Assembly (NCBI GenBank): GCA_031285625.1
Contig: JAITVV010000017.1
Location: 1 to 64,000, forward strand
DNA: 64,000 nucleotides
Origin: Prevotella sp.
GTDB lineage: Bacteria > Bacteroidota > Bacteroidia > Bacteroidales > Dysgonomonadaceae
Direction: 5' to 3'
Shown here: one piece after another, positions 1 through 64,000 of the stretch
How the letters are laid out: every line of letters starts with the position of its first letter
How positions within the stretch are numbered: position 1 is the first letter of the stretch
The notes under the pieces: model-generated
What the model saw: only the letters and a program-made list of their open reading frames with translations
Told to the model about the DNA's origin: nothing
Database searches by the model: none
Made by a program: the position numbers and the translations under genes

Positions 1-30
1 ACATTGAAGCGAGGCGCAAAAGCATTTTTG

Positions 31-60
31 GTTCCTTTTTTTGATTTGGAAAAAAGGAAC
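31..60. repeat. 11-bp inverted repeat, 8-nt loop
   Basis: GTTCCTTTTTT and AAAAAAGGAAC form a perfect hairpin. No U-tract follows on either strand, so it is a weak terminator candidate at best; it could belong to a gene left of the window. Nothing else recognisable lies in bases 1-145. Confidence 0.4.
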
Positions 61-145
61 ACAAGCAATCTGTGATTGCGCGTAGTATAATTGAATTGAA
101 CATATAATTCTAACTACCGATTCATATAAATCGCTTGTTAAAGAT

Positions 146-204
146 AAAAAGTAACAAAAGTGACAAAAGTGGCACATTTTTCACTATTTCTTCTGTTACT
201 TTTT
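146..204 (-). terminator. Putative terminator of the macroglobulin gene
   Basis: Arms AAAAAGTAACA and TGTTACTTTTT (11 bp, perfect) enclose a second inner pairing AGTGA/TCACT. It lies 60 bases downstream of the stop of the minus-strand alpha-2-macroglobulin gene, and the T-run on the minus strand is inside the stem. The left arm overlaps three tandem 9-mers (149-175) of pattern AAGTRRCAM. Confidence 0.4.
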
Positions 205-263
205 ACTCTCTTCAATTCTCAAAGACCTTTCTCTATTAGATAATTTTGATAGATTATAGTTTA

Positions 264-3200
264 TTATTTTATATCAACCTTGTCCATATCATTATTCGCA
301 TTTATGACAGGGAAATACATCATTTCCGCCTTAGCAGGATTAAGAATATATTGTCCGGAATAGCGAGGTATCAGATTAATGGTATATCTGTATTCTCCCT
401 TCGGCAACTTCTCACAGAAGATAGCAACTTTCTCTTTAAAATACTCCCGATATACCTCATAGTTACTATAACCACGATACTTACTCTGATAACTGCAACC
501 GGCAGGTACGGGCACTTCTATTATCACGTGTTCGGCATTGTCCTGCTTCACTTTTACTTTTACTTCCATAGTCACAGGAACGCCTTTCTCTAAAGTTTCT
601 CTGTTTATAGAAGTCGTTATTTCAAATGCCTCACCAAAATGCTCTTTTGTCCTTCGCTTCATGGTATATGCCGAGTAAATAAGTGGCATGCCATTCTCTT
701 TCCTTATAGATAACTGCTCGCCACCTTGCAGTGTCGTATTGAATGGGAATTCTCTGACCGTTTTATTCTCTTTTCCGGTAAATATTACTGTAGCCTGATT
801 ATCAGCTGTAGTAGACTCGGCTAAGAGATCCGGCAAAATAGTCATCAGGGCAGATGAAGCCTGATAAGTGTTCCATCCATAACGTTTAGTCCCCAATATA
901 TACATTTGCATGCCGTCTATATACTGACGAAGTTCTGAGTCATTACGTGCAATCCGATAAGCTATTACATTAGCTATATCATTGTTGTAATACCAGTAAT
1001 TTGAACGAAGTGTATCTTTTATATTTACTGCACCAAGCACATCCTTGTTTATATGACTGGTCAGAAGTGTTTTGTCATACTCCATCCCCAACTTCTGACG
1101 CATTTCCATCAATGTCAGCTTCTGAGTAAGATATGAATTGCGAACAGCATAATGCTCCGGTCTTTTAGTCTTCTTGTATCTGTTTACCAGAGAGTCTTCG
1201 CGGGCCTCGGTTTTAGCAATTTTGTCTTCAAAGAGTTTTATTATTTCGTCATAACTTTGTTCTGTACCCCAATCAGCCAATGCATTCAGTACATCAATAT
1301 CATATAATGAAGTATTGCGGAAACGATGTACATCAATATAGTCATACTGAACCCTCTTTATATCCAGATCCACCCTATAGCCTGCTATGCGAGCCATATT
1401 CAATGCCCGAAGAATATGGGCTGACATCCAATAAGATGTACTGTTATTATTAGACCACCACGACCATAGTCTGCCCTGATTCTGATTTTTGAGCAAGCGC
1501 CCTATAATCTCATTTACATTCTTATCATATTTAAATGGTTCTTCTTTAAATTGCGCATAAAGACGATAGTTAAGCAAACCTATAAGTTTAGATGCCAATT
1601 GTTCGTTGCATGCATATTTGTATCCCATCAGGTAGCCTGCAGCATCCATATATACATCTATCTGCTTGCCTGTGATAGATATTTCTACCTGTTCGTCAGG
1701 GGCAGCAGCAGCATTAATATTATCACCATTACGCAGAAATTGAAGCACACCTTCTGCCACTTCCACCCCTTGTTTTTCGATAGAGATACTCCTTTGTTCT
1801 CCATCCGAATAACCATCATTCCGAGTAAAACGATATGAAAAAGTGAGGCTATCCTGTTCCGATGGAGCCACTACCGGCAGATACTTCTGATAAGAAGCCT
1901 CAAAATGAATTGGAGTACGGAAGATAGAATCACCGTTGTTTACAAAAATTATTTCCCCATCTATTTCCTTATCTTTAGTATAATTACGAATATTAGTAGA
2001 GAAAAGGGAAGAATCTCCTTCAACAAGGAATTGAGGCGTTTTAATTTCTGCCATTAATGGTTTGTATGAGTTGATGCTACGACGCAGAGTACCTGTTTTC
2101 AATTTCCGGTTCATAGCATATACTACAGCCTGCCATTTGGTTATATTATCAGGAAAAGTAACAGAAAAGTGCACCTCTCCTTTTTTATCTGTTACCAGCT
2201 TAGGCTCCCAGAAGCCCACATCAGAGAAGTTGGAACGCATACCATCGAGTTGCATCAGTTCACTATAAAGTTTAGCCGAAGCATCATCTTCTACGGTTTC
2301 TGATTCCGTATAGCTTTCCATTTCATGGCTAGTGATCATACCGGAAGCGGAAACACTACTTACAGATCCTGTCAGACTCATCTTTTTCTGTACGCCATAC
2401 GCAACTACAACCACTTCTTCAAGTAGTTGGGAATCTTCTTTCAACACTACGGTAATACTACTGCCCCGTGTTACTTTCATTTCTTCCCGCTTATAACCGA
2501 TATAACTGAAAACAAGTGTATTTTCTGCACCATGCAGATCAAGTATAAATTGGCCGTCAATATCAGTCATAGTTCCTGCCAATGTCCCTTTTATATTTAT
2601 ACTCACCCCTATCACAGGCTCTCCCTGTTCATCAGTAACTATTCCTCTGACATCATTGGCTGGATTAAAATACTGCTTACCAATATCGGAATAGCTTTTG
2701 GATGTTGTGCCTCCCCTATATCCGCTTGCAGATACCGTTTGAACAAGTGGTTGGTATTCCAGCCATTTAGCTGATACGGAATCTTTAGGATGCTCTGTGC
2801 ATTTATCCATTTTGAGTTCTACATAAGTACCATAATGTAGTGGAACATCATTATATCTCAGGTAGTTTCCATTGCTATACAGTGCAAAAATATCGTAATT
2901 ACCATATTTCATATCTTTCAATCCATACATGCCATCATTTCCATAGCTACCGAGCACATTCCGGTTAAAAACCGGCACGAATAATTTTCCTGTCTCCCTG
3001 TTACGCATTATAATACCACGAACGCCCGATTTCTCTTTATCTTTCGGTATATGGATTTTAGTATTCCGTAAGCTAACCACTCCCGGGAACCATTTGTCTT
3101 CGACTACGGGAACTAAACCGATCTTACGTCCAAACTCCTTTGGAGTAAAATGAAAATCGTTAAGATTTGAAAAATTATTATCTACGCTCCTGTTCAAAGT

Positions 3201-5999
3201 TTTAGGGTATGGGCTGTCAGGGTATTTATATACTACATTATGAGCATATTTATATCTAAAACCTCCTTCATGAAAATACTCCACACCATCCATATAACGA
3301 TACATACCTTCATCTAAAGGACCTACTGTTTGATGTGTTTTCGAATTGTATCTTTGATTTCCTTCAAAACGAGGATGGAAAACAGGCACTACTATCTTAT
3401 CATTAAGTACATTTCGGGTCATGTATGTAAATCTATCCTCAAAAACAGGGATAACCGATATATATTTCTGATAAAGATTTTCTTCGGTTGAATCCAATTC
3501 ATACACCCAATTCGGATTCTTTTTCGTTCCCTTATTTCTAGCAGGCATATTCACTGTCCTTATATGAGAACTCTTAGGCATATTATTGAGATTGATACTT
3601 AAGATGGTTTTCTTTCCTTCATCAAAACAGTATTTATCAATAATAATAATCCGGTCATGCAGACGTAAACTTATTTTGTGATACCACTTACTATTCACAA
3701 GGAACGAATATCCTTTAGGCTGCCCTGTCCAGCTAAAATAAACAGGTTTTTCATCCACCTCAATAGCATATATAGCAACTTCATTACCATTCACCATTAC
3801 ATAAGGAGCGAATTCGGTAGTTCCATCCGGTGTATCTATTGTATGTTTAAAGATATCATGGTATGGAATAGTCTCTGCAACATAATCGATGGGATACGTC
3901 AAATCTCTATGCAAACGCGGATCGGGGAAAGTGAAACGGTAATAGTCATTCTGGTCCAGATGGGCGATTTTGTTCCAATAATCATAATTCCATTGGGTCA
4001 AAGCCTGAGAATAATTAGCATCTTTCTCATCTATATAATAAGAATCGCGTTTCTCCCTGCCTTTTGGGGTATTGCCATAGTAAGGTAAATCCGGTACATA
4101 ATAATTTAATAATGAATTATATGCAAAGGCTGTTATATCTACTCCTTTCACATTCTGACCACGACTATCGGTAATTTTGATTTTACTATCGATTGTCTGG
4201 CCGGGATATATACGATCCGGCATCTTCCAATCTATATTCAGAAATTCTTTTTGGGGTGCAAATACCCTTCTATATACTTGATCCTCATCCCCCATTGTGA
4301 AAAATATTTCCAGAAAATAGGCCACATCAAGATCAATATATGGTTTCTTAAAGTCAATTTCTTTTCCTGAACCTTTCTCGAGCAGTGTATTACCTTCATA
4401 AACATACCATGCAACATCCAGTCCCAGGGGGTTAACGAGTTCGAGCACGAGCGAATCCTTAACCAGACCTCCCTTTATATCCAGTTCGTGATGCATACTA
4501 CTTACATCTATATCTTTAGAGATTTTATACTTCGGAACAGAAATAGAATATAGTTCAATATTTTGCTTAAATTTCTCTACATGAGGAAGAACGATATCCT
4601 GAGGCTCTTTCCTATTTATCGACATTTTTGCAGGTACACTTTTTTCTACACCCAGTTCACTAAAGCTAATAACTATCGTAGAATCTTTGGTATCATAACT
4701 GATATCATAGTAGGATTTGTAAAATACAACATTATGCGAAGCCGTCAGAGACTGGCCATCAGGTGTTAGCACTGATACATCAACCCGATAGCTACAATCT
4801 GTCCTATCAAAAAGAGAAGCAGGTATCTTATATGTAGTAGGGGTATCATTATTAAGGTTAATTGTATCGCGCCTGATAATATCCGGAACAATTAAAAGAT
4901 CAACATACGAATTTTTCACCTCGCCTCTGGAGATTGCTATTTGTGCCCTCATATCAGGCATAATAAGGTTATTTGCATCAACCACCTTTATTTCCACCTC
5001 ATTGTCATTTGGGAAATATTGTGTAAAATCTTTAAGCTTGGTTTCTATCTTGTTATCATACAATTCATAATCCTCATACCGGAAAGTAGTATGACCGACA
5101 ACTCTTCCTTTCTTGTCGCGCAATTGTAGTGAATAGTTTTTATCGAGCCTTAGTTTAAGAGAATCATGCAGATTTAGTTCTCCGGCAAAGCCTCCGGGGT
5201 TATACGGATCTATTTCAGTTATCTTTTTAAAATCATACCTGTCAGGTTTTTCCATCCAAAGTTCCAATGCTTTCTTTATTGGTTTCTTTCCCCCTGTCAG
5301 CGCATATGATTTAAAGCGAACTTTTTCACCGGGTTTATATTTATTCTTGTCCGTGATCATATAACTATAAAAATCAGGACCGGAGTCTCTACTTCCTCCA
5401 TAATTACTTCCATATGAAGGGCGGACAATATGTTTAGTAAGGTCGAATACTGCTGTAAATTTATTATGTTCCACTGTCAATATCCGCTGAGGATTTTCTG
5501 ACCAATCATCCGTTCTATACACCTTACTCTCTACATCATACGGAATTTGTGAGTCAAACAACCGCCATTTACCATTTTGTATTTTTACCTTTGCATCACT
5601 TCTCACCTCCCCTTCGGAATCTACGACCTGCAGCGTTAAAATACCATATTCGCGAAATAAAAATACTTGAAAAGGTATAATGGGCATATATCTGTAATTG
5701 ATCCTGTTCTTTGCTATACTGGCATATATAAAGTGTCCTTGCTGAGGAGCATTTTCCCATTTGCCTTTGATAGTAGCCACATGGTTGTACAAGAGCTTTT
5801 CCATTAGTTTTTCACTACCGCCCTCTTTCAGAAACTTCAAAGCTTCCTTATTTGTTATCTCAAATATAAAAATTGAATCACAGCCTTCGCGCCACTCTAT
5901 ACGCTCGGTCAGAGATATCTGCCCATACATCGGAGTAATTAGAAAGCTAAAAGCGAATACTATAAGAAATATGTAAAGTAGTGAAGGTAATTTTTTCAT
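264..5999 (-). CDS. Alpha-2-macroglobulin family protein with embedded SusC-type domain
   Basis: Exported 1,911-residue protein, with a signal peptide at 1-27 and no lipobox cysteine. Alpha-2-macroglobulins trap proteases; bacterial ones are thought to protect the envelope. An MG2-like strand region with YKPGEKVRFKSYAL lies near residue 220. The core alpha-2-macroglobulin motif FWEPKLVTDKKGEVHF is near 1261. A thioester-type CNEQ motif is at 1464-1467 (family consensus CxEQ), followed by the helical complement-like region and a C-terminal receptor-like domain. Unusual: residues about 1113-1201 are a carboxypeptidase-regulatory domain ending in LEEVVVVAYGVQKK, the sequence found just before the plug of SusC proteins; no plug or barrel follows. 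It is monocistronic, with its own promoter box at 6023-6030. Family assignment is secure; the target protease is unknown. Confidence 0.9.
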   Translation of the reverse strand: MKKLPSLLYIFLIVFAFSFLITPMYGQISLTERIEWREGCDSIFIFEITNKEALKFLKEGGSEKLMEKLLYNHVATIKGKWENAPQQGHFIYASIAKNRINYRYMPIIPFQVFLFREYGILTLQVVDSEGEVRSDAKVKIQNGKWRLFDSQIPYDVESKVYRTDDWSENPQRILTVEHNKFTAVFDLTKHIVRPSYGSNYGGSRDSGPDFYSYMITDKNKYKPGEKVRFKSYALTGGKKPIKKALELWMEKPDRYDFKKITEIDPYNPGGFAGELNLHDSLKLRLDKNYSLQLRDKKGRVVGHTTFRYEDYELYDNKIETKLKDFTQYFPNDNEVEIKVVDANNLIMPDMRAQIAISRGEVKNSYVDLLIVPDIIRRDTINLNNDTPTTYKIPASLFDRTDCSYRVDVSVLTPDGQSLTASHNVVFYKSYYDISYDTKDSTIVISFSELGVEKSVPAKMSINRKEPQDIVLPHVEKFKQNIELYSISVPKYKISKDIDVSSMHHELDIKGGLVKDSLVLELVNPLGLDVAWYVYEGNTLLEKGSGKEIDFKKPYIDLDVAYFLEIFFTMGDEDQVYRRVFAPQKEFLNIDWKMPDRIYPGQTIDSKIKITDSRGQNVKGVDITAFAYNSLLNYYVPDLPYYGNTPKGREKRDSYYIDEKDANYSQALTQWNYDYWNKIAHLDQNDYYRFTFPDPRLHRDLTYPIDYVAETIPYHDIFKHTIDTPDGTTEFAPYVMVNGNEVAIYAIEVDEKPVYFSWTGQPKGYSFLVNSKWYHKISLRLHDRIIIIDKYCFDEGKKTILSINLNNMPKSSHIRTVNMPARNKGTKKNPNWVYELDSTEENLYQKYISVIPVFEDRFTYMTRNVLNDKIVVPVFHPRFEGNQRYNSKTHQTVGPLDEGMYRYMDGVEYFHEGGFRYKYAHNVVYKYPDSPYPKTLNRSVDNNFSNLNDFHFTPKEFGRKIGLVPVVEDKWFPGVVSLRNTKIHIPKDKEKSGVRGIIMRNRETGKLFVPVFNRNVLGSYGNDGMYGLKDMKYGNYDIFALYSNGNYLRYNDVPLHYGTYVELKMDKCTEHPKDSVSAKWLEYQPLVQTVSASGYRGGTTSKSYSDIGKQYFNPANDVRGIVTDEQGEPVIGVSINIKGTLAGTMTDIDGQFILDLHGAENTLVFSYIGYKREEMKVTRGSSITVVLKEDSQLLEEVVVVAYGVQKKMSLTGSVSSVSASGMITSHEMESYTESETVEDDASAKLYSELMQLDGMRSNFSDVGFWEPKLVTDKKGEVHFSVTFPDNITKWQAVVYAMNRKLKTGTLRRSINSYKPLMAEIKTPQFLVEGDSSLFSTNIRNYTKDKEIDGEIIFVNNGDSIFRTPIHFEASYQKYLPVVAPSEQDSLTFSYRFTRNDGYSDGEQRSISIEKQGVEVAEGVLQFLRNGDNINAAAAPDEQVEISITGKQIDVYMDAAGYLMGYKYACNEQLASKLIGLLNYRLYAQFKEEPFKYDKNVNEIIGRLLKNQNQGRLWSWWSNNNSTSYWMSAHILRALNMARIAGYRVDLDIKRVQYDYIDVHRFRNTSLYDIDVLNALADWGTEQSYDEIIKLFEDKIAKTEAREDSLVNRYKKTKRPEHYAVRNSYLTQKLTLMEMRQKLGMEYDKTLLTSHINKDVLGAVNIKDTLRSNYWYYNNDIANVIAYRIARNDSELRQYIDGMQMYILGTKRYGWNTYQASSALMTILPDLLAESTTADNQATVIFTGKENKTVREFPFNTTLQGGEQLSIRKENGMPLIYSAYTMKRRTKEHFGEAFEITTSINRETLEKGVPVTMEVKVKVKQDNAEHVIIEVPVPAGCSYQSKYRGYSNYEVYREYFKEKVAIFCEKLPKGEYRYTINLIPRYSGQYILNPAKAEMMYFPVINANNDMDKVDIK

Positions 6000-6022
6000 A
6001 TGTATAGTAGATAGTGTTTTAA

Positions 6023-6030
6023 CAAAGATA
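6023..6030 (-). promoter_or_regulatory. -7 box (TATCTTTG) of the macroglobulin gene
   Basis: Minus-strand TATCTTTG matches the Bacteroidetes -7 consensus TAnnTTTG, 24 bases upstream of the start codon at 5999. No clear -33 element was seen. Confidence 0.55.
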
Positions 6031-6082
6031 AAAGAAAAAATGAAAATAAGGCATGAGATGAAATATTATCCAAATAAATATT

Positions 6083-6116
6083 AAAAATCCTGCAAATCAT
6101 CTCGACTTGCAGGATT
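6083..6116 (-). terminator. Terminator of the PUL operon
   Basis: On the minus strand AATCCTGCAA and TTGCAGGATT make a perfect 10-bp stem with an 11-nt loop followed by TTTTTA. It lies about 40 bases after the stop codon of the GH2 gene, closing the susC-susD-DUF3823-GH2 unit. Confidence 0.8.
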
Positions 6117-6157
6117 CTACCTTTATTCACTTTTTCTAATACTAATTAAGCTCCATG

Positions 6158-9100
6158 TTATTTAAGAAGATAACCAATTATATTTGTCAATAGTTTCCCG
6201 GCAACCGGATCTGTTGTCGATTTTTCAACAGCCATTGTCGATACTGTCATAGTTCCGTTTCCATCATGTATATTTAGTAATGGAAATCCCTTAATAGTTT
6301 TCACATATTCTGACCGTTGTTCCATATCTCCATTTATATATCCGTGTATTTTGGTCTGATTAGCCAATTCTTCTACATTTATATTCCTGTGAATTTTAAG
6401 AACAGAGTTGCAGATAGTTGGTACTTCACGCTTGTTGTTATTGAAATATCTTAACTCCAGTAAATCTATACCGTTGAACACTGGTGATTCGGGTATTTCC
6501 ATATTTGCGATATCTCCTTCAGTCGGTATCATACTACCTGTAATATATTCAGGATATATTTGCTGTGTGGTTACAGGAGAATTAGATATGAATACTTTAC
6601 CTCCCTTCGAGATGTAATTTCTTATCAGTTCGATTTCACCTGCACTAGATTTGCCATCAATTCCTGAAAATATGTAAAGAGCAGCCTTTGTCTTCATTGC
6701 TTCTGTAACTGTAGTTACCTGAGAATAATTTACACCCAGATAGTCTAAAGATGCTTTAAGGTTATTGAAATCAACAAGTACAATTTTCTTCCCGTCAGAT
6801 TGAAGTGTATTCCATTTCTTATCTGCTAAAAGTATTTTGTATTCATTTTCTGAAACCTGTACACCTTTCTCCGTCAGTCTTAATTTTAGTTTAGCTGTTA
6901 ACTTTTCAGTAGGCAGATTGTCGGGTATTTTTATTACAGGAGTCATCATGTGACGCCCATAATGTTTTACTCCGGCTGCCTTTTCCTGCCCTTTCATCAA
7001 TACTTTACCGGTTTCAGATTCGATAGACCAGTAAAGAATAGATGGTTCCAAATCTTTTCCATTTTCTCTATCATTTACAATATATATCTGGGTAGGTATA
7101 TTTTCTCCTGCATAAAAACTTCTACCCCAAAGCTCTGCACTAACCAATACCGGTTGGAATGCCCTCTTAATTGCATAATAAGTGGGGTATGGCTCGATAG
7201 TATTGACATCATATACATTGCGAAACCAAGTGAGTAACGCAAAATGAAGAATACCGGATGCCTTATCGTTCGACCGGCGCAATGCTTCTGCCAGTTCTCC
7301 TGTGATAAAGGACTGTACTTCGAGAAAGGCATTCGGATTACCATAAGCATAGGCCTGATAACCAATTAATGTTTGAGGATTCTGATGTACTAATGTATAG
7401 AAACGTGTCGGATGTCCTGTCTCATTATTCGGATATCCGGTAGACATCTCCTGACTGATAAGAGGACGCCCCTCATTACGGTTCCGTTGTTGAAATTCCC
7501 CGTTAAATTCTTTAAAGATCGTATGATCATACCAATTAATATATGAATGTATATCATCAATATCCCCATCATCGATCCCTTCATAAAAAGCTTGCCCCTG
7601 TTTGGCTATATTACGGCGATAATTAGAGTCGAAACTTATAGGGCGCGTAGGATCTATTTTCCTCATTTGTTTAACAACATCAGAAATTATCATCATCTTT
7701 TCTTTCCGCTTTGCCAAGTCCGGCTCATTATCGTAAAACTTCATTTCATTGTTGATTGTCCAGAAAAGGATAGACGGATGATTTCTGTACTTCTTTATTA
7801 AGCTGAGGTACTCCTTTGCCCACATGTCTATCAGTAACCTGTCGGGCATCGATTCATGAATCATTAGCCAAGGCCATGTGCCTTCATGACTGATACCTAT
7901 TCCATTTATATCAGCAGCCTCAATCCACAATTTATTATATGGAGTAGTATGCGTACGTGTAACATCAATATTACCGGCTTTCATTATCTGATAAAAGCTA
8001 TTAGCCAGATTGGCATCGTTAGGTGCCAGCGCAAAAGGAGTATGATTACCACCCCGCAACCAATAAGGCTTATTATTAAGATACAACAATCCATTCTTCG
8101 ACTCAAACGTACGGAATCCCGATACAATAGCCATATCATCTATTGGTTGATTGTTTGCTTTAAGTTTAAAGATAAAATTGTAAAGATTCGGTAATTGCGG
8201 AGTCCACAACCGGGGCTTTAACCCAGTAATAGAATAAGTTACAAGTTTTTCCTCTCCTGGATTCAATTCAATCTTATTCAGTGACTCTTCTGTATAAAAC
8301 AGATTTTGTGTATTGTCGATAATATCAGTCGATAAGCTAAATTTTGCCTTTTTGCCTGAATGATTCTTAAGTGTAACATCAAACGTTGCCCCATCAAGCG
8401 CCGGCTTGATAAATACATCTTCTATCCTCACAGGATCAGAGATCACAAGCGATACAGGCTGCCATATTCCGGCAGGATCATCTCCATAAAAGCCATGCGC
8501 AATATCTTTTAGCATTCTGTTGGTTACGGGAACAGTAACAGCTACATCCACTATCTTATCCGCATCTTCTATATTCTTAATATAGTCACGGGTAACATAT
8601 ACTGCTACTAGATTTTTACCCGGTTTCAATAGAGAAGAGACATCAGCTTTGATCTCGCCAAACATACCAACATTGGATGTTACTTTGATACCATTTACAT
8701 ATACATCAGCCATTTTGGAAACTGCATCGAACACCAGTTCCATATTTTTGCCTTTTACATCAGCTGGTAATTCGATCCATTGACGATACCATGCTGCCTT
8801 GGTTTTCCTATAATCGAATGTATAATTTTCGCAACGAGCCGTTTCTTTCTGATAATAAGTATCCGATACCCCTTTCGGAAATTTACCCATCGTCTCACCA
8901 TGTAACCAGATACGGATAGGATTCCAGAAATCAGGCACATTCATTACGTGCCACTGATTATCGGCTGTACTGGGATCAGCCTCTTTTTGAGTATTCCTTA
9001 CTTCATAATCAGGTAAAAACAACCAGTTACCATTCAATGTTATTTCTGTACGTGTCGTGTTTATTTTATCTATTTTGACAGGCTGATAAGTAGCCCGTAT

Positions 9101-9772
9101 TTTTTTTCGTTCTGTCTCTTTTTCCTGTTCGGAAACTTTTACTTCATATACCTTATTTGAGATGCCATCCAGAGCATTGGCCTGAAGTGGTGTAATTACC
9201 AGATCATCAAATTCGGTTTCTATCCAGCCTCCTCCAAGTGTTATCGGACCATATGGAGCCAGGTTGCTATTATTATCCACAACGTCTATTCGCGGAAGTG
9301 CCTCATCATTAAGAAAAACCCGGATACGATTTCCACAAACTTCAATTCTGAAATTGTACCATTCACCTGGAACAGGATGAAAATCTACCGGACGGATATC
9401 CAATAGCTCATCTGTACCCATATATCCCATACGGCTTAGATAGATATCGTCCTGTAGTCCTCCTTTCAGACCGATAATGTAACGATCAAACCTGTTATAT
9501 GCTCTGAATCCGGCCCATATTTGTACTTGCTCTGCATCTTTTGGTGCACGTGCTTTGAATGTTGCAGTATAATCTTTAAGGTTCTGATCACCAAAGCATC
9601 CATAGGCGTCCTTTGATTTAAAAACTCCATTCTCAATCCGGCATTCACCTCTCCCAACCAGAGACAACTTAGACTGATGATTATCAAAGTTTTCACGAAT
9701 CTGACTGCTTATATTTAATGCGAAGAAAGAAACCAGTAAACATAGAATCCCTTTAATTCTCCCGTTTTTCAT
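6158..9772 (-). CDS. Glycoside hydrolase family 2 protein with N-terminal jelly-roll domain
   Basis: Exported 1,204-residue enzyme (signal peptide 1-23) that should hydrolyse a beta-glycosidic bond with retention. Residues about 25-195 look like a concanavalin/LamG-like carbohydrate-binding jelly roll. GH2 sugar-binding, immunoglobulin-like and TIM-barrel domains follow (about 235-880), then a C-terminal region with a class I glutamine-amidotransferase-like look (LYIFSGIDG, then ISKGGKVFISNSPV). The probable acid/base is E676 in WTINNEM and the probable nucleophile is E775 in LISQEMS, both as expected in GH2. It is the last gene of the PUL, 73 bases after the DUF3823 gene. GH2 covers galactosidases, glucuronidases and mannosidases, so the substrate cannot be read from the sequence. 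Confidence 0.9.
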   Translation of the reverse strand: MKNGRIKGILCLLVSFFALNISSQIRENFDNHQSKLSLVGRGECRIENGVFKSKDAYGCFGDQNLKDYTATFKARAPKDAEQVQIWAGFRAYNRFDRYIIGLKGGLQDDIYLSRMGYMGTDELLDIRPVDFHPVPGEWYNFRIEVCGNRIRVFLNDEALPRIDVVDNNSNLAPYGPITLGGGWIETEFDDLVITPLQANALDGISNKVYEVKVSEQEKETERKKIRATYQPVKIDKINTTRTEITLNGNWLFLPDYEVRNTQKEADPSTADNQWHVMNVPDFWNPIRIWLHGETMGKFPKGVSDTYYQKETARCENYTFDYRKTKAAWYRQWIELPADVKGKNMELVFDAVSKMADVYVNGIKVTSNVGMFGEIKADVSSLLKPGKNLVAVYVTRDYIKNIEDADKIVDVAVTVPVTNRMLKDIAHGFYGDDPAGIWQPVSLVISDPVRIEDVFIKPALDGATFDVTLKNHSGKKAKFSLSTDIIDNTQNLFYTEESLNKIELNPGEEKLVTYSITGLKPRLWTPQLPNLYNFIFKLKANNQPIDDMAIVSGFRTFESKNGLLYLNNKPYWLRGGNHTPFALAPNDANLANSFYQIMKAGNIDVTRTHTTPYNKLWIEAADINGIGISHEGTWPWLMIHESMPDRLLIDMWAKEYLSLIKKYRNHPSILFWTINNEMKFYDNEPDLAKRKEKMMIISDVVKQMRKIDPTRPISFDSNYRRNIAKQGQAFYEGIDDGDIDDIHSYINWYDHTIFKEFNGEFQQRNRNEGRPLISQEMSTGYPNNETGHPTRFYTLVHQNPQTLIGYQAYAYGNPNAFLEVQSFITGELAEALRRSNDKASGILHFALLTWFRNVYDVNTIEPYPTYYAIKRAFQPVLVSAELWGRSFYAGENIPTQIYIVNDRENGKDLEPSILYWSIESETGKVLMKGQEKAAGVKHYGRHMMTPVIKIPDNLPTEKLTAKLKLRLTEKGVQVSENEYKILLADKKWNTLQSDGKKIVLVDFNNLKASLDYLGVNYSQVTTVTEAMKTKAALYIFSGIDGKSSAGEIELIRNYISKGGKVFISNSPVTTQQIYPEYITGSMIPTEGDIANMEIPESPVFNGIDLLELRYFNNNKREVPTICNSVLKIHRNINVEELANQTKIHGYINGDMEQRSEYVKTIKGFPLLNIHDGNGTMTVSTMAVEKSTTDPVAGKLLTNIIGYLLK

Positions 9773-9845
9773 ATTTGTTTTTTAATTTGAATATTAACAA
9801 ATGGAAGCAAGGAGCTTTTCACTCCCTGCTTTTCATTAATAAATT

Positions 9846-10574
9846 CTATTTCACCTCTACCGTTTTAATATCTGTATAATTATATTTTTGGAAACTATCA
9901 TTTACACGAACACCTATCCTTACAAAATAAGTTCCTTTCCTTTTGATTGGTGCTTTAGTCGTGATTGTCAACGGTTGGCCCTCCTTAGAATTATCCACTC
10001 CCACAACTCCGGCCACAATACTCCCATCGAAATTATTATTTCCAACATATTGTGTACTGGAAATAAACATCTGGTAGTCTTTCAGTGCAGGCATAGCGGC
10101 ACCTGAAGGAGAAGCATTACGTGTAAATTTGAAGGAAGAAATAATGTTTCCCTCAGCATCTGTAGTGGGATCAGCCACCCATTCTACATCGAGATAGGGA
10201 GTCACTGTAAAATCAACAGTTGTAGTCCCTTTCACATCTACTGTCTTCATATCACCTTCGGCAAAAGGATAGAAAGCCCCTTCGATAGGAGTTATACGGT
10301 ATTTAGCTGCGAAAATCTTTCTATTGATATAGGTACCATCCTGATGAATATTCAGATAAAGAGGAAGAGGATTTTCACTCCAGCTTAATTCTTCCAGCCT
10401 TAATTTTATACTTCCTTGTCCTTGCTCCGCCTGATATGGAGCGCCTTTACTTGTTGTAATTGTACCCTGTAATGTTGCATCAGGAGCATCATAGTTATCC
10501 TTTTCACACGAACTGAATACCAGAATCAGAGTAAACAGGAATATATAATATTTTATATTTGATATCTTTTTCAT
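9846..10574 (-). CDS. DUF3823-type surface lipoprotein of the PUL
   Basis: 242-residue lipoprotein: signal peptide ending in FSSC, with the lipidated cysteine at residue 23. The pattern TLQGTITTSKGAPYQ, then GQGSIKLRLEE and a beta-rich C-terminal domain, matches DUF3823, a family typically encoded next to SusD in Bacteroidetes PULs. It probably sits on the cell surface and assists glycan capture. It starts 19 bases after susD and shares its transcription unit. Glycan specificity is unknown. Confidence 0.8.
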   Translation of the reverse strand: MKKISNIKYYIFLFTLILVFSSCEKDNYDAPDATLQGTITTSKGAPYQAEQGQGSIKLRLEELSWSENPLPLYLNIHQDGTYINRKIFAAKYRITPIEGAFYPFAEGDMKTVDVKGTTTVDFTVTPYLDVEWVADPTTDAEGNIISSFKFTRNASPSGAAMPALKDYQMFISSTQYVGNNNFDGSIVAGVVGVDNSKEGQPLTITTKAPIKRKGTYFVRIGVRVNDSFQKYNYTDIKTVEVK

Positions 10575-10593
10575 ATAAGTTTCTTTTAGGGGA

Positions 10594-12639
10594 TTAATAT
10601 CCTTGGTTTTGTATCAATAGTGGATTGGCATTTATTTGCCCTCCCGGAATTGCCTCATAAACATATTTTGCCTCCACTGTAAAGCGTGAGCCTCTTTCAT
10701 CATAACGGCAATCGAAGATATATTTTCCTTCATAATAATCTATCGCTTTTACAACTGCTGTTTTTGAGAACAGGAACGGATTAAGTTTTCTCCATCTGCG
10801 GTTATTTACTTCATCACTGACTGTCCTCCAACGACGCATATCCCACCACAATTTATTCTCAAAAGCTAACTCTTTACGTCTTTCTATACGGATGATTTGT
10901 AAACCCCGGTTTGGCGCCAGAACATAGCCCCCAACACCCATTTCAACACCTATTGATGCTCCGTTTGAGAGTTCTGCTGATGATGATAATAAAGTTGCCC
11001 CGGCCCTGTTTCTTATTTTATTTATACATTCATAAGCATCATTACGAAGATCCGTCCCGTCTATTGTGGTTTGTCCATTCTGATAAAGTTCGAGAGCAGC
11101 CTCAGCCCTGTTAAGCAACACTTCTGCATATCGCATATCGACCCAAGGCATTGTAGAAACATGTAGCTTAGTTTCTGCCGGAGCCATGTTCGGATCCAGC
11201 CATTTACGGCCATGAAAACCTGTTACAGTAGCGCTATTTGCACTATTCGGACCATCAAGTCCAACAGGATTCAATTTAGTACCATTAGATAAGACGTACT
11301 GAGTCTGGTTCTTATGGTCTCCTGCTTCTTTCATATTTTCTTTATAGAAAGTATTTGACTGATAAGACGAAGTCAGTCCTTCTTCTACAAACTTTTGAAT
11401 TGGCGTTGCCGGATCCACACTTTCAATCAACAGACCACGACGTAAATCTACATACCCACCCTTGAATGGCTGACCAGGTAATAATACTGTTCCCCTTAGG
11501 CGTGGTTCGCAATTTTCGAACAATTCTTCAATACTATTATATACAATATAAGTTCCATCATCATTTGTTGTTTTCAGCTGCCCTTTATCATTTATGGGCA
11601 GTCCGTCAAACAGTTCCACATAATCTAAAGTAGGGTTGAACCGATCTCCGTAATCTCCTGTCAAATGCGGCGGAGAGTAAACGGCATCGAAACTGTGTAC
11701 TGCATCAGTATATGAATATCCTTTTGAGAAAATGTTTTCAGGGCTACTGGAATCGATAAATAAATCAGCATAGTTATCTGATGTAGATTTTTTATCTGTG
11801 GCAGACCATTTTTTTGAGTAAAGAGAATAAGCATTTTCAAGTAGCTTTGCCGCTTTATAACTCATCTCGAAATATTTATTAGCTTCAGACGCAGGAATTC
11901 CACAAAGCATAATGCCATCTCTTTCATATATCTGATTTACACCATAACGAGCTATAGATCCTGCAAAAAGTGCAAAACGCGATTTATAGGCAGCAGCTAC
12001 ATATTTATTTGCCCGGCCTACATGTTCACTTTTTTCAGAAAGTCCGTTGATTGCATCATCCAGATCTTCGAGAATGTAGTCATATACATCTTTCTCGCTA
12101 CTACGTGGTATTTTTAAAGCATCAATACCGGCTTCCAAATCCTGAACGCCTTCGATGATAGGAACCCCGCCATAACGTTTTACTAATGCAAAATAGGTAT
12201 ATGCACGTATAAATTTTGCCTCTGCAGCCCATTTATCAGTATTGGCCTTACCCAGAACCGATTCATAATTCTGTATTTCCGCTATCAGATAATTGGAATT
12301 ACGTATAACCAGATATCCGTTATACCAATATTCTTTGGCAGGATTTACCCAACCGCCATTATTCCGATTTGCATTTTCTCCGGTATTTAGCATAGGATTA
12401 TTTATACAGTTCCAAGTATTGAATCCATCCTTGGTACCACCACCATCATTTGCACTATATTTGAAATCTTCAATCGGCATCCGGCTATACAGGGCAGCCA
12501 TATAGGTTTGTACTCCTGATGGATTGGCAAATATTTCTCCATCCTGAACTATGTTCTTGGGTGGGATATCTAAATCTACACAACCTGTATAAGTGCCAAT
12601 AAACAGGATTATCGCTATGTAATATTTTATTTTTTTCAT
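10594..12639 (-). CDS. SusD/RagB family nutrient-binding outer-membrane lipoprotein
   Basis: 681-residue lipoprotein with lipobox TYTGC (cysteine 20). Typical SusD marks are the N-terminal PPKNIVQDGEIFAN segment, the helical TPR-like part (KWAAEAKFIRAYTYFALVKRYGGVPI), and the C-terminal RIERRKELAFENKLWWDMRRW. SusD forms the lid over the SusC channel and captures the glycan. It lies 15 bases after susC, as in nearly all PULs. At 681 residues it is longer than the usual 500-600, mostly in the loop-rich central part. Confidence 0.95.
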   Translation of the reverse strand: MKKIKYYIAIILFIGTYTGCVDLDIPPKNIVQDGEIFANPSGVQTYMAALYSRMPIEDFKYSANDGGGTKDGFNTWNCINNPMLNTGENANRNNGGWVNPAKEYWYNGYLVIRNSNYLIAEIQNYESVLGKANTDKWAAEAKFIRAYTYFALVKRYGGVPIIEGVQDLEAGIDALKIPRSSEKDVYDYILEDLDDAINGLSEKSEHVGRANKYVAAAYKSRFALFAGSIARYGVNQIYERDGIMLCGIPASEANKYFEMSYKAAKLLENAYSLYSKKWSATDKKSTSDNYADLFIDSSSPENIFSKGYSYTDAVHSFDAVYSPPHLTGDYGDRFNPTLDYVELFDGLPINDKGQLKTTNDDGTYIVYNSIEELFENCEPRLRGTVLLPGQPFKGGYVDLRRGLLIESVDPATPIQKFVEEGLTSSYQSNTFYKENMKEAGDHKNQTQYVLSNGTKLNPVGLDGPNSANSATVTGFHGRKWLDPNMAPAETKLHVSTMPWVDMRYAEVLLNRAEAALELYQNGQTTIDGTDLRNDAYECINKIRNRAGATLLSSSAELSNGASIGVEMGVGGYVLAPNRGLQIIRIERRKELAFENKLWWDMRRWRTVSDEVNNRRWRKLNPFLFSKTAVVKAIDYYEGKYIFDCRYDERGSRFTVEAKYVYEAIPGGQINANPLLIQNQGY

Positions 12640-12654
12640 GATGTTTATTGTCTG

Positions 12655-15600
12655 TTAGAATGAAACATTAACTCCAAAATTGAATGTTTTATTTAGAGGA
12701 TACATATAGCCATACAATTCTGTCGGATGTTCAGGATCGAGACCTTTCACTCCGGTTATTGTGAACAAATTATAAGCATTCGTATAGATACGCAGGTTTT
12801 GAATACCCACTTTTGAAACGATTTTCTTAGGAAGAGAATATCCCAATTCAATACTTTTGAGACGCAGGTAAGCTCCATCCTGTATTCTAAACCTAGAATT
12901 ATCATCAGCATTAGACCCCGTATAGGCAAAATGTCCTGAAGTCCACTTTGTAGAAGAATCGTAAGGATCGGCCTTAGGATCTACAGGATGCCATCTGTCC
13001 ATAAACATATCCAACGCATTTCCATTCCACGCAAGAGGTTCTCTAAACTGCTCTCCATATGATACATATGACATAGCTGCGCCCTGAAATAGCATATTAA
13101 TATCAAAGCCTTTATAATCAGCCATAATTGTTAAACCGAAGTTCATCAACGGATAATTACGCTTATCCTGGAAGTCGGCTTTACTGGCATCTGTAGTTGT
13201 TGCAATCGGATAGCGGTCCATATCGTCAATCACACCATCACCATTCCAGTCTTCATAAATATAATCACCCGGAAGAGTCTCGCGACCAGTGAATACAGGG
13301 TAATTTGCAATCTGTTCGTAAGACTGGTAACGGCCATTGTCGCCCCAACCGAACCAAATATCATTATACCTGTTATTTTTATTGTCTCTCCAGTTTTTGT
13401 ATGAGTTACCAAATGGAGAGCCTTCTACATATTTGTTTTTTGTTCTTGTTAAAGACATATTTCCGATGAGGCTGTATCCAAAATCGCCGATGCGGTTTTT
13501 ATGACTTAAAGCTAATTCTATACCTTGAGTTTGGTCACTATTTAAGTTTTCCTGAGCCATTGCGGAACCGAATGATCCCGGAAGGCTTACAGCACGATCG
13601 GCTAATAAGCCATCACGATCACGACGGAATACATCGAATGAAACGCCTAATAATCCTTTCCACATATCAAGGTCGAGGCCCAGATTAAGTGTTTTTACAG
13701 TATACCATGTGATATAATAGTTTGGATAAGGCCTGTATTCGATAGCAGGTACAAATTGCCCATCAAAAACATATCCGCCTCCCAATGCCTGACGATCGCC
13801 ATTGTAAGGATAATTATATCCTGGAATAAACTGATATGATGATGCTCCGTCGTCTCCCATCTTACCATAAGATGCCCGTACTTTCAGGTTATCTATAAAA
13901 CTCAAACTGCTATTGCTTTTTATAAATGACTCTTCTGAAACCCTCCAGCCAATGGCTCCTGCAGGGAAGAAGCCCCAACGTCCATCTTTAGGAAATTTAG
14001 ATGAGCCGTCATATCTGAAACTGAACTCAGCCAGATATTTACCCATAAAGTCATAATTAAATTTTCCAACAAGACCTTTATTTGCATTCTCATATATTCC
14101 ATCAATATTGCTGTTTCCCAACTGATCTTTTGATACTCCGGCATATAAATACGGAATAGAAATAGCCAGATTGCGTTGAGCAAAGAAATTATCGCCCGTA
14201 TTGCGGCTTTCTTCATAGAGTAACAATGCTTTGATCTGATGTTTTTGACTGAACAAACGATCGTAATTCAAGGCTGCCTGCCACAGATGTGAGGGTGTAG
14301 AAGCATAATACCTGTATAGCCTTTCAGGATAATTCATCTTGAACGGAGTGTATGCATCATTCGTTCCATCATAAGTATATACATTGTATTCTTTAGTAAA
14401 AGTGGAATTATCATAGAAACGCATATCATAACTAAATAAACCTTTAGCAGATAATCCTTCAACATAGGGAACATTGTATTCCAATTCGAATGAAGACTGT
14501 ATCCACTTGTTATCATTCTTCTTATAACCTGTCACATCTGCAGACGATGCCGCCAGAGGATTGAGATCATTATTTACCTTCATGTAATATGGAGCCGTAT
14601 TATTGGCATACAATGGTTCGTTCGGAATTTGCCTCCAAAGGGTTTTAAATATCTGCCAGGTATCTGTAGACTGGCTTTTTTTACTGTCAATGATACCATT
14701 CAGCTTAACAGACATTTTGAAATCTTTGGATAATTGGGCATCCAGATTTACACGGAGATTATAACGTTCATATTCAAGATCATCCGCTTTAAGAAATCCT
14801 CGCTGATTCGTGTATCCGAAATTGACAAAATATCCCATCTTGTTAGCAACATTACCGCTAGCGCTCACATTGTGCTGATACTGAGGAGCGGTACTCTTCA
14901 GCACTGCATCATACCAATCTGTAGACTGACGGGTTCCATTGTAGTATTCTTCAAAGTCTTTATCAAAGTATATATCTACTGCATCACCATTCAGTCCAGA
15001 ACTTCTTCTGTTACGTTCGTTGAACAGGGTCATGCGATCGACAGCTCCCACCGGTTTCTGTTGCTCTACCGGTTTCTGTATTCCATAGTTGAATGAATAA
15101 TCGATTTTGGTTTTCCCATCAGAACCTTTTTTTGTTGTGATAAGCACAACTCCATTTGCAGCCCTTACTCCATACACAGCAGCAGAAGCGTCTTTCAGTA
15201 TAGAGATACTCTCAATCTCATTCGGGTCGAGGCGGGTAAAGTTATCACGGGGAATACCATCCACTACAACAAGTGGATTTCCAAATCCCCGAATATCGAA
15301 CTGGTTATTGAATTCTCCGGGTTCTGATGTTTTCTGAATAACACGTACTCCCGGCACTTTACCAGTCATCATATTCTGCACATTCTGATTCTTTGTTGCA
15401 ACAAGGTCTTTGTTATCAATGGCAGCAACCGAACCTGTCAAGGTCGCTTTCTTTTGGGTACCATATCCGACAACTACAATTTCTTCCAAAACCTGCAAAT
15501 CTTCCTTCAGAGTTACATTAAGTGTCGTTTTACCCGATATATCCAATATTTGCGGAATAAAACCGATAAAAGAAATTTTCACCTTTTGCGTGTTGGTTGG

Positions 15601-15861
15601 AACATTTAATGTAAAGTCTCCGTTCTCATCTGTTATTGCTCCGATAGTAGAGTTCTCGACGGCAATACTAGCTCCGATAATAGGGTCTTTTTGCTCATCC
15701 GTTATTTTTCCCGAAACAGTTTTGGTATTTTGCGAATATCCATAATTAACAGAACTGATAAAAATCAGTAAAATGGCAAATAGTCGTACATGAATTTTTC
15801 TTTGCCAAAAAGGGATGTATTCCGCCCCTTTTTTTAAATAGTAATTTTTCATAGGCAACAT
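12655..15861 (-). CDS. SusC/RagA family TonB-linked outer-membrane transporter
   Basis: 1,068-residue TonB-dependent glycan importer. A long signal region ends near SVNYGYSQ. A carboxypeptidase-regulatory domain (KTVSGKITDEQKDPIIGASI) follows, then the pre-plug signature LEEIVVVGYGTQKK, the plug (VPGVRVIQ, NQFDIRGFGNPLVVVDGIP) and a 22-strand-type barrel ending in the aromatic NFGVNVSF. It is the first gene of the four-gene PUL. The start could also be the methionine at 15852. The upstream 250 bases contain an inverted repeat at 15913-15925; no clear TAnnTTTG box was found there, consistent with activator dependence. Confidence 0.95.
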   Translation of the reverse strand: MLPMKNYYLKKGAEYIPFWQRKIHVRLFAILLIFISSVNYGYSQNTKTVSGKITDEQKDPIIGASIAVENSTIGAITDENGDFTLNVPTNTQKVKISFIGFIPQILDISGKTTLNVTLKEDLQVLEEIVVVGYGTQKKATLTGSVAAIDNKDLVATKNQNVQNMMTGKVPGVRVIQKTSEPGEFNNQFDIRGFGNPLVVVDGIPRDNFTRLDPNEIESISILKDASAAVYGVRAANGVVLITTKKGSDGKTKIDYSFNYGIQKPVEQQKPVGAVDRMTLFNERNRRSSGLNGDAVDIYFDKDFEEYYNGTRQSTDWYDAVLKSTAPQYQHNVSASGNVANKMGYFVNFGYTNQRGFLKADDLEYERYNLRVNLDAQLSKDFKMSVKLNGIIDSKKSQSTDTWQIFKTLWRQIPNEPLYANNTAPYYMKVNNDLNPLAASSADVTGYKKNDNKWIQSSFELEYNVPYVEGLSAKGLFSYDMRFYDNSTFTKEYNVYTYDGTNDAYTPFKMNYPERLYRYYASTPSHLWQAALNYDRLFSQKHQIKALLLYEESRNTGDNFFAQRNLAISIPYLYAGVSKDQLGNSNIDGIYENANKGLVGKFNYDFMGKYLAEFSFRYDGSSKFPKDGRWGFFPAGAIGWRVSEESFIKSNSSLSFIDNLKVRASYGKMGDDGASSYQFIPGYNYPYNGDRQALGGGYVFDGQFVPAIEYRPYPNYYITWYTVKTLNLGLDLDMWKGLLGVSFDVFRRDRDGLLADRAVSLPGSFGSAMAQENLNSDQTQGIELALSHKNRIGDFGYSLIGNMSLTRTKNKYVEGSPFGNSYKNWRDNKNNRYNDIWFGWGDNGRYQSYEQIANYPVFTGRETLPGDYIYEDWNGDGVIDDMDRYPIATTTDASKADFQDKRNYPLMNFGLTIMADYKGFDINMLFQGAAMSYVSYGEQFREPLAWNGNALDMFMDRWHPVDPKADPYDSSTKWTSGHFAYTGSNADDNSRFRIQDGAYLRLKSIELGYSLPKKIVSKVGIQNLRIYTNAYNLFTITGVKGLDPEHPTELYGYMYPLNKTFNFGVNVSF

Positions 15862-15912
15862 TTAAAGATTAATTAATAAAATTGATTACGGAATTGCAAA
15901 AATGCCTCAACA

Positions 15913-15925
15913 GGCTTAATAAGCC
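15913..15925. promoter_or_regulatory. Inverted repeat GGCTTA-A-TAAGCC upstream of susC
   Basis: A 6-bp perfect inverted repeat with a single central base, 52 bases upstream of susC, next to a GTTAA repeat (GGTTAATGATTCAGTTAAC). It is a candidate operator for the adjacent SARP-type regulator; function is inferred from position only. Confidence 0.3.
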
Positions 15926-16061
15926 GGTTAATGATTCAGTTAACAGATATATATTTTTCTGTTTTTTATTATTTTACATGTCTATTTCAGGCAATACGGT
16001 TTTAAATGAGCTTTCAGCAGATCATTCTTTATATGAGTTCAGAAAGCAGAAAAGCGGAAAC

Positions 16062-16087
16062 AAAAAAAGTCTTTATCAAAAGACCTT
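16062..16087 (-). terminator. Terminator of the kelch-SARP regulator gene
   Basis: On the minus strand AGGTCTTT and AAAGACTT pair (one G-U) around a short loop, followed by TTTTT, 25 bases after the regulator's stop codon. It separates the regulator from susC. Confidence 0.65.
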
Positions 16088-16111
16088 CTTGTTAATTTAT
16101 TGAAGAATGTA

Positions 16112-18688
16112 TTAATTATTTTCGTTTAATACCTGATCAAAAGTATATTCAAAATCCGACCCGAATAAAACATTATACTCTTTAACAAATGAAGCATATG
16201 CTTTTTGAGCTAATCCATTCCGGCCCATCCTTACCAGAACTGAACATTTTAATCGTAAGGCATCTTCGTTTAGTGAATCATGAATAAATATAGCATCAGC
16301 CAGATCTATACATATTTGTGTATTCACTCTTATTTCTGGTTTGGCGGATAAATCCAATAACAGATCGACTAATGTGTTTGAAAACTCGGATTTGAATGGG
16401 TCTATCCATTCCACTTGCAGATTTGGTAGTAATTCACCGACTGAAACTATTGCCAATAGTCTCTTCAAGTCGTCAATATTTATCTCACCACTTCTCGATA
16501 GTTTATTGATGAGGAAAAGCGCTTGTGAATAATCACAATACACTTCTTCTCCGTATTCAACAGTCCAGTACGAGTTATTACTCTTTATATTTATTTGCCC
16601 AACCTGATCGAATATCAGCCTAAGCTTACTTAATGACACCCCTCTGTTATTTTTGGCACTCTCTTCCGTTTTATCAAACCATAATATTTCTTTCAATTTA
16701 ACAGATGATATTCCTTTTCCTCCTTTAAAAGTATATAATAGTATGAGTACAAACAGTTGTTTAAGCATTGGGGTAAATTCCTTTGTAACATCATTGCCCT
16801 TCTTGTCTATCACACAAAAACCACCAAAGAGGCAAACAGACTGGCTTATCAATTCCCTACTTATTGGTTTAGAAACGATCTCTTCCGTTGAAGATAATTG
16901 ATTAACATCATTTTTAGTATGTATTTGCTTCTTTCTGGTAAGGATCAGTATCAGGATAAATATGAGACATATAATAGCTAAGATTATAAACAGATTATAT
17001 GATCTTACATTACTTTTCTGATATAGATTTCCTTTAGCTAAAGGGGGAAAGGATAATGTATAAACAGCTATTGTATTTAATGTATCGCCAATATTGCTAT
17101 ATCCTGATGTTAAGGCAACCAGTTGCTGCTTTTCTTTATCCAGATATAGGTCTATATAAGATTTATTGTCTTCAAAATTAATCGGGATACTATCAGCCAA
17201 GACTTCATACTCAGGTTTGTCGATTGAAAATCTCAAGAGTGTAAGTTTAGTATGAAACTGCTGCAACGGATAACTCAATGCATAGAACGAATTAGATGCA
17301 GTGTCTACTATAATTGAATTGGAAACAATAAAATTTTCTGCCGGAGATGGTAATGTCCATAACTTTTGAGATTCTAATGTCTGCATATTCACTTTATACA
17401 AGTCATAGAAATATTGAGGTGACAATTCCTGATTTCCGGTTTGGCTACCATATCCTCCAAAAATCAAAAAATGTCCATCATCTAATTTGCCAAGACCTCC
17501 TAAATAACGAGGTTCCGGATTATCTCCATTCAAGTGTGTTTTTCTCCATTCTTGGGTTTTAAAATTATATATTTGTATATCATTCTTGTATTTATGATGC
17601 CCATAACCTCCAAACAGATAAAGAGAACTATCCATGTCGGATATCAAATGATTATGATGCCAGTAATCGGGAGGAACCTTCGTTTCCGATATCATACTCC
17701 ATTCATTCCTTAATGTGTCGTATAGCAAAACATCTTTTCCTTCTTCTAGTTCGAATGTGTAATTAATATATGTTTTTATATATGGATTATATATCAAATT
17801 ATTTGATTGAACGGCATAAGGTACACCAGTCTTAACTTTTATTTTAGTAAGCGTATTATCATTCAGTTTATATTTAAAAAAATGTTCCTGATCATAAATT
17901 GCAACTTCATTGTTGTCACAATTATAATTTATTATGGGTCTCAGTTTTGTAGTGAATGATGTTCGTTTTTGCCAGAATGCATGCTGGTTAATAATCCAAT
18001 TTGGATTTTCACATATAGCAAGATGGTGTTTAATTTCATCATACACTCCATTAGATGTGTATTTATTTAATGGCCATCGATATAATATTTTTTTTTCTGC
18101 ATCCGAAATATCTATATTTCTTAAAGACATGGCAGGTATATCAGTAACCTGAAATTCGGGATAGTTACTTTTGCCAAATACAACATTAATTTGCCGGAAA
18201 TTATTCAATGCATCTATTTGCTTAGTATATGACTTAGTTCCTATCCGAGCAGAAAGAGTATTAATTTTAGTATTTATATTGATATCGATACGCACCCATT
18301 TACCGTAGCTTATCCCTACATCTTTAAATAAATCGCTAAAAATTTCATCAGAAGAATGAGCTAGTAAGAATTTCGGTTCTCCTGTATTCTTCTTCTCATT
18401 CAACAGAAAATCGATATGTTTTCCATTCTCATTGATAATACGGAATACATATCCAAATGGGTACATAACCACAGAGTCTACCTTAAGATCAAACGAGAAA
18501 TTGTATATTTCGGGAAGCGATAAGATCTTAGAAGGTGTAAGATTAAGGCTCGTACGTTTCTCTTTCTCTACCTCATATGATTTAAATTGTAGTCCGTATT
18601 CAGTTTGTTGTGCTATTGCATAAGTATTGTAAGATAATATTATATATAAAAAAAGTACATACGATAAACAATATCTCATAATATTCAT
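16112..18688 (-). CDS. Transmembrane regulator: kelch-repeat sensor with SARP-type DNA-binding C-terminus
   Basis: 858 residues from the chosen start. Order: signal/anchor (LSYVLFLYIILSYNTYAIAQ), a LamG-like region, kelch repeats (SLYLFGGYGHHKYKNDIQ; HFLIFGGYGSQTG), one membrane helix near residue 575 (LFIILAIICLIFILILIL), then a cytoplasmic winged helix (LFGGFCVIDKKGNDV, KGISSVKLKEILW, RGVSLSKLRLIF) followed by a bacterial transcriptional-activation-like helical region. So an outside sensor is joined directly to a DNA-binding domain, a one-component ToxR-like layout. It lies upstream of susC in the same direction, so it probably controls the PUL. The promoter at 18711-18741 rules out a start at 18709. 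Automatic annotation might call it galactose oxidase because of the kelch repeats; no oxidase active site is evident. Confidence 0.8.
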   Translation of the reverse strand: MNIMRYCLSYVLFLYIILSYNTYAIAQQTEYGLQFKSYEVEKEKRTSLNLTPSKILSLPEIYNFSFDLKVDSVVMYPFGYVFRIINENGKHIDFLLNEKKNTGEPKFLLAHSSDEIFSDLFKDVGISYGKWVRIDININTKINTLSARIGTKSYTKQIDALNNFRQINVVFGKSNYPEFQVTDIPAMSLRNIDISDAEKKILYRWPLNKYTSNGVYDEIKHHLAICENPNWIINQHAFWQKRTSFTTKLRPIINYNCDNNEVAIYDQEHFFKYKLNDNTLTKIKVKTGVPYAVQSNNLIYNPYIKTYINYTFELEEGKDVLLYDTLRNEWSMISETKVPPDYWHHNHLISDMDSSLYLFGGYGHHKYKNDIQIYNFKTQEWRKTHLNGDNPEPRYLGGLGKLDDGHFLIFGGYGSQTGNQELSPQYFYDLYKVNMQTLESQKLWTLPSPAENFIVSNSIIVDTASNSFYALSYPLQQFHTKLTLLRFSIDKPEYEVLADSIPINFEDNKSYIDLYLDKEKQQLVALTSGYSNIGDTLNTIAVYTLSFPPLAKGNLYQKSNVRSYNLFIILAIICLIFILILILTRKKQIHTKNDVNQLSSTEEIVSKPISRELISQSVCLFGGFCVIDKKGNDVTKEFTPMLKQLFVLILLYTFKGGKGISSVKLKEILWFDKTEESAKNNRGVSLSKLRLIFDQVGQINIKSNNSYWTVEYGEEVYCDYSQALFLINKLSRSGEINIDDLKRLLAIVSVGELLPNLQVEWIDPFKSEFSNTLVDLLLDLSAKPEIRVNTQICIDLADAIFIHDSLNEDALRLKCSVLVRMGRNGLAQKAYASFVKEYNVLFGSDFEYTFDQVLNENN

Positions 18689-18710
18689 TAAGGGAAAATA
18701 CTTGGTCAAA

Positions 18711-18741
18711 CAAAGTTATAATCATTAGCCTAACATCCAAA
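18711..18741 (-). promoter_or_regulatory. Complete -33/-7 promoter of the kelch-SARP regulator
   Basis: On the minus strand TTTG (18741-18738), 19 bases, then TAACTTTG (18718-18711). This matches TTTG-N19/20-TAnnTTTG. Transcription should start near 18704, after the ATG at 18709 but before that at 18688. Confidence 0.75.
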
Positions 18742-18917
18742 ATGTTTTTCTTAACATCAAAAGTAGATAAAATAATAATATCTTTTCTACAGATATTGCA
18801 AAACAAGGATTCTCATCCAAAATATATCTCCGGATTTTATGGTCTAATGATTTAACTTGTAATATTCTGCCCCAACAAGAACATGTAAGAATATTGAAAG
18901 AATAATATAAACATTAA

Positions 18918-19361
18918 TTATGATGTAGTGGGCTGTTTTTTCTTATACCTTATTATGTTTATTACCAGCATATAAGCTGCATGAGGCAGCATAATAAGTG
19001 TCATACCCGAATTAGGCATCATATAACTACCCACCAGAACGAATAGAAAATATGGTACAGTGAATGACAATGGTAAAATTCCACCTTTTCGTTCGATAGA
19101 GTGCACTAATAAGCCTAAAGGTATTAAAAACAAACCAAAATAGAAAAACCAGAAAATCGCTAGTATCTCAACGTCTGCAAAACTACTTTTTGTTTCATCT
19201 ATTGGTAATAGTTCTGCTCCTGAACTAACTTTATAAAAGTTTGTCTCAGCCATTTTTGAAAATTGCTTACCGCCGCCATTAGGCTCTATTGCTAAACTGG
19301 TGTGTAATACAGCAATTATTATCAACAGTATACCATTAGTGATTATATTGAATATTTTCAT
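18918..19361 (-). CDS. Small integral membrane protein, function unknown
   Basis: 147 residues with four predicted membrane helices (1-23, about 68-87, about 95-114, about 117-137) and a basic C-terminal tail (RYKKKQPTTS). It resembles small four-helix membrane proteins of the DUF6463 kind, but I cannot confirm the family. It starts 2 bases after the winged-helix gene, so the two are likely translated from one mRNA, possibly downstream of the LytTR regulator. Confidence 0.65.
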   Translation of the reverse strand: MKIFNIITNGILLIIIAVLHTSLAIEPNGGGKQFSKMAETNFYKVSSGAELLPIDETKSSFADVEILAIFWFFYFGLFLIPLGLLVHSIERKGGILPLSFTVPYFLFVLVGSYMMPNSGMTLIMLPHAAYMLVINIIRYKKKQPTTS

Positions 19362-19363
19362 TA

Positions 19364-19564
19364 TTAAAAACTTAAAGTGAAAAATAACTCATTATTGTTA
19401 TCAGAGCAGATTATCTTATTCTCTTTTAATAACCAGCCCACAACAAAACATATATATGCTTCCTGGTAATCAGTCAATTGCTGAAGTTCTTTGATTGTCA
19501 GGTTTTTCTCTACCAGCAATTGACAGATCAGCTTTGTATCCTCTTCTATTATTTTCTTTAGCAT
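19364..19564 (-). CDS. Winged helix-turn-helix protein (DUF2582-like)
   Basis: 66 residues. LTIKELQQLTDYQEAYICF followed by VVGWLLKENKII matches the Bacteroidetes family of 65-80-residue winged-helix proteins (DUF2582), whose hallmark is an ALGWLxRExKI-like stretch. It is probably a small DNA-binding or protein-binding accessory factor. It lies 90 bases after the response regulator and 2 bases before the membrane-protein gene. A different-frame ORF from 19652 overlaps its 5' end and is not supported. Confidence 0.7.
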   Translation of the reverse strand: MLKKIIEEDTKLICQLLVEKNLTIKELQQLTDYQEAYICFVVGWLLKENKIICSDNNNELFFTLSF

Positions 19565-19654
19565 ATTCCCTGATGTGTCTTTTTAAATTAGCAAGCACAT
19601 AATGGCAATTGACAAATACTTCTCTATTAAAATGAGTTTTGTTTTCACCCATTT

Positions 19655-20371
19655 TTATTTAAAAGTTTTATTATTCGTAAAATCCATAAAAAATTCTTCC
19701 CTATAGGTATTTCCAATAGCAATCTCATATGTCTTGATGAAAACATCATTATTATCAAAAGAATCAATGTGTTTTTTGTTTACTATATATGATTTGTTAA
19801 TACGAAAGAACGTATTTACCGTTAATAATTCTGATATAGTTTTCAGAGTCATACGTGTAATAATACGTTGACTCTCCATTTGAATTATAACATAATCTTT
19901 TAGTCCCTCAATAAAAAGAATATCTTCCAGATTAACCTTAAAGTATTTTCGGTCTGACTTAATAAATATATAATCATCTTCGACACTATCCACTCCTTTC
20001 TTTTCTTCATTTATTAAGAGCGAATGATAAACAATTGCTTTATTTACAGCCTTCCGGAATTTTACAGGATCGATAGGTTTTACCAGATAATCAATTGCAT
20101 CTACTTCATAACTATCTAAAGCGTATTGAGAATATGCTGTCGTGAAAATAATCAGAGTTTGTTTAGGAATAGTATGTGCAAATTCTATTCCATTAATTCC
20201 CGGCATATTGATATCCAAAAATATAAGATCAACAGTAACATCATTGATAAAAACGGATGCATCCTCGGCATTATTGAAACTTTTCAACAAGGCTAACTGT
20301 GGTATTTCTTCCACTAATAATTTTATACCTTCACGGGCAATAGGTTCATCATCAACTATAATACACCTCAT
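19655..20371 (-). CDS. LytTR-family response regulator (module 1)
   Basis: 238 residues: receiver domain with D7/D8, phospho-acceptor D53 (LIFLDINMPG), T77/T78 and K98 (LVKPID), then a C-terminal LytTR DNA-binding domain (DYIFIKSDRKYFKVN, ILFIEGLKDYVII, FFRINKSYIVN). It should be phosphorylated by the kinase whose gene overlaps it by 4 bases (ATGA). LytTR proteins bind two direct repeats about two helical turns apart. It is a close paralogue of the regulator at 43743-44450. Confidence 0.95.
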   Translation of the reverse strand: MRCIIVDDEPIAREGIKLLVEEIPQLALLKSFNNAEDASVFINDVTVDLIFLDINMPGINGIEFAHTIPKQTLIIFTTAYSQYALDSYEVDAIDYLVKPIDPVKFRKAVNKAIVYHSLLINEEKKGVDSVEDDYIFIKSDRKYFKVNLEDILFIEGLKDYVIIQMESQRIITRMTLKTISELLTVNTFFRINKSYIVNKKHIDSFDNNDVFIKTYEIAIGNTYREEFFMDFTNNKTFK

Positions 20372-21447
20372 AATTTCAGTTTTAAATTTACGGTATAAGT
20401 AATATTTGTCTTTGTTTGCTCAAGAAAATAATTTCCATCGTATAACAAATCCAATCGCCGCTTAATGTTATTAAGCCCAATTCCTCCAACTTGTTTCGTG
20501 TGGGAGATTTTCTGCGGGATGGAATTTACACATGTAAAAATTAATGTATCCTCTATTATTTTAAATAATATATGAACATATGAAGCTGACCGGCTATCCT
20601 GATTATGTTTAACAGCATTTTCTACAAATGTGATAAACAGTAAGGGAGCAATCTGTATATTATCCAAGTCTCCGTCTTTAGACACAGTATAATTGAAATA
20701 GTCTCTTCGGATTTTCTCGAGTTCCAGATAATCGCTCAGAAATAATACCTCATCATTCAAAAACACTTTATTCTGTACACTTTCATTCACCAGATAATCA
20801 AGCATTTCTTCGAGTTTTCCAATAATATGTATTGCTACATCAGGATCTTTTTTTATCATGATATTAGCATTGTTGAGCATATTGAAAAGGAAATGAGGAT
20901 TGATCTGATTCTCTAAAAGTTTTAATTCCATCTGTAATGTCGTCGATTTTAGTTCTTCGGATTGTTGCACATCCAAAATCCAATGCTTAAAAACAACCAT
21001 TGTAGAGGTTCCTGCAAAGATCAGAAAAAACACCTGACTGCCCGATATCAAATTGATTATTCCTGTCAGATAATGAATGTTCCCATAATATTTATCCTCT
21101 TCAATCTCATCAACATAAAATGTAAAATTCTGAAATAGTAAAATTGAAATTAACATAAGGACAACCAACCCTGATAAAGCACAAAAATAAAATCCCCATT
21201 TATTTTTTAAGAGAAATTTTGGAGTCAATATATAGATATTAAAATAGCTCGTAACCAAGAATAAAAAAACATAGAAAAACATTCCGCCATATTTCAGAAG
21301 GGGGCTTACCGAAGCAGCCAAATCCGGTTCGTAATTGACAAAACTAGCAGAAATGGAAAGGATAAACACGAATAAGATAAAATGCCGGAATATTCTCCAT
21401 TGGGAGGACATCAAAAGTCTGATAACTATATTATTACTGGACTTCAT
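20368..21447 (-). CDS. LytS-type sensor histidine kinase (module 1)
   Basis: 359 residues: four membrane helices (about 20-158), then a His_kinase domain with the phospho-acceptor H185 in QINPHFLFNMLN, N-box FITFVENAVKH and G-box GGIGLNNIKRRLDLLY, all intact. No separate extracellular domain is seen; the signal is probably sensed in the membrane or via a partner. It follows the dead-kinase gene by 3 bases and overlaps the response regulator, so the three are one unit. Confidence 0.93.
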   Translation of the reverse strand: MKSSNNIVIRLLMSSQWRIFRHFILFVFILSISASFVNYEPDLAASVSPLLKYGGMFFYVFLFLVTSYFNIYILTPKFLLKNKWGFYFCALSGLVVLMLISILLFQNFTFYVDEIEEDKYYGNIHYLTGIINLISGSQVFFLIFAGTSTMVVFKHWILDVQQSEELKSTTLQMELKLLENQINPHFLFNMLNNANIMIKKDPDVAIHIIGKLEEMLDYLVNESVQNKVFLNDEVLFLSDYLELEKIRRDYFNYTVSKDGDLDNIQIAPLLFITFVENAVKHNQDSRSASYVHILFKIIEDTLIFTCVNSIPQKISHTKQVGGIGLNNIKRRLDLLYDGNYFLEQTKTNITYTVNLKLKL

Positions 21448-21450
21448 ATT

Positions 21451-22494
21451 CTATTTCCTTGTTAATTCTAACATAATTTCCATTTCACCGGCAAATTTGT
21501 CTGATGATATAGTCAGGACATAGCTATCCTTATACAAGGTATTTAGCCTCTCTCTAACTTTCAACAATTCCTTTTGCAACAAGATGCTATCAGCCATACC
21601 AAATATTTTAAGCAAAACCACAATAGCCTCATCCAGTATATCTATCCGTATCTCAATTTTCCGGTCAACTTCATCCTCTTCAAACGTATTGATCACATTC
21701 TGAACATAAGGCAAGAGAACCGAAGGGGGCACTAAAATTCCGTTTAAATTTCCTGTCACGCTTAATTCATAATCGAATTTAGGAGAACGCAATCTCTCCA
21801 GTTCCATAAAATTCCTTACAAAGGATATTTCAGAGTTAAGAAAAACCTGCTCCCTGTTACAGTCATATAACTGATAACGTAACAATTGTCCAAATTTCAT
21901 CAACATGGTGGAAGCTAGATCTGGTTCGGTCTTTACATAAGATTTGCTCCTGTTTAATACCTTAAAAAAGGATGCCGGATTGATTTGTTCCTTAAACTGT
22001 TCCACTTGTGAAGATTCCTGTTTAATTTTCAATTCATTAAGCTGTTGATTGGCTATCATCCAATTTTTTAAAAAGACCGGAATAAATATTCCGGAGATAC
22101 ATAACAGATGTAATACAAAAGCGGATATATTCTCAATTAACACAGTATCAGAAAACAGATCATGGCCATCGATATATGACTTATATGTAAAATATGATAT
22201 TGATAAATATAGAAGGCTGCATACGATAATAATAACAACAAACTGAAAATACTTACCTGATAACAGATATTTCACACCTATTTTCGATAATAGAAGTACA
22301 GTTACTAAATAAAGAAAGATATTAGCAGCCACAATCCAATAGATATCATTTCCCATCAGGTGGATAATATCTTGATACCCTAACAAGACATCATTAAGGG
22401 AGATAAATGTGAAAAAGATAATGAGAACTATGTATCTCCATATTCTGAATTTAGGAGAAAGTAGAAATTTATATATAAACGATTCCTGATTCAT
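21451..22494 (-). CDS. Catalytically dead LytS-like kinase (module 1)
   Basis: 347 residues from the first ATG; the longer frame would need TTG at 22503. Four membrane helices are followed by a kinase-like domain. At the phospho-acceptor the motif is QINPASFF, alanine (residue 174) replacing histidine. The N-box reads LPYVQNVINTF, without the ENxxKH residues, and the glycine-rich G-box is absent, so it should neither bind ATP nor be phosphorylated there. The helix LLRYQLYDCNREQVFL is well kept, and a second dead copy at 45505-46545 shares it. It probably forms a heterodimer with, or gives input to, the active kinase encoded next to it. Confidence 0.85.
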   Translation of the reverse strand: MNQESFIYKFLLSPKFRIWRYIVLIIFFTFISLNDVLLGYQDIIHLMGNDIYWIVAANIFLYLVTVLLLSKIGVKYLLSGKYFQFVVIIIVCSLLYLSISYFTYKSYIDGHDLFSDTVLIENISAFVLHLLCISGIFIPVFLKNWMIANQQLNELKIKQESSQVEQFKEQINPASFFKVLNRSKSYVKTEPDLASTMLMKFGQLLRYQLYDCNREQVFLNSEISFVRNFMELERLRSPKFDYELSVTGNLNGILVPPSVLLPYVQNVINTFEEDEVDRKIEIRIDILDEAIVVLLKIFGMADSILLQKELLKVRERLNTLYKDSYVLTISSDKFAGEMEIMLELTRK

Positions 22495-22537
22495 AAATAA
22501 CAAAAATAAGAGTACCGAAGCTACATATTCCTTGATA

Positions 22538-22545
22538 CAAAAGTA
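22538..22545 (-). promoter_or_regulatory. Possible -7 box (TACTTTTG) for the module 1 kinase operon
   Basis: Minus-strand TACTTTTG matches TAnnTTTG 44 bases upstream of the ATG at 22494. A second match (TATTTTTG) lies at 22501-22508, very close to the start. Neither has a well-spaced -33 element. Confidence 0.35.
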
Positions 22546-22666
22546 TACAGATTATCAATACAAACTCTGACATTACTCAATATATACCAGAGAATTAATC
22601 TCAATCCGTTCTAAATTACCAAACCTTTATATCTAACTCGTTATCAGTAATTATTCTTCCACACAC

Positions 22667-23479
22667 TCAATCTTCCCATTCAGCAGTAATGGTTCTCTGT
22701 TCGGCAGTACAGGCACTGAAATACCCTAACGCTCCATTACTGATATTTGATACCGGATTAGTAGGTGTTCCAACAGCATTTACTAAAGAATCGAAGAATT
22801 TATGAGTTCCTTTATCAACACATTGAAACTCAATAATCAGTTCATCGCCTTTCTTTATCGGATCGATATCCGAATCGTTGGCAAATACCCATAGATCCCA
22901 GTTGTAAGTTTGACCATCTCTAAATTCCAGACTTACAATATATTCGGTTAAATCCGGATTCTGTTTTCCGTTGATAAACAATAAAGCACGGTAATATTGA
23001 TTTATTTCGCCTACAGGATCTTGAAAACGTAACATAACGAAAGGATTATCCACCGCTGCAATTTTTTTCATTGTTACAGACTCTAATGGCACATGGGGAG
23101 GCATTTGTGAAGTTGCAGTATATTCCTGTCCTTCATATACAACAGACATATTGTATTTACGCCCAACTTTTCCTATTATCTTTTCTGCAGTATACCACCC
23201 GTTTGCACCTTGCTTCAGTATCTCTGAATTTCCCTGATCATCAGAGATGGTAACAACAGCTCCACTCAGATTCGGATACCCGTCATTATTATTAAAGTCA
23301 AGTGTATGGCTTACCCGTACTGTTGCCAGCTGATCTTGTTTTACTATACCTTCAATTGCAATTTTCGGAGGGACGGATTTCAGGTCTATGTCAATCTCTT
23401 TTTCGCAGGAAGGAAGACTCACAAGCAATATTGCTATAAGTATAAGTGTTATATAATCTTTTAATAATAAAGTATTCAT
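22667..23479 (-). CDS. DUF4249-type lipoprotein partner of the TonB receptor
   Basis: 270 residues. The signal peptide ends in SLPSC (cysteine 25), so it is a lipoprotein. The body is beta-rich with KIAIEGIVKQDQLATVRVSH, GAVVTISDDQGN and YTATSQMPPHVPLESV, matching DUF4249, a family found next to carboxypeptidase-regulatory TonB receptors in Bacteroidetes. Lies 51 bases after the receptor gene in the same direction. Likely an extracellular accessory of that receptor; ligand unknown. Confidence 0.8.
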   Translation of the reverse strand: MNTLLLKDYITLILIAILLVSLPSCEKEIDIDLKSVPPKIAIEGIVKQDQLATVRVSHTLDFNNNDGYPNLSGAVVTISDDQGNSEILKQGANGWYTAEKIIGKVGRKYNMSVVYEGQEYTATSQMPPHVPLESVTMKKIAAVDNPFVMLRFQDPVGEINQYYRALLFINGKQNPDLTEYIVSLEFRDGQTYNWDLWVFANDSDIDPIKKGDELIIEFQCVDKGTHKFFDSLVNAVGTPTNPVSNISNGALGYFSACTAEQRTITAEWED

Positions 23480-23530
23480 AATTTATTGGTTGTTAAAGTT
23501 ATTTACCATGTAACAAAAAGATCTGTTACC

Positions 23531-25852
23531 CTAAAACTTGAAATTCCATGAAACGGATGGTACAAACGTAAATAAGGAATATTGGTAAGCAGTTGTTTTG
23601 CTCGGGTCTTTCGTGTTGGTCCGGAATTCTATCAGATATGCATTTTCGCGTCCATATGCGTTATAGAGTCCTAAAACCAATTCAGAATAAAACTTGGAAG
23701 TCTTTTTCAGTACACATGTTGCACCCAGATCGAGACGATGATACGCAGGCATACGGTAACCATTTCTCTCAGCATAATACATCAAATCTTTATCATTCAT
23801 CTGATATTTTCCACTCGGATAGGTTATCGCATTTCCCGTATAATATACCCATGCAGCAGACAATGACCATTTCGGACTGAGTTCGTACATACCAACAATA
23901 GAAATATCGTGTGTCCGGTCCTGAATTGCATTATACCATTCGCCATTATTTATACCATCTATCTTCTTTTCCGACTTGGATAAAGTATAACCTATCCATC
24001 CGGTGAGCCTTCCTGTACGTTTTTTCAACATTAGCTCTACTCCGTACGAGCGGCCTTTACCTGATAGGATTTCCGTTTCTATAACATCACGTCCCATAAT
24101 ATCCGCACCGTCCTTAAAGTCGAGTTGGTTTTTCATATCCTTATAAAATCCTTCGACACTAAATTCGAACATATTATTCGAAAAATTACGGAAGTAGCCT
24201 AAGGATACCTGATCTGCGATTTCAGGTTTTATTATATTGGAACTCATAGCCCACCTGTCAACAGGAGTTCCCTGAGGTGCGTAAGACAATAGGTGCATAT
24301 TTTGTACAGTACGTACATAAGCTGCCTTGACAGAAGAAACAGGATTTACTTTATAAACAGCTGATGCACGCGGTTCAAGGTTAATATGAGTTTTCACTAC
24401 TTTTCCAGATTTATACCATGTACTATCCATCACGTTATTATTGTTATCCATCGTATAATATTCCCCTTTGCCTAAAGCCATAAATGCAGACATCCTAAGA
24501 CCGTATATAACTTCCAGTTTATCACTAAGTTTTAGCTGGTTAGAGATATACACTCCGTTTTCGGACGAATAGCGGTGGTGCAGGTCAACAGTACTTCTGC
24601 TTTCTTCCGAGTCCAGCTTGAAGTTGCCAGGAGCCAGATCATGGTATGTTGAACTTACTCCGAACCGCCATCTGTTTCCAGAATTGTGCTGATAGATATA
24701 TTCATGTTTCAGGTTATAATCTTTTATATTTGATTTGCCATTCTCCTTAGACCCAATTTCCATCTCCATAAAATAGTCATACTGATTGTATGATAAGGTC
24801 GTTTTAGAATTCCACTTATTATTATAAGTATGATTCCAGCTTGCTGACAGAAATTTATTCCCCCAGTTTATTTCAGCAGCTTCTTTTATCTTCATCTTAT
24901 CTTTGCCCATATAACCTGATACAGTTATGCGGTCCTTATCAGAAAGTGCAAAAGACAGTTTTATATTCAGGTCATAGAAATACAGAGTTGTATTTTTTGC
25001 TTCTTCGATTCCTGCAGCCTTCCCTATAGCATCAACATAGGTACGTCTGGCTCCTATAAGGAATGATGATTTACCTTTTTGTATAGGACCTTCCACATTC
25101 AGATTAGATGAAATCAACCCGATACCTCCGGCTACATGATATTTTTGATTATCCCCTAGGCGCTGTTGCACATCTAATACAGACGATAACCGTTCTCCAT
25201 ATTGCGCAGGCAAAGCTCCTTTATAGAGAGTTACATCACGTAATACTTCCGAGTTGAAAGTTGAAAAGAAACCCATCAGATGGGAAGCATTATAAAGCGA
25301 TACATCATCAAGCAGGATAAGGTTTTGATCGGCACTACCACCACGTACATAAAAGCCTGAACTCCCCTCTCCGGCACCCTGTATACCGGGCATTAACTGG
25401 ATAGATTTTATAATATCCCGCTCACCAAGTAAGACAGGAAGTTTATTGATTTCATTTATCTCCAGTTTTTGAACGCCTGTAATTGGTGCTGTTACATTTT
25501 CATCTGGCCGCTGCGATGTTATGACGATTTCTTTCAGCCCAACAGAGGATTGTTTCAGTTCAATATTGCGGGTTGTATTTTTTGTCAGGGAAACTGTAAT
25601 TTCCTGATCTTCGAACCCCAAATAATGAATAAGTATAGTATAGGTTCCTTTTGGCAGTGTTAGCCAATACTTTCCGTCTTCATCAGAACTTACCCCTTTT
25701 GATTCCTGTCCTTTGATAACGACAGGTACTCCCACTAAAGTTTCCTGGGTTTCTTTATCCCGGATAAATCCATTGACCGTAAAATTTTGCGCGCTTATAG
25801 TGACTGACAGCAATAAAAAGCCTAAAAGGCTGAGGTGGCGTACAAGTTTCAT
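23531..25852 (-). CDS. TonB-dependent receptor with carboxypeptidase-regulatory N-terminus (module 1)
   Basis: 773 residues: signal peptide (MKLVRHLSLLGFLLLSVTISAQ), regulatory beta-sandwich (FTVNGFIRDKETQETLVGVP), TonB-box-like region LKEIVITSQRPDEN, plug (GIQGAGEGSSGFYVRGGSAD, then LILLDDVSLYNASH) and a barrel ending in the aromatic SVSWNFKF. It imports an unknown substrate across the outer membrane. The start codon overlaps the stop of the small HU-like ORF (ATGA), suggesting coupled translation; the DUF4249 lipoprotein gene follows. Confidence 0.93.
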   Translation of the reverse strand: MKLVRHLSLLGFLLLSVTISAQNFTVNGFIRDKETQETLVGVPVVIKGQESKGVSSDEDGKYWLTLPKGTYTILIHYLGFEDQEITVSLTKNTTRNIELKQSSVGLKEIVITSQRPDENVTAPITGVQKLEINEINKLPVLLGERDIIKSIQLMPGIQGAGEGSSGFYVRGGSADQNLILLDDVSLYNASHLMGFFSTFNSEVLRDVTLYKGALPAQYGERLSSVLDVQQRLGDNQKYHVAGGIGLISSNLNVEGPIQKGKSSFLIGARRTYVDAIGKAAGIEEAKNTTLYFYDLNIKLSFALSDKDRITVSGYMGKDKMKIKEAAEINWGNKFLSASWNHTYNNKWNSKTTLSYNQYDYFMEMEIGSKENGKSNIKDYNLKHEYIYQHNSGNRWRFGVSSTYHDLAPGNFKLDSEESRSTVDLHHRYSSENGVYISNQLKLSDKLEVIYGLRMSAFMALGKGEYYTMDNNNNVMDSTWYKSGKVVKTHINLEPRASAVYKVNPVSSVKAAYVRTVQNMHLLSYAPQGTPVDRWAMSSNIIKPEIADQVSLGYFRNFSNNMFEFSVEGFYKDMKNQLDFKDGADIMGRDVIETEILSGKGRSYGVELMLKKRTGRLTGWIGYTLSKSEKKIDGINNGEWYNAIQDRTHDISIVGMYELSPKWSLSAAWVYYTGNAITYPSGKYQMNDKDLMYYAERNGYRMPAYHRLDLGATCVLKKTSKFYSELVLGLYNAYGRENAYLIEFRTNTKDPSKTTAYQYSLFTFVPSVSWNFKF

Positions 25853-26034
25853 ATTAGTTTTATTTTAAATACATTAATTAGTTTACAAAATTTATCAAAT
25901 GCACTGGATAATCCTTGTGACGAGCTGAATTCATCTTCAAGGACTTTTTCGAGCGCATTTATTACTTTCTCGCAATCGTCAATATCAACTTCTGATATTC
26001 TCGCGGTATTTTTTATAATTTCTTTTCTATTCAT
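25849..26034 (-). CDS. HU-head-like small protein (module 1)
   Basis: 61 residues. NRKEIIKNTARISEVDIDDC and VINALEKVLEDEF resemble the two N-terminal helices of HU/IHF proteins, but the DNA-embracing beta arms are absent. A paralogue of 59 residues (48945-49124) precedes the TonB receptor of module 2, with matching N-terminus, DCxKV and FDKxxxL segments. Conservation of both sequence and position supports a real gene. Function unknown; it could be a dimerising or regulatory peptide. Confidence 0.6.
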   Translation of the reverse strand: MNRKEIIKNTARISEVDIDDCEKVINALEKVLEDEFSSSQGLSSAFDKFCKLINVFKIKLI

Positions 26035-26104
26035 ATTACTACAGAAGTGCCTCCTTATTAAAGAGGGCTAAACAGAGTTTGTGAAAGTATAGTTCTCAGT
26101 TTGT

Positions 26105-26695
26105 TTAAAAATATACGCCTGCTGTAACTGACAATATATTTTCCTTTACAGCATATTTGCCATCACTTGCTTTATAGTTCTCTGTTAAGCCCAAGCCATA
26201 ATTCACTCCAACCTGCAAAATGCGTAATAGTTCGACTCCGCCACCAATATTAATTCCTGCACCAAAAGACTTTGCTTTCCATTGTGTGTCCACATTATCT
26301 TTGATGTCACCGAATTTGTCTTTACCGGATATTTTGAAATCAATATATGGACCAGCAACCAGATAAGGCCTGGCCAAACCTATAGATGCAAAACGATATT
26401 TTAGATTTACAGGGAGTTCTATATAGCTCCTTTTGTACTTTTTGTCATCAGCTTTAAGTTTTATGCCTCTTTGTACATATAATAAACTAGCCTCAAGTCC
26501 CAGTGGGCCGATAAGGAAAAACTCCGCAGAAGGCCCGATAAAAAACAAAGTCATGTTTTTATCCATAAAGTCGCCAATGTTATCTCCAGTATAATTGGAG
26601 AAATTTGCACCGCCCTTTATTCCGTATCTGAATTGTGCCTGACAAGCCAATGTAAATAAACATAAGAATAAGAATGTGGTTAAGATTTTTTTCAT
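26105..26695 (-). CDS. Outer-membrane beta-barrel protein, porin-like
   Basis: 196 residues from ATG 26695: signal peptide MKKILTTFLFLCLFTLACQAQ, then alternating strands with FRYGIKGGANFSNYTGD, LGLEASLLYVQRGIKL and a C-terminal ILSVTAGVYF, typical of eight-strand Bacteroidetes barrels (OMP_b-brl_2). An upstream ATG at 26737 is excluded by the promoter box at 26740-26747. Paired repeats lie further upstream (26776-26810), suggesting control by a neighbouring LytTR regulator. Confidence 0.85.
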   Translation of the reverse strand: MKKILTTFLFLCLFTLACQAQFRYGIKGGANFSNYTGDNIGDFMDKNMTLFFIGPSAEFFLIGPLGLEASLLYVQRGIKLKADDKKYKRSYIELPVNLKYRFASIGLARPYLVAGPYIDFKISGKDKFGDIKDNVDTQWKAKSFGAGINIGGGVELLRILQVGVNYGLGLTENYKASDGKYAVKENILSVTAGVYF

Positions 26696-26739
26696 GATTT
26701 GAATTCTATTTGTTTTTATTTTACTGCCTATTTTCACAG

Positions 26740-26747
26740 CAAAAGTA
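26740..26747 (-). promoter_or_regulatory. -7 box (TACTTTTG) of the beta-barrel gene
   Basis: Minus-strand TACTTTTG matches TAnnTTTG, giving a leader of about 40 bases before ATG 26695. No -33 element is seen; the paired repeats upstream may replace it. Confidence 0.55.
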
Positions 26748-26775
26748 GATTCTTATTAAAAACATTTTTTGAAAA

Positions 26776-26810
26776 TGAGACGAAATAGGGTATTCGTGAG
26801 ACGAAATGGG
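26776..26810. promoter_or_regulatory. Two direct repeats 21 bp apart, candidate LytTR site
   Basis: TGAGACGAAATAGGG (26776) and TGAGACGAAATGGG (26797) are near-identical and start exactly 21 bases apart, two helical turns. They lie about 28 bases upstream of the -7 box of the beta-barrel gene, where an activator would bind. LytTR regulators are known to bind paired repeats at this spacing. The rest of the 26748-27159 gap holds the second repeat pair at 27091 and no gene. Confidence 0.55.
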
Positions 26811-27090
26811 ATTTTTTTCAATCCCTGAAACCCCAGTCTATAAATTGAGGGAAACCTTATTGGAATATTGGGATGCATAAAACCCATTAGTCGTTAACAG
26901 TAGTACAAAATTTAATTGAAATATTGATTTCTTTTCTTCTCTATCTTGAAAAGATGCTGTGATATATCCTGATAGGTAAAGTATCAGGAGTAGAAATGTT
27001 CTCTTTACCATTTTATCTGAATTAATTATTTCTTTGAATTTGAACGTTTCGAAGCAAAAGTATTTTGAAATTAGCTAAGAAATGAATCTG

Positions 27091-27122
27091 TTTGACGAAT
27101 GCAATCTTCCCTTTGACAAACG
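27091..27122. promoter_or_regulatory. Two direct repeats 21 bp apart upstream of kinase 3
   Basis: TTTGACGAATG (27091) and TTTGACAAACG (27112) start 21 bases apart and end about 26 bases before the -7 box of the kinase at 27160. The GAC(G/A)AA core resembles the pair at 26776. Candidate autoregulatory LytTR site. Confidence 0.5.
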
Positions 27123-27147
27123 GTAATACACTTGAGAAGTAATGTGT

Positions 27148-27155
27148 TATCTTTG
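27148..27155 (+). promoter_or_regulatory. -7 box (TATCTTTG) that decides the kinase start
   Basis: TATCTTTG ends 4 bases before ATG 27160. An upstream ATG at 27142 precedes the box, so it cannot be transcribed from this promoter. The mRNA would start at or very close to ATG 27160, nearly leaderless. Confidence 0.6.
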
Positions 27156-27159
27156 CAAT

Positions 27160-28185
27160 ATGAAAAATAAATCACCGGATGGAACTTTCTTTATTATCTT
27201 GTTCTGGGTAATATTATTTTCGCTTTGCTGTTTTCAGATAATAACACAGACAGAGTCAGCCTTAGCTGCTGTATTATTCTCGTTGGTACTTATTCTATGC
27301 TTGAGTTTCCCTCTGACATATATCAATCGCAAAATACTGGTTAAAACGATAAAAAAAGGGAAATATGCATTGTTCATTTTCCAGCTTATAGCTTCTTCTA
27401 TATTAAGTTCTGCAATTTTCGCCTCTCTTTTTTTCTTAATGGATACATTGGAAATAAAAGGAATATTTCCTCGCTCCGAATATTTTGAGTTAATATATCA
27501 AAACCCTAAGAATATCATTGAGTTATTCTTATCAATGGGGCTTACAATGAATCTTTGTGTATTCGGATTCTGCTTCGTCATAGAATACTTAAACTCACAA
27601 AAAGTTATTCTGGAATATCAACTTCGTACTCTCAAGCATCAGGTAACACCCCATTTTATGTTCAATGTACTCAACCATATACATGTATTGATGCGAACCG
27701 ACGTAAAACTGGCATCTACCTTATTAATAAAATACTCGGAAATACTTCGTTATCAATTATATAATGGAGAAGAAGAAAAAATGTCACTGGATCAGGAAAT
27801 TCAGTTCTTAAAGGATTTTATTACTGTTGAAGATGTTAGGTGGGGTGATAAGTTAACACTAAACTGTACATGGCAGATAGAAGATGGGAAAATAGAAATA
27901 CCGACATTACTATTTATAACTTTTATAGAAAATGCATTCAAACACGTTTCCAAATCAGATTTTGAGAAAGGCTATATAATTATTGACTTCAAACAACAGG
28001 GAGATACCATAACACTGATTGTTGAAAATTCAAAATCTGCAATCCAAGATAAATCTAACACATCTAAGGGATTAGGACTTAAAAATATAAAAGAACGGAT
28101 GGATATATTATATAATGGAAAACACCAGATTATAGTCAATGAAACAGATCTCGTATATCGGGTAAAAGTAATAATAGGATTATGA
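27160..28185 (+). CDS. LytS-type sensor histidine kinase (third set)
   Basis: 341 residues from ATG 27160. Four membrane helices (about 8-145) precede a His_kinase domain with H165 in QVTPHFMFNVLN, N-box LFITFIENAFKH and G-box KGLGLKNIKERMDILY, all intact. It overlaps the response regulator gene by 4 bases (ATGA). Unlike the other two sets, it has no dead-kinase partner. Its promoter region carries paired repeats. Confidence 0.93.
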   Translation: MKNKSPDGTFFIILFWVILFSLCCFQIITQTESALAAVLFSLVLILCLSFPLTYINRKILVKTIKKGKYALFIFQLIASSILSSAIFASLFFLMDTLEIKGIFPRSEYFELIYQNPKNIIELFLSMGLTMNLCVFGFCFVIEYLNSQKVILEYQLRTLKHQVTPHFMFNVLNHIHVLMRTDVKLASTLLIKYSEILRYQLYNGEEEKMSLDQEIQFLKDFITVEDVRWGDKLTLNCTWQIEDGKIEIPTLLFITFIENAFKHVSKSDFEKGYIIIDFKQQGDTITLIVENSKSAIQDKSNTSKGLGLKNIKERMDILYNGKHQIIVNETDLVYRVKVIIGL

Positions 28186-28913
28186 CAGAAGAAATATCGA
28201 AAGCTAATAATAAAATACGCTGTTTAATTGTGGATGATGAATCAGTAGCTATCAAAGGGATTGCCGATTATATCAACGAACTGGATTTTCTGATAGTGGA
28301 TTCTACTTGTTCTTCTGCTATAGAAGCAGCAGAAATACTAAAGAACAGGGAAATTGATTTGATGTTTTTGGATATCAATATGCCTCATCTGACTGGTCTT
28401 GCTTTCCTTGAGACGTTGGCAAAAGCTCCCTTGACAATTATCACAACTGCATATTCAGAGTATGCGTTAGATGGATACAGGCTAAACGTGGTAGACTATT
28501 TATTGAAACCATTCGATTTTCAACGTTTTTTTCAGGCTGTAACAAAAGCAAGAGATTCGTTTGAGTCTCATAATGTAGAAAAGATTCCTGAAAGTTTGTA
28601 TATCCGGCAAGGCGATTCTTTTTTTAGAATTGAATGGAAAGATATTCTATTTGTAGAAGCAATGCAAAATTATTTGAAGCTACATATAAAAGATAGAATT
28701 TTGGTTATTCATCAGACAATGGCATCATTGGAAGAAAGACTACCCAAAGATGCATTCTTCAGAATACACCGGTCATACCTTGTAAACATATCTTCTATTC
28801 AATCAATCATGGGTAACTGTCTTTTTATAGATGGTAAATCATTACCCATATCACAAAGAAAAAAGGATGATCTGATGAATACCGTTGTATATAAAAACCT
28901 AATAAGTAAATAA
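28182..28913 (+). CDS. LytTR-family response regulator (third set)
   Basis: 243 residues: receiver with DD at 18-19, D64 (LMFLDINMPH), ITTAYSEYALDGY and LLKPFD, then LytTR domain (ESLYIRQGDSFFRIEWKDI, LFVEAMQNYLKLH, FFRIHRSYLVNISSI). It partners with the overlapping kinase. More distant from the regulators of modules 1 and 2 than those are from each other. The 183 bases that follow hold only the ssrA promoter. Confidence 0.95.
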   Translation: MTEEISKANNKIRCLIVDDESVAIKGIADYINELDFLIVDSTCSSAIEAAEILKNREIDLMFLDINMPHLTGLAFLETLAKAPLTIITTAYSEYALDGYRLNVVDYLLKPFDFQRFFQAVTKARDSFESHNVEKIPESLYIRQGDSFFRIEWKDILFVEAMQNYLKLHIKDRILVIHQTMASLEERLPKDAFFRIHRSYLVNISSIQSIMGNCLFIDGKSLPISQRKKDDLMNTVVYKNLISK

Positions 28914-29045
28914 TATATAATATTTTAGATAAGCATAAAGCATTAATGTTTGATATAAAAATTTCATTTTTAGATTCACCCAATTCTATTCTTTTAATAT
29001 AAAACAGAAAAGTTCAACTTATAATGGTTTGATAAGGAAAATCAC

Positions 29046-29053
29046 TATCTTTG
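29046..29053 (+). promoter_or_regulatory. -7 box (TATCTTTG) of ssrA
   Basis: TATCTTTG 44 bases before the mature tmRNA 5' end; the precursor leader would be removed by RNase P. A TTTG lies 14 bases upstream, shorter than the usual spacing. Confidence 0.5.
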
Positions 29054-29096
29054 TATCTGAATATTGATTGGATATAATCAAGTAGAAAAAACAAAC

Positions 29097-29491
29097 GGGG
29101 CTGACTGGCTTTGACAGCGAGATGAAGTGGTTTGTAAGCATGCAGTGCGTAGTCGGCTGGCACTATAATCTCAGACGTCAAAATTTTAACTGGCAATAAC
29201 AATTACGCTCTTGCTGCTTAATCGAAGTATAGTAGATATAGCTTAATCTCTGCACAGGTGTGGAGACAAGACATCGCCCGGAAGCTGTGGCTTCGAAGCG
29301 TGCCGATCAGGCGGTGCAGGCAAATCGGAGATAGAATAAGAGAAGCTTTGGCTTTTATTTGAAATTAAGAAGCTAAGGTTTGAGTTGGTAGCTTTGGTCT
29401 TGCTCACTCCCGACAATCTAAAGCGAAGATAAGCATGTAGAAAGCAAATTAGTTCCTTGTTTGGACGAGGGTTCAAGTCCCTCCAGCTCCA
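29097..29491 (+). ncRNA. ssrA: Transfer-messenger RNA (tmRNA)
   Basis: The 5' end GGGGCTGACTGGCTTTGACAG pairs with the 3' AGCTCC-A as in alanyl tmRNA. The T-arm GGGTTCAAGTCCC is clear. The coding part reads GGC AAT AAC AAT TAC GCT CTT GCT GCT TAA (29192-29221), giving the tag GNNNYALAA, close to tags of other Bacteroidales (ending NYALAA). CCA is not encoded. tmRNA rescues stalled ribosomes and marks the products for proteolysis. Its last 14 bases and terminator form the left end of an inserted element, so the 3' end now in use was supplied or restored by the insertion. Confidence 0.95.
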
Positions 29492-29550
29492 CAGATTGAA
29501 AAAGAAAAATGCATCTTACCCCTGTAAATTACACGTTTACAGGGATTTTT
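29478..29550 (+). repeat. Left end (attL) of the ssrA element, 73-bp direct repeat
   Basis: The repeat covers the last 14 bases of ssrA plus the terminator and matches 39805-39877 with two mismatches in 73 (29512 C/T, 29532 C/G). The first 34 bases are identical. This is the footprint left by tyrosine-recombinase integration at a tmRNA 3' end. Confidence 0.85.
29520..29550 (+). terminator. ssrA terminator
   Basis: CCCTGTAAA and TTTACAGGG form a perfect 9-bp stem with a 7-nt loop, followed by ATTTTTATTTT. An almost identical copy lies at 39847-39877 in the right repeat. Confidence 0.85.
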
Positions 29551-29568
29551 ATTTTCTGTAGTCAGCAA

Positions 29569-29582
29569 AAAACAGCTGTTTT
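29569..29582. repeat. 14-bp palindrome at the left element end
   Basis: AAAACAGCTGTTTT is a perfect palindrome 18 bases inside the left repeat. Position suggests a recombinase or accessory-factor site; this is inference. Confidence 0.4.
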
Positions 29583-29595
29583 AAGCATGTTTCAC

Positions 29596-29647
29596 GTGCA
29601 AAATCGCTGCCACTTATTTTTAGACGTTAATGGCAGCACTTTTGCAC
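29596..29647. repeat. 17-bp imperfect inverted repeat upstream of the recombinase
   Basis: Arms GTGCAAAATCGCTGCCA and TGGCAGCACTTTTGCAC pair at 15 of 17 positions around an 18-base spacer, 110 bases before the recombinase start. It could be an arm-type binding site or a structured leader. No coding sequence is apparent between 29492 and 29757. Confidence 0.5.
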
Positions 29648-29757
29648 TCGCTAATTTGGTAAATCGCAGTGAATCAAAGAGATGCAATGATGTGATTTTG
29701 ATATGATTGCTCCGGTTTCGTACTTTGTATTAATGAAAAATTTAAACATTTTAGAGT

Positions 29758-30807
29758 ATGAAAAGAGTAACTTTCAAAGTGTCCTTTTTTGTAAAAAGAA
29801 CCAGGATTGCAAAAAACGGAGAAGTGCCTGTTAAATTAAAGGTAACTGTAAATAAAGAGAAAATTGAAGTATCCATTAATCAGAAGATTAATCCTGATTT
29901 ATGGAGTTCAGTAACAGAGAAATCTACGGACAAAGATCGTAAATCGTTGGAAATTAACAGCCGGTTAGATTCTATCCGTTTCCGACTCATGGAAATTTAC
30001 CGGGAAATGGAAATCAACGGTGAAGAGATTAAAGTTGACAAGATAGTCAATAAGTATAAAGGTATTGAAACAGAGCCTAGGATTACCCTTCTTTCGATAT
30101 TTCAGGAACATAATGAAAGATGTCATAAACTGGAAGGCAAGGATATGTCACGTTCTACAATCATGCGCTATGAAACAGCTTATCGACATACTCAGGAGTT
30201 TATTCAATTTCAATATAAAAAGGAAGATGTCGATATTGAAGAGATAAATTATCAGTTCGTAAAGGATTATGAATTCTTCCTGAAGACAGAGCGGGACTGC
30301 AATCATAATTCGACTATGAAATACCTGAAGAATTTTAAGAAGATAATCCGTATTGCTTTGGCCAATGAATGGCTGAAAAAAGATCCTTTTATGAATTTTA
30401 AAATGACTTATGAGGAAGTTGAACGTGAATTCCTAGAATATCACGAGCTAGAGAAAATCATGCAAAAAGAATTTGAAATAGAGCGTTTGGCTAATGTGCG
30501 TGATATACTGGTCTTCTGTTGTTTTACAGGCCTAGCTTTTTCGGATGTAAAGACTCTATCTAAAGAGCATTTGGTAACTGATAATGAAGATGCATTATGG
30601 ATTCGTAAGCAACGGATAAAAACAAATAACATGTGTAATATACCTCTTCTTGATATTCCTCAGAAAATATTGGAGAAATATAGGACTCATCCTGTTTGCC
30701 AAAAGAAAGGAGTATTGCTCCCTGTTCTCTCGAATCAAAAGATGAATACTTATCTTCGTGAAATAGCTGATGTCTGCGGTATCAAGAAGACGATTACAAC
30801 TCACTAA
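29758..30807 (+). pseudogene. Truncated tyrosine recombinase (integrase)
   Basis: 349 residues. N-terminal arm-type DNA-binding domain (MKRVTFKVSFFVKRTRI, then VPVKLKVTVNKEKIEVSI), SAM-like core-binding domain (about 115-215) and the first half of the catalytic domain (ILVFCCFTGLAFSDVKTL, ALWIRKQRIKTNN). The frame stops at KKTITTH, where family members continue into ARHTFAT with the HxxR box, a second histidine and the nucleophilic tyrosine. Full-length relatives have about 400 residues. No continuation was found in other frames downstream, so the 3' end was lost by deletion or replacement. Its place beside the left repeat suggests it made the insertion. Confidence 0.85.
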
Positions 30808-31048
30808 CCAAGACATAGTAATTATTCTTACAAGCTGAAAACAAGCAACTTGCAGAGACTTTATTCTTGACAGGTAACGGTTTAGAAACGAGCAAAGTTC
30901 GCTGTTTTACATCACGTTGCTTTTTGCAGAAATACAAAGAACGACTTACGATTGCAAAGATAGGAAAGTTTACTTAGCGAGGAAAATTATTGAAGTTTTT
31001 TATTGTGGTATACTTTTCAAGTACTAGGTGGACTACTTTTCAATTATA
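30808..31048. other. Degenerate region after the integrase
   Basis: No gene recognised. A short open stretch from about 30838 to 30975 reads LFLTGNGLETSKVRCF in one frame but has no recognisable relative and ends in a stop. Probably remnant DNA where the integrase 3' end was lost. Confidence 0.4.
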
Positions 31049-31212
31049 TTATACACGTCCGGCTGGAATATCACGGACAAGTTCTCCTCCTAATTGCGGA
31101 TTCCTGCTTATCAGGTCTTCCGCCATTGGCGTAAGGTTTACACCCGGACAAACTGCATTTATACGGATTCCTTTAACGGCATAATCCATAGCTGCTGTAC
31201 GTGTCATACCGA
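31049..31212 (-). pseudogene. Fragment of a short-chain dehydrogenase/reductase
   Basis: On the minus strand MTRTAAMDYAVKGIRINAV followed by CPGVNLTPMAEDL and DIPAGRV matches the region after the catalytic YxxxK of SDR enzymes (TRTAALEYAxxGIRVNAVCPG). The nucleotide-binding half, the active site and the C-terminus are all missing, so about 55 residues of a 250-residue protein remain. Confidence 0.8.
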
Positions 31213-31243
31213 TTGAACTAAAATAAAATAAACATTTTAAAGA

Positions 31244-31273
31244 AAACAAATTTGTTTATTTTTATTATCTTTG
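31244..31273 (+). promoter_or_regulatory. Promoter with palindromic operator of the antitoxin-like gene
   Basis: AAACAAATTTGTTT (31244-31257) is a perfect 14-bp palindrome, followed by the -7 box TATCTTTG (31266-31273). ATG 31292 is 18 bases further; a TTG at 31271 lies in the box and is not the start. HTH antitoxins usually repress themselves at such palindromes. Confidence 0.5.
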
Positions 31274-31291
31274 TATATCAATACAATAGAT

Positions 31292-31804
31292 ATGGATTCA
31301 AAAATAGATATAATAAAGGGTATTCATCCGGGCATTATTCTGGATAGGGAATTGAAAAAGAGAAAGCTTCAAAAGAGTCGTTTTGCTATTTCCATCAATG
31401 AATATCCTCAGACTTTGGTTGCTATAACTAAAGCCAAGAGACGCATGAATCCGGAACTTGCACTGAAGATAGAACATGCTCTTGGAATAGAAGAGGGGTT
31501 CTTTATGATCTTGCAAGTGTATTATGATATCGAACAGATTAAAAAGGAACAGAATAAGAATTACCATCCCGATCTGACAAAGATAAATCCAACTCTATTC
31601 TGGGATACGAAAATAGAGGATATCGACTGGGACAAGAACCGGAGATATGTAATCCGTCGCGTTCTTGAACGTGGAAATGAAATAGAAAAGAAAGAGATAC
31701 TCCGCTTCTATGGAAAGGAAAAAGTCAATGAAGTTCTGAGATATTATCGGGATTTAACTCCATCAACAAAAGAAAGTGCAAATAAACTGTTAGAAACTAT
31801 ATAA
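31292..31804 (+). CDS. HigA-like helix-turn-helix antitoxin
   Basis: 170 residues from ATG 31292. The N-terminal half is a HigA-like HTH (GIHPGIILDRELKKRKL, KSRFAISINEYPQTLVAI, MNPELALKIEHALGI). The C-terminal half, NPTLFWDTKIEDIDWDK then YVIRRVLERGNEIEKKEIL, resembles the DUF6922-like tail found in Bacteroidetes proteins encoded just before AbiEii-type nucleotidyltransferase toxins. The toxin gene follows 2 bases later but is broken. So it is an antitoxin that has lost its toxin, or now acts only as a regulator. Confidence 0.75.
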   Translation: MDSKIDIIKGIHPGIILDRELKKRKLQKSRFAISINEYPQTLVAITKAKRRMNPELALKIEHALGIEEGFFMILQVYYDIEQIKKEQNKNYHPDLTKINPTLFWDTKIEDIDWDKNRRYVIRRVLERGNEIEKKEILRFYGKEKVNEVLRYYRDLTPSTKESANKLLETI

Positions 31805-31806
31805 CC

Positions 31807-32309
31807 ATGTTGTATTATAATACTGTCACGCCTTTACTGCAAAATGCTCTGGAGAACTAATGCTAGCAGAAGTTTTAAAACCCTTTCGATTAGTTGGTGG
31901 TACATCATTGAGCTTACAACTCGGTCACCGCGAATCGGTTGACATTGACTTATTCACAGATTTGGAATACAATACCGTAGATTTTAAAGCTATTGAAGAA
32001 TATTTGAAACTGAATTTTACTTATGTTTCCACATCTAATATTGATTTGGTAGGATTTGGGAAATCATTTTATATCGGACACTCTGAATCGGACTATGTGA
32101 AATTGGATTTATATTATACAGATCCGTTTATCAGACCGGTAAAAGAAATTGACGGTATTCGTCTAGAATTATTGGAAAATTGAAAATAAAAGCGAAAACT
32201 GACAGAAGTTATGATTTTTACAACCAATATATATGACTGTTATTTACTTTTAAACAATAAAATGACTAAGGTACAATTATTTGAAATGGCAGAAAAAACT
32301 GTTTTATAG
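31807..32309 (+). pseudogene. Broken AbiEii-type nucleotidyltransferase toxin
   Basis: The reading begins MLYYNTVTPLLQNALEN and hits TAA at 31858; one frame over it continues MLAEVLKPFRLVGGTSLSLQ then LGHRESVDIDLFTD, the GGT/LGHR and DxD motifs of AbiEii/AbiGii nucleotidyltransferases. A single missing base (AACCTAATG to AACTAATG) explains the break. A second stop comes at 32181, and a C-terminal remnant (YDCYLLLNNKM, about 32230-32306) is in yet another register. The family, when intact, blocks translation by modifying tRNA. This copy should be inactive. Confidence 0.8.
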
Positions 32310-32370
32310 TACTTTAAATATATTTTTCAATAATATACTATCTTTACTAATAAATCTACTATAATAACAC

Positions 32371-33903
32371 ATGAAGAATACAAGGTCAATTCTCCCTACT
32401 GCCGTAGGTTTGTTAACAGCAACAGCTGTAGCCGTTGTTACCTCGGATTATGCAACAGCATCCCTTGCAAGTATTGCAGGACAGATAGGGACCGGCGTTG
32501 CAGGAAATATGTTATCAAGTTTGATACCATCAAGATTAAATAATATAGAGGATGATCCGGAAAAGCTGAATCACAGTATTAAGAAATTATTCATTAATTC
32601 TATATCTCAAGCCCTTTCTTCAGTTTATATTACTTATACGAAAGATGATAATGTAACAAAGAAGGAAAAGAAAGAAGCCCTGAAAATAGTTGGATTTTTA
32701 CAAAAGGGATTAACAGATGAATTAAATAATAACTCAATACTGGACATAAATGAGAATTTAGTCAATGATTTTTTATATCAAAAGGACTTACCGCATAATC
32801 AAGATATTATATCCTATATATTAAGAAAATTAGCTATATCAGAGACACAAATAAGTGATTCATTCAAAAGATGTTTATCAGAAAACTATAACACTTATAT
32901 CGAACTTACTTTCGGAGAGGGGTTAAAAGAAGATTCGAATAGAAATGCATGGATAGCATTTCAACGGCTACTTATCGAAGACTTAAGAGACAGGCTTGTA
33001 AGGATAGAAGATGGCCAGATCAGAATAGAGGAAAAGTTAACTAGCCTAAAAGATGTAAATGGAGAATTTACGGATGAAGAGATGAAAGTCATACGCGATC
33101 TAAAAAAAACTCTTCAAGACAAGGAACTTATAAAAACCCATGTAAGTAAAACAACAACTAAAAGGCTGAAAGCTATTGAAGCTAATGGGGCTAAAGTACT
33201 ATCTATTATAACAAAAACAGATGTCCAGGTAGATAATATATATATTATAATCAAATCGTTTGTAGAAGATTATAATAGAGAGAGAAGAAAAGCTAAACGA
33301 AACATTATAATACTAATACTCTTTCTCATAATTTGTTTTCCTCTGATAACTTATCTGACTTATAATTCTTTTACTCAGCCATTTACATTGTCTATTCAAA
33401 CACATGGCTGGAAAGGCAAGAAACACAGGCCATTAGAAGGGGTTGGAACGCTCGAAATAGTTCTGGGAGATAAAACAGAGAAAGCCGAGATAAGCAGAAA
33501 TGGAGAGGCTATATTTAAGAATGTTGATCATAAATACAATAAGACATCTGTTTTGGTTAGATTACTGGATACCAGAGGAGAATTATACTATGTCTCTGAC
33601 AGTACGGTGTTTATAAATAAAAATAAGATTAATTATGTGCAAATCGGTTTGAAGGGTATAGATGAACTCCAGGGGATCATTATTGATAATATTTCCGGAG
33701 ATGGATTGGGCCAAGCAACAGTTGAACTGGCCGGAGTGGAAACAACAACAGACGAAAAAGGGCGTTTTAGACTCTCCATCCCCATAACAAAACAGGAGAA
33801 AAAGCAGGAAATCTATGTGTATAAGGAAGGGTATACCACCTATCGTGCTATGGTACCAATGGGTAATGAAAATGAATGCAGAATTGTATTGAAACGGAAA
33901 TGA
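32371..33903 (+). CDS. Membrane protein with cytoplasmic helical domain and two external beta domains
   Basis: 510 residues, not assignable to a named family. Residues 1-50 hold a glycine/alanine-rich hydrophobic stretch (TAVGLLTATAVAVVT, IAGQIGTGVAGNMLSSLI). Residues 60-305 are helical, with NRNAWIAFQRLLIEDLRDRL and EDGQIRIEEKL recalling N-terminal regions of STAND-type NTPase and TPR conflict proteins. One membrane helix at about 311-332 (NIIILILFLIICFPLITYL). Then two beta-sandwich units, the second a carboxypeptidase-regulatory fold (LQGIIIDNISGDGLGQATVE, TTTDEKGRFRLS). No NTPase motif is present. A TATCTTTA box lies at 32339. It ends 2 bases before the giant TPR gene, so they are one operon. 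It may link a periplasmic event to a cytoplasmic response; this is inference. Confidence 0.75.
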   Translation: MKNTRSILPTAVGLLTATAVAVVTSDYATASLASIAGQIGTGVAGNMLSSLIPSRLNNIEDDPEKLNHSIKKLFINSISQALSSVYITYTKDDNVTKKEKKEALKIVGFLQKGLTDELNNNSILDINENLVNDFLYQKDLPHNQDIISYILRKLAISETQISDSFKRCLSENYNTYIELTFGEGLKEDSNRNAWIAFQRLLIEDLRDRLVRIEDGQIRIEEKLTSLKDVNGEFTDEEMKVIRDLKKTLQDKELIKTHVSKTTTKRLKAIEANGAKVLSIITKTDVQVDNIYIIIKSFVEDYNRERRKAKRNIIILILFLIICFPLITYLTYNSFTQPFTLSIQTHGWKGKKHRPLEGVGTLEIVLGDKTEKAEISRNGEAIFKNVDHKYNKTSVLVRLLDTRGELYYVSDSTVFINKNKINYVQIGLKGIDELQGIIIDNISGDGLGQATVELAGVETTTDEKGRFRLSIPITKQEKKQEIYVYKEGYTTYRAMVPMGNENECRIVLKRK

Positions 33904-33905
33904 TT

Positions 33906-36900
33906 ATGAAAAAGCAACTGTGGCTGACTCTTTTTTTCTTAATAGTTCCTTTTATTTGTAAAGGGCAAATGACAAAACTTGACGGGGTGGTTGCCGTGCA
34001 AAATAGTAAAATAAATACCGGACAAATTATATATGTAGAAGGTGTTGAGATTAAACATGACGAAGCCAAATCTGATGTTACTGATAGTAACGGCTATTTT
34101 TCGTTGCAAATAGTGGGAGTAGAGCCCAACACGCAAACTAAAATTGAAGTGACGCCGACAGGCAAATTCAATGATTATATTGTTGTTAATAAGCGGGACA
34201 TTAATGATATAACACTTGGTAGAAAAGAAAGGATCAACATATATATATGCGAAAAAAATGAATATTTCAAAAGGGTAGATGAGCTATATAATATCAATCG
34301 CACAAAAAACGATGAGAAATTTGAAAGAGAAATCAAAGACCTTAAATTTCAATTGACAAAAGCCAGAGAAAAAGAACAATATGATAAAGCAAAACGCATC
34401 ACAGATAGTATAGATAACATTGAAAAGATAAAAGTCAATATGGTTGATTTTATCCGTGATATCTCTGAGAAGATGGCTCAGATTAACCTCGATAATTCGG
34501 ATTCAATTATGTTAAATGCCTTTACAAAAATTTCTCAAGGGGACTTGGACAGTGCATTAATATATATACCAATAGAATTAATAAGAGAAAAATATTTGCA
34601 TGGTGAGATACTCTCCGGTACAGGTCAAAAGATGAAAGATGAAGCTATCCAGTTAGTACTGATGAAAGCTCGTCTGTCTGTCCTGAAGAGTTTCGATGAG
34701 GCATGCAGCAATTATGAAGAAGCGATAAAACTTGCTCCCTTCGATTTTGAGATTATTCTGGAATATATGAGTTACCTTAAAACATACAATAAGTATAATT
34801 CAGCCAAGAGGATAACATTAGAAGCAATAGAACGAAGCATAGAGAATGAAAAACAAACCGGAATTATAAGGGCTGAATCATTAGGCAAAGTTCATTTTCA
34901 ATTAGGTAGCCTTATGTCGGAAGAAGGTGATTTTAATAACTCAGAAGAACACTTAAATAAAGCAGCACATTATTTTCAGATATTGAGCCATAATGTAAAT
35001 GATACTGCCTATGTACAAAAGAAAATGGAGATATATACCATGTTGGGGCAAAATGCCAGAAGACAAAAAAACTGGCATAAAGCTGAGGTATATATGCAGG
35101 AAGCATTAAATTGTGTCAGCATTCAAGAACATATTAATTATCCGGATCATATAATCTTTATTTATTTCCAATTTGGTGAAATCAAACGGACTCAATCAAA
35201 TTATAAAGAAGCCTCTATTTATTTTGAAAAGGCATTGGCCATTTATAAATCATTAGACAAGGAAGATATCAATCCATATCAGTATGCACTTCTATTAAGT
35301 CTGCTTTCATTAACAAAAGTGGAGAATTTTGAATATAATGCCGCTAGGGATTATATAAATGAGGCTATTGATATTGTTGATAATGGTGATATTGAGTCTT
35401 CGTCAATGAAAATAAAAGAGGACTGTGCCGGATGTTTCATGGTTGCGGCTCAATGCTTTGAAAGATTGAATGAAATATCAAAGGCAAAATACTTCATGGA
35501 TAAAGGAATGCAAATTTATACCGATTTAGCAGATAAGTATCCTCAGATATATGCCGATACATATTTTATGAACCTTTTTGAAAATATTGACAGTGAAAAT
35601 AAAGAATCAGAAGGCAAACTGATTGAAGTTATAGGTAAATATACAAGTCTGGCTAAGGATGATTATGCTCTTTTCGAACAATATAGAATCATCCTTTTAT
35701 TTAAACTTACAACATATTATGAAAAACATAATAATAATCAAAAAGCAGACAAATACCTGAAAGAAGCATTAAGTGCCACTGAATTACTACTTGAGACCAA
35801 TCCGATTAAATATTATATAACCTTTTCTGATATTTTTTATAATTTAGGATATCATTATCTTGAGAATAAGAATCTTCCGGCAGCTAATTCATATTTTGAA
35901 AAAGGAATAAGTTATTACAAAGCATATACAGAGCTAAACCCTATGGGCGAAATTGCTGGATTGGGAGATTATTTAAGCCAGATAGGTGATTCCTATACAT
36001 CCTTCCATGAATATGTAATAGCAGAAAAGTATCTTAAGCAAGGTGTTGAGATACTGGCCAAACTGGGAAGCGTTGATAATATATCGTATGCTACGGCTTT
36101 AACAGGCAGTTATTACCAGATTGCAAATAACTATCACCGGATAGCATTATCGGATTCCGCACTTGTTTATATAAACAAAGCATTAGATGTTCAGTCGAAT
36201 CTTTACAAAAAAGATCCATTAATATTTAATTCATCTTATTCAAAGATGCTAGTCTCAGCGGCAGCTTCATATCGCATGCATGGAAATATAGAAATAGCAG
36301 ATAGCCTGATTCATAAATCATTGAATATTTTACAGACAATGGATAGCGCTCAAATAAAAGATCATAATGATGCTTTGTCATTAACATTTATGGAGCTAGC
36401 CAATAACTATAAAAATATGAATAATCATAAGGACGCGAAGTACTATTATGATCAGGCATATCCAATAGTTAAGGAACGGTACAGAGAAAGAGGATATCTC
36501 AATATTCAGAATTACTTGATTCTGTTAAATAACATGGGAGAACTCTTTAACTCTATGGAAGAATTTGATTCTGCTGAACATTATCTTACAGAAGGTTTAC
36601 AGGTTTACGATGAATGTGATTCGACTGAACAAATCGAATGTCTTCATATATATTTACTTTTAAAACAAACATTGGGTATTTCATATCTTAAACAAAATAA
36701 ACGCGATGAAGGTAAAGAGATACTGGATGAAGTAATTACCGGATACGAAGAGCTATACCAGGAAGATAAAAGAGCCGCCCAATCTAATATTGGATATATT
36801 ACCGGAGAATTAGGCCTGGTATATTTAGAGGTAAACGAATATGATCAAGCTTATGAACTTTTAAATAAATCAATAAAGTTAAAGGAGGCATTAAGGCAGG

Positions 36901-39446
36901 AATATGACAATAACAGAAATAAATATGAACTTTCTGTTGCCTATAAGGATATGGGGCAATTTTACCAAAAAGTGGACAATCCGGAGAAATGCATTGAATT
37001 TATGCATAAAAGTCAGGATCTGCTTTCTATTCTGATCAAAGAAGTACCTTCTCAGTATCTCGGATATTATATAAAGAATGGAAATAATTTAGAGAGGGTA
37101 TTACTTGAAGCAGACTCAATAAATCAATATTATGAATTTAATAGTAGAACCAAGGCGGAAATAGAAGGAGTAATAAATAATTATCCACATTTGAAATACA
37201 ATATTATCAACTGGTTAATGGGCCAATCAAATCTATTTAGGAGCAAATTAGATAATATAGATAAAGCAATTGAATATTTTGAAAAAGGGATGCTAATATA
37301 TAATGAAATAGAAAATAAGGACGAGATTGGTGATATTCTTATTATAAGTTTATATTATTATTTTGGAAATCATTATTGTCAAGGGAAAGACATAGCAAAA
37401 GCCGAGATTTATTATAAAGGAGGCATTGATTATATAAATCAACTTGATATTGAAAAACAAAAAGAATATGTAAAGGAAAAATATCTTTTATACAATGACT
37501 TATCGATAATTTATTTCTCTGAAAATATTAATATAGATAAGGGTACGGGGTTAAAAAAAGAAGTGATAAAATATTTAGAATCGAAAGGAAAACGTTCAAT
37601 TAAGGATCTGGAATCCTTAGCAAAATCATATTTAGACCTTGGATATTTGTCCTATAAACAGAAGTCTAATGATAATGCTGAAATGTTATTGACTAAAGCT
37701 ATTCTATTATTTGATTCTAATCAGGATTTATCCTTTTCAAAAGATGCTGCGCAGGCTAATGATTACATGGGATATATCAATATTTCTAGTAATCCTATAA
37801 AATCAGAACAATATTTCAGAAAAGCCATAGATATATTTGAATACAACTATAAAATTGATTCGTTGCAGGCATTAATTGATTTTACGCCTATACTGAATAA
37901 TATAGCTAATTCCTACTACGAAATACAAAATGAAGCTAAATTTGAAGAATATATAGATTATATCCTGACGAAGTCTGAGCCTGTTTTAGAAACATCTGAG
38001 TATTTAGCGGGTTTAGTGAAAATTGTAGATGATTTAAAAAAAATGGAGAACGTAAACCTTTGTGAAAAATATACGGATCTATTATTGAGCAAGGTATCGG
38101 CTATAGATGAAAATACTTTTATGTATAAATTTATTTCAATGTATGTAAATTGCACGAAGTCACAAATACTTGTTCAAAGTAATAAACCTGTTGGGGAATA
38201 TCTGTTGAAAGCGATAAAATCATATTCTACAATTGATGATAATGATTTAGAAATAAATAGTTTATCTTTAGTAGGCCTCATATTTCAATTAGTCCCAATG
38301 GATAAAACCATTAATGAAGAAGTTTTAGTTGAAATAGATTCATTATCTAATAAGTATAAAGATCAGGTAATAAGAAGTTTTGCCAATGAGATGGAAGAAC
38401 AAAGAGTAAATTCCGTACAGCTATTATATCCGCTTGCTGACTTTTATTTACATACTCTTAAAGATCCTGTAAAAGCAAAAGAGCTTTATATACCTATTAT
38501 TTCAGAAATTGATAAGTTGGAAAAAGAGAAACTTCCCAATGACCTATTTATTATCCTGGTGAATTCGTGTGAAAGATTAGGAGCTATTTATTATTCTGAA
38601 AATGATTATGGGAATACTGAGATTTACTTGGAACGTGCACTTGAACTATTAGAAGATATTCCTTCAGAGTATGACAACAGTTCATTTAAGACTGAAATAA
38701 AGAATAGAATGGTAGGACTATACATCAACACGGATAGATTCGATAAAGCATTAGATTTGAATAAAGATGTATTATCATTTTTAGAATCTGCGTCTCAAAA
38801 GTCAGCGCAATTGAAAATACATTATTCTTGGGCATTAGCCAATCACGCTGATATCCATAGCCATAGAGCGGGATTTTCAACAGCAATGGATTATTATACT
38901 AAAGCAGTAGATCTGCATAATGAAATCTTAGCAGATAACCCTGACGAACAAAAGCTAATAAGTGATTTATGCGGTTATTTCCAGCAAATGTATATAATTA
39001 GCTATAAACTTTCTGATTATCAGTCGGCACTTGTCTATGTGGATAAACATTTGGAGTATTTAACAAAACATTCAGATATGACGACCCAGGAATATATAGA
39101 TATGAAAAAATGTGATAAGATATTCCTTCTCTTAGTCTTAAATGAAATTGATAGTGCTGTATCTACACTGAAAGGAATATCATATCCGGGTGTTAATATT
39201 ATTCGGGTACGCTTTTATCAGTCATTGCTAAATTTAATAAATGATGAAAAAGAAGAGGCTATTAATATTTTGAATGATCTAATACATTATATTGAGTCAG
39301 ATTATGATGATAGTAAAGACCTTTATAATATGATTGTTGAGCAAATCCAGGTTTTACATCGAAGTAATAGGCATATACATGAAAAATTGTTTGACGACTA
39401 TTTTGTTATATTAAAGAATAAAATTGATGAATTGCAATTAGAATGA
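33906..39446 (+). CDS. Giant exported TPR-repeat protein
   Basis: 1,846 residues from ATG 33906; the longer frame from 33876 would overlap the previous gene and spoil the signal peptide. Signal peptide MKKQLWLTLFFLIVPFICKG, a carboxypeptidase-regulatory-like beta domain (about 25-110: KLDGVVAVQNSKINTGQ, DVTDSNGYFSLQIVG), a charged coiled coil (about 125-180), then TPR repeats to the C-terminus, for example EASIYFEKALAIYKSL, AEKYLKQGVEILAKL, AEIYYKGGIDYINQL. No enzyme domain is seen. As both it and its partner carry the same kind of beta domain on the non-cytoplasmic side, they may interact through them. Open and undamaged across 5.5 kb although most neighbours in the element are broken, which points to selection. 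Confidence 0.85.
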   Translation: MKKQLWLTLFFLIVPFICKGQMTKLDGVVAVQNSKINTGQIIYVEGVEIKHDEAKSDVTDSNGYFSLQIVGVEPNTQTKIEVTPTGKFNDYIVVNKRDINDITLGRKERINIYICEKNEYFKRVDELYNINRTKNDEKFEREIKDLKFQLTKAREKEQYDKAKRITDSIDNIEKIKVNMVDFIRDISEKMAQINLDNSDSIMLNAFTKISQGDLDSALIYIPIELIREKYLHGEILSGTGQKMKDEAIQLVLMKARLSVLKSFDEACSNYEEAIKLAPFDFEIILEYMSYLKTYNKYNSAKRITLEAIERSIENEKQTGIIRAESLGKVHFQLGSLMSEEGDFNNSEEHLNKAAHYFQILSHNVNDTAYVQKKMEIYTMLGQNARRQKNWHKAEVYMQEALNCVSIQEHINYPDHIIFIYFQFGEIKRTQSNYKEASIYFEKALAIYKSLDKEDINPYQYALLLSLLSLTKVENFEYNAARDYINEAIDIVDNGDIESSSMKIKEDCAGCFMVAAQCFERLNEISKAKYFMDKGMQIYTDLADKYPQIYADTYFMNLFENIDSENKESEGKLIEVIGKYTSLAKDDYALFEQYRIILLFKLTTYYEKHNNNQKADKYLKEALSATELLLETNPIKYYITFSDIFYNLGYHYLENKNLPAANSYFEKGISYYKAYTELNPMGEIAGLGDYLSQIGDSYTSFHEYVIAEKYLKQGVEILAKLGSVDNISYATALTGSYYQIANNYHRIALSDSALVYINKALDVQSNLYKKDPLIFNSSYSKMLVSAAASYRMHGNIEIADSLIHKSLNILQTMDSAQIKDHNDALSLTFMELANNYKNMNNHKDAKYYYDQAYPIVKERYRERGYLNIQNYLILLNNMGELFNSMEEFDSAEHYLTEGLQVYDECDSTEQIECLHIYLLLKQTLGISYLKQNKRDEGKEILDEVITGYEELYQEDKRAAQSNIGYITGELGLVYLEVNEYDQAYELLNKSIKLKEALRQEYDNNRNKYELSVAYKDMGQFYQKVDNPEKCIEFMHKSQDLLSILIKEVPSQYLGYYIKNGNNLERVLLEADSINQYYEFNSRTKAEIEGVINNYPHLKYNIINWLMGQSNLFRSKLDNIDKAIEYFEKGMLIYNEIENKDEIGDILIISLYYYFGNHYCQGKDIAKAEIYYKGGIDYINQLDIEKQKEYVKEKYLLYNDLSIIYFSENINIDKGTGLKKEVIKYLESKGKRSIKDLESLAKSYLDLGYLSYKQKSNDNAEMLLTKAILLFDSNQDLSFSKDAAQANDYMGYINISSNPIKSEQYFRKAIDIFEYNYKIDSLQALIDFTPILNNIANSYYEIQNEAKFEEYIDYILTKSEPVLETSEYLAGLVKIVDDLKKMENVNLCEKYTDLLLSKVSAIDENTFMYKFISMYVNCTKSQILVQSNKPVGEYLLKAIKSYSTIDDNDLEINSLSLVGLIFQLVPMDKTINEEVLVEIDSLSNKYKDQVIRSFANEMEEQRVNSVQLLYPLADFYLHTLKDPVKAKELYIPIISEIDKLEKEKLPNDLFIILVNSCERLGAIYYSENDYGNTEIYLERALELLEDIPSEYDNSSFKTEIKNRMVGLYINTDRFDKALDLNKDVLSFLESASQKSAQLKIHYSWALANHADIHSHRAGFSTAMDYYTKAVDLHNEILADNPDEQKLISDLCGYFQQMYIISYKLSDYQSALVYVDKHLEYLTKHSDMTTQEYIDMKKCDKIFLLLVLNEIDSAVSTLKGISYPGVNIIRVRFYQSLLNLINDEKEEAINILNDLIHYIESDYDDSKDLYNMIVEQIQVLHRSNRHIHEKLFDDYFVILKNKIDELQLE

Positions 39447-39450
39447 AAGT

Positions 39451-39475
39451 TCACTTCACTTTGAGTGAAAGTTTT
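39451..39475 (+). terminator. Possible terminator of the TPR operon
   Basis: TTCACT-TTG-AGTGAA followed by AGTTTTC, 9 bases after the stop codon. Short stem, so modest support. Confidence 0.4.
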
Positions 39476-39804
39476 CTACGTTATCTTATTTTTTCTGTTT
39501 CTAGCAATAAATTATTCAGTTTTTCGGCCTTATATCCTCATAATAACATAGAATATTAAAGCAGGGAAAAATACAGTTCCCTCGGAAAATTGGGGACGAG
39601 TTCTTCCCCAATAAATATTCGAACCGGATAAATTGTTAATATCTAATTACATATAAAATTGGCGAAGAAGGGAATTATACCTAACTTTGTCTCAATCGAA
39701 ACTCAAAGCGATTCACAGAATTATAGCATGTGCATAAATGCTGACGGTTCTAATTTATAGTATATAAGGTATTGAAAATCAATGGCTGTTTGGAAGTATA
39801 ACGT
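39476..39804. other. Non-coding stretch at the right end of the element
   Basis: No gene. It holds a perfect hairpin ATTGGGGA/TCCCCAAT with 8-nt loop (39589-39612) without a T-run. The rest is AT-rich without recognisable sequence up to the right repeat. Confidence 0.5.
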
Positions 39805-39877
39805 TCCCTCCAGCTCCACAGATTGAAAAAGAAAAATGTATCTTACCCCTGTAAATTAGACGTTTACAGGGATTTTT
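39805..39877 (+). repeat. Right end (attR) of the ssrA element, 73-bp direct repeat
   Basis: Starts TCCCTCCAGCTCCACAGATT, the last 14 bases of ssrA plus flank, and includes a full copy of the ssrA terminator hairpin. It differs from 29478-29550 at two positions. No tmRNA body precedes it, so it is the displaced original 3' end. Confidence 0.85.
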
Positions 39878-40132
39878 GTTTCCCACAAAGTGGTAAAAAA
39901 CGGCAAATTCGGGGATAGTCCCGGAGAAAAGAAGATGAAATTACTGCTATACTTTTAATTTCAGGATTAGAAATAAGAAAGGAGAAATTATTTTAATCAA
40001 TCACAAGATGACAACTTTAGATTTGACAAATGAGGGTATAATAAGGCTGGGATTATGCGTTATCAGCTATCCTACAAATGAGACACCCGGTAATATATAT
40101 GTAAAAAAGAATGATACCCTGACAGTATTTTT

Positions 40133-40318
40133 GTGGAAATAAAGGCTAAAAGAATTTCCTCTAATGCAGATACAATATTAAATCTAGCTAGTACGGGAAA
40201 AACTGAAGCAGAAATAGCCAAAATTCTAAATATCTCTATACATACAGTCAAGTACCATAAGAAAAAATATTCACCCAACTCAAAGTTAAGAATACAGCAG
40301 AAGCTATTCAATGGATAA
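40133..40318 (+). CDS. LuxR-type HTH fragment or small DNA-binding protein
   Basis: 61 residues from a GTG start. ILNLASTGKTEAEIAKILN then ISIHTVKYHKKKY is a clear LuxR/GerE-type helix-turn-helix (family pattern G.TxxEIAxxLxIsxxTVkxHxxxI). No sensor domain precedes it. An ORF of 44 codons from ATG 40008 (MTTLDLTNEGIIRLGLCVI) overlaps its start in another frame, so it may be the tail of a frameshifted gene. It lies just outside the right repeat. Nothing else is visible in 39878-40369. Confidence 0.45.
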   Translation: MEIKAKRISSNADTILNLASTGKTEAEIAKILNISIHTVKYHKKKYSPNSKLRIQQKLFNG

Positions 40319-40369
40319 ATAATCAAAAAAGGATAGTGAAAAGATAAATTGTATTTACAATACTCAGAA

Positions 40370-41968
40370 TCAAATATTAACCACTTTATCTACTTCACAC
40401 TCAAAATCTCTTAAATGCGTGGCCATCAAAATGGTAATATTGGGATATTGGTGTTTGATATTTCGAAAAATAGCGATCGCATTCTCGGAACTGATACCCG
40501 CTGTAGGCTCATCTACGACTAACAATTGTGGTTTTTTAAGTAGTGCTTGTGCCAACAATAATTTTTTTCGCTGTCCACCACTCAACGTTTCTCCATTCTC
40601 ACCTAACCAACTTGCCAAACCATCTGATAATGATGAACGCCAGCTTATCAAATCAACAATATCCAATACCTCTTCAATTGCATCATCAGGGTACCCCTCG
40701 AAATTTTCACGCAAAGTCCCTGTAAGTAAATATGCTTTTTGCGTAACATAAATACAGTTTGGCACAGGTAGATGTAATAATTCTGAATCATCATTCCATA
40801 TCAATGATCCTTTAGAGCGGTATTCCGGATAAAAAAGGCTGTTCAACAGAGTCGTTTTCCCTTTTCCTGTTTCTCCAAAGAGTGCTATCCATTCTCCCTT
40901 TTTTATTTCTAATGACACTTCGCAAGTATGTACAGAAGTTTCAGGAATCCTTGCACTGATATTTTTTAAACTCAAATTTTCGAAAGAGGAATTAATTTCT
41001 GTTATTCCAACAGATTGTTTACCTTCCTCAATAATTGTATCAATATCTTTGATTTGATGCGCGACAGAGCTCCTTTCCGATTTTCCGGAGAAAAGCATTT
41101 CAGATAGTTCAGCTTGTGCCATAATACCGAAGAAAATCCCTAGCGCTGTTGGTGTATCAATACTATAATTACCTGAATTCCATAACAGGAACATAGCAAT
41201 ATAACTGAACCCAAGCCCAGCAATCAGTTGCAAATAAAATGAATTATTTTGCAATTTATCTTCCAGTCGTTCAATCTGCAATAATCTTTTCTCATATTGC
41301 CCGATAGCTTTCTGCTCCAGATTATATTTTGAAATTTCTATACTGCCTCTAAAACTTTGGATGAGTTCCTTATTGTTTTCTTCACGATGTATTTTTAGCT
41401 CCTTATACAACTTTCTATTTTTTCGGAAAAAGAATTGAGGAATAATAAACAGAAGAAGAGAAGAAGAAATCAAAAATTCTACAGCTATAACTTGCGAAAA
41501 TACAATAAGAAAGAAAAAGTAGATAGCAAGTGACAGTATTAGTGCAGTAAATGGTAAAAGCCACAAGAGGATATGATTCAATATCTGATCAACGCCATGC
41601 GTACTATTTTCGAGCAATGCAGAGTTATTGTTAACCTGTTTCTTAAAATAGGGAAATTTGGCTACCGATTTAAATATTTTCAACTGTAGGCTCCGTTGAG
41701 CTTCAAGTGTGGTTTTATGGTTCTCCAACCGTTCGAAATACCGGGTTGCAGTACGTACCAATGCCATCAAACGAATAATGGCAGATGGTACCAAATATGA
41801 AAATAGGGTATTTGCTGTGACAAATGCTACGCTACACATCGCTAAAAACCATCCCGAGATAGCAGGAAGAGCAATAAATGCTATCGTCCAGAGGAGTAAA
41901 AGAAAAATACCCAACAACCACTTACCCTTTAAGGGTTTTAATATATGTGTTATGATAAATTTATTCAT
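40370..41968 (-). CDS. cydC: CydC-like subunit of the thiol/heme ABC exporter
   Basis: 532 residues: six-helix ABC transporter membrane domain, then the nucleotide-binding domain with Walker A GETGKGKTTLLN (about 365-376), signature TLSGGQRKKLLLAQALL and Walker B LLVVDEPTAGIS. The MALVRTATRYFERLENHKTT stretch matches CydC (RxxxRYxERLxxHxxT). CydDC exports thiols or heme and supports assembly of cytochrome bd. It overlaps cydD by 8 bases. cydA and cydB are not in this window. Confidence 0.85.
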   Translation of the reverse strand: MNKFIITHILKPLKGKWLLGIFLLLLWTIAFIALPAISGWFLAMCSVAFVTANTLFSYLVPSAIIRLMALVRTATRYFERLENHKTTLEAQRSLQLKIFKSVAKFPYFKKQVNNNSALLENSTHGVDQILNHILLWLLPFTALILSLAIYFFFLIVFSQVIAVEFLISSSLLLFIIPQFFFRKNRKLYKELKIHREENNKELIQSFRGSIEISKYNLEQKAIGQYEKRLLQIERLEDKLQNNSFYLQLIAGLGFSYIAMFLLWNSGNYSIDTPTALGIFFGIMAQAELSEMLFSGKSERSSVAHQIKDIDTIIEEGKQSVGITEINSSFENLSLKNISARIPETSVHTCEVSLEIKKGEWIALFGETGKGKTTLLNSLFYPEYRSKGSLIWNDDSELLHLPVPNCIYVTQKAYLLTGTLRENFEGYPDDAIEEVLDIVDLISWRSSLSDGLASWLGENGETLSGGQRKKLLLAQALLKKPQLLVVDEPTAGISSENAIAIFRNIKHQYPNITILMATHLRDFECEVDKVVNI

Positions 41969-43607
41969 AGTCCATCTGCTCCCCCCAATTTAAGTTCAAG
42001 GTTACATCAGCCACAGCATCAAACATTCTTTCGTGTGAAGCTATAATAACCAAGCGATCTTCAGCCAAATTCATAATCTGTGGAAGAATAATTTCGACAG
42101 TACCAGCGTCCAGATTTGCTGTGGGCTCATCCAGAATAGCTACAGGTCTCGGATGCAACATCATCCGCGCGAGTGTAATTAATTGTTTTTCGCCACCGGA
42201 AAGCTGTTTACCATTATGGCTCAACCCAGCTAGCCAACCATCCTCTTTTTTTGATAAAATTTTATCTAAGAAATCGGGATATTCATCGTATTTATCAGCC
42301 TCGGTTTCGAGGAAAACATTATATCCCAGCGTCCCGTCAAAAATAAAAGGAAACTGGTTCATATATGATGAGTTTGCTTTCAACCACTCATGAGACCACC
42401 CATTATCTTTTCCATTTACCGCAACTATACCATCTTGCGCAAAGAGGCTTCCAGTACAGATTTTTAACAAGGTAGACTTGCCCGAACCAGAGATACCCTT
42501 TACCAGGACTAATCCTTTCGTCGGTAATTTCAGATTGATATTATGTAAGACTTTCACAGGCGAATTGGGATAAGCAAAACTTAAATTATTGATTTCAAAA
42601 GCACTAAGTTTTTCATCCGTATCGGTAAAAGGAACATTGGTGCTCTTATTAAGTATAGGCATCACTAATTTTGCCGAAGCTAAAGCTTTATTGCGATCGT
42701 GATAAGCACTCACAAATTTGCGTAAATAAAAGAAAAAATAAGGGGCCAAAGTCAGTAAAAACAGCGCTGTACGGAATTCATACCCCTTTCCATAGTTGGG
42801 ACCTGTCATAATTCCAAGTAGACTCATACCCAAATAAATAGCAACTACAGCAATAGAGATGGTAACAAAAAGTTCCAATACTGCTGATGACAAAATAGCA
42901 ACCTGCATTACATTCGTAGTAGCTTTATTCAGCGCCTTACTTTTTTCTGATAAAAAACGATATTGGGGTTTGAAATTATCTAAATTAACGATTTCAGCAA
43001 TAGTTTGAAGCCGATTGTAAAAGATTGCCGAATATTTTAAGAAAAGATTGATATGCTTCTTATGAAGAGCCTCAGCACCCAAACCAATAACGATCATTTG
43101 CATCGGGATAACTAACAACGAAATCAATAATATTATACCAACCCACTTTTCCATCCAGAAACTAACAACCAACAACAGTATACTGACTAAAACCGAAGCG
43201 ATGGAATATGGTATAAAAAAAGCGAAAAAAGGTTTCAAGTCATCGCTTATTCTTGTAACAAACAAAGTACTCGATATGGAGTCTAATTGATTGTTTTTAA
43301 GCAATACTGGATAAAGTTTTTTTTTGATCTTGGAAACAATAATATTTCCTGCTTTATAGTTGAATAATGATGCGAAATGAGCAAGGATATATCTGCCAGC
43401 TAAGAATATTGCTGCGTACATTAATGTAATGGGCAAAAATAGTCCATCATCGAGCCATGAAGCAGCAAACCCCGATAAGTACCAACAAAAAACGACAAAA
43501 CACCCCGCACTTAAAACGGTAAATATCGAAGCTAGAATATACGAACCCTTTGCTTCAGCTATCTTTTTACTCAACCACCGGGAGGCACTTTCCTGTTTTG
43601 AGCTCAT
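41961..43607 (-). CDS. cydD: CydD-like subunit of the thiol/heme ABC exporter
   Basis: 548 residues: six membrane helices, then the nucleotide-binding domain with Walker A GISGSGKSTLLK (about 370), signature KQLSGGEKQLITLARMML and Walker B VAILDEPTANLD. The segment YNRLQTIAEIVNLDNFKP then ILSSAVLELFVTISIAVVAI is typical of CydD (FxDxLxGLxTLxxFG; SSAVLEFFxSISIA). Forms a heterodimer with CydC. Has its own promoter box at 43687-43694 and is not part of the LytTR modules that flank it. Confidence 0.87.
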   Translation of the reverse strand: MSSKQESASRWLSKKIAEAKGSYILASIFTVLSAGCFVVFCWYLSGFAASWLDDGLFLPITLMYAAIFLAGRYILAHFASLFNYKAGNIIVSKIKKKLYPVLLKNNQLDSISSTLFVTRISDDLKPFFAFFIPYSIASVLVSILLLVVSFWMEKWVGIILLISLLVIPMQMIVIGLGAEALHKKHINLFLKYSAIFYNRLQTIAEIVNLDNFKPQYRFLSEKSKALNKATTNVMQVAILSSAVLELFVTISIAVVAIYLGMSLLGIMTGPNYGKGYEFRTALFLLTLAPYFFFYLRKFVSAYHDRNKALASAKLVMPILNKSTNVPFTDTDEKLSAFEINNLSFAYPNSPVKVLHNINLKLPTKGLVLVKGISGSGKSTLLKICTGSLFAQDGIVAVNGKDNGWSHEWLKANSSYMNQFPFIFDGTLGYNVFLETEADKYDEYPDFLDKILSKKEDGWLAGLSHNGKQLSGGEKQLITLARMMLHPRPVAILDEPTANLDAGTVEIILPQIMNLAEDRLVIIASHERMFDAVADVTLNLNWGEQMDYE

Positions 43608-43686
43608 TAATTGTCTTTTATTTTTATTTTCATTATATGAAATGAGTAGATACTAAAAGAACTTAGTAGCTTCATCTCATCATTGA

Positions 43687-43694
43687 CAAAGATA
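43687..43694 (-). promoter_or_regulatory. -7 box (TATCTTTG) of cydDC
   Basis: Minus-strand TATCTTTG, 80 bases upstream of cydD, in the gap after the response regulator gene. No well-spaced -33 element. Confidence 0.5.
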
Positions 43695-43742
43695 ATAATT
43701 CACGCAAAACAATCATCTATATCTATCAAAGAAATTACTTTA

Positions 43743-44450
43743 TTATGATTTCTTCATCATATCATCAAAAAATAGATCTCTATACGAATTCCCAATGGCA
43801 ATTTCATACATTTTGATAAAAACATCATTATTATCAAAAGATTCAATCTGATTTTTATTAACAATATATGATCTGTTTACTCTGATAAAGATATTTTTAG
43901 GAAGCAAATCATGTATTGTTTTTACATTCATCCGGGTAATAATACGTTGTCCATCCATCTGGATGATAACATAATCTTTTAATCCTTCTATAAATAGAAT
44001 ATCTTTCAGGTTCACCTTGAAGAAACGGCGATCAGACTTTACAAAGATATATTCGTCTTCAACGTTTTCAACACTCTTTTCCTCCTCTTCTAACAAAAGA
44101 GAGTGGTACGTAATTGCTTTATCAACAGCTTTTCTGAATTTTGCAGGATCAATCGGCTTAACTAAATAATCAACGGCATCTACCTCATAACTATCAAGAG
44201 CATATTCAGAATAAGCAGTAGTGAATATTATTAGTGTGTGTTTAGGAATAATTCTCGCAAACTCGATACCAGTTATACCCGGCATCTGTATATCAAGAAA
44301 TATCAGGTCAACCGTTGATATTTTCATGAAATCAGAAGCGGCCTCAGCACTATTAAAACAATCTAATAATTCAAGTTGAGATATCTGATCGACCAGTTTC
44401 TTTATTCCTTTACGAGCTATAGGCTCATCATCTACTATAATACACTTCAT
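43743..44450 (-). CDS. LytTR-family response regulator (module 2)
   Basis: 235 residues. Receiver with D7/D8, D53 (LIFLDIQMPG), FTTAYSEYALDSYEVDA and K98 (LVKPIDP); LytTR domain with EYIFVKSDRRFFKVNLKDI, ILFIEGLKDYVIIQ and IFIRVNRSYIVN. It is very similar along its whole length to the regulator at 19655-20371, a clear sign of duplication of the module. Overlaps the kinase gene by 4 bases. Confidence 0.95.
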   Translation of the reverse strand: MKCIIVDDEPIARKGIKKLVDQISQLELLDCFNSAEAASDFMKISTVDLIFLDIQMPGITGIEFARIIPKHTLIIFTTAYSEYALDSYEVDAVDYLVKPIDPAKFRKAVDKAITYHSLLLEEEEKSVENVEDEYIFVKSDRRFFKVNLKDILFIEGLKDYVIIQMDGQRIITRMNVKTIHDLLPKNIFIRVNRSYIVNKNQIESFDNNDVFIKMYEIAIGNSYRDLFFDDMMKKS

Positions 44451-45508
44451 AATTTCAATTTTAAATTTACGGTATAGGTAGTATCAGTCTTTGTCTGATT
44501 TAATAAATAGTTATTACTAAACAGTAAGTCTAATCTTCTTTTTATATTTGACAAACCGAGCCCTCCCTCCTTCTTTTTTCTTACAATCCCTGAAATCGAA
44601 TTCTCACAGACAAATATCAACTCGCCTTGCTGCAGCTCAAATGACATATAAATATATGAACTATCGTCTGAGGAATTATGCTTTACTGCATTCTCTACAA
44701 AAGGAATAAATAATAAAGGGGCAACCTGTATATTATCCGTATCTCCTTTTATTTCTATTCTATAATCAAATTTGTCTCTTCTTATTTTTTCAAGCTCAAG
44801 AAAATTTGTCAAAAACTTGATGTCATCTTTTAAATAAACCTCATCTTGTACACTATCATTCAACTGATATTGTAGTAAATCATCAAGTTTTTCGAGAATG
44901 TAAGAGGCCATATCCGGATCCTCATCAACCAGTATATTAGCATTATTCAACATATTGAAAAGGAAATGCGGGTTTATCTGACTCTTCAGAAACTTAAGTT
45001 CCGATTGGGTCGTTGCAGACCTTAGTTCGGTTATACGTCGATTACCTATCATCCAGTGCTTAAATAGTAACAGTGCAGATATTCCTCCCAGAAAAAGAAA
45101 TATGGCCAGTAAGGAAGATGCTATACTAAAAAAGATAGCAACAACTGTAGGTTCCTGATGAGTAACACCAATATCATAGAAATACTCTTGCAATAGCATC
45201 ATTATGAATAATGCAAACAATGTGAATATTATGACTGAAACGATATACAAAAATATTTTATTCTTTGCCAAGAAACGGGGAAACAGTACGAATGCATTAA
45301 AATAAACAAGCATATTCATAAACAAGAAATAACCAATCCAACCAAAAAATCTATTTAGCGTCAAATTAAGCCTATCTGGAGCGTCAAAAAACACACCAAT
45401 AGTTATCAATAGGATGACAGCCTGTAGGCTAAGATGCCTGTGTATCCTATATTTATCATCAAATAAAAATGATGACATGCTGGCGTTATTAATCCGTGTA
45501 TTCATCAT
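44447..45508 (-). CDS. LytS-type sensor histidine kinase (module 2)
   Basis: 353 residues: four membrane helices (about 28-155), then a kinase domain with H181 in QINPHFLFNMLN, N-box LFIPFVENAVKH and G-box GGLGLSNIKRRLDLLF, intact. Paralogue of the kinase at 20368-21447. Its start overlaps the stop of the dead kinase by 4 bases (ATGA), so the three proteins should be made together. Confidence 0.93.
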   Translation of the reverse strand: MMNTRINNASMSSFLFDDKYRIHRHLSLQAVILLITIGVFFDAPDRLNLTLNRFFGWIGYFLFMNMLVYFNAFVLFPRFLAKNKIFLYIVSVIIFTLFALFIMMLLQEYFYDIGVTHQEPTVVAIFFSIASSLLAIFLFLGGISALLLFKHWMIGNRRITELRSATTQSELKFLKSQINPHFLFNMLNNANILVDEDPDMASYILEKLDDLLQYQLNDSVQDEVYLKDDIKFLTNFLELEKIRRDKFDYRIEIKGDTDNIQVAPLLFIPFVENAVKHNSSDDSSYIYMSFELQQGELIFVCENSISGIVRKKKEGGLGLSNIKRRLDLLFSNNYLLNQTKTDTTYTVNLKLKL

Positions 45509-46545
45509 TCCTCTAAGATATCCAGTTGTAACTCTACAAAGCCAGTGTTTAATAGCAATGTATACTTATTCTGATAAAGTAATTCTAACCTCTTTTTTAT
45601 TAAAACTACCTCATCCTCAATTATTTCTTTATCCGTTGCCGATTGACACCGAAGGAGAAGGTATTGATCTCTTAGCCGAAAATCCAAATTTAAATAAGTA
45701 CTGTCATCAATCATACCCTGAACAAGTGTTATCAGCAATAATGGCGATATGATCACATTATTTAAATCCCCTTCTGTTTCAATTGTATATTTAAACTCAT
45801 TTCTATTCAACTGTTCTAATTTGAGAAAATTATTCAGAAAATTTATTTCAGACTTTAAGAAAACCTTGTCTCTATTGCAATCATATAGTTGATACCTCAA
45901 TAATTGGCCCAATTGCATCAGCATATCAGAAGTCTTCTTCGGATCTGTTTTTACCAGAGCCGATGTATTTGTTAATGTTCTGGATAAAAATCCCGGAGTT
46001 ATTTGTCCTTTCAGTTTATTTACTTCCGATTGAAGATGCTCATATTCCAGTTGGCTTACACGCTCATTGCCTACTAACCAATTACGAAATAATACAAGGG
46101 CGGATATTCCCCAAAAGCATATTACTATATTCATAAAGGTTGCCAGATTATCGACCATAATAAGAGGGTTAGTATATGAAGTTACCCTGTGTGGCAATTC
46201 CAATAGATTACGTACCAAACCTTCCTGTAATACAGCTAATGTGGGCAATAAAAATACACCTAAAGACAGGATAACGGAATAACTAACAAACTTGCCTTTT
46301 AATAGATATCTAGGTATTAGAAAATAGTAATTGAAACACATGGCTGCAAGATATTGTAGAAACGAAGAGAAACAAATCACATAAATACGATTCCCTAAAA
46401 CATTACTACAGTCTTGATAAGCTATAAATACCTGATTGAAAGTGATTATAGCTCCAATCATGATAAAAATAAGATACCTCCAGATCCGATATTTTGGATC
46501 GATCAGAAGAAGAGGTACCTTGTATTTTTCTATAACTTTATTCAT
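45505..46545 (-). CDS. Catalytically dead LytS-like kinase (module 2)
   Basis: 346 residues. Four membrane helices, then a kinase-like domain in which the histidine is replaced by glycine (QITPGFL, residue 185). The N-box is LITLVQGMIDDST and the G-box is absent. The segment LLRYQLYDCNRDKVFL is kept almost unchanged from the module 1 copy, although the lost residues differ (Ala there, Gly here). That suggests an old, maintained non-catalytic role. Confidence 0.87.
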   Translation of the reverse strand: MNKVIEKYKVPLLLIDPKYRIWRYLIFIMIGAIITFNQVFIAYQDCSNVLGNRIYVICFSSFLQYLAAMCFNYYFLIPRYLLKGKFVSYSVILSLGVFLLPTLAVLQEGLVRNLLELPHRVTSYTNPLIMVDNLATFMNIVICFWGISALVLFRNWLVGNERVSQLEYEHLQSEVNKLKGQITPGFLSRTLTNTSALVKTDPKKTSDMLMQLGQLLRYQLYDCNRDKVFLKSEINFLNNFLKLEQLNRNEFKYTIETEGDLNNVIISPLLLITLVQGMIDDSTYLNLDFRLRDQYLLLRCQSATDKEIIEDEVVLIKKRLELLYQNKYTLLLNTGFVELQLDILEE

Positions 46546-46566
46546 TTCTACCTTGTCTCAGTAAAA

Positions 46567-46574
46567 CAAAGATA
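46567..46574 (-). promoter_or_regulatory. -7 box (TATCTTTG) of the module 2 kinase operon
   Basis: Minus-strand TATCTTTG 22 bases before ATG 46545, just after the stop of the TonB receptor gene. So the signalling genes can be transcribed separately from the receptor. Confidence 0.55.
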
Positions 46575-46576
46575 CA

Positions 46577-48925
46577 TTAAAAATCAAGTCTGTATACTAC
46601 ATTAAAAATAGAATTCTTGATTCTCCTAGGTTCAATAACACCTGTTTTAAGATTATATTCATGTCCGAAATATTCCTTGTATCCTGTTGCGTTTGCACCC
46701 TTAACTGCGATTTCATGTGAAACTCTTTTTCGGTTCATCCTGTAGCTGATCGAATAGCTAGCTAGGAACATAGGAGAAAATTGTTTTGAGAAGGCCCGGC
46801 TCTCATCATATTGTGTTTCTTTGTCAGGATGAGCTAATGTAGCCTGTTCATCTATCGGAGAATACCTGTCTCCACCCTGTACCGTTAATTTTAGATTTAC
46901 TCCCAATACATTTTGCTTATTACTTCCCAGCATCCACTCTTTACCAACCAATCCGTTAACTATAAAATTACGATTAAATTTAGTACTATGCCATACACCA
47001 TCTCCACCAGCATATTCAGAATTGAATACAGAAGCAGTAACCATATAATACAGACCTTTTGTCATATATTTTTCAAATGTAACATCTATCCCATAATTAC
47101 GGCCTTTTCCTTTATTTACTAACGCATCTTCCACGTAAAATGTACTACGGTTAAGAACTGAATACGAACTATCTGCTATTACAGGCACATCATACAAATA
47201 CTGGAAGTAAGGCTCAACTCTTAGATTCATATCATCCGAAATCTTATAGTTATACGATAATGCTATATGATGCGTTTTAGTAAAATCAAGATCTTTATTT
47301 ACTTGTTTATCTCCTGTTGCCTTTGTTTTCACAAAATATACATCCATTTTTTCCATACGGCTATGCAAACCATAAGCCAGGCCAAAAGAGCTTTTAGAAG
47401 AGGCCTGCCACTTGATAGCAGCACGTGGCTCTATTGTCCAACTGTTATTAAGCGTCAGTATTTGCCCATTTGCTCCTAAAGTAGCTGATATTTTATCATT
47501 CAGATCAAACAGAGAGCTTGAATAGGCTGAAATAAGATTGGTATTACCTTTCCCTTCTGAGATTGTTTCTAAAGGCTGTGCATCAAACGGAGCTAGACTC
47601 AAGTCCATATTATATCTCATATTCGTTAGGGTAAAACCCGTTTTATTTGTATGCTTCGCGCTGTATTTCTTATTGAAAGAAGAAGTAAGAACCAAGTTTG
47701 TATATTTACTTCTGAAATCAAGATTTGGAGTTGAATTCATATTTACATCATATATATCTTCCCATGCATCTGTTTTAGAATATGTAGCTGCCAGAGTTGT
47801 TTTCAATAAGGCATTATTGCTGAAGAAATAACGGTGACTTAATCCTCCGGCTGCAGAAATCTGCTTCATTCTCGAGTCCTTTGCATCATCTCTATATTCC
47901 CATTCTTCCGGATCATCTATCTCAGGTTTTATATTATCTTTCAAGGCTGTGCCCCATACAGAAAAGATACCTGCACTCTTTGTCGGAAAATTCAATTTAA
48001 AGTTTAAATCCTGATAATCCAATACCTGATCCATATCTCCGGCAGGATTTACTTTATTCATCAAACCTGTTGTAGAATACCTGTAATTAAATATATATGA
48101 AGAGTTATGTTTCTTACTTATCGGCCCCTCTGAGGCAAAGTCAAGACCAAGTATTCCGGCTTGCACGGTATGTTGAAATTTCTGATTATTACCATTTCTC
48201 AGTTTCATATCAAATACCCCTGAAACAGCATTATTATATTCGGCAGGAAAAGCTCCGGTAAAGAAGTCTGAATTCCCCAATACATTACTACTCAATGAAG
48301 ATAATATACCGCCTCCCAGTGTAGCAACATCCGCAAAGTGATTTGGATTAGGTATTTCCACATCTTCCAATCTCCATTGAAGAAGGCTGGGAGCATTACC
48401 ATGCACTGATATACCATTGTTGCCTATTCCCGGAGAGATTCCTGCAAATGAGCTTACCAGTCGGGCCGGGTCATCCAAGCCTCCGGCGTAGCGCGACGCT
48501 TCTTCTACACTTAGCATATGCCCTCCGGATAGTGCCATCTTATTGAGGGGTTCATTCTTGTTTGTCTGAACCGAAACTACTACTTCACCCAGTTCTTGTA
48601 CACTTTCTTTCAGTTGAATCTCGATAGAAACTTCTTTAGCAGAAGTAAGCATGATCTCTCTGATTACATTGGTTTCATATCCTATTGATGTTGCCTGCAA
48701 ATCATGTCTTCCTACTGGAACATTTTCCAGAATAAAGTTTCCGTCATCGTCAGTAAATGTTCCTATATGAGGAAGATCCAGTAAACCAACTGAAATAGAT
48801 GATAATGGTGCTCCTGAAGAACGGTCTACGACGGTACCTTTTATGTTTTGAGTCAATTTGTTTTGTGCAGATACGTTTATTGTAACGAATATGCAGATTA
48901 GTAGAAATGTAATTGCTTGTTTCAT
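46577..48925 (-). CDS. TonB-dependent receptor with carboxypeptidase-regulatory N-terminus (module 2)
   Basis: 782 residues: signal peptide MKQAITFLLICIFVTINVSA, regulatory domain (QNIKGTVVDRSSGAPLSSIS), TonB-box-like ELGEVVVSVQTNKNEP, plug (LVSSFAGISPGIGNNGISVH, RLEDVEIPNPNHFADV) and a barrel ending in FNVVYRLDF. Comparable to the module 1 receptor in size and layout, but diverged, and without a DUF4249 lipoprotein gene beside it. Substrate unknown. Confidence 0.92.
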   Translation of the reverse strand: MKQAITFLLICIFVTINVSAQNKLTQNIKGTVVDRSSGAPLSSISVGLLDLPHIGTFTDDDGNFILENVPVGRHDLQATSIGYETNVIREIMLTSAKEVSIEIQLKESVQELGEVVVSVQTNKNEPLNKMALSGGHMLSVEEASRYAGGLDDPARLVSSFAGISPGIGNNGISVHGNAPSLLQWRLEDVEIPNPNHFADVATLGGGILSSLSSNVLGNSDFFTGAFPAEYNNAVSGVFDMKLRNGNNQKFQHTVQAGILGLDFASEGPISKKHNSSYIFNYRYSTTGLMNKVNPAGDMDQVLDYQDLNFKLNFPTKSAGIFSVWGTALKDNIKPEIDDPEEWEYRDDAKDSRMKQISAAGGLSHRYFFSNNALLKTTLAATYSKTDAWEDIYDVNMNSTPNLDFRSKYTNLVLTSSFNKKYSAKHTNKTGFTLTNMRYNMDLSLAPFDAQPLETISEGKGNTNLISAYSSSLFDLNDKISATLGANGQILTLNNSWTIEPRAAIKWQASSKSSFGLAYGLHSRMEKMDVYFVKTKATGDKQVNKDLDFTKTHHIALSYNYKISDDMNLRVEPYFQYLYDVPVIADSSYSVLNRSTFYVEDALVNKGKGRNYGIDVTFEKYMTKGLYYMVTASVFNSEYAGGDGVWHSTKFNRNFIVNGLVGKEWMLGSNKQNVLGVNLKLTVQGGDRYSPIDEQATLAHPDKETQYDESRAFSKQFSPMFLASYSISYRMNRKRVSHEIAVKGANATGYKEYFGHEYNLKTGVIEPRRIKNSIFNVVYRLDF

Positions 48926-48944
48926 GATTTTATTTATTATTTAA

Positions 48945-49124
48945 TTATTTATTCTTCAAAATTGTCATCAGCCGGTAAAGCTTATCGAAAATATTTCTTG
49001 TCCCTTTTGTAGCTTTAAGTTCACTACTCAGTACTTCTTCTAAGGCTATTAAAACCTTGTAACAATCGGTAGTACTGACTGCCGACAGATAAGATACTTT
49101 TCCTATTACTTCTTTTTTATTCAT
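48945..49124 (-). CDS. HU-head-like small protein (module 2)
   Basis: 59 residues: MNKKEVIGKVSYLSAVSTTD, then CYKVLIALEEVLSSELK and IFDKLYRLMTILKNK. It aligns end to end with the 61-residue protein at 25849-26034 (shared MNxKExI, DC.KV..ALE.VL..E, FDK...L). Both resemble HU/IHF helices 1-2 without beta arms. It ends 19 bases before the TonB receptor gene. Same sequence type in the same place in two modules supports a real gene of unknown function. Confidence 0.6.
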   Translation of the reverse strand: MNKKEVIGKVSYLSAVSTTDCYKVLIALEEVLSSELKATKGTRNIFDKLYRLMTILKNK

Positions 49125-49152
49125 CGTAGTTTGTTGTTATATGATTATGATG

Positions 49153-49220
49153 TAAAAGTAGGATTTGAGTCAAAGTCAGATTAAAATATGAGACAGATCA
49201 GGCTGGTTCTTCGACAGAAT
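49153..49220. promoter_or_regulatory. Candidate promoter and paired repeats of the module 2 receptor operon
   Basis: A near-consensus -7 box TACTTTTA (minus strand, 49160-49153) is followed upstream by TGAGACAGATCA (49189) and TTCGACAGAAT (49210), whose GACAGA cores are 21 bases apart. The nearer repeat is 29 bases from the box, the same geometry as at 26740-26810. Confidence 0.4.
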
Positions 49221-49225
49221 AGCGT

Positions 49226-50089
49226 TTATTGTATACGAAGCTTTGTCTCGTTTCTTTCAAAAAATAGTTTCCTATCCCTGATAACAATAATTACAGATAA
49301 TATTAAGAGAAGGCCTGTTTGTATTATTTTACTATCAGGATGAGGAGCAAAAAGCTCATTAAAGAAACCAGCTGTAATATGAAAGATAATCGTGACAAGT
49401 ATATTACGCCCCGTCTTATAGTACAACCAGTTCATAATTAAGACATACGGCACAATGCTAACAAGAAAATTCACACCATATATCCATCCTGTTTCTACGA
49501 TATTACTCTGGTAATAATCGCGTATAGTGGAAAGTGGCAGATGCCAGATACCCCAATATATCCCAAAGATGAATGAAGTCGTGAATAGATTGAATTTACT
49601 GCGCAAACTATCTGTACCATAGCTATGCCAGGCTAATTCTTCGATTAGTGGAGCTATAATAAGTAAAAACCATACAGGAAAAATTCCGGAAGAGAATGTA
49701 AATTCACCCGTAATGATGAATTGAGAAGGACTATACCCGAAGAGTAAAGAGATAGCCTGAGCCAGCATTATACTGACGGGCATGACTACACATGCCAATA
49801 TAAAATAAGGCAATCTTATGTCCTTAAAATTAAAAAAGCGCCCTTTTACATCCTCACGAAGGTTAGAATTCCGGGATATCAAAATATATGACACTCCAAC
49901 CGGAGCCAAAAGCCCTATAAATGCTAATAAACTCGCAATATTAAGATAAATATCCTGATAGGGGCTGATCTGGCTAACATACCCTGCTGTAAACCAAAAC
50001 AGCCATGGAATAAGGGTTGATAACAAATAAAAGGTTTTTACCTTTTTGTAGTCGAAGATAACGGAGGGGGATTTTTTTGAAGTTTTCAT
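49226..50089 (-). CDS. CPBP-family intramembrane metalloprotease
   Basis: 287 residues with about eight membrane helices. The motifs PLIEELAWHSYG, GIYWGIWHLP and HITAGFFNE correspond to the EExxxR, FxxxH and HxxxN/E boxes of CPBP (Abi/Rce1-like) proteases. The arginine of the first box appears to be histidine here. Substrates of bacterial members are mostly unknown; some protect against bacteriocins. A long hairpin ends directly before the start codon (50091-50140). Confidence 0.85.
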   Translation of the reverse strand: MKTSKKSPSVIFDYKKVKTFYLLSTLIPWLFWFTAGYVSQISPYQDIYLNIASLLAFIGLLAPVGVSYILISRNSNLREDVKGRFFNFKDIRLPYFILACVVMPVSIMLAQAISLLFGYSPSQFIITGEFTFSSGIFPVWFLLIIAPLIEELAWHSYGTDSLRSKFNLFTTSFIFGIYWGIWHLPLSTIRDYYQSNIVETGWIYGVNFLVSIVPYVLIMNWLYYKTGRNILVTIIFHITAGFFNELFAPHPDSKIIQTGLLLILSVIIVIRDRKLFFERNETKLRIQ

Positions 50090-50090
50090 A

Positions 50091-50140
50091 TCCTATGTAT
50101 TTGTTGATGTTTAATTATTACATCTCGAAAATACATAGGA
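50091..50140. repeat. 12-bp perfect inverted repeat adjoining the protease start codon
   Basis: TCCTATGTATTT (50091-50102) and AAATACATAGGA (50129-50140) pair perfectly. Inner arms GATGT/ACATC extend the stem. On the minus strand the hairpin ends one base before ATG 50089, so in the mRNA it would hide the initiation region. It could also be an operator. Spacing is too short for an invertible promoter. Confidence 0.6.
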
Positions 50141-50236
50141 ATAGTACCCTATATCAGAATATGATACTAAACGGGTTATTCTGTATATGAACGATTATTT
50201 ATTGTATACAAGGAGAATTTAGATAGGTTTTATTGT

Positions 50237-51307
50237 CTATATTTTCTTCGGGCTTATTTTACTTTTCCCCAGAATGAAAGGAAAATACTTAGTAATAATA
50301 TAAATAGGGATAACAGATATAAGTATCATAATAGCACACATAACGGCAGACTCCACAGGAGTGAATACCTGATTTGCATGAGAGTCTCCTCCCAGTATAA
50401 ATAAATATATGGTTTTTACCCATCCTGTGATAATCAGGTGGAAGGCAAATATTATCAATGTGTTTTGACTTAGGTATATTAAAAAGCTGGATTTCATATT
50501 TGTGAATATCCGTGTAAAAAAGAAAATAGCGAATGCACCTACCACACCATTTACATAATATACGAATATATTTTTTCCGTAATTGCTTGTATTCATATCA
50601 ACGAAACCATTCCAGCGGGATAGCAGGATGCCTCCTACCAAGAATAGGACGCACAGCACAATTTTACTAACCACATTAGGATCCATCTTATCAATAAATC
50701 TCTTCATAAAGAAACCAAATGTATAGAAAGGTACTGCCATTATAGCACTATCCAGGCTCCAATAAAGATTTATTTGTGCATAATTGCGCAAATAAATTAT
50801 GACAAGGCTCAAAATATTAATAGCAATAAGTCCAAAGTATTTTTTCTTGTCCAGAGATAAGAAAAAACAGAATATCAGACGACATAAAAACAGTGCTACC
50901 AAAAACCAAAGGGGGATGTTTATCATGGTAGATATGGATGTATGATAACCTTCACCTAACAACATACCTACCATTGGTTTAATAAATCCTTCGATGAAAT
51001 TATGCTCGTAAAGTTCCGGATGTCGGCGAAACGTAACTAATAACCACCAGACATAGGTTATTATATAAAACCACATATATGGGATAAGTAGCGATTTAGC
51101 TCCTTTCTTTAATGTATCGGATATTGTGGAAGCACCTTTATCAACAAATCCAGATAATATAAAAAACAAAGGCATATGAAATGAAAGTATCCAGTTAATG
51201 AATACCATATCAGTCATATATACATGATCTATAGCGACACACCATACACCAATCAACTTAGCATAGTCTATCCAATGTAAACGAACTTTCTCTTTAGATT
51301 CAATCAT
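50237..51307 (-). CDS. Acyltransferase-3 family membrane protein
   Basis: 356 residues with about ten membrane helices. LHWIDYAKLIGVWCVAIDHV followed by FHMPLFFILSGFV is the typical start of acyltransferase family 3 (WDxxK..., conserved histidine in the first helices). Members O-acylate sugars of the surface polysaccharide. No polysaccharide genes are adjacent, so the acceptor is unknown. Monocistronic as far as can be seen. Confidence 0.85.
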   Translation of the reverse strand: MIESKEKVRLHWIDYAKLIGVWCVAIDHVYMTDMVFINWILSFHMPLFFILSGFVDKGASTISDTLKKGAKSLLIPYMWFYIITYVWWLLVTFRRHPELYEHNFIEGFIKPMVGMLLGEGYHTSISTMINIPLWFLVALFLCRLIFCFFLSLDKKKYFGLIAINILSLVIIYLRNYAQINLYWSLDSAIMAVPFYTFGFFMKRFIDKMDPNVVSKIVLCVLFLVGGILLSRWNGFVDMNTSNYGKNIFVYYVNGVVGAFAIFFFTRIFTNMKSSFLIYLSQNTLIIFAFHLIITGWVKTIYLFILGGDSHANQVFTPVESAVMCAIMILISVIPIYIITKYFPFILGKSKISPKKI

Positions 51308-51392
51308 GTAATAAGCAAAAGTTTATGCGTTACGAAATTGTATTGATAACGTTAAAAGTATCAAAAAATATCGAATACGGCTAATTGAGACA

Positions 51393-52841
51393 TTATTTTT
51401 TATTTAACTTACTATGCTTGATACCATAAGTGAAATAAATAATAAAACCTAATACAGTCCATCCTATCATTCGCTCCCAGGTACTCCACGGTAGCGACAC
51501 CATTTGTACGATGCAGATTGCAGCACCAAGGAGTGGTATAAAAGGGACAAAAGGAGTTTTGAAAGGGCGTTTCAGGTCAGGTTGTGTTTTACGTAATATA
51601 ACAATCGATATACAAACTATTGTAAATGCCATCAATGTTCCTATCGATACGAGTTCGCTCAACACATGTAAAGGAAACAAGCCAGCAATCAAGCCTGTCA
51701 CAATACTCGCAAAGATAGTTGCATTATGAGGAACTCCATGTTTAGGATGAACTTTAGAGAACACTTTGGGCAATAGCCCGTCTTGTGATATAGAGTAATA
51801 AATCCGTGATTGCCCAAGCATCATCACCAATATAACCGAACTGAGACCTGCAATAGCTCCCAACTTAATAAATGGACTCAACCATGCCAATCCCTCTCCT
51901 GCACGATCGATAGCTAAAGCAATAGGTGCATCCACATTCAGGTCTTTATAATTGACGATCCCTGTTAATACAGTTGTCACTGCAATATAAAGTAATGCAC
52001 ATATAATAAGTGAAATCAATATACCTTTTGGCATATCTTTTTGTGGATTTTTAGCTTCGCCTGCAGCTGTAGAAAGTGCATCGAAACCCAGATATGCATA
52101 AAAAACAACTGCAGCCCCCCTTAGTATACCCGTCCATCCAAAACTCCCATATCCTCCGGTATTCTCAGGAATATATGGTACCCAATTGCTGGTATCAATA
52201 TAGGATAATCCAAAACCGATAAAAAGCAGAATAACGCTCACCTTGATAACCACAATCACATTGTTTACCAAAGCCGACTGTTTAATTCCCCCAATAAGGA
52301 ATGCTGAAACAACAGCTACAATAAACACCGCAGGGAAATTAATTATTTTACCAGTCCATACCCAGCTTCCATCTTTAAGATGATCAAAAGTAGCTCCTGA
52401 TATCTGATGGGGAAAATCAACACCCCATTCATTTAGCAGGCTCAACATATAGCCAGACCATCCAACAGCAACGCTGGAACAAGCAAAAAGGTATTCAAGA
52501 ATAAGAATCCATCCTACAAACCATGCCAATATCTCCCCCATTGTGGTATAGCTATATGAGTATACTCCACCAGAAACAGGTATCATAGCAGCAAATTCGG
52601 CATAACACAGTCCTGCCATCACACAACTTAAAGCAGAAATAACAAACGATATAGTGAGAGCCGGACCTGCATACATAGCTGCAGCCTGCCCTGTAATGAC
52701 AAAAATACCAGTACCAACAATAGCCCCAATACCTAGTGTAACAAGATTAGTTGCAGAAAGACTTCTTTTAAGTCCCCTATTTACAGTAGGTTCATTGAGT
52801 ATTGCCGAGATATCCTTTTTCTTGAATAACCTGTCAATCAT
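51393..52841 (-). CDS. APC-family amino-acid permease
   Basis: 482 residues from ATG 52841; the promoter box at 52858-52865 excludes the ATG at 52877. Twelve-plus membrane helices. LSATNLVTLGIGAIVGTGIF and FYAYLGFDALSTAAGEAKNP match the cationic amino-acid transporter (CAT/YhdG) branch of the APC superfamily. It probably imports or exchanges amino acids by cation symport. Substrate not predictable. Confidence 0.9.
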   Translation of the reverse strand: MIDRLFKKKDISAILNEPTVNRGLKRSLSATNLVTLGIGAIVGTGIFVITGQAAAMYAGPALTISFVISALSCVMAGLCYAEFAAMIPVSGGVYSYSYTTMGEILAWFVGWILILEYLFACSSVAVGWSGYMLSLLNEWGVDFPHQISGATFDHLKDGSWVWTGKIINFPAVFIVAVVSAFLIGGIKQSALVNNVIVVIKVSVILLFIGFGLSYIDTSNWVPYIPENTGGYGSFGWTGILRGAAVVFYAYLGFDALSTAAGEAKNPQKDMPKGILISLIICALLYIAVTTVLTGIVNYKDLNVDAPIALAIDRAGEGLAWLSPFIKLGAIAGLSSVILVMMLGQSRIYYSISQDGLLPKVFSKVHPKHGVPHNATIFASIVTGLIAGLFPLHVLSELVSIGTLMAFTIVCISIVILRKTQPDLKRPFKTPFVPFIPLLGAAICIVQMVSLPWSTWERMIGWTVLGFIIYFTYGIKHSKLNKK

Positions 52842-52857
52842 AATGGAAATTTTTGTG

Positions 52858-52865
52858 CAAAAATA
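52858..52865 (-). promoter_or_regulatory. -7 box (TATTTTTG) of the permease gene
   Basis: Minus-strand TATTTTTG 17 bases before ATG 52841, giving a very short leader and deciding the start. Confidence 0.5.
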
Positions 52866-52968
52866 AGGAAATAACAAATTAAATCTAAATATTTAACCTT
52901 TATATTACTTTACACAATAAAACAAAATACTGGAACCTAATGTTTTATCAATAATAAATGATATTGAT

Positions 52969-53334
52969 ATGACACAGATAAAGTTAAAACGTGTATATGA
53001 AGATCAGTCTGATAGCGACGGCTTCCGTATATTAGTAGATAAGCTATGGCCAAGAGGTATGAAGAAAGAGCACCTGCATTACGATTTATGGGCAAAAGAT
53101 ATTACTCCCTCCTCTAATTTACGTAAATGGTTTCATGATGATATACAGGACAGATGGAATGATTTCTCTGTGATGTACCAGAAAGAACTAAGTGATTCTA
53201 CATATGCAAAAAATTTAATTGATAATATAAAATTCAGAAAAGTAGTAACTTTACTATATGCCTCTAAAGAACCAGAACATAACCATGCAAAAATATTAAA
53301 GGCATACCTAGATAAGATGCTTGAGAAAAAATAA
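52969..53334 (+). CDS. DUF488 (YeaO-like) protein
   Basis: 121 residues. FRILVDKLWPRGMKKEHLHY and WAKDITPSSNLRKWFHDD are the DUF488 signature (RxLVDRLWPRG; APS..LR.WFxHD), and the C-terminus LLYASKEPEHNHAKILKAYL fits. Full length for the family. Function unknown; widespread and conserved. Lies in the 580-base space between the permease and the SUKH gene, on the opposite strand to the permease. Confidence 0.88.
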   Translation: MTQIKLKRVYEDQSDSDGFRILVDKLWPRGMKKEHLHYDLWAKDITPSSNLRKWFHDDIQDRWNDFSVMYQKELSDSTYAKNLIDNIKFRKVVTLLYASKEPEHNHAKILKAYLDKMLEKK

Positions 53335-53352
53335 TCTTTCCCGGAATTTTGT

Positions 53353-53360
53353 TAAATTTG
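53353..53360 (+). promoter_or_regulatory. -7 box (TAAATTTG) upstream of the SUKH gene
   Basis: TAAATTTG 61 bases before ATG 53422. No -33 element at proper spacing. Confidence 0.4.
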
Positions 53361-53421
53361 CTATTCTCTCTAATAAACGTATGCCTTGCTGCTGAAATTA
53401 CATTAATAAAAACTCGGATAT

Positions 53422-53970
53422 ATGCCAACATTAGATGACTTTCTGGACCGTATTGAACTCCTAAGCGATGATTTTAAATGGTACAATTACAAACAGAGTC
53501 CTGCAACAAAGGAACAGATAGAGATGTATGAAAGAAACCATGGTCTTCAATTTAATGATGATATAAAGATATTTCTTCTGACATATGGTGCCGTTATACT
53601 CGAAGTGGAAGAAAAGATATGGCCGCGTCCGAATGAATATGACGTTTTACCAGCATGGGAATTTGGCTATGGCCTGTTTATCTATGGTCTATCTTCGAAT
53701 AAAGATATGCTATCATGGCTCACTTATGACGAAAAATTTCTCGAAACAATGACTTCAGGAGATATTTCATTAGGACAATTATTTTATAAACGTACGGGAA
53801 ATCTATACAGAGCATATATCAATAATGATGTAATCACTATAGAGTATGACAGACTGGGCAATGATAAAGAGATATATAGCGGAAATTTTTATGATTTTTT
53901 GATCAATGAGGTTAACAAGCTTGATGCAGATTATCAAGAGTATATAAAGATACATAACAAACAAAAATAA
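53422..53970 (+). CDS. SUKH (SMI1/KNR4) family protein
   Basis: 182 residues. SPATKEQIEMYERNHGLQFN, then DIKIFLLTYGAVILEVEE, matches the SUKH fold start (pxsexeIxxlExxxGxxLPxdyxxfL). A further GYGLFIYGLSS and DRLGNDKEIY segment follows. Many SUKH proteins are immunity factors against contact-dependent toxins, but no toxin gene is adjacent. It lies 4 bases before proC and is probably co-transcribed with it. Confidence 0.75.
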   Translation: MPTLDDFLDRIELLSDDFKWYNYKQSPATKEQIEMYERNHGLQFNDDIKIFLLTYGAVILEVEEKIWPRPNEYDVLPAWEFGYGLFIYGLSSNKDMLSWLTYDEKFLETMTSGDISLGQLFYKRTGNLYRAYINNDVITIEYDRLGNDKEIYSGNFYDFLINEVNKLDADYQEYIKIHNKQK

Positions 53971-53974
53971 GATT

Positions 53975-54760
53975 ATGAAAATAACAATTGTAGGTGGAGG
54001 AAATATGGGAGGGGCTATTGCAAAAGGGTTAGCTACGGGCACCTTTTCTAAGCCTGAGGATATAACTGTAATTAATAAGACACAAAATACAACAGACCAA
54101 TTAAAAAAGGCTAATCCTAACCTGAATGTGGTAACAGGCACATATGAATCTATATCTGCAGCCGATATTGTGATCATTGCAGTAAAACCATGGTTAGTAG
54201 AAGAAATTTTGTGTAATCATAAAGATAAACTGAAGAACCCTGATCAGATATTAATCTCAGTTGCTTCAGGAGTATCTCTGCAACAATTAGCGAATTGGTC
54301 TATAGCTCAAAAGGCATTTTTCAGAGCAATCCCTAACACAGCAATAGCCCAGAAAGAAAGTATGACTTTTATATCATCACTGAATGCAAGTGACACACAA
54401 AATAAATTAATTTTGAGTCTTTTTAATGAGTTAGGTAGAACGGAACTGATAGATGAAAAACTGTTATCAGCAGCAACTTCTCTGTCTTCTTGTGGTATAG
54501 CATATGCTTTCCGTTATATCAGAGCAGCGATGGAAGGTGGAATAGAAATGGGATTGTATCCCCATCAGGCCAAAAGTGCGATACTTCAAACACTACGTGG
54601 CGCAATAGAATTATTAGAGGCGAATGATTCTCATCCGGAAGCTGAAATAGATAAGGTAACTACAGCCGGAGGTATCACAATAAAAGGGCTAAATGAGATG
54701 GAGCATGCTGGTTTTACGTCTGCTGTCATCAGGGGATTGAAAGCTAGTAATGTGAAATAA
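53975..54760 (+). CDS. proC: Pyrroline-5-carboxylate reductase
   Basis: 261 residues, usual length. N-terminal Rossmann motif KITIVGGGNMGGAIAKG, VIIAVKPWLVEEIL, and the C-terminal signature SSCGIAYAFRYIRAAMEGG with VTTAGGITIKGLNEME. It reduces pyrroline-5-carboxylate to proline with NAD(P)H, the last step of proline synthesis. Follows the SUKH gene by 4 bases; a terminator follows at 54813. Confidence 0.95.
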   Translation: MKITIVGGGNMGGAIAKGLATGTFSKPEDITVINKTQNTTDQLKKANPNLNVVTGTYESISAADIVIIAVKPWLVEEILCNHKDKLKNPDQILISVASGVSLQQLANWSIAQKAFFRAIPNTAIAQKESMTFISSLNASDTQNKLILSLFNELGRTELIDEKLLSAATSLSSCGIAYAFRYIRAAMEGGIEMGLYPHQAKSAILQTLRGAIELLEANDSHPEAEIDKVTTAGGITIKGLNEMEHAGFTSAVIRGLKASNVK

Positions 54761-54812
54761 AGGCTCTAAGATTTCGATATTCTAAATCAAATCTAAAAAA
54801 ATTATATATAGA

Positions 54813-54850
54813 GGAAGGAAATCGATTAAGAATTCCCTCCTTTATTTTCT
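54813..54850 (+). terminator. Terminator after proC
   Basis: GGAAGGAA and TTCCCTCC pair with one mismatch around a 12-nt loop, followed by TTTATTTTCTT, 53 bases after the proC stop. Confidence 0.6.
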
Positions 54851-54903
54851 TATATCAAACAAAAAAAGCCACATACCTTTTTAAAGTATGAAGCATTAAA
54901 AAC

Positions 54904-54939
54904 AAAAGTAAGAGATCATTCCAATGATCTCCCACTTTT
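54904..54939 (-). terminator. Terminator after the small C-anchored protein gene
   Basis: GAGATCATT/AATGATCTC with outer arms AAAAGT/ACTTTT, 2-nt loop; on the minus strand it runs into TTTTGTTTTTAA. It lies 23 bases after the stop codon at 54962 and is nearly symmetrical, so may act on both strands. Confidence 0.8.
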
Positions 54940-54961
54940 AATCTATATCTAAATTATATTT

Positions 54962-55363
54962 TTAAAGATTACTCTTCCTCTTAGAAGTAGTTACCCCTCT
55001 GTATACAAAGTATATTACTAGAGCAAACAATACAATAGGTAAAGTTACATCTCCAATTGGTGCAGCTGCACCTACCTGTCCGGGATCTGTTGTTTCTCCA
55101 CTCTGGCCAGGTAATGTAAGTTCATCCCAATCATTAAGAGCTAAAGGACCCATTGTCTTTGCAGTAGAAGCCATTGAAGATACCTCTGTTCCTGCCCCAA
55201 CAGACATTTTCTCTATATTTGATAAAGTTACCGAAGAGGGTGACTTACTTGAAATAACAGGGGACTCCATAGCATCTGGTTCAGCAGCATTCACTGAAAC
55301 AGTTGGTATAATAAAACCAAAGGAAGCCATTAAAAATACAAATATCACTAGTTTTGTTCTCAT
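54962..55363 (-). CDS. Small exported protein with C-terminal membrane anchor
   Basis: 133 residues: signal peptide (MRTKLVIFVFLMASFGFIIP), a low-complexity Ser/Thr/Glu middle, then GAAAPIGDVTLPIVLFALVI with a C-terminal membrane helix and basic tail TTSKRKSNL. An APIGD-type sequence before a last helix is seen at the end of many exported Bacteroidales proteins. It lies 36 bases after the T9SS protein gene in the same direction, so the two probably work together. No named family recognised. Confidence 0.65.
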   Translation of the reverse strand: MRTKLVIFVFLMASFGFIIPTVSVNAAEPDAMESPVISSKSPSSVTLSNIEKMSVGAGTEVSSMASTAKTMGPLALNDWDELTLPGQSGETTDPGQVGAAAPIGDVTLPIVLFALVIYFVYRGVTTSKRKSNL

Positions 55364-55399
55364 CTGTTCTATTTTACGTAGGTCTGTGTTTTCTTTTAT

Positions 55400-57973
55400 T
55401 TAGTTTTGTAAGTTTACAAATTTAGCTGTAAAGTTTCTCTTCCCAGAAATTTTTACAATATATGTACCCAAACTTAATGATTTTGGATATTCAAATGATG
55501 GATAATTATTTATTGTGGTCTTCCCTACTAATCGACCTTGCATATCAAATATCTGCAAACTACTATCAAGATCATTTTCATTTAACCCTAAAATATGTAA
55601 TATGGAAGTGTTATAATAGCAAGTAATAGGACTTTCTTCTTTTATAATATCCTCATTGTCACCATAGAAACGAAGTATGAAGCGATTTTCTGCAACATCC
55701 CTCAAATCAGAAGGACCAGATGAATACTCATACACATAACCCGGAGTCAACTTGACAGTTTTATTATTTTCATATTTGTCTATCAGCCAAACATTCGATA
55801 CAGCTGTAACATTCTCTAAGTTAATAAAGTTTAATTTCATTGTCTGTTGGGTTGCTGGAGGAGTAACATACAATGTTAATTCCTTAACATTCAACGGCAC
55901 AGCATTTCCTAACATTCCATTTCCGTCACTTGATTTTGTATAAACATAAGTAGAACCTTGTTCCGGATAAACCACCGCTTCCGATTTTGAATTTTTATTC
56001 TCAGGATCCGGTTCAGTTATAGCAGTAGTGAAACTTTTTGTAGTATCAAATAAGTCGGTGCTCTCCATTTGAGCTCCATCACGTAAAACAACTGCTGTTC
56101 TATCTGCAGTATTGTCTAAAGTACTAGCTACTTCAACAACAAAGAAATCAGATAAAAGACTTGAGTTTGCACTAGCATTCTTTAAGAAACGTGTTGTTCC
56201 AAAAGTTCTCAACTTAGGACTCAATTTTATATCAAATGCTTTATTAGTCTGCAAAATGAACATCTGCATCGGAGCAATTAAGAAGTTAGCAGGATCATTT
56301 ATTGTTTTTGTCGAATTATCTCTATCTCCTATACCAGCTACAGCGGTAGTACCATCTGTACTCACATAGTCATAGTTTACTGTCATGTGATACTTATTAG
56401 CTGAATAGTGAATTAACGCTGTGTTTACAACCCAATATTTAGAGCGTATAATATTATCAACATTATTATGATCCAAAGAAGCTTTAACTCCTGTTCCAAA
56501 TAATTCAGAAACATCAATAAAATTAGTAGACACATCCACTCCTGCATATTTAGAAGGATCATCTACAGTCATAACGTTATTATAACCAAGTCCTAACAAT
56601 GGATTCAAACTTATAGGAGCCATAAAAGGATTTCCCAAGAAATTAAGTCCTCTCTCTAAACTGATATCAACATCTGTCACAGTAAATTTTTCAGTATCGA
56701 TATATTCAATTTTATCTCTACCAAAATCCGGCCAGTCTACATAAATACCTGACCAACCTCCAGGTTTAGTACCTTTAGTAGCATTACTAGGATCATCAAC
56801 TGCCGCGAACCGACTAAAATCTTTCAAATAGTCTGTTGAACCAGGATTTGCAACCCCTCCATTATTGAAATACTCTCTCATTAGTCGACGAGAAAATTCA
56901 AATTTACCTCTAGCTCTATTCTTTTCATTTATTGTCATAGTAGACAAAGGTGCAGACCATCTATAATTAATGATATCATTATCATAGTCTGTAAGATCCA
57001 TAGTCATAAAATAACCATATCCAGCTTTCATTTTATAATTAGGATCTTGAATAGTACCTTTCCCTGAAGTCAAACTAGTCTGATCAGGTTTCATCAAAAC
57101 ATGATACATCAAATAGTCATTACCCATCTCTTTGAAAGGTGGAGTAAAACCAGTCAAATAATTCTTCTTATCTCCATTACGCAATGTATTTCCACCTGAT
57201 GGAACAGAAGCAACCTCATGATTAGCTGAGAAGTTCGATCCATCCTCATCTAGTTCGCTATTATATTTATACATTGTCAAATTCATCTGACTATAACCAA
57301 CCAAATCCGTATTTATTGCCAAATCTTTTTCTCCATCGTTAATAATAAGAGCCTGACCTATATTTAATTTTTGAGGAGTAGTAGCATCATAACCACCTTC
57401 CACAACAAATCTACTGGTTCCTAACGTATTAGAAGCATTCAATGGTGCAACCAAATTATTCACAACAACAGCAGCCGAAGAGTCCACAGCCACAAACCCA
57501 TGAGTTCTAGGATCCAAACCTGCAGCTGTTGTTTTCTCTATCCTTAGTGTAGGGAATTTTATATAATTCTTATTTTTTTGTGAACCTTTTTGAAGAAGAA
57601 GAAGCGCATTAGACCTCCGAATTGTTTGTTTATTATCTGCTCCAATAAAAGCAATCACTCCTTTATTAAGATCTGCTTCCGGATCTTTAAACAAATTCAA
57701 ATAGTCAGCCTCAGCACCTACAGCATCCGGGTCTTTACCATTAATAAAATCCCCTGTTAACTCTGTACGTCCTTTCTGAACTATTCCTGAACCATCGGAA
57801 AATTCGGCAGAACCTTTAATATACAAAGTCGTAGAACCACTGGCCTCACCTGTAGTATAACTGCTATTAAACTTAACATGCATTTTACCCTTTGAGTAAA
57901 AAACAACTGGAGATTGCCCTTTCATCAGTAAAGGCAAGAAAAGTAAGATAACTAATCCTAATCGAAGTTTCAT
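55400..57973 (-). CDS. Large secreted protein with type IX sorting domain
   Basis: 857 residues: signal peptide MKLRLGLVILLFLPLLMKGQ, a long beta-rich body without a recognised catalytic domain, and a C-terminal T9SS type A sorting domain (SLQIFDMQGRLVGKTTIN, SLSLGTYIVKISG, FTAKFVNLQN). It should be exported by the type IX system and kept at the cell surface or released. The body (ATTPQKLNIGQALIIND, FLGNPFMAPISLNPLL) resembles surface proteins with the common FxGNPF motif. Promoter box at 58074-58081. Confidence 0.8.
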   Translation of the reverse strand: MKLRLGLVILLFLPLLMKGQSPVVFYSKGKMHVKFNSSYTTGEASGSTTLYIKGSAEFSDGSGIVQKGRTELTGDFINGKDPDAVGAEADYLNLFKDPEADLNKGVIAFIGADNKQTIRRSNALLLLQKGSQKNKNYIKFPTLRIEKTTAAGLDPRTHGFVAVDSSAAVVVNNLVAPLNASNTLGTSRFVVEGGYDATTPQKLNIGQALIINDGEKDLAINTDLVGYSQMNLTMYKYNSELDEDGSNFSANHEVASVPSGGNTLRNGDKKNYLTGFTPPFKEMGNDYLMYHVLMKPDQTSLTSGKGTIQDPNYKMKAGYGYFMTMDLTDYDNDIINYRWSAPLSTMTINEKNRARGKFEFSRRLMREYFNNGGVANPGSTDYLKDFSRFAAVDDPSNATKGTKPGGWSGIYVDWPDFGRDKIEYIDTEKFTVTDVDISLERGLNFLGNPFMAPISLNPLLGLGYNNVMTVDDPSKYAGVDVSTNFIDVSELFGTGVKASLDHNNVDNIIRSKYWVVNTALIHYSANKYHMTVNYDYVSTDGTTAVAGIGDRDNSTKTINDPANFLIAPMQMFILQTNKAFDIKLSPKLRTFGTTRFLKNASANSSLLSDFFVVEVASTLDNTADRTAVVLRDGAQMESTDLFDTTKSFTTAITEPDPENKNSKSEAVVYPEQGSTYVYTKSSDGNGMLGNAVPLNVKELTLYVTPPATQQTMKLNFINLENVTAVSNVWLIDKYENNKTVKLTPGYVYEYSSGPSDLRDVAENRFILRFYGDNEDIIKEESPITCYYNTSILHILGLNENDLDSSLQIFDMQGRLVGKTTINNYPSFEYPKSLSLGTYIVKISGKRNFTAKFVNLQN

Positions 57974-58073
57974 ATTGTAGTTTTATAAAAGTCAGTAATA
58001 ATCAACCTATTATAATAAAATGCACCTTTAGTTAAGTCTTCAGTGCTTAAATACATTACTATATATCGTCGAG

Positions 58074-58081
58074 CAAAGATA
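58074..58081 (-). promoter_or_regulatory. -7 box (TATCTTTG) of the T9SS protein operon
   Basis: Minus-strand TATCTTTG about 100 bases before ATG 57973, giving a leader of about 95 bases. Confidence 0.5.
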
Positions 58082-58188
58082 ACTATTTTTTTTAATTTAT
58101 AAACATTCCTTACTATTTTTTTCAGACTAAAATACATAATAACTCATTCTTTAGTACATTTCATTACTTTGTGAAGTAGAAAAAAAAA

Positions 58189-59709
58189 TCATAAATGACA
58201 AGTTCTTAATAAATCATTGATTGTTTTTACAGGATTAAATGTTTCTATTGGCACCTCTATAAATATTGTATTCCAATCAGACATAGCTCCGTTCCACAAT
58301 CCTGGTAACTCCAAAGCTTTTAGCTCTTTACCATTTTTAGATTTGATGGATATAAAACCGGTGTTACTATCCACATAATTCTTGAGATTAAAATGATGTC
58401 CTCTATAATCTTTCACACCACACACCAGGTCGACCGGATTGAAATGTGTTCCACTTTCAAACATCTCTTTCTTTTCCGGATCTGACATATCAACTTGAGA
58501 GCTTTCCAATATCTGAGGGGAAACAGTTCCATCTGCATTTACAGCGAGAAATGGTCCGCCTCCGGGTTCTCCGACATTACGCACCATACCACAAACGCGA
58601 ATTGGACGATCTAATTTACGCTTTAAATAAAGGACCAATTCTGCATCCTCTAGTAATTTAGTGTCCGGATTTTTTATATTTAACTCATTTTGCAAGAAAT
58701 ATAATATTTCCATCAATTCGTCATGAGAGTATTTACCACTATCTATTAATTTCAAATAATCAAAGATTTTTCTTTGAGTATCTACCAGCACTCCCGCCAG
58801 TATTTTTTTATACTTTGTTTCCGTTTCTTTATACTTATCTGGAATTGTATTATCTATATTCTTCAAGTAAACAATATCTGCATCAATATTGTTCAAATTT
58901 TCTATTAAAGATCCGTGACCTCCAGGACGAAACAACAATTTTCCTTCTTTGCGGAAGGGTTCATTATTTACATCAGCTGCTATTGTATCCGTACTTGGAC
59001 TTTGTTCACTAAAGCTTATATCATATATAACATGTAGTTCATTTTCCAAATTCTGCTTTTTCTCTTTTATAAGATTTTCAAACAGTGATCTATGTTCAGG
59101 AGATATTGTGAAATGAATATTTACATCCCCTTTATCATTTTTAGCATATAAATAACCCTCCACCAGATGCTCTTCTACCGGGGTACGGGAATTATCGCCA
59201 TACTTATGGAATTTCAATAATCCTTTTGGTAAATTTCCATAATTCAAACCATCTACCTTTAATAGATTTTTTATAATAGCCTTATAATTACCTTCAGTCA
59301 ATAATGTAATAATATTCTTTCCTTCGTTTTTTAAACATACAGTATCCAGATCCTGATAAAATGCAAATTTTTCAAGATCAGAAAAGAACTTTTTCTCAAA
59401 ATCTGTTGTCGGGGTATTATATGGCGCATCCAAAAACTCGAACAAATCCTTAAACATTCTACTGGCTGCACCAGAGGCAGGAACGAACTTTACTATTTTC
59501 TTTACGGGAGAAGCTTTATATGTATCCCAACTATCAAGGTATTCCTTTTCTTCCTCAGGGGTTACTACTTTTATACCTTTCTCTACCGAAGCTGCAGCAG
59601 CAAGATCCAGAAATGGGAAGCCTTTTTTAAAACTTTCCAACTGTGCCAGTAATTGCTCCTCAGTTATTCCTTTTTCTTCAATATAGTTTTTATCCGATTC
59701 GCTTATCAT
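58189..59709 (-). CDS. DUF4301 family protein
   Basis: 506 residues, soluble. KFVPASGAASRMFKDLFEFL near residue 77, LFRPGGHGSLIENLNNIDAD near 268, and GMVRNVGEPGGGPFLAVNAD near 377 are conserved glycine-rich motifs of DUF4301, a Bacteroidetes family with nucleotidyltransferase-like appearance (GAASRM recalls sugar-phosphate nucleotidyltransferases). Activity is not established. It has its own promoter box at 59741. Confidence 0.85.
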   Translation of the reverse strand: MISESDKNYIEEKGITEEQLLAQLESFKKGFPFLDLAAAASVEKGIKVVTPEEEKEYLDSWDTYKASPVKKIVKFVPASGAASRMFKDLFEFLDAPYNTPTTDFEKKFFSDLEKFAFYQDLDTVCLKNEGKNIITLLTEGNYKAIIKNLLKVDGLNYGNLPKGLLKFHKYGDNSRTPVEEHLVEGYLYAKNDKGDVNIHFTISPEHRSLFENLIKEKKQNLENELHVIYDISFSEQSPSTDTIAADVNNEPFRKEGKLLFRPGGHGSLIENLNNIDADIVYLKNIDNTIPDKYKETETKYKKILAGVLVDTQRKIFDYLKLIDSGKYSHDELMEILYFLQNELNIKNPDTKLLEDAELVLYLKRKLDRPIRVCGMVRNVGEPGGGPFLAVNADGTVSPQILESSQVDMSDPEKKEMFESGTHFNPVDLVCGVKDYRGHHFNLKNYVDSNTGFISIKSKNGKELKALELPGLWNGAMSDWNTIFIEVPIETFNPVKTINDLLRTCHL

Positions 59710-59740
59710 AAGATAGTTTATTTGTATTAATGTATATGTA

Positions 59741-59748
59741 CAAAACTA
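59741..59748 (-). promoter_or_regulatory. -7 box (TAGTTTTG) of the DUF4301 gene
   Basis: Minus-strand TAGTTTTG 32 bases before ATG 59709. Confidence 0.45.
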
Positions 59749-59765
59749 AGAAAAATATTAAAACA

Positions 59766-60293
59766 TCACCTCAACTGTTTCGAAAATTCCCATATAACAA
59801 TACCGGCTGCAACGGAAACATTTAGAGAATGTTTAGTTCCGAATTGAGGTATTTCTATACAACAATCACACATATCAACGTATTGCTGTGGCACTCCTTT
59901 CACTTCATTACCCAGTATAATAGCATAATTATTGTCCGCATTCAAATTCAATTCATTCAGCATTACACTATTTTCTGCTTGTTCGATAGCACAAATGATA
60001 TATTGCTCTTTTTTTAACTGGGCAATAGCCTCCCCTGTATTATCAAAATATCTCCATTCTACTGAATCTTCTGCACCCAATGCCGTCTTATGAATCTCCA
60101 CATTGGGAGGTGTGGCGGTAATACCACATAAGTAAATAGACTTAACCAGAAATGCATCGGAAGAACGAAACACCGAACCTATATTATTTAGGCTTCTTAT
60201 ATTATCTAATATTACAACCAGTGGAATTTTGGGCTCTTCTTTAAATTCGGCAATCGATAATCTATTTAGTTCTGTAATTTTCTTAACCCTCAT
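59766..60293 (-). CDS. SpoU/TrmH family RNA 2'-O-methyltransferase
   Basis: 175 residues. The three SpoU motifs are present: NIRSLNNIGSVFRSSDAF, IILGNEVKGVPQ and IPQFGTKHSLNVSVAAGIVI. The family transfers a methyl group from S-adenosylmethionine to ribose 2'-OH of tRNA or rRNA using a knotted fold. It lacks the extra N-terminal domain of some rRNA methylases, so a tRNA or rRNA target cannot be decided. Starts 8 bases after folB. Confidence 0.9.
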   Translation of the reverse strand: MRVKKITELNRLSIAEFKEEPKIPLVVILDNIRSLNNIGSVFRSSDAFLVKSIYLCGITATPPNVEIHKTALGAEDSVEWRYFDNTGEAIAQLKKEQYIICAIEQAENSVMLNELNLNADNNYAIILGNEVKGVPQQYVDMCDCCIEIPQFGTKHSLNVSVAAGIVIWEFSKQLR

Positions 60294-60301
60294 AAATCTG
60301 A

Positions 60302-60655
60302 TTAATCAACCAAAACAACACTGGCATAGTCCAGTTGCGCACCCATCGGAGGATTGCGTTTTGATAATTTAATTTCAATACTTTGTATTTGTTTATATTT
60401 TCTTTTAAGACGTTTAATTATTCTATATGCTGCATTTTCAAGCAATTTAGAAGGAATTTGCATCTCTGCTTTTACTTCCTCAAATATATCGGCATAGCTA
60501 ATTGTATCATCTAAAGAGTCAGACTCTGCAGCCTTAAACAGGTCAAGGTTTATTTTTAAATTTACAACATATTCATTTCCGACTCTCGTTTCTTGTGGTA
60601 ACACTCCGTGATAAGCATAAAAAACTATGTTTTCCAGTAAAATAAAACTTTTCAT
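60302..60655 (-). CDS. folB: Dihydroneopterin aldolase
   Basis: 117 residues, usual length. FYAYHGVLPQETRVGNEYVV (conserved Y-HG and E for pterin binding), DSLDDTISYADIFEEVK, KLLENAAYRIIKRL and KLSKRNPPMGAQ match FolB. It cleaves dihydroneopterin to hydroxymethyl-dihydropterin in folate synthesis. First gene of a unit with the SpoU methyltransferase; promoter at 60678-60685. Confidence 0.93.
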   Translation of the reverse strand: MKSFILLENIVFYAYHGVLPQETRVGNEYVVNLKINLDLFKAAESDSLDDTISYADIFEEVKAEMQIPSKLLENAAYRIIKRLKRKYKQIQSIEIKLSKRNPPMGAQLDYASVVLVD

Positions 60656-60677
60656 AAAGAGTTAAAATAAAACGGTA

Positions 60678-60704
60678 CAAAGCTAAGTTTTTTATTTATA
60701 TTTG
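60678..60704. promoter_or_regulatory. Divergent -7 boxes for folB (-) and bactofilin (+)
   Basis: Minus-strand TAGCTTTG (60685-60678) serves folB, 23 bases before its ATG. Plus-strand TATATTTG (60697-60704) serves the bactofilin gene, 51 bases before its ATG. Confidence 0.5.
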
Positions 60705-60754
60705 TTGGTTAATGATCAGACAAAAAAATATAAAACTTAGCAAAACATTAGATT

Positions 60755-61153
60755 ATGATCAAGGGGAAATCAAAAGAAACAACACCTTACACTTCAAGTA
60801 CGCATAATATTCTTGCGTCAGGCACAAAACTACATGGAGAAATTACATCCGAAGAGGATTTTCGTATCGACGGCACAATAGAGGGCAATATTCAATGTCG
60901 TGGAAAAATTATTATTGGTCAGAGTGGAGCGGTTAACGGTAATATAGATTGTTGCAATATAGACCTGTTTGGCAAAGTAACGGGGAACATTATCTGTTCC
61001 GAAACCGTTATTCTAAAAGCCAGTTCATATTTATCAGGAGAGATCAAAACCCGTATAATAGAGATAGAGCCTGGAGCCAATTTTGAAGGAACTTGTTCGA
61101 TGCTAAATAATAATGTAAATAATAATAGCTTAACTGGTTCTTTGGAAGTGTAA
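60755..61153 (+). CDS. Bactofilin (polymer-forming cytoskeletal protein)
   Basis: 132 residues. LASGTKLHGEITSEEDFRID, then GTIEGNIQCRGKIIIGQSG and GNIDCCNIDLFGKVTGNI form the right-handed beta-helix repeats of bactofilins (DUF583), with short disordered tails. It polymerises without nucleotides and scaffolds envelope or wall enzymes. Followed after 23 bases by the aminopeptidase gene. Confidence 0.93.
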   Translation: MIKGKSKETTPYTSSTHNILASGTKLHGEITSEEDFRIDGTIEGNIQCRGKIIIGQSGAVNGNIDCCNIDLFGKVTGNIICSETVILKASSYLSGEIKTRIIEIEPGANFEGTCSMLNNNVNNNSLTGSLEV

Positions 61154-61176
61154 ATACATACCAAAATAATATAGTT

Positions 61177-62949
61177 ATGAATATAAATAAAAGATTAACC
61201 GCACTGCGTAGATTTATGGAAGAGAAAAGGCTGCATGCTTTTATTATTCCTAGTACTGATTCACACTTAAGTGAATACCCGGCTTCCCACTGGGCTTCAC
61301 GCGAATGGATCAGTGGATTTACCGGTTCGGCAGGCACAGTCGTTGTTACTCGCGAAAAAGCCGGTTTATGGACAGATTCGCGTTATTTTCTCCAGGCAGC
61401 AAACGAACTGAAAGAAACAGAAATAGACCTGTTTAAAGAAGGTCTACCTACAACCCCCACTATAGAAGAGTGGTTGACATCGGAACTGGGAAAAGGAGAA
61501 TATGTAGGTATAGATGGTAATGTATATGCTGCCAAAGAAGCCTTTAGCCTTACCCACAAATTAAATATGAAAGGCCTGCATATCATAAGCGATTATGATC
61601 CATTCAGTGACATATGGCACGACAGACCTGAAATACCAACAAATCCGATATTTGTACTTCCTGAAAAGTATACAGGAGAACCTGCACATAAAAAAATAAG
61701 CCGGATATGTGACAGCATAGAGAAGAATGGTGCGGAATCCTTACTTGTAGCATCTTTAGATACCATAGCCTGGATCTTCAACATAAGAGGTAATGATGTA
61801 AAATGCAATCCGGTAGCAGTAAGCTATGCTTATATTTCACGTAAAGAAACAGTCCTGTTCATTAATCCGAAAAAACTCACCCCTGAAATATCCGATTATC
61901 TCAAGGCAGAAGGAGTTACTATTGCTGAATATACAAAAGTATTTGACTATGTATCCAGACTGAAAGAACCGATCTCCCTTGATGCTAACAAGATAACATT
62001 TAGCCTGTATAATACAATTCCGGGCGAATGTAAGATCATTGATATGCCATCTACGGCAGACCTGATGAAAAGCATTAAGAACGAAACCGAGATACAAGGT
62101 TTTCGTAATGCAATGGAACGTGATGGTATTGCATTAGTACACTTTCTTATGTGGCTTGAAAAAGCTGTACCGAATGGAAATGTAACTGAGATCATGATCC
62201 CTGAAAAGCTGGTAGAATATCGTAGTCAACAAAAAAACTTTGTAGGCGAGAGTTTTGATACAATATCCGGCTATGGCCCTAATGGAGCCATTGTTCATTA
62301 TCACGTTACAGCAGAGAGCTCACTTCCTGTAAGACCTGAAGGATTCTTATTGGTGGACTCGGGAGCGCAATACTTCGACGGGACAACAGATATTACCCGT
62401 ACTATTGCTGTAGGCCCTTTGACAGATCAGATGAAGAAAGATTATACTATGGTTTTGAAAGGCCATATCGATTTGGCAACGGCAATCTACCCACAAGGCA
62501 CCAGAGGCAGCCAGCTTGATATACTGGCCCGAAAAGCATTATGGGATGAAGGTCTAAACTATTTGCATGGTACAGGACACGGCATAGGTCACTTCCTGAA
62601 TGTGCATGAAGGGCCTCAGAACATAAGGATGAACGAGAACCCCACAACATTGCAGATAGGTATGGTAACATCTAACGAACCGGGCATTTACAGAGCCGGG
62701 CAATATGGTATCCGCATAGAAAACCTGATAAAAACAAAACATGAAACCACAACCGAGTTTGGAGATTTTTATTCATTCGAAACCCTTACTCTTTGTCCGA
62801 TAGATACTACTCCTATTATAAAAGAGATGTTGACAGAAAAAGAAATCACATGGTTTAATGAATATCACAAATATGTATATGATCGTCTTTCCCCTCTATT
62901 GACTGACGACGCAAAACAATGGTTAAAAGAAAAGACAAATGAAATTTAA
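61177..62949 (+). CDS. pepP: Xaa-Pro aminopeptidase (M24B, three-domain type)
   Basis: 590 residues. Two creatinase-like N-terminal domains (FIIPSTDSHLSEYPASHWAS near 20; TIAWIFNIRGNDVKCNPV near 195) and a C-terminal pita-bread domain. Metal ligands are visible in LLVDSGAQYFDGTTDITRT (two aspartates), HGTGHGIGHFLNVHEGP (histidine), TSNEPGIY (glutamate) and GIRIENL (glutamate). It removes N-terminal residues before proline. Length and layout resemble the eukaryote-like three-domain group rather than the 440-residue E. coli PepP. Confidence 0.93.
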   Translation: MNINKRLTALRRFMEEKRLHAFIIPSTDSHLSEYPASHWASREWISGFTGSAGTVVVTREKAGLWTDSRYFLQAANELKETEIDLFKEGLPTTPTIEEWLTSELGKGEYVGIDGNVYAAKEAFSLTHKLNMKGLHIISDYDPFSDIWHDRPEIPTNPIFVLPEKYTGEPAHKKISRICDSIEKNGAESLLVASLDTIAWIFNIRGNDVKCNPVAVSYAYISRKETVLFINPKKLTPEISDYLKAEGVTIAEYTKVFDYVSRLKEPISLDANKITFSLYNTIPGECKIIDMPSTADLMKSIKNETEIQGFRNAMERDGIALVHFLMWLEKAVPNGNVTEIMIPEKLVEYRSQQKNFVGESFDTISGYGPNGAIVHYHVTAESSLPVRPEGFLLVDSGAQYFDGTTDITRTIAVGPLTDQMKKDYTMVLKGHIDLATAIYPQGTRGSQLDILARKALWDEGLNYLHGTGHGIGHFLNVHEGPQNIRMNENPTTLQIGMVTSNEPGIYRAGQYGIRIENLIKTKHETTTEFGDFYSFETLTLCPIDTTPIIKEMLTEKEITWFNEYHKYVYDRLSPLLTDDAKQWLKEKTNEI

Positions 62950-64000
62950 AGCAGTTATTATACTAATGAGCCTCCTCTTCATATCTGAAATGGAGGCTCA
63001 AAATATTCAGGGTACAGATAATGGGTTTAATCTTGAAGTAACCTACCCGGGACAAGAAGGTAAAAAAATATACTTTGGGCAATACTGGAGAGGTAGCACA
63101 TACGCCCGCGACTCGGTAAAAGTGTCTGCAAGTGGCAAAGCTGTATTCTCTTCTAAAGAAAAGTATCCTGAAGGACAATACTTTATATATATAGCACCAG
63201 ACCTGAGGACTGATCTGCTAATTGGTAATGAACAAAGTAAAATACAAATAAATATCAATAGTCAGGATTATTTAAAGAGCAGCGTTTCGGGAAGTAACGA
63301 TACAAGATTATTGTGGAGTTATATGAACAAGGTTAATGAAAATGAAAGAATCATTGAAGCATTAAATGACCAGTTAGCCGACCCTAAAACTTCTTCGCAA
63401 AAGAAAGCCAGCCTTCAAAAAGAGATAGCAAAAGAAGAGGAACTGGCAGAAGCTTATATTGAAAGCCTTTTAAAAGAGAATAAAACGAGCTGGTTTACTA
63501 CCTTCCTTAAAGGTATGACCTCGGTCAATCTGCCATACCCTAATCCTAAAACAGAAAAAGAGTTTACGGATAATAAGAATTTTGGGAAAGCTCATTATTT
63601 TGATAATATAAATCTCACTGACCCTCGCTTGTGGCGAACAAACTATATGACCAGTTATATTGATACATACATGCGTCAATGGGTTGAACCGATTCCGGAT
63701 TCTTTAGCAATTGCAGCAAGTAAGTTAGTCGCAAAAACAAAAAGTAATGAAGCTTGTTTTAAAGAAATGCTGTCCTATATGGTGAATATGTCAACAACCA
63801 GTGACAGAATGGGAGACGAAAATATCTGGGCAAAGCTTTGCGAAGAATATATCTTTGATAAAAAACTTAAGTGGATCGACAGCATTCAGATGTCAGGCTT
63901 GCAATACATGTACGAGCATATAAAAAACAACCGGATAGGCATGAGAGCCCGTAATATAAAGCTCACATCAATGGATGGAAAAACAATAGAGACAAACGAT
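62939..64000 (+). CDS. Thiol-disulfide oxidoreductase-like exported protein (partial, runs off the window)
   Basis: 354 codons are open to the last base with no stop. ATG 62939 overlaps the aminopeptidase stop by 11 bases. Signal peptide MKFKAVIILMSLLFISEMEA. The N-terminal beta domain (FNLEVTYPGQEGKKIYFGQY) is DUF4369-like, the helical middle (QWVEPIPDSLAIAASKLVA, LCEEYIFDKKLKWID) is DUF5106-like, and the last visible part GMRARNIKLTSMDGKTIE looks like the start of a thioredoxin/AhpC domain. The catalytic CxxC would lie outside the window. Probably periplasmic. Confidence 0.8.
   Translation, partial: MKFKAVIILMSLLFISEMEAQNIQGTDNGFNLEVTYPGQEGKKIYFGQYWRGSTYARDSVKVSASGKAVFSSKEKYPEGQYFIYIAPDLRTDLLIGNEQSKIQININSQDYLKSSVSGSNDTRLLWSYMNKVNENERIIEALNDQLADPKTSSQKKASLQKEIAKEEELAEAYIESLLKENKTSWFTTFLKGMTSVNLPYPNPKTEKEFTDNKNFGKAHYFDNINLTDPRLWRTNYMTSYIDTYMRQWVEPIPDSLAIAASKLVAKTKSNEACFKEMLSYMVNMSTTSDRMGDENIWAKLCEEYIFDKKLKWIDSIQMSGLQYMYEHIKNNRIGMRARNIKLTSMDGKTIETND

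Follow-up and report, generated by a model that had tools for sequence, protein, structure and literature searches.

Results and Discussion

Two Intact Genes in an ssrA Element

The stretch of DNA analyzed here (64,000 nucleotides, referred to as the window) contains two neighboring genes on the forward strand, named P1 and P2 in the following. The 510-aa frame of P1 is intact and ends with a TGA stop at 33901-33903, and the 1846-aa frame of P2 has its ATG 2 nt further downstream, at 33906 (Table 1); an alternative ATG at 33900 would overlap P1. Two intact frames separated by two bases (32371-33903 and 33906-39446) had already been described in the original prediction, which was made from the sequence alone, and this description is correct. 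Together, both genes fill about 7.1 kb of an element of about 10.4 kb that is flanked by 73-bp direct repeats with 97% identity. For the integrase of this element, the catalytic domain was matched over positions 2-130 of the 172 profile positions, below the cut-off, and the frames are broken past 30807. The GC content amounts to 0.324 for the element, 0.310 for P2 and 0.352 for the window. cydDC-like ABC-transporter genes are located just beyond the element (40370-43607).

Table 1. Features of the P1/P2 locus in the window, and TrkA_N/RCK-like genes at loci of relatives (L numbers).
Feature	Position	Strand	Evidence
tmRNA gene (ssrA), integration site	29097..29492	+	ARAGORN, Rfam RF00023
Left att-like repeat (tmRNA 3' end and downstream)	29478..29550	+	73-bp direct repeat, 97%
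Tyrosine integrase, C-terminal part broken	29758..30807	+	Pfam Phage_int_SAM_5, Arm-DNA-bind_5
HigA-like antitoxin ORF	31271..31804	+	TIGR02607 E 2.5e-11, 43.2 bits, below cut-off of 47.7; DUF6922
AbiEii toxin fragment	31860..32183	+	PF08843 E 4.2e-9, residues 7-89, profile 13-111 of 238
P1, membrane protein, 510 aa	32371..33903	+	intact ORF; 77% identical ortholog in D. hofstadii; dN/dS 0.14
P1 N-terminal hydrophobic segment, residues 6-24	32386..32442	+	hydropathy
P1 membrane helix, residues 312-330, predicted N-in/C-out	33304..33360	+	hydropathy and flanking charge
P1 first outer beta domain, about residues 338-430	33382..33660	+	alignment A6; boundary by eye
P1 second outer domain, CarboxypepD_reg-like, residues 433-507	33667..33891	+	PF13620 below cut-off; A6
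P2, exported TPR protein, 1846 aa	33906..39446	+	ORF, Pfam; ortholog 67% identical; dN/dS 0.20
P2 predicted signal peptide, residues 1-21	33906..33968	+	hydropathy; Q21 almost invariant in the 17 aligned N-modules
P2 N-terminal beta domain, residues 22-115	33969..34250	+	alignment A8; boundary by eye; not resolved by AlphaFold model
P2 helical coil, residues 119-191	34260..34478	+	AlphaFold helices, modest confidence; A8
P2 TPR solenoid, from about residue 245	34638..39443	+	Pfam TPR models; AlphaFold
Right att-like repeat	39805..39877	+	73-bp direct repeat, 97%
TrkA_N/RCK-like genes (both subfamilies)	L074 428-2389; L075 6212-8164; L072 19159 to L073 1610; L109 16350-18329; L113 10638-12779		
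TrkA_N/RCK-like genes (both subfamilies, continued)	L116 12767-13987; L121 7222-9540; L115 2930-4042; L153 7568-9910		

Domain Architecture of P1 and P2

P1 possesses one strong membrane segment (residues 312-330, Kyte-Doolittle value 2.86), which is flanked by six K/R residues on its N side and by none on its C side. The single membrane helix postulated earlier is found in this segment, but a further hydrophobic stretch (residues 6-24) had been overlooked and makes the topology of P1 less certain. The two C-terminal outer beta domains were recovered as described, the last one matching CarboxypepD_reg (PF13620) with an E-value of 2.4e-5 and 25.1 bits, below the Pfam cut-off of 32.3. With the same model, the C-terminal part of a relative (L109) scored 34.8 bits alone, and the whole protein 31.9.

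The cytoplasmic part of P1 seems to be an orphan helical domain, as judged from helices suggested by the sequence and by a low-confidence model; the structure prediction for P1 (mean pLDDT 38) was useless. At E 0.1, searches of Pfam, PADLOC, and NCBIfam with the N-terminal part were negative, and the best match in PHROGs had an E-value of 0.049. A likeness to the N-terminal regions of conflict-type or STAND NTPases, as had been proposed, could not be substantiated, an NTPase or STAND effector-associated domain being absent from the matches at E 0.1 in the same three databases. Pfam also gave no match for a TIR domain in P1 of the window. Neither P1 nor the P2 N-module matched any sequence among plasmids and phages, with no match of P1 residues 1-235 to plasmids up to E 5, and a pattern search of viral contigs, which reaches close relatives only, found no P1 either. 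Apart from matches judged spurious, no relatives of the cytoplasmic domain were found in 393 genomes of the order and 395 of the phylum. These spurious matches were weak and, named by eye, belong to an SbcC-like (L062), a TonB-receptor-like (L063) and redox proteins (L124, L126); L125, of the same family as L124, was left out of this reading. The sole other trace of the domain is a 110-aa ORF of D. hofstadii with 31% identity over the aligned length. This ORF (L005 1507-1839) resembles P1 residues 116-225 and is perhaps a relic or a free-standing orphan domain.

The prediction that P2 is an exported TPR protein starting with a beta domain was confirmed. Its N-terminus is hydrophobic and ends with CKGQ, its N-module resembles that of the P2-like proteins of relatives, and its TPR repeats score above the curated cut-off (TPR_12, E 1.1e-31, 109.3 bits versus 30.1). 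All Pfam matches of P2 are of the TPR type, apart from two marginal others, and in PADLOC only a generic TPR model was matched (E 0.038). An AlphaFold model extending to residue 480, with pLDDT values mostly between 70 and 93 for residues 261-480, contributes just one point, namely that the TPR part comes after the coil.

Orthologs in D. hofstadii and Selection on Both Proteins

Among 120 genomes (the own genome and 119 relatives), full-length P1 and P2 are present in the own genome and in that of D. hofstadii DSM 104969, all other matches being partial; within the genus, the pair is found in two out of 25 genomes (own included). P1 and P2 are 77 and 67% identical to their orthologs, respectively. 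The dN/dS values according to Nei-Gojobori (window versus D. hofstadii) of 0.141 for P1 and 0.200 for P2, at dS of approximately 0.95-0.99, indicate that both proteins are under selection. The view that the genes are selected cargo and not present by chance is thus strengthened by the retention of the pair in D. hofstadii and by purifying selection. In P1, residues 1-50 form the best-conserved block (94% identity). In P2, residues 1-300 show 80-94% identity per 50-residue block, and residues 801-1300 constitute the most variable long stretch (42-62%), a distribution that would be expected for a conserved dock combined with a faster-changing recognition surface.

In D. hofstadii, the pair is located about 2.9 kb upstream of the tmRNA gene, outside the att-bounded stretch, and adjoins small ORFs that by eye resemble HTH and HU genes. 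The att-like copy downstream of the tmRNA encloses a hydrolase-like gene (L007 6856-9080) and not the pair, which suggests that the site exchanges its cargo. Since the D. hofstadii pair lies outside the ssrA element, this element is one carrier and not the rule. The assignment of the pair as cargo of an ssrA element, made in the original prediction, is consequently valid for the window with its 73-bp repeats but not in general.

A Modular Family of P1-Like Proteins in Bacteroidales

A profile of P2 residues 1-285 matched five other genomes among 393 Bacteroidales at E<=0.001. In G157, G178, and G140 (relatives are designated by genome, contig and locus numbers), the gene directly upstream of the P2-like gene combines a P1-like C-terminal half with a different N-terminal half. 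In G155, the gene upstream lacks likeness to P1, and on its other side the P2-like gene borders a contig end; since a P1-like gene sits at the terminus of a different contig, the assembly may have broken the pair. The match in G280 (L077) was regarded as chance, the genes there being translation genes by eye.

At E<=1e-7, a profile built from P1 residues 311-510 and four relatives (A5) identified 20 P1-like loci in 17 of the 393 genomes (own included), or 21 with D. hofstadii. At E<=0.001, 68 genomes were matched; rows weaker than 1e-7 were dropped, as partial coverage and frame length, rather than individual inspection, pointed to CarboxypepD_reg domains of other proteins. The alignment of the 21 P1-like proteins (A6) defines a family core consisting of the membrane helix and two outer beta domains, all of which are present in P1 of the window. 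K/R residues are in excess on the N side of the main helix in 19 of these proteins and even in G218 (2/2) and G279 (3/3). An additional hydrophobic peak occurs in G370 and G182 C40, besides segment 6-24 of the window and D. hofstadii.

What differs among the 21 proteins is the cytoplasmic part, which is a TIR domain in 12, DUF4062-like in four, C39-papain-like in two, short in one and helical in two, the last type being confined to the window and D. hofstadii. All 12 TIR-type proteins score above the Pfam cut-off for TIR_2 and share an aligned Glu in the stretch S.[WY]V..E, which we take to be catalytic. The DUF4062-like domain is common to four proteins. In G178, it shares 41% identity with a protein annotated as DUF4062 and encoded next to a COR-domain gene; none of the four obtained a DUF4062 row in Pfam, although this library did name TIR_2 and C39. 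Similarity to Peptidase_C39_2 is above the cut-off in G218 and below it in G370, and no match was obtained for the short cytoplasmic region. In a phylogenetic tree, P1 of the window falls into a group of nine rows together with the DUF4062-like, C39-like and short types, with a support of 80/88, which is under the firm-branch mark of the tool. In G362, a second TIR-like protein (by eye; L119 12165-13427) is encoded directly after the TIR-type pair.

Because the family was first reached via the window's own sequences, the profiles were rebuilt without the rows of the window and D. hofstadii. The resulting 19-row P1 profile found P1 with an E-value of 1.6e-24 (residues 315-509), a profile from the 12 TIR-type rows alone found it with 2.5e-15, and the corresponding P2 profile found P2 with 1.5e-21. 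Next best among the 34 ORFs of the window was a large ORF (12655-15861) with 7.9e-6 for the P1 and 2.6e-5 for the P2 profile, which shares the general beta-domain type. On the level of sequences, pairing, modularity and purifying selection can be regarded as shown.

Beyond the order, a search of 148 genomes of the phylum with A6 gave matches at E<=1e-6 in 16, the own genome among them. Of the three examined, G498 and G581 span most of A6; most of the other matches cover the last domain only. The three were G498, with a HEAT-like N-terminal part below the cut-off, G581, with two membrane segments and an exported neighbor with a beta domain (both by eye), and an ORF of G470 that turned out not to be P1-like; G566:C12 (positions 10-160 in a 1064-aa frame) was left out. 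Distant relatives of the pair retain the outer halves with other inner parts, frequently the TIR domain known from immune receptors, so that bacterial envelope alarms may be assembled from exchangeable modules.

Partner and Neighboring Genes

A P2-like gene, comprising export signal, beta domain, coil and TPR, adjoins the P1-like gene at 16 of the 21 loci, in agreement with the co-occurrence to be expected from the original prediction. Both gene orders occur, and the distance from the end of one gene to the start of the other ranges from -34 to 51 nt at 15 loci and is 629 nt at one (counted from the upstream ATG for the window and D. hofstadii). Ten of the 16 partners were found in the first search round at E 2.7e-9 or better, with the window, D. 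hofstadii, G157, G178, and G140 as the only seeds. In G378 and G396, the P1-like gene adjoins a TPR-like ORF that is cut by the contig start, and no P2-like gene is located beside the P1-like genes of G370, G182 C40 and G155, the last of which is 84 nt from a contig end. The 17 aligned P2 N-modules (A8) share the signal, the beta domain, the coil and a short conserved stretch preceding the TPR part.

Iteration of the P2 profile pulled in P1 proteins; therefore, the first round and a separate A8 profile were used, A8 containing rows from most of these P2-like loci. The P2-like protein of G279, missed in the first round, was found by A8 without its own row (E 4.6e-15). In 12 genomes chosen for holding P1-like genes, 30 of 47 rows were strong P2 modules (E 5.6e-30 or better; G362:C75 aligned over positions 1-130 only), and the other 17, with E 6.4e-10 or worse and part of the module covered, were dropped. 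Of the strong modules, 22 belong to a gene run that includes a P1-like gene and eight stand alone. P1 usually occurs with P2, but P2 can occur on its own, and this speaks against a system strictly made of two parts. The genes next to the eight lone P2-like genes (L151-L158) are mostly housekeeping-like by eye, and the same impression was gained for the gene neighborhoods of the relatives.

A third gene, encoding a TrkA_N/RCK-like membrane protein, is located near all four DUF4062-type loci, with TrkA_N below the cut-off in the three proteins scanned. Members of a second, distantly similar subfamily are found at four of the 12 TIR-type loci (G191, G371, G182 C40, and G271), and also beside one lone P2 (G362 C75); a weak RCK row was obtained for one out of four scanned. 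In all, eight of the 21 P1-like loci have such a protein, which is possibly a third component, and none was found in the stretches of the window and D. hofstadii. The lone P1-like gene of G182 C40 and the lone P2-like gene of G362 C75 occupy apparently syntenic loci, each being located beside a TrkA_N/RCK-like protein (76% identical). Homology of the third gene to RyR was also considered and rejected, as Pfam gave no RyR row; a publication on calcium systems has, in its available part, no bearing on this question.

A Split Receptor as the Proposed Function

We propose that P1 and P2 form a split receptor that spans the inner membrane and belongs to a modular Bacteroidales family, most likely with a protective role; the chances of this reading as a whole appear about even. 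The layout itself, with P2 sensing outside, P1 relaying and the cytoplasmic part responding, is likely. It corresponds to the trans-envelope arrangement of the original prediction, in which an outer solenoid signals inward through P1, and it finds support in the co-conserved pair and in relatives that combine TIR domains inside with the same outer modules. In the scheme that we infer for P1 orientation, docking, sensing and response, P2 would reside in the periplasm or at the outer membrane, where its solenoid would bind an envelope signal, e.g., a damaged, foreign or mis-sorted protein, and its N-terminal beta domain and coil would dock on the outer beta domains of P1. Binding of P2 might then change or cluster P1, to which the cytoplasmic part would respond. 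In the TIR members, this response would probably be NAD+ cleavage or formation of an NAD-derived messenger. In the window variant, the orphan helical domain would provide the response; its near-invariant, hydrophobic and Gly/Ala-rich N-terminus (P1 residues 1-50) leads us to guess an action on the membrane, a guess that has no support from homology and that we regard as improbable.

The purpose of such a receptor would most likely be protection from attack, such as phage adsorption, contact-dependent toxins or a similar envelope insult. The strongest functional hint are the TIR types. Among six relatives scanned with PADLOC, the five TIR-type proteins showed matches in their TIR region, including SAVED-TIR and ThsB profiles, and the C39-type protein showed none; among three DUF4062-type proteins scanned, one matched the candidate defense model PDC-S60 (E 0.0013). 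These TIR relatives and profile matches, together with the one weak PDC-S60 match, lend indirect support to the role in defense suggested earlier, but P1 itself matched none of the defense models in PADLOC and the neighboring genes of the relatives are mostly housekeeping-like by eye, so that this role is conceivable at somewhat less than even chances. Taken as a whole, the original prediction is partly supported.

The pair could instead be an envelope housekeeping scaffold, with P2 as periplasmic TPR chaperone or assembly platform, P1 as its anchor and the cytoplasmic domains regulating local metabolism or attachment. Bacteroidota secretion machinery often carries CarboxypepD_reg and TPR domains (PorE), and the eight lone modules among the 30 strong P2 modules, found beside sdh-, ligA- or htpG-like genes (by eye), would fit such a role. 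However, TIR domains in 12 of 21 partners and the exchange of cytoplasmic domains are unusual for a scaffold, and the sporadic distribution (17 of 393 genomes) also argues against it; we consider this explanation rather unlikely.

Trans-envelope transcriptional signaling, with the P1-like proteins as anti-sigma-like regulators and P2 as periplasmic signal receiver, is less probable still. It is suggested by G370, where a small ECF-sigma-like ORF (by eye; L111 6600-7202) immediately precedes the C39-type P1-like gene (L111 6600-8727 together) and the first residues of the P1-like protein resemble an anti-sigma segment (by eye). This is one locus, assessed by eye only, whereas no such ORF was noticed beside the window pair and Pfam gave no anti-sigma row for the two C39-type proteins. 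Already disfavored, and very improbable in our view, is the notion that P1 and P2 are passengers without a selected function that entered the ssrA element by chance. Their presence in only two of 25 genus genomes and the broken integrase and AbiEii genes of the element are in line with it; dN/dS values of 0.14 and 0.20, where neutrality predicts values near 1, intact frames of 510 and 1846 codons and the same pairing at distant loci are not.

The receptor reading can be extended to a Bacteroidota class of split Toll-like envelope receptors with exchangeable outputs, in which a secreted TPR solenoid would read events in the periplasm or at the cell surface, and of which the window pair would be a new-output variant spread by an ssrA-integrating element. 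At the TrkA/RCK-like loci, the neighboring channel would perhaps be gated by an NAD-derived messenger that the TIR or TIR-like domain produces. This extension is speculative and in our estimate rather doubtful. Most known TIR and STAND defenses sense phage inside the cell; if the class exists, bacteria would also run surface-facing receptors of an immune type that are laid out like Toll-like receptors. Conserved pairs have now been located, and the TIR domain of the relatives could provide an enzymatic read-out.

Comparison With Described Systems

Toll-like receptors consist of a solenoid ectodomain, a membrane helix and a TIR domain. An extracytoplasmic solenoid, a membrane helix and, in 12 of the 21 relatives, a TIR domain inside are also found here, but P1 and P2 are split into two proteins, the solenoid is TPR and not LRR, additional beta domains are present and the window lacks TIR, so that the likeness is one of layout and not of whole-system homology. 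With regard to Thoeris, all 12 TIR-type relatives match Pfam ThsB_TIR and all five scanned match the ThsB models of PADLOC weakly; unlike Thoeris, the P1/P2 family has a membrane helix and an exported partner, P1 of the window lacks TIR, and neither ThsA (SIR2/SLOG) nor ThsB was matched by P1 or P2 in PADLOC. In the stretches of the relatives that were inspected, no ThsA partner was noticed. Bacteroidota proteins with CarboxypepD_reg (SusC/TonB receptors and others) share the beta-domain type, whereas P1 has a helix of the inner-membrane type and no barrel.

As far as the available parts of the sources go, the EACC1 membrane pair and the conflict systems with exchanged effectors come closest among the described systems found (PMC7159879, PMC8195603). 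EACC1 is characterized in the available part of PMC7159879 as a membrane-associated two-gene conflict system, prevalent in actinobacteria, whose second gene is of the caspase type; it has two genes, a single conserved membrane helix and exchangeable domains in common with P1/P2. In contrast to what this part of the source describes, P1/P2 keeps constant its outer beta domains together with an exported TPR protein, and no caspase was found among the Pfam matches of P2, which are of the TPR type apart from the two marginal ones. In the EAD, bDLD, and TRADD-N systems, TIR, peptidase-like and adaptor domains are likewise exchanged on a constant core, but the cores are NTPases, caspases or other modules, and the available parts of these sources contain no trans-envelope TIR/TPR pair (PMC7159879, PMC8195603). 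The available parts of PMC8195603, PMC7159879, PMC7016017, and PMC9503650 do not describe the P1/P2 pair, nor was a description found in the literature searched, from which subscription journals were mostly excluded.

Copies of the tmRNA End in Other Genomes

Repeats of the tmRNA end away from the tmRNA gene are also found in the genomes G016, G021, and G010. In G016 (Dysgonomonas), genes for phage-tail sheath, tube, spike and PAAR proteins (Pfam), which constitute a contractile injection cluster (L048 17810-19780, L049 755-2865), are located between two further copies. A similar sheath ORF (by eye; L059 19471-19900) lies near such a repeat in G021.
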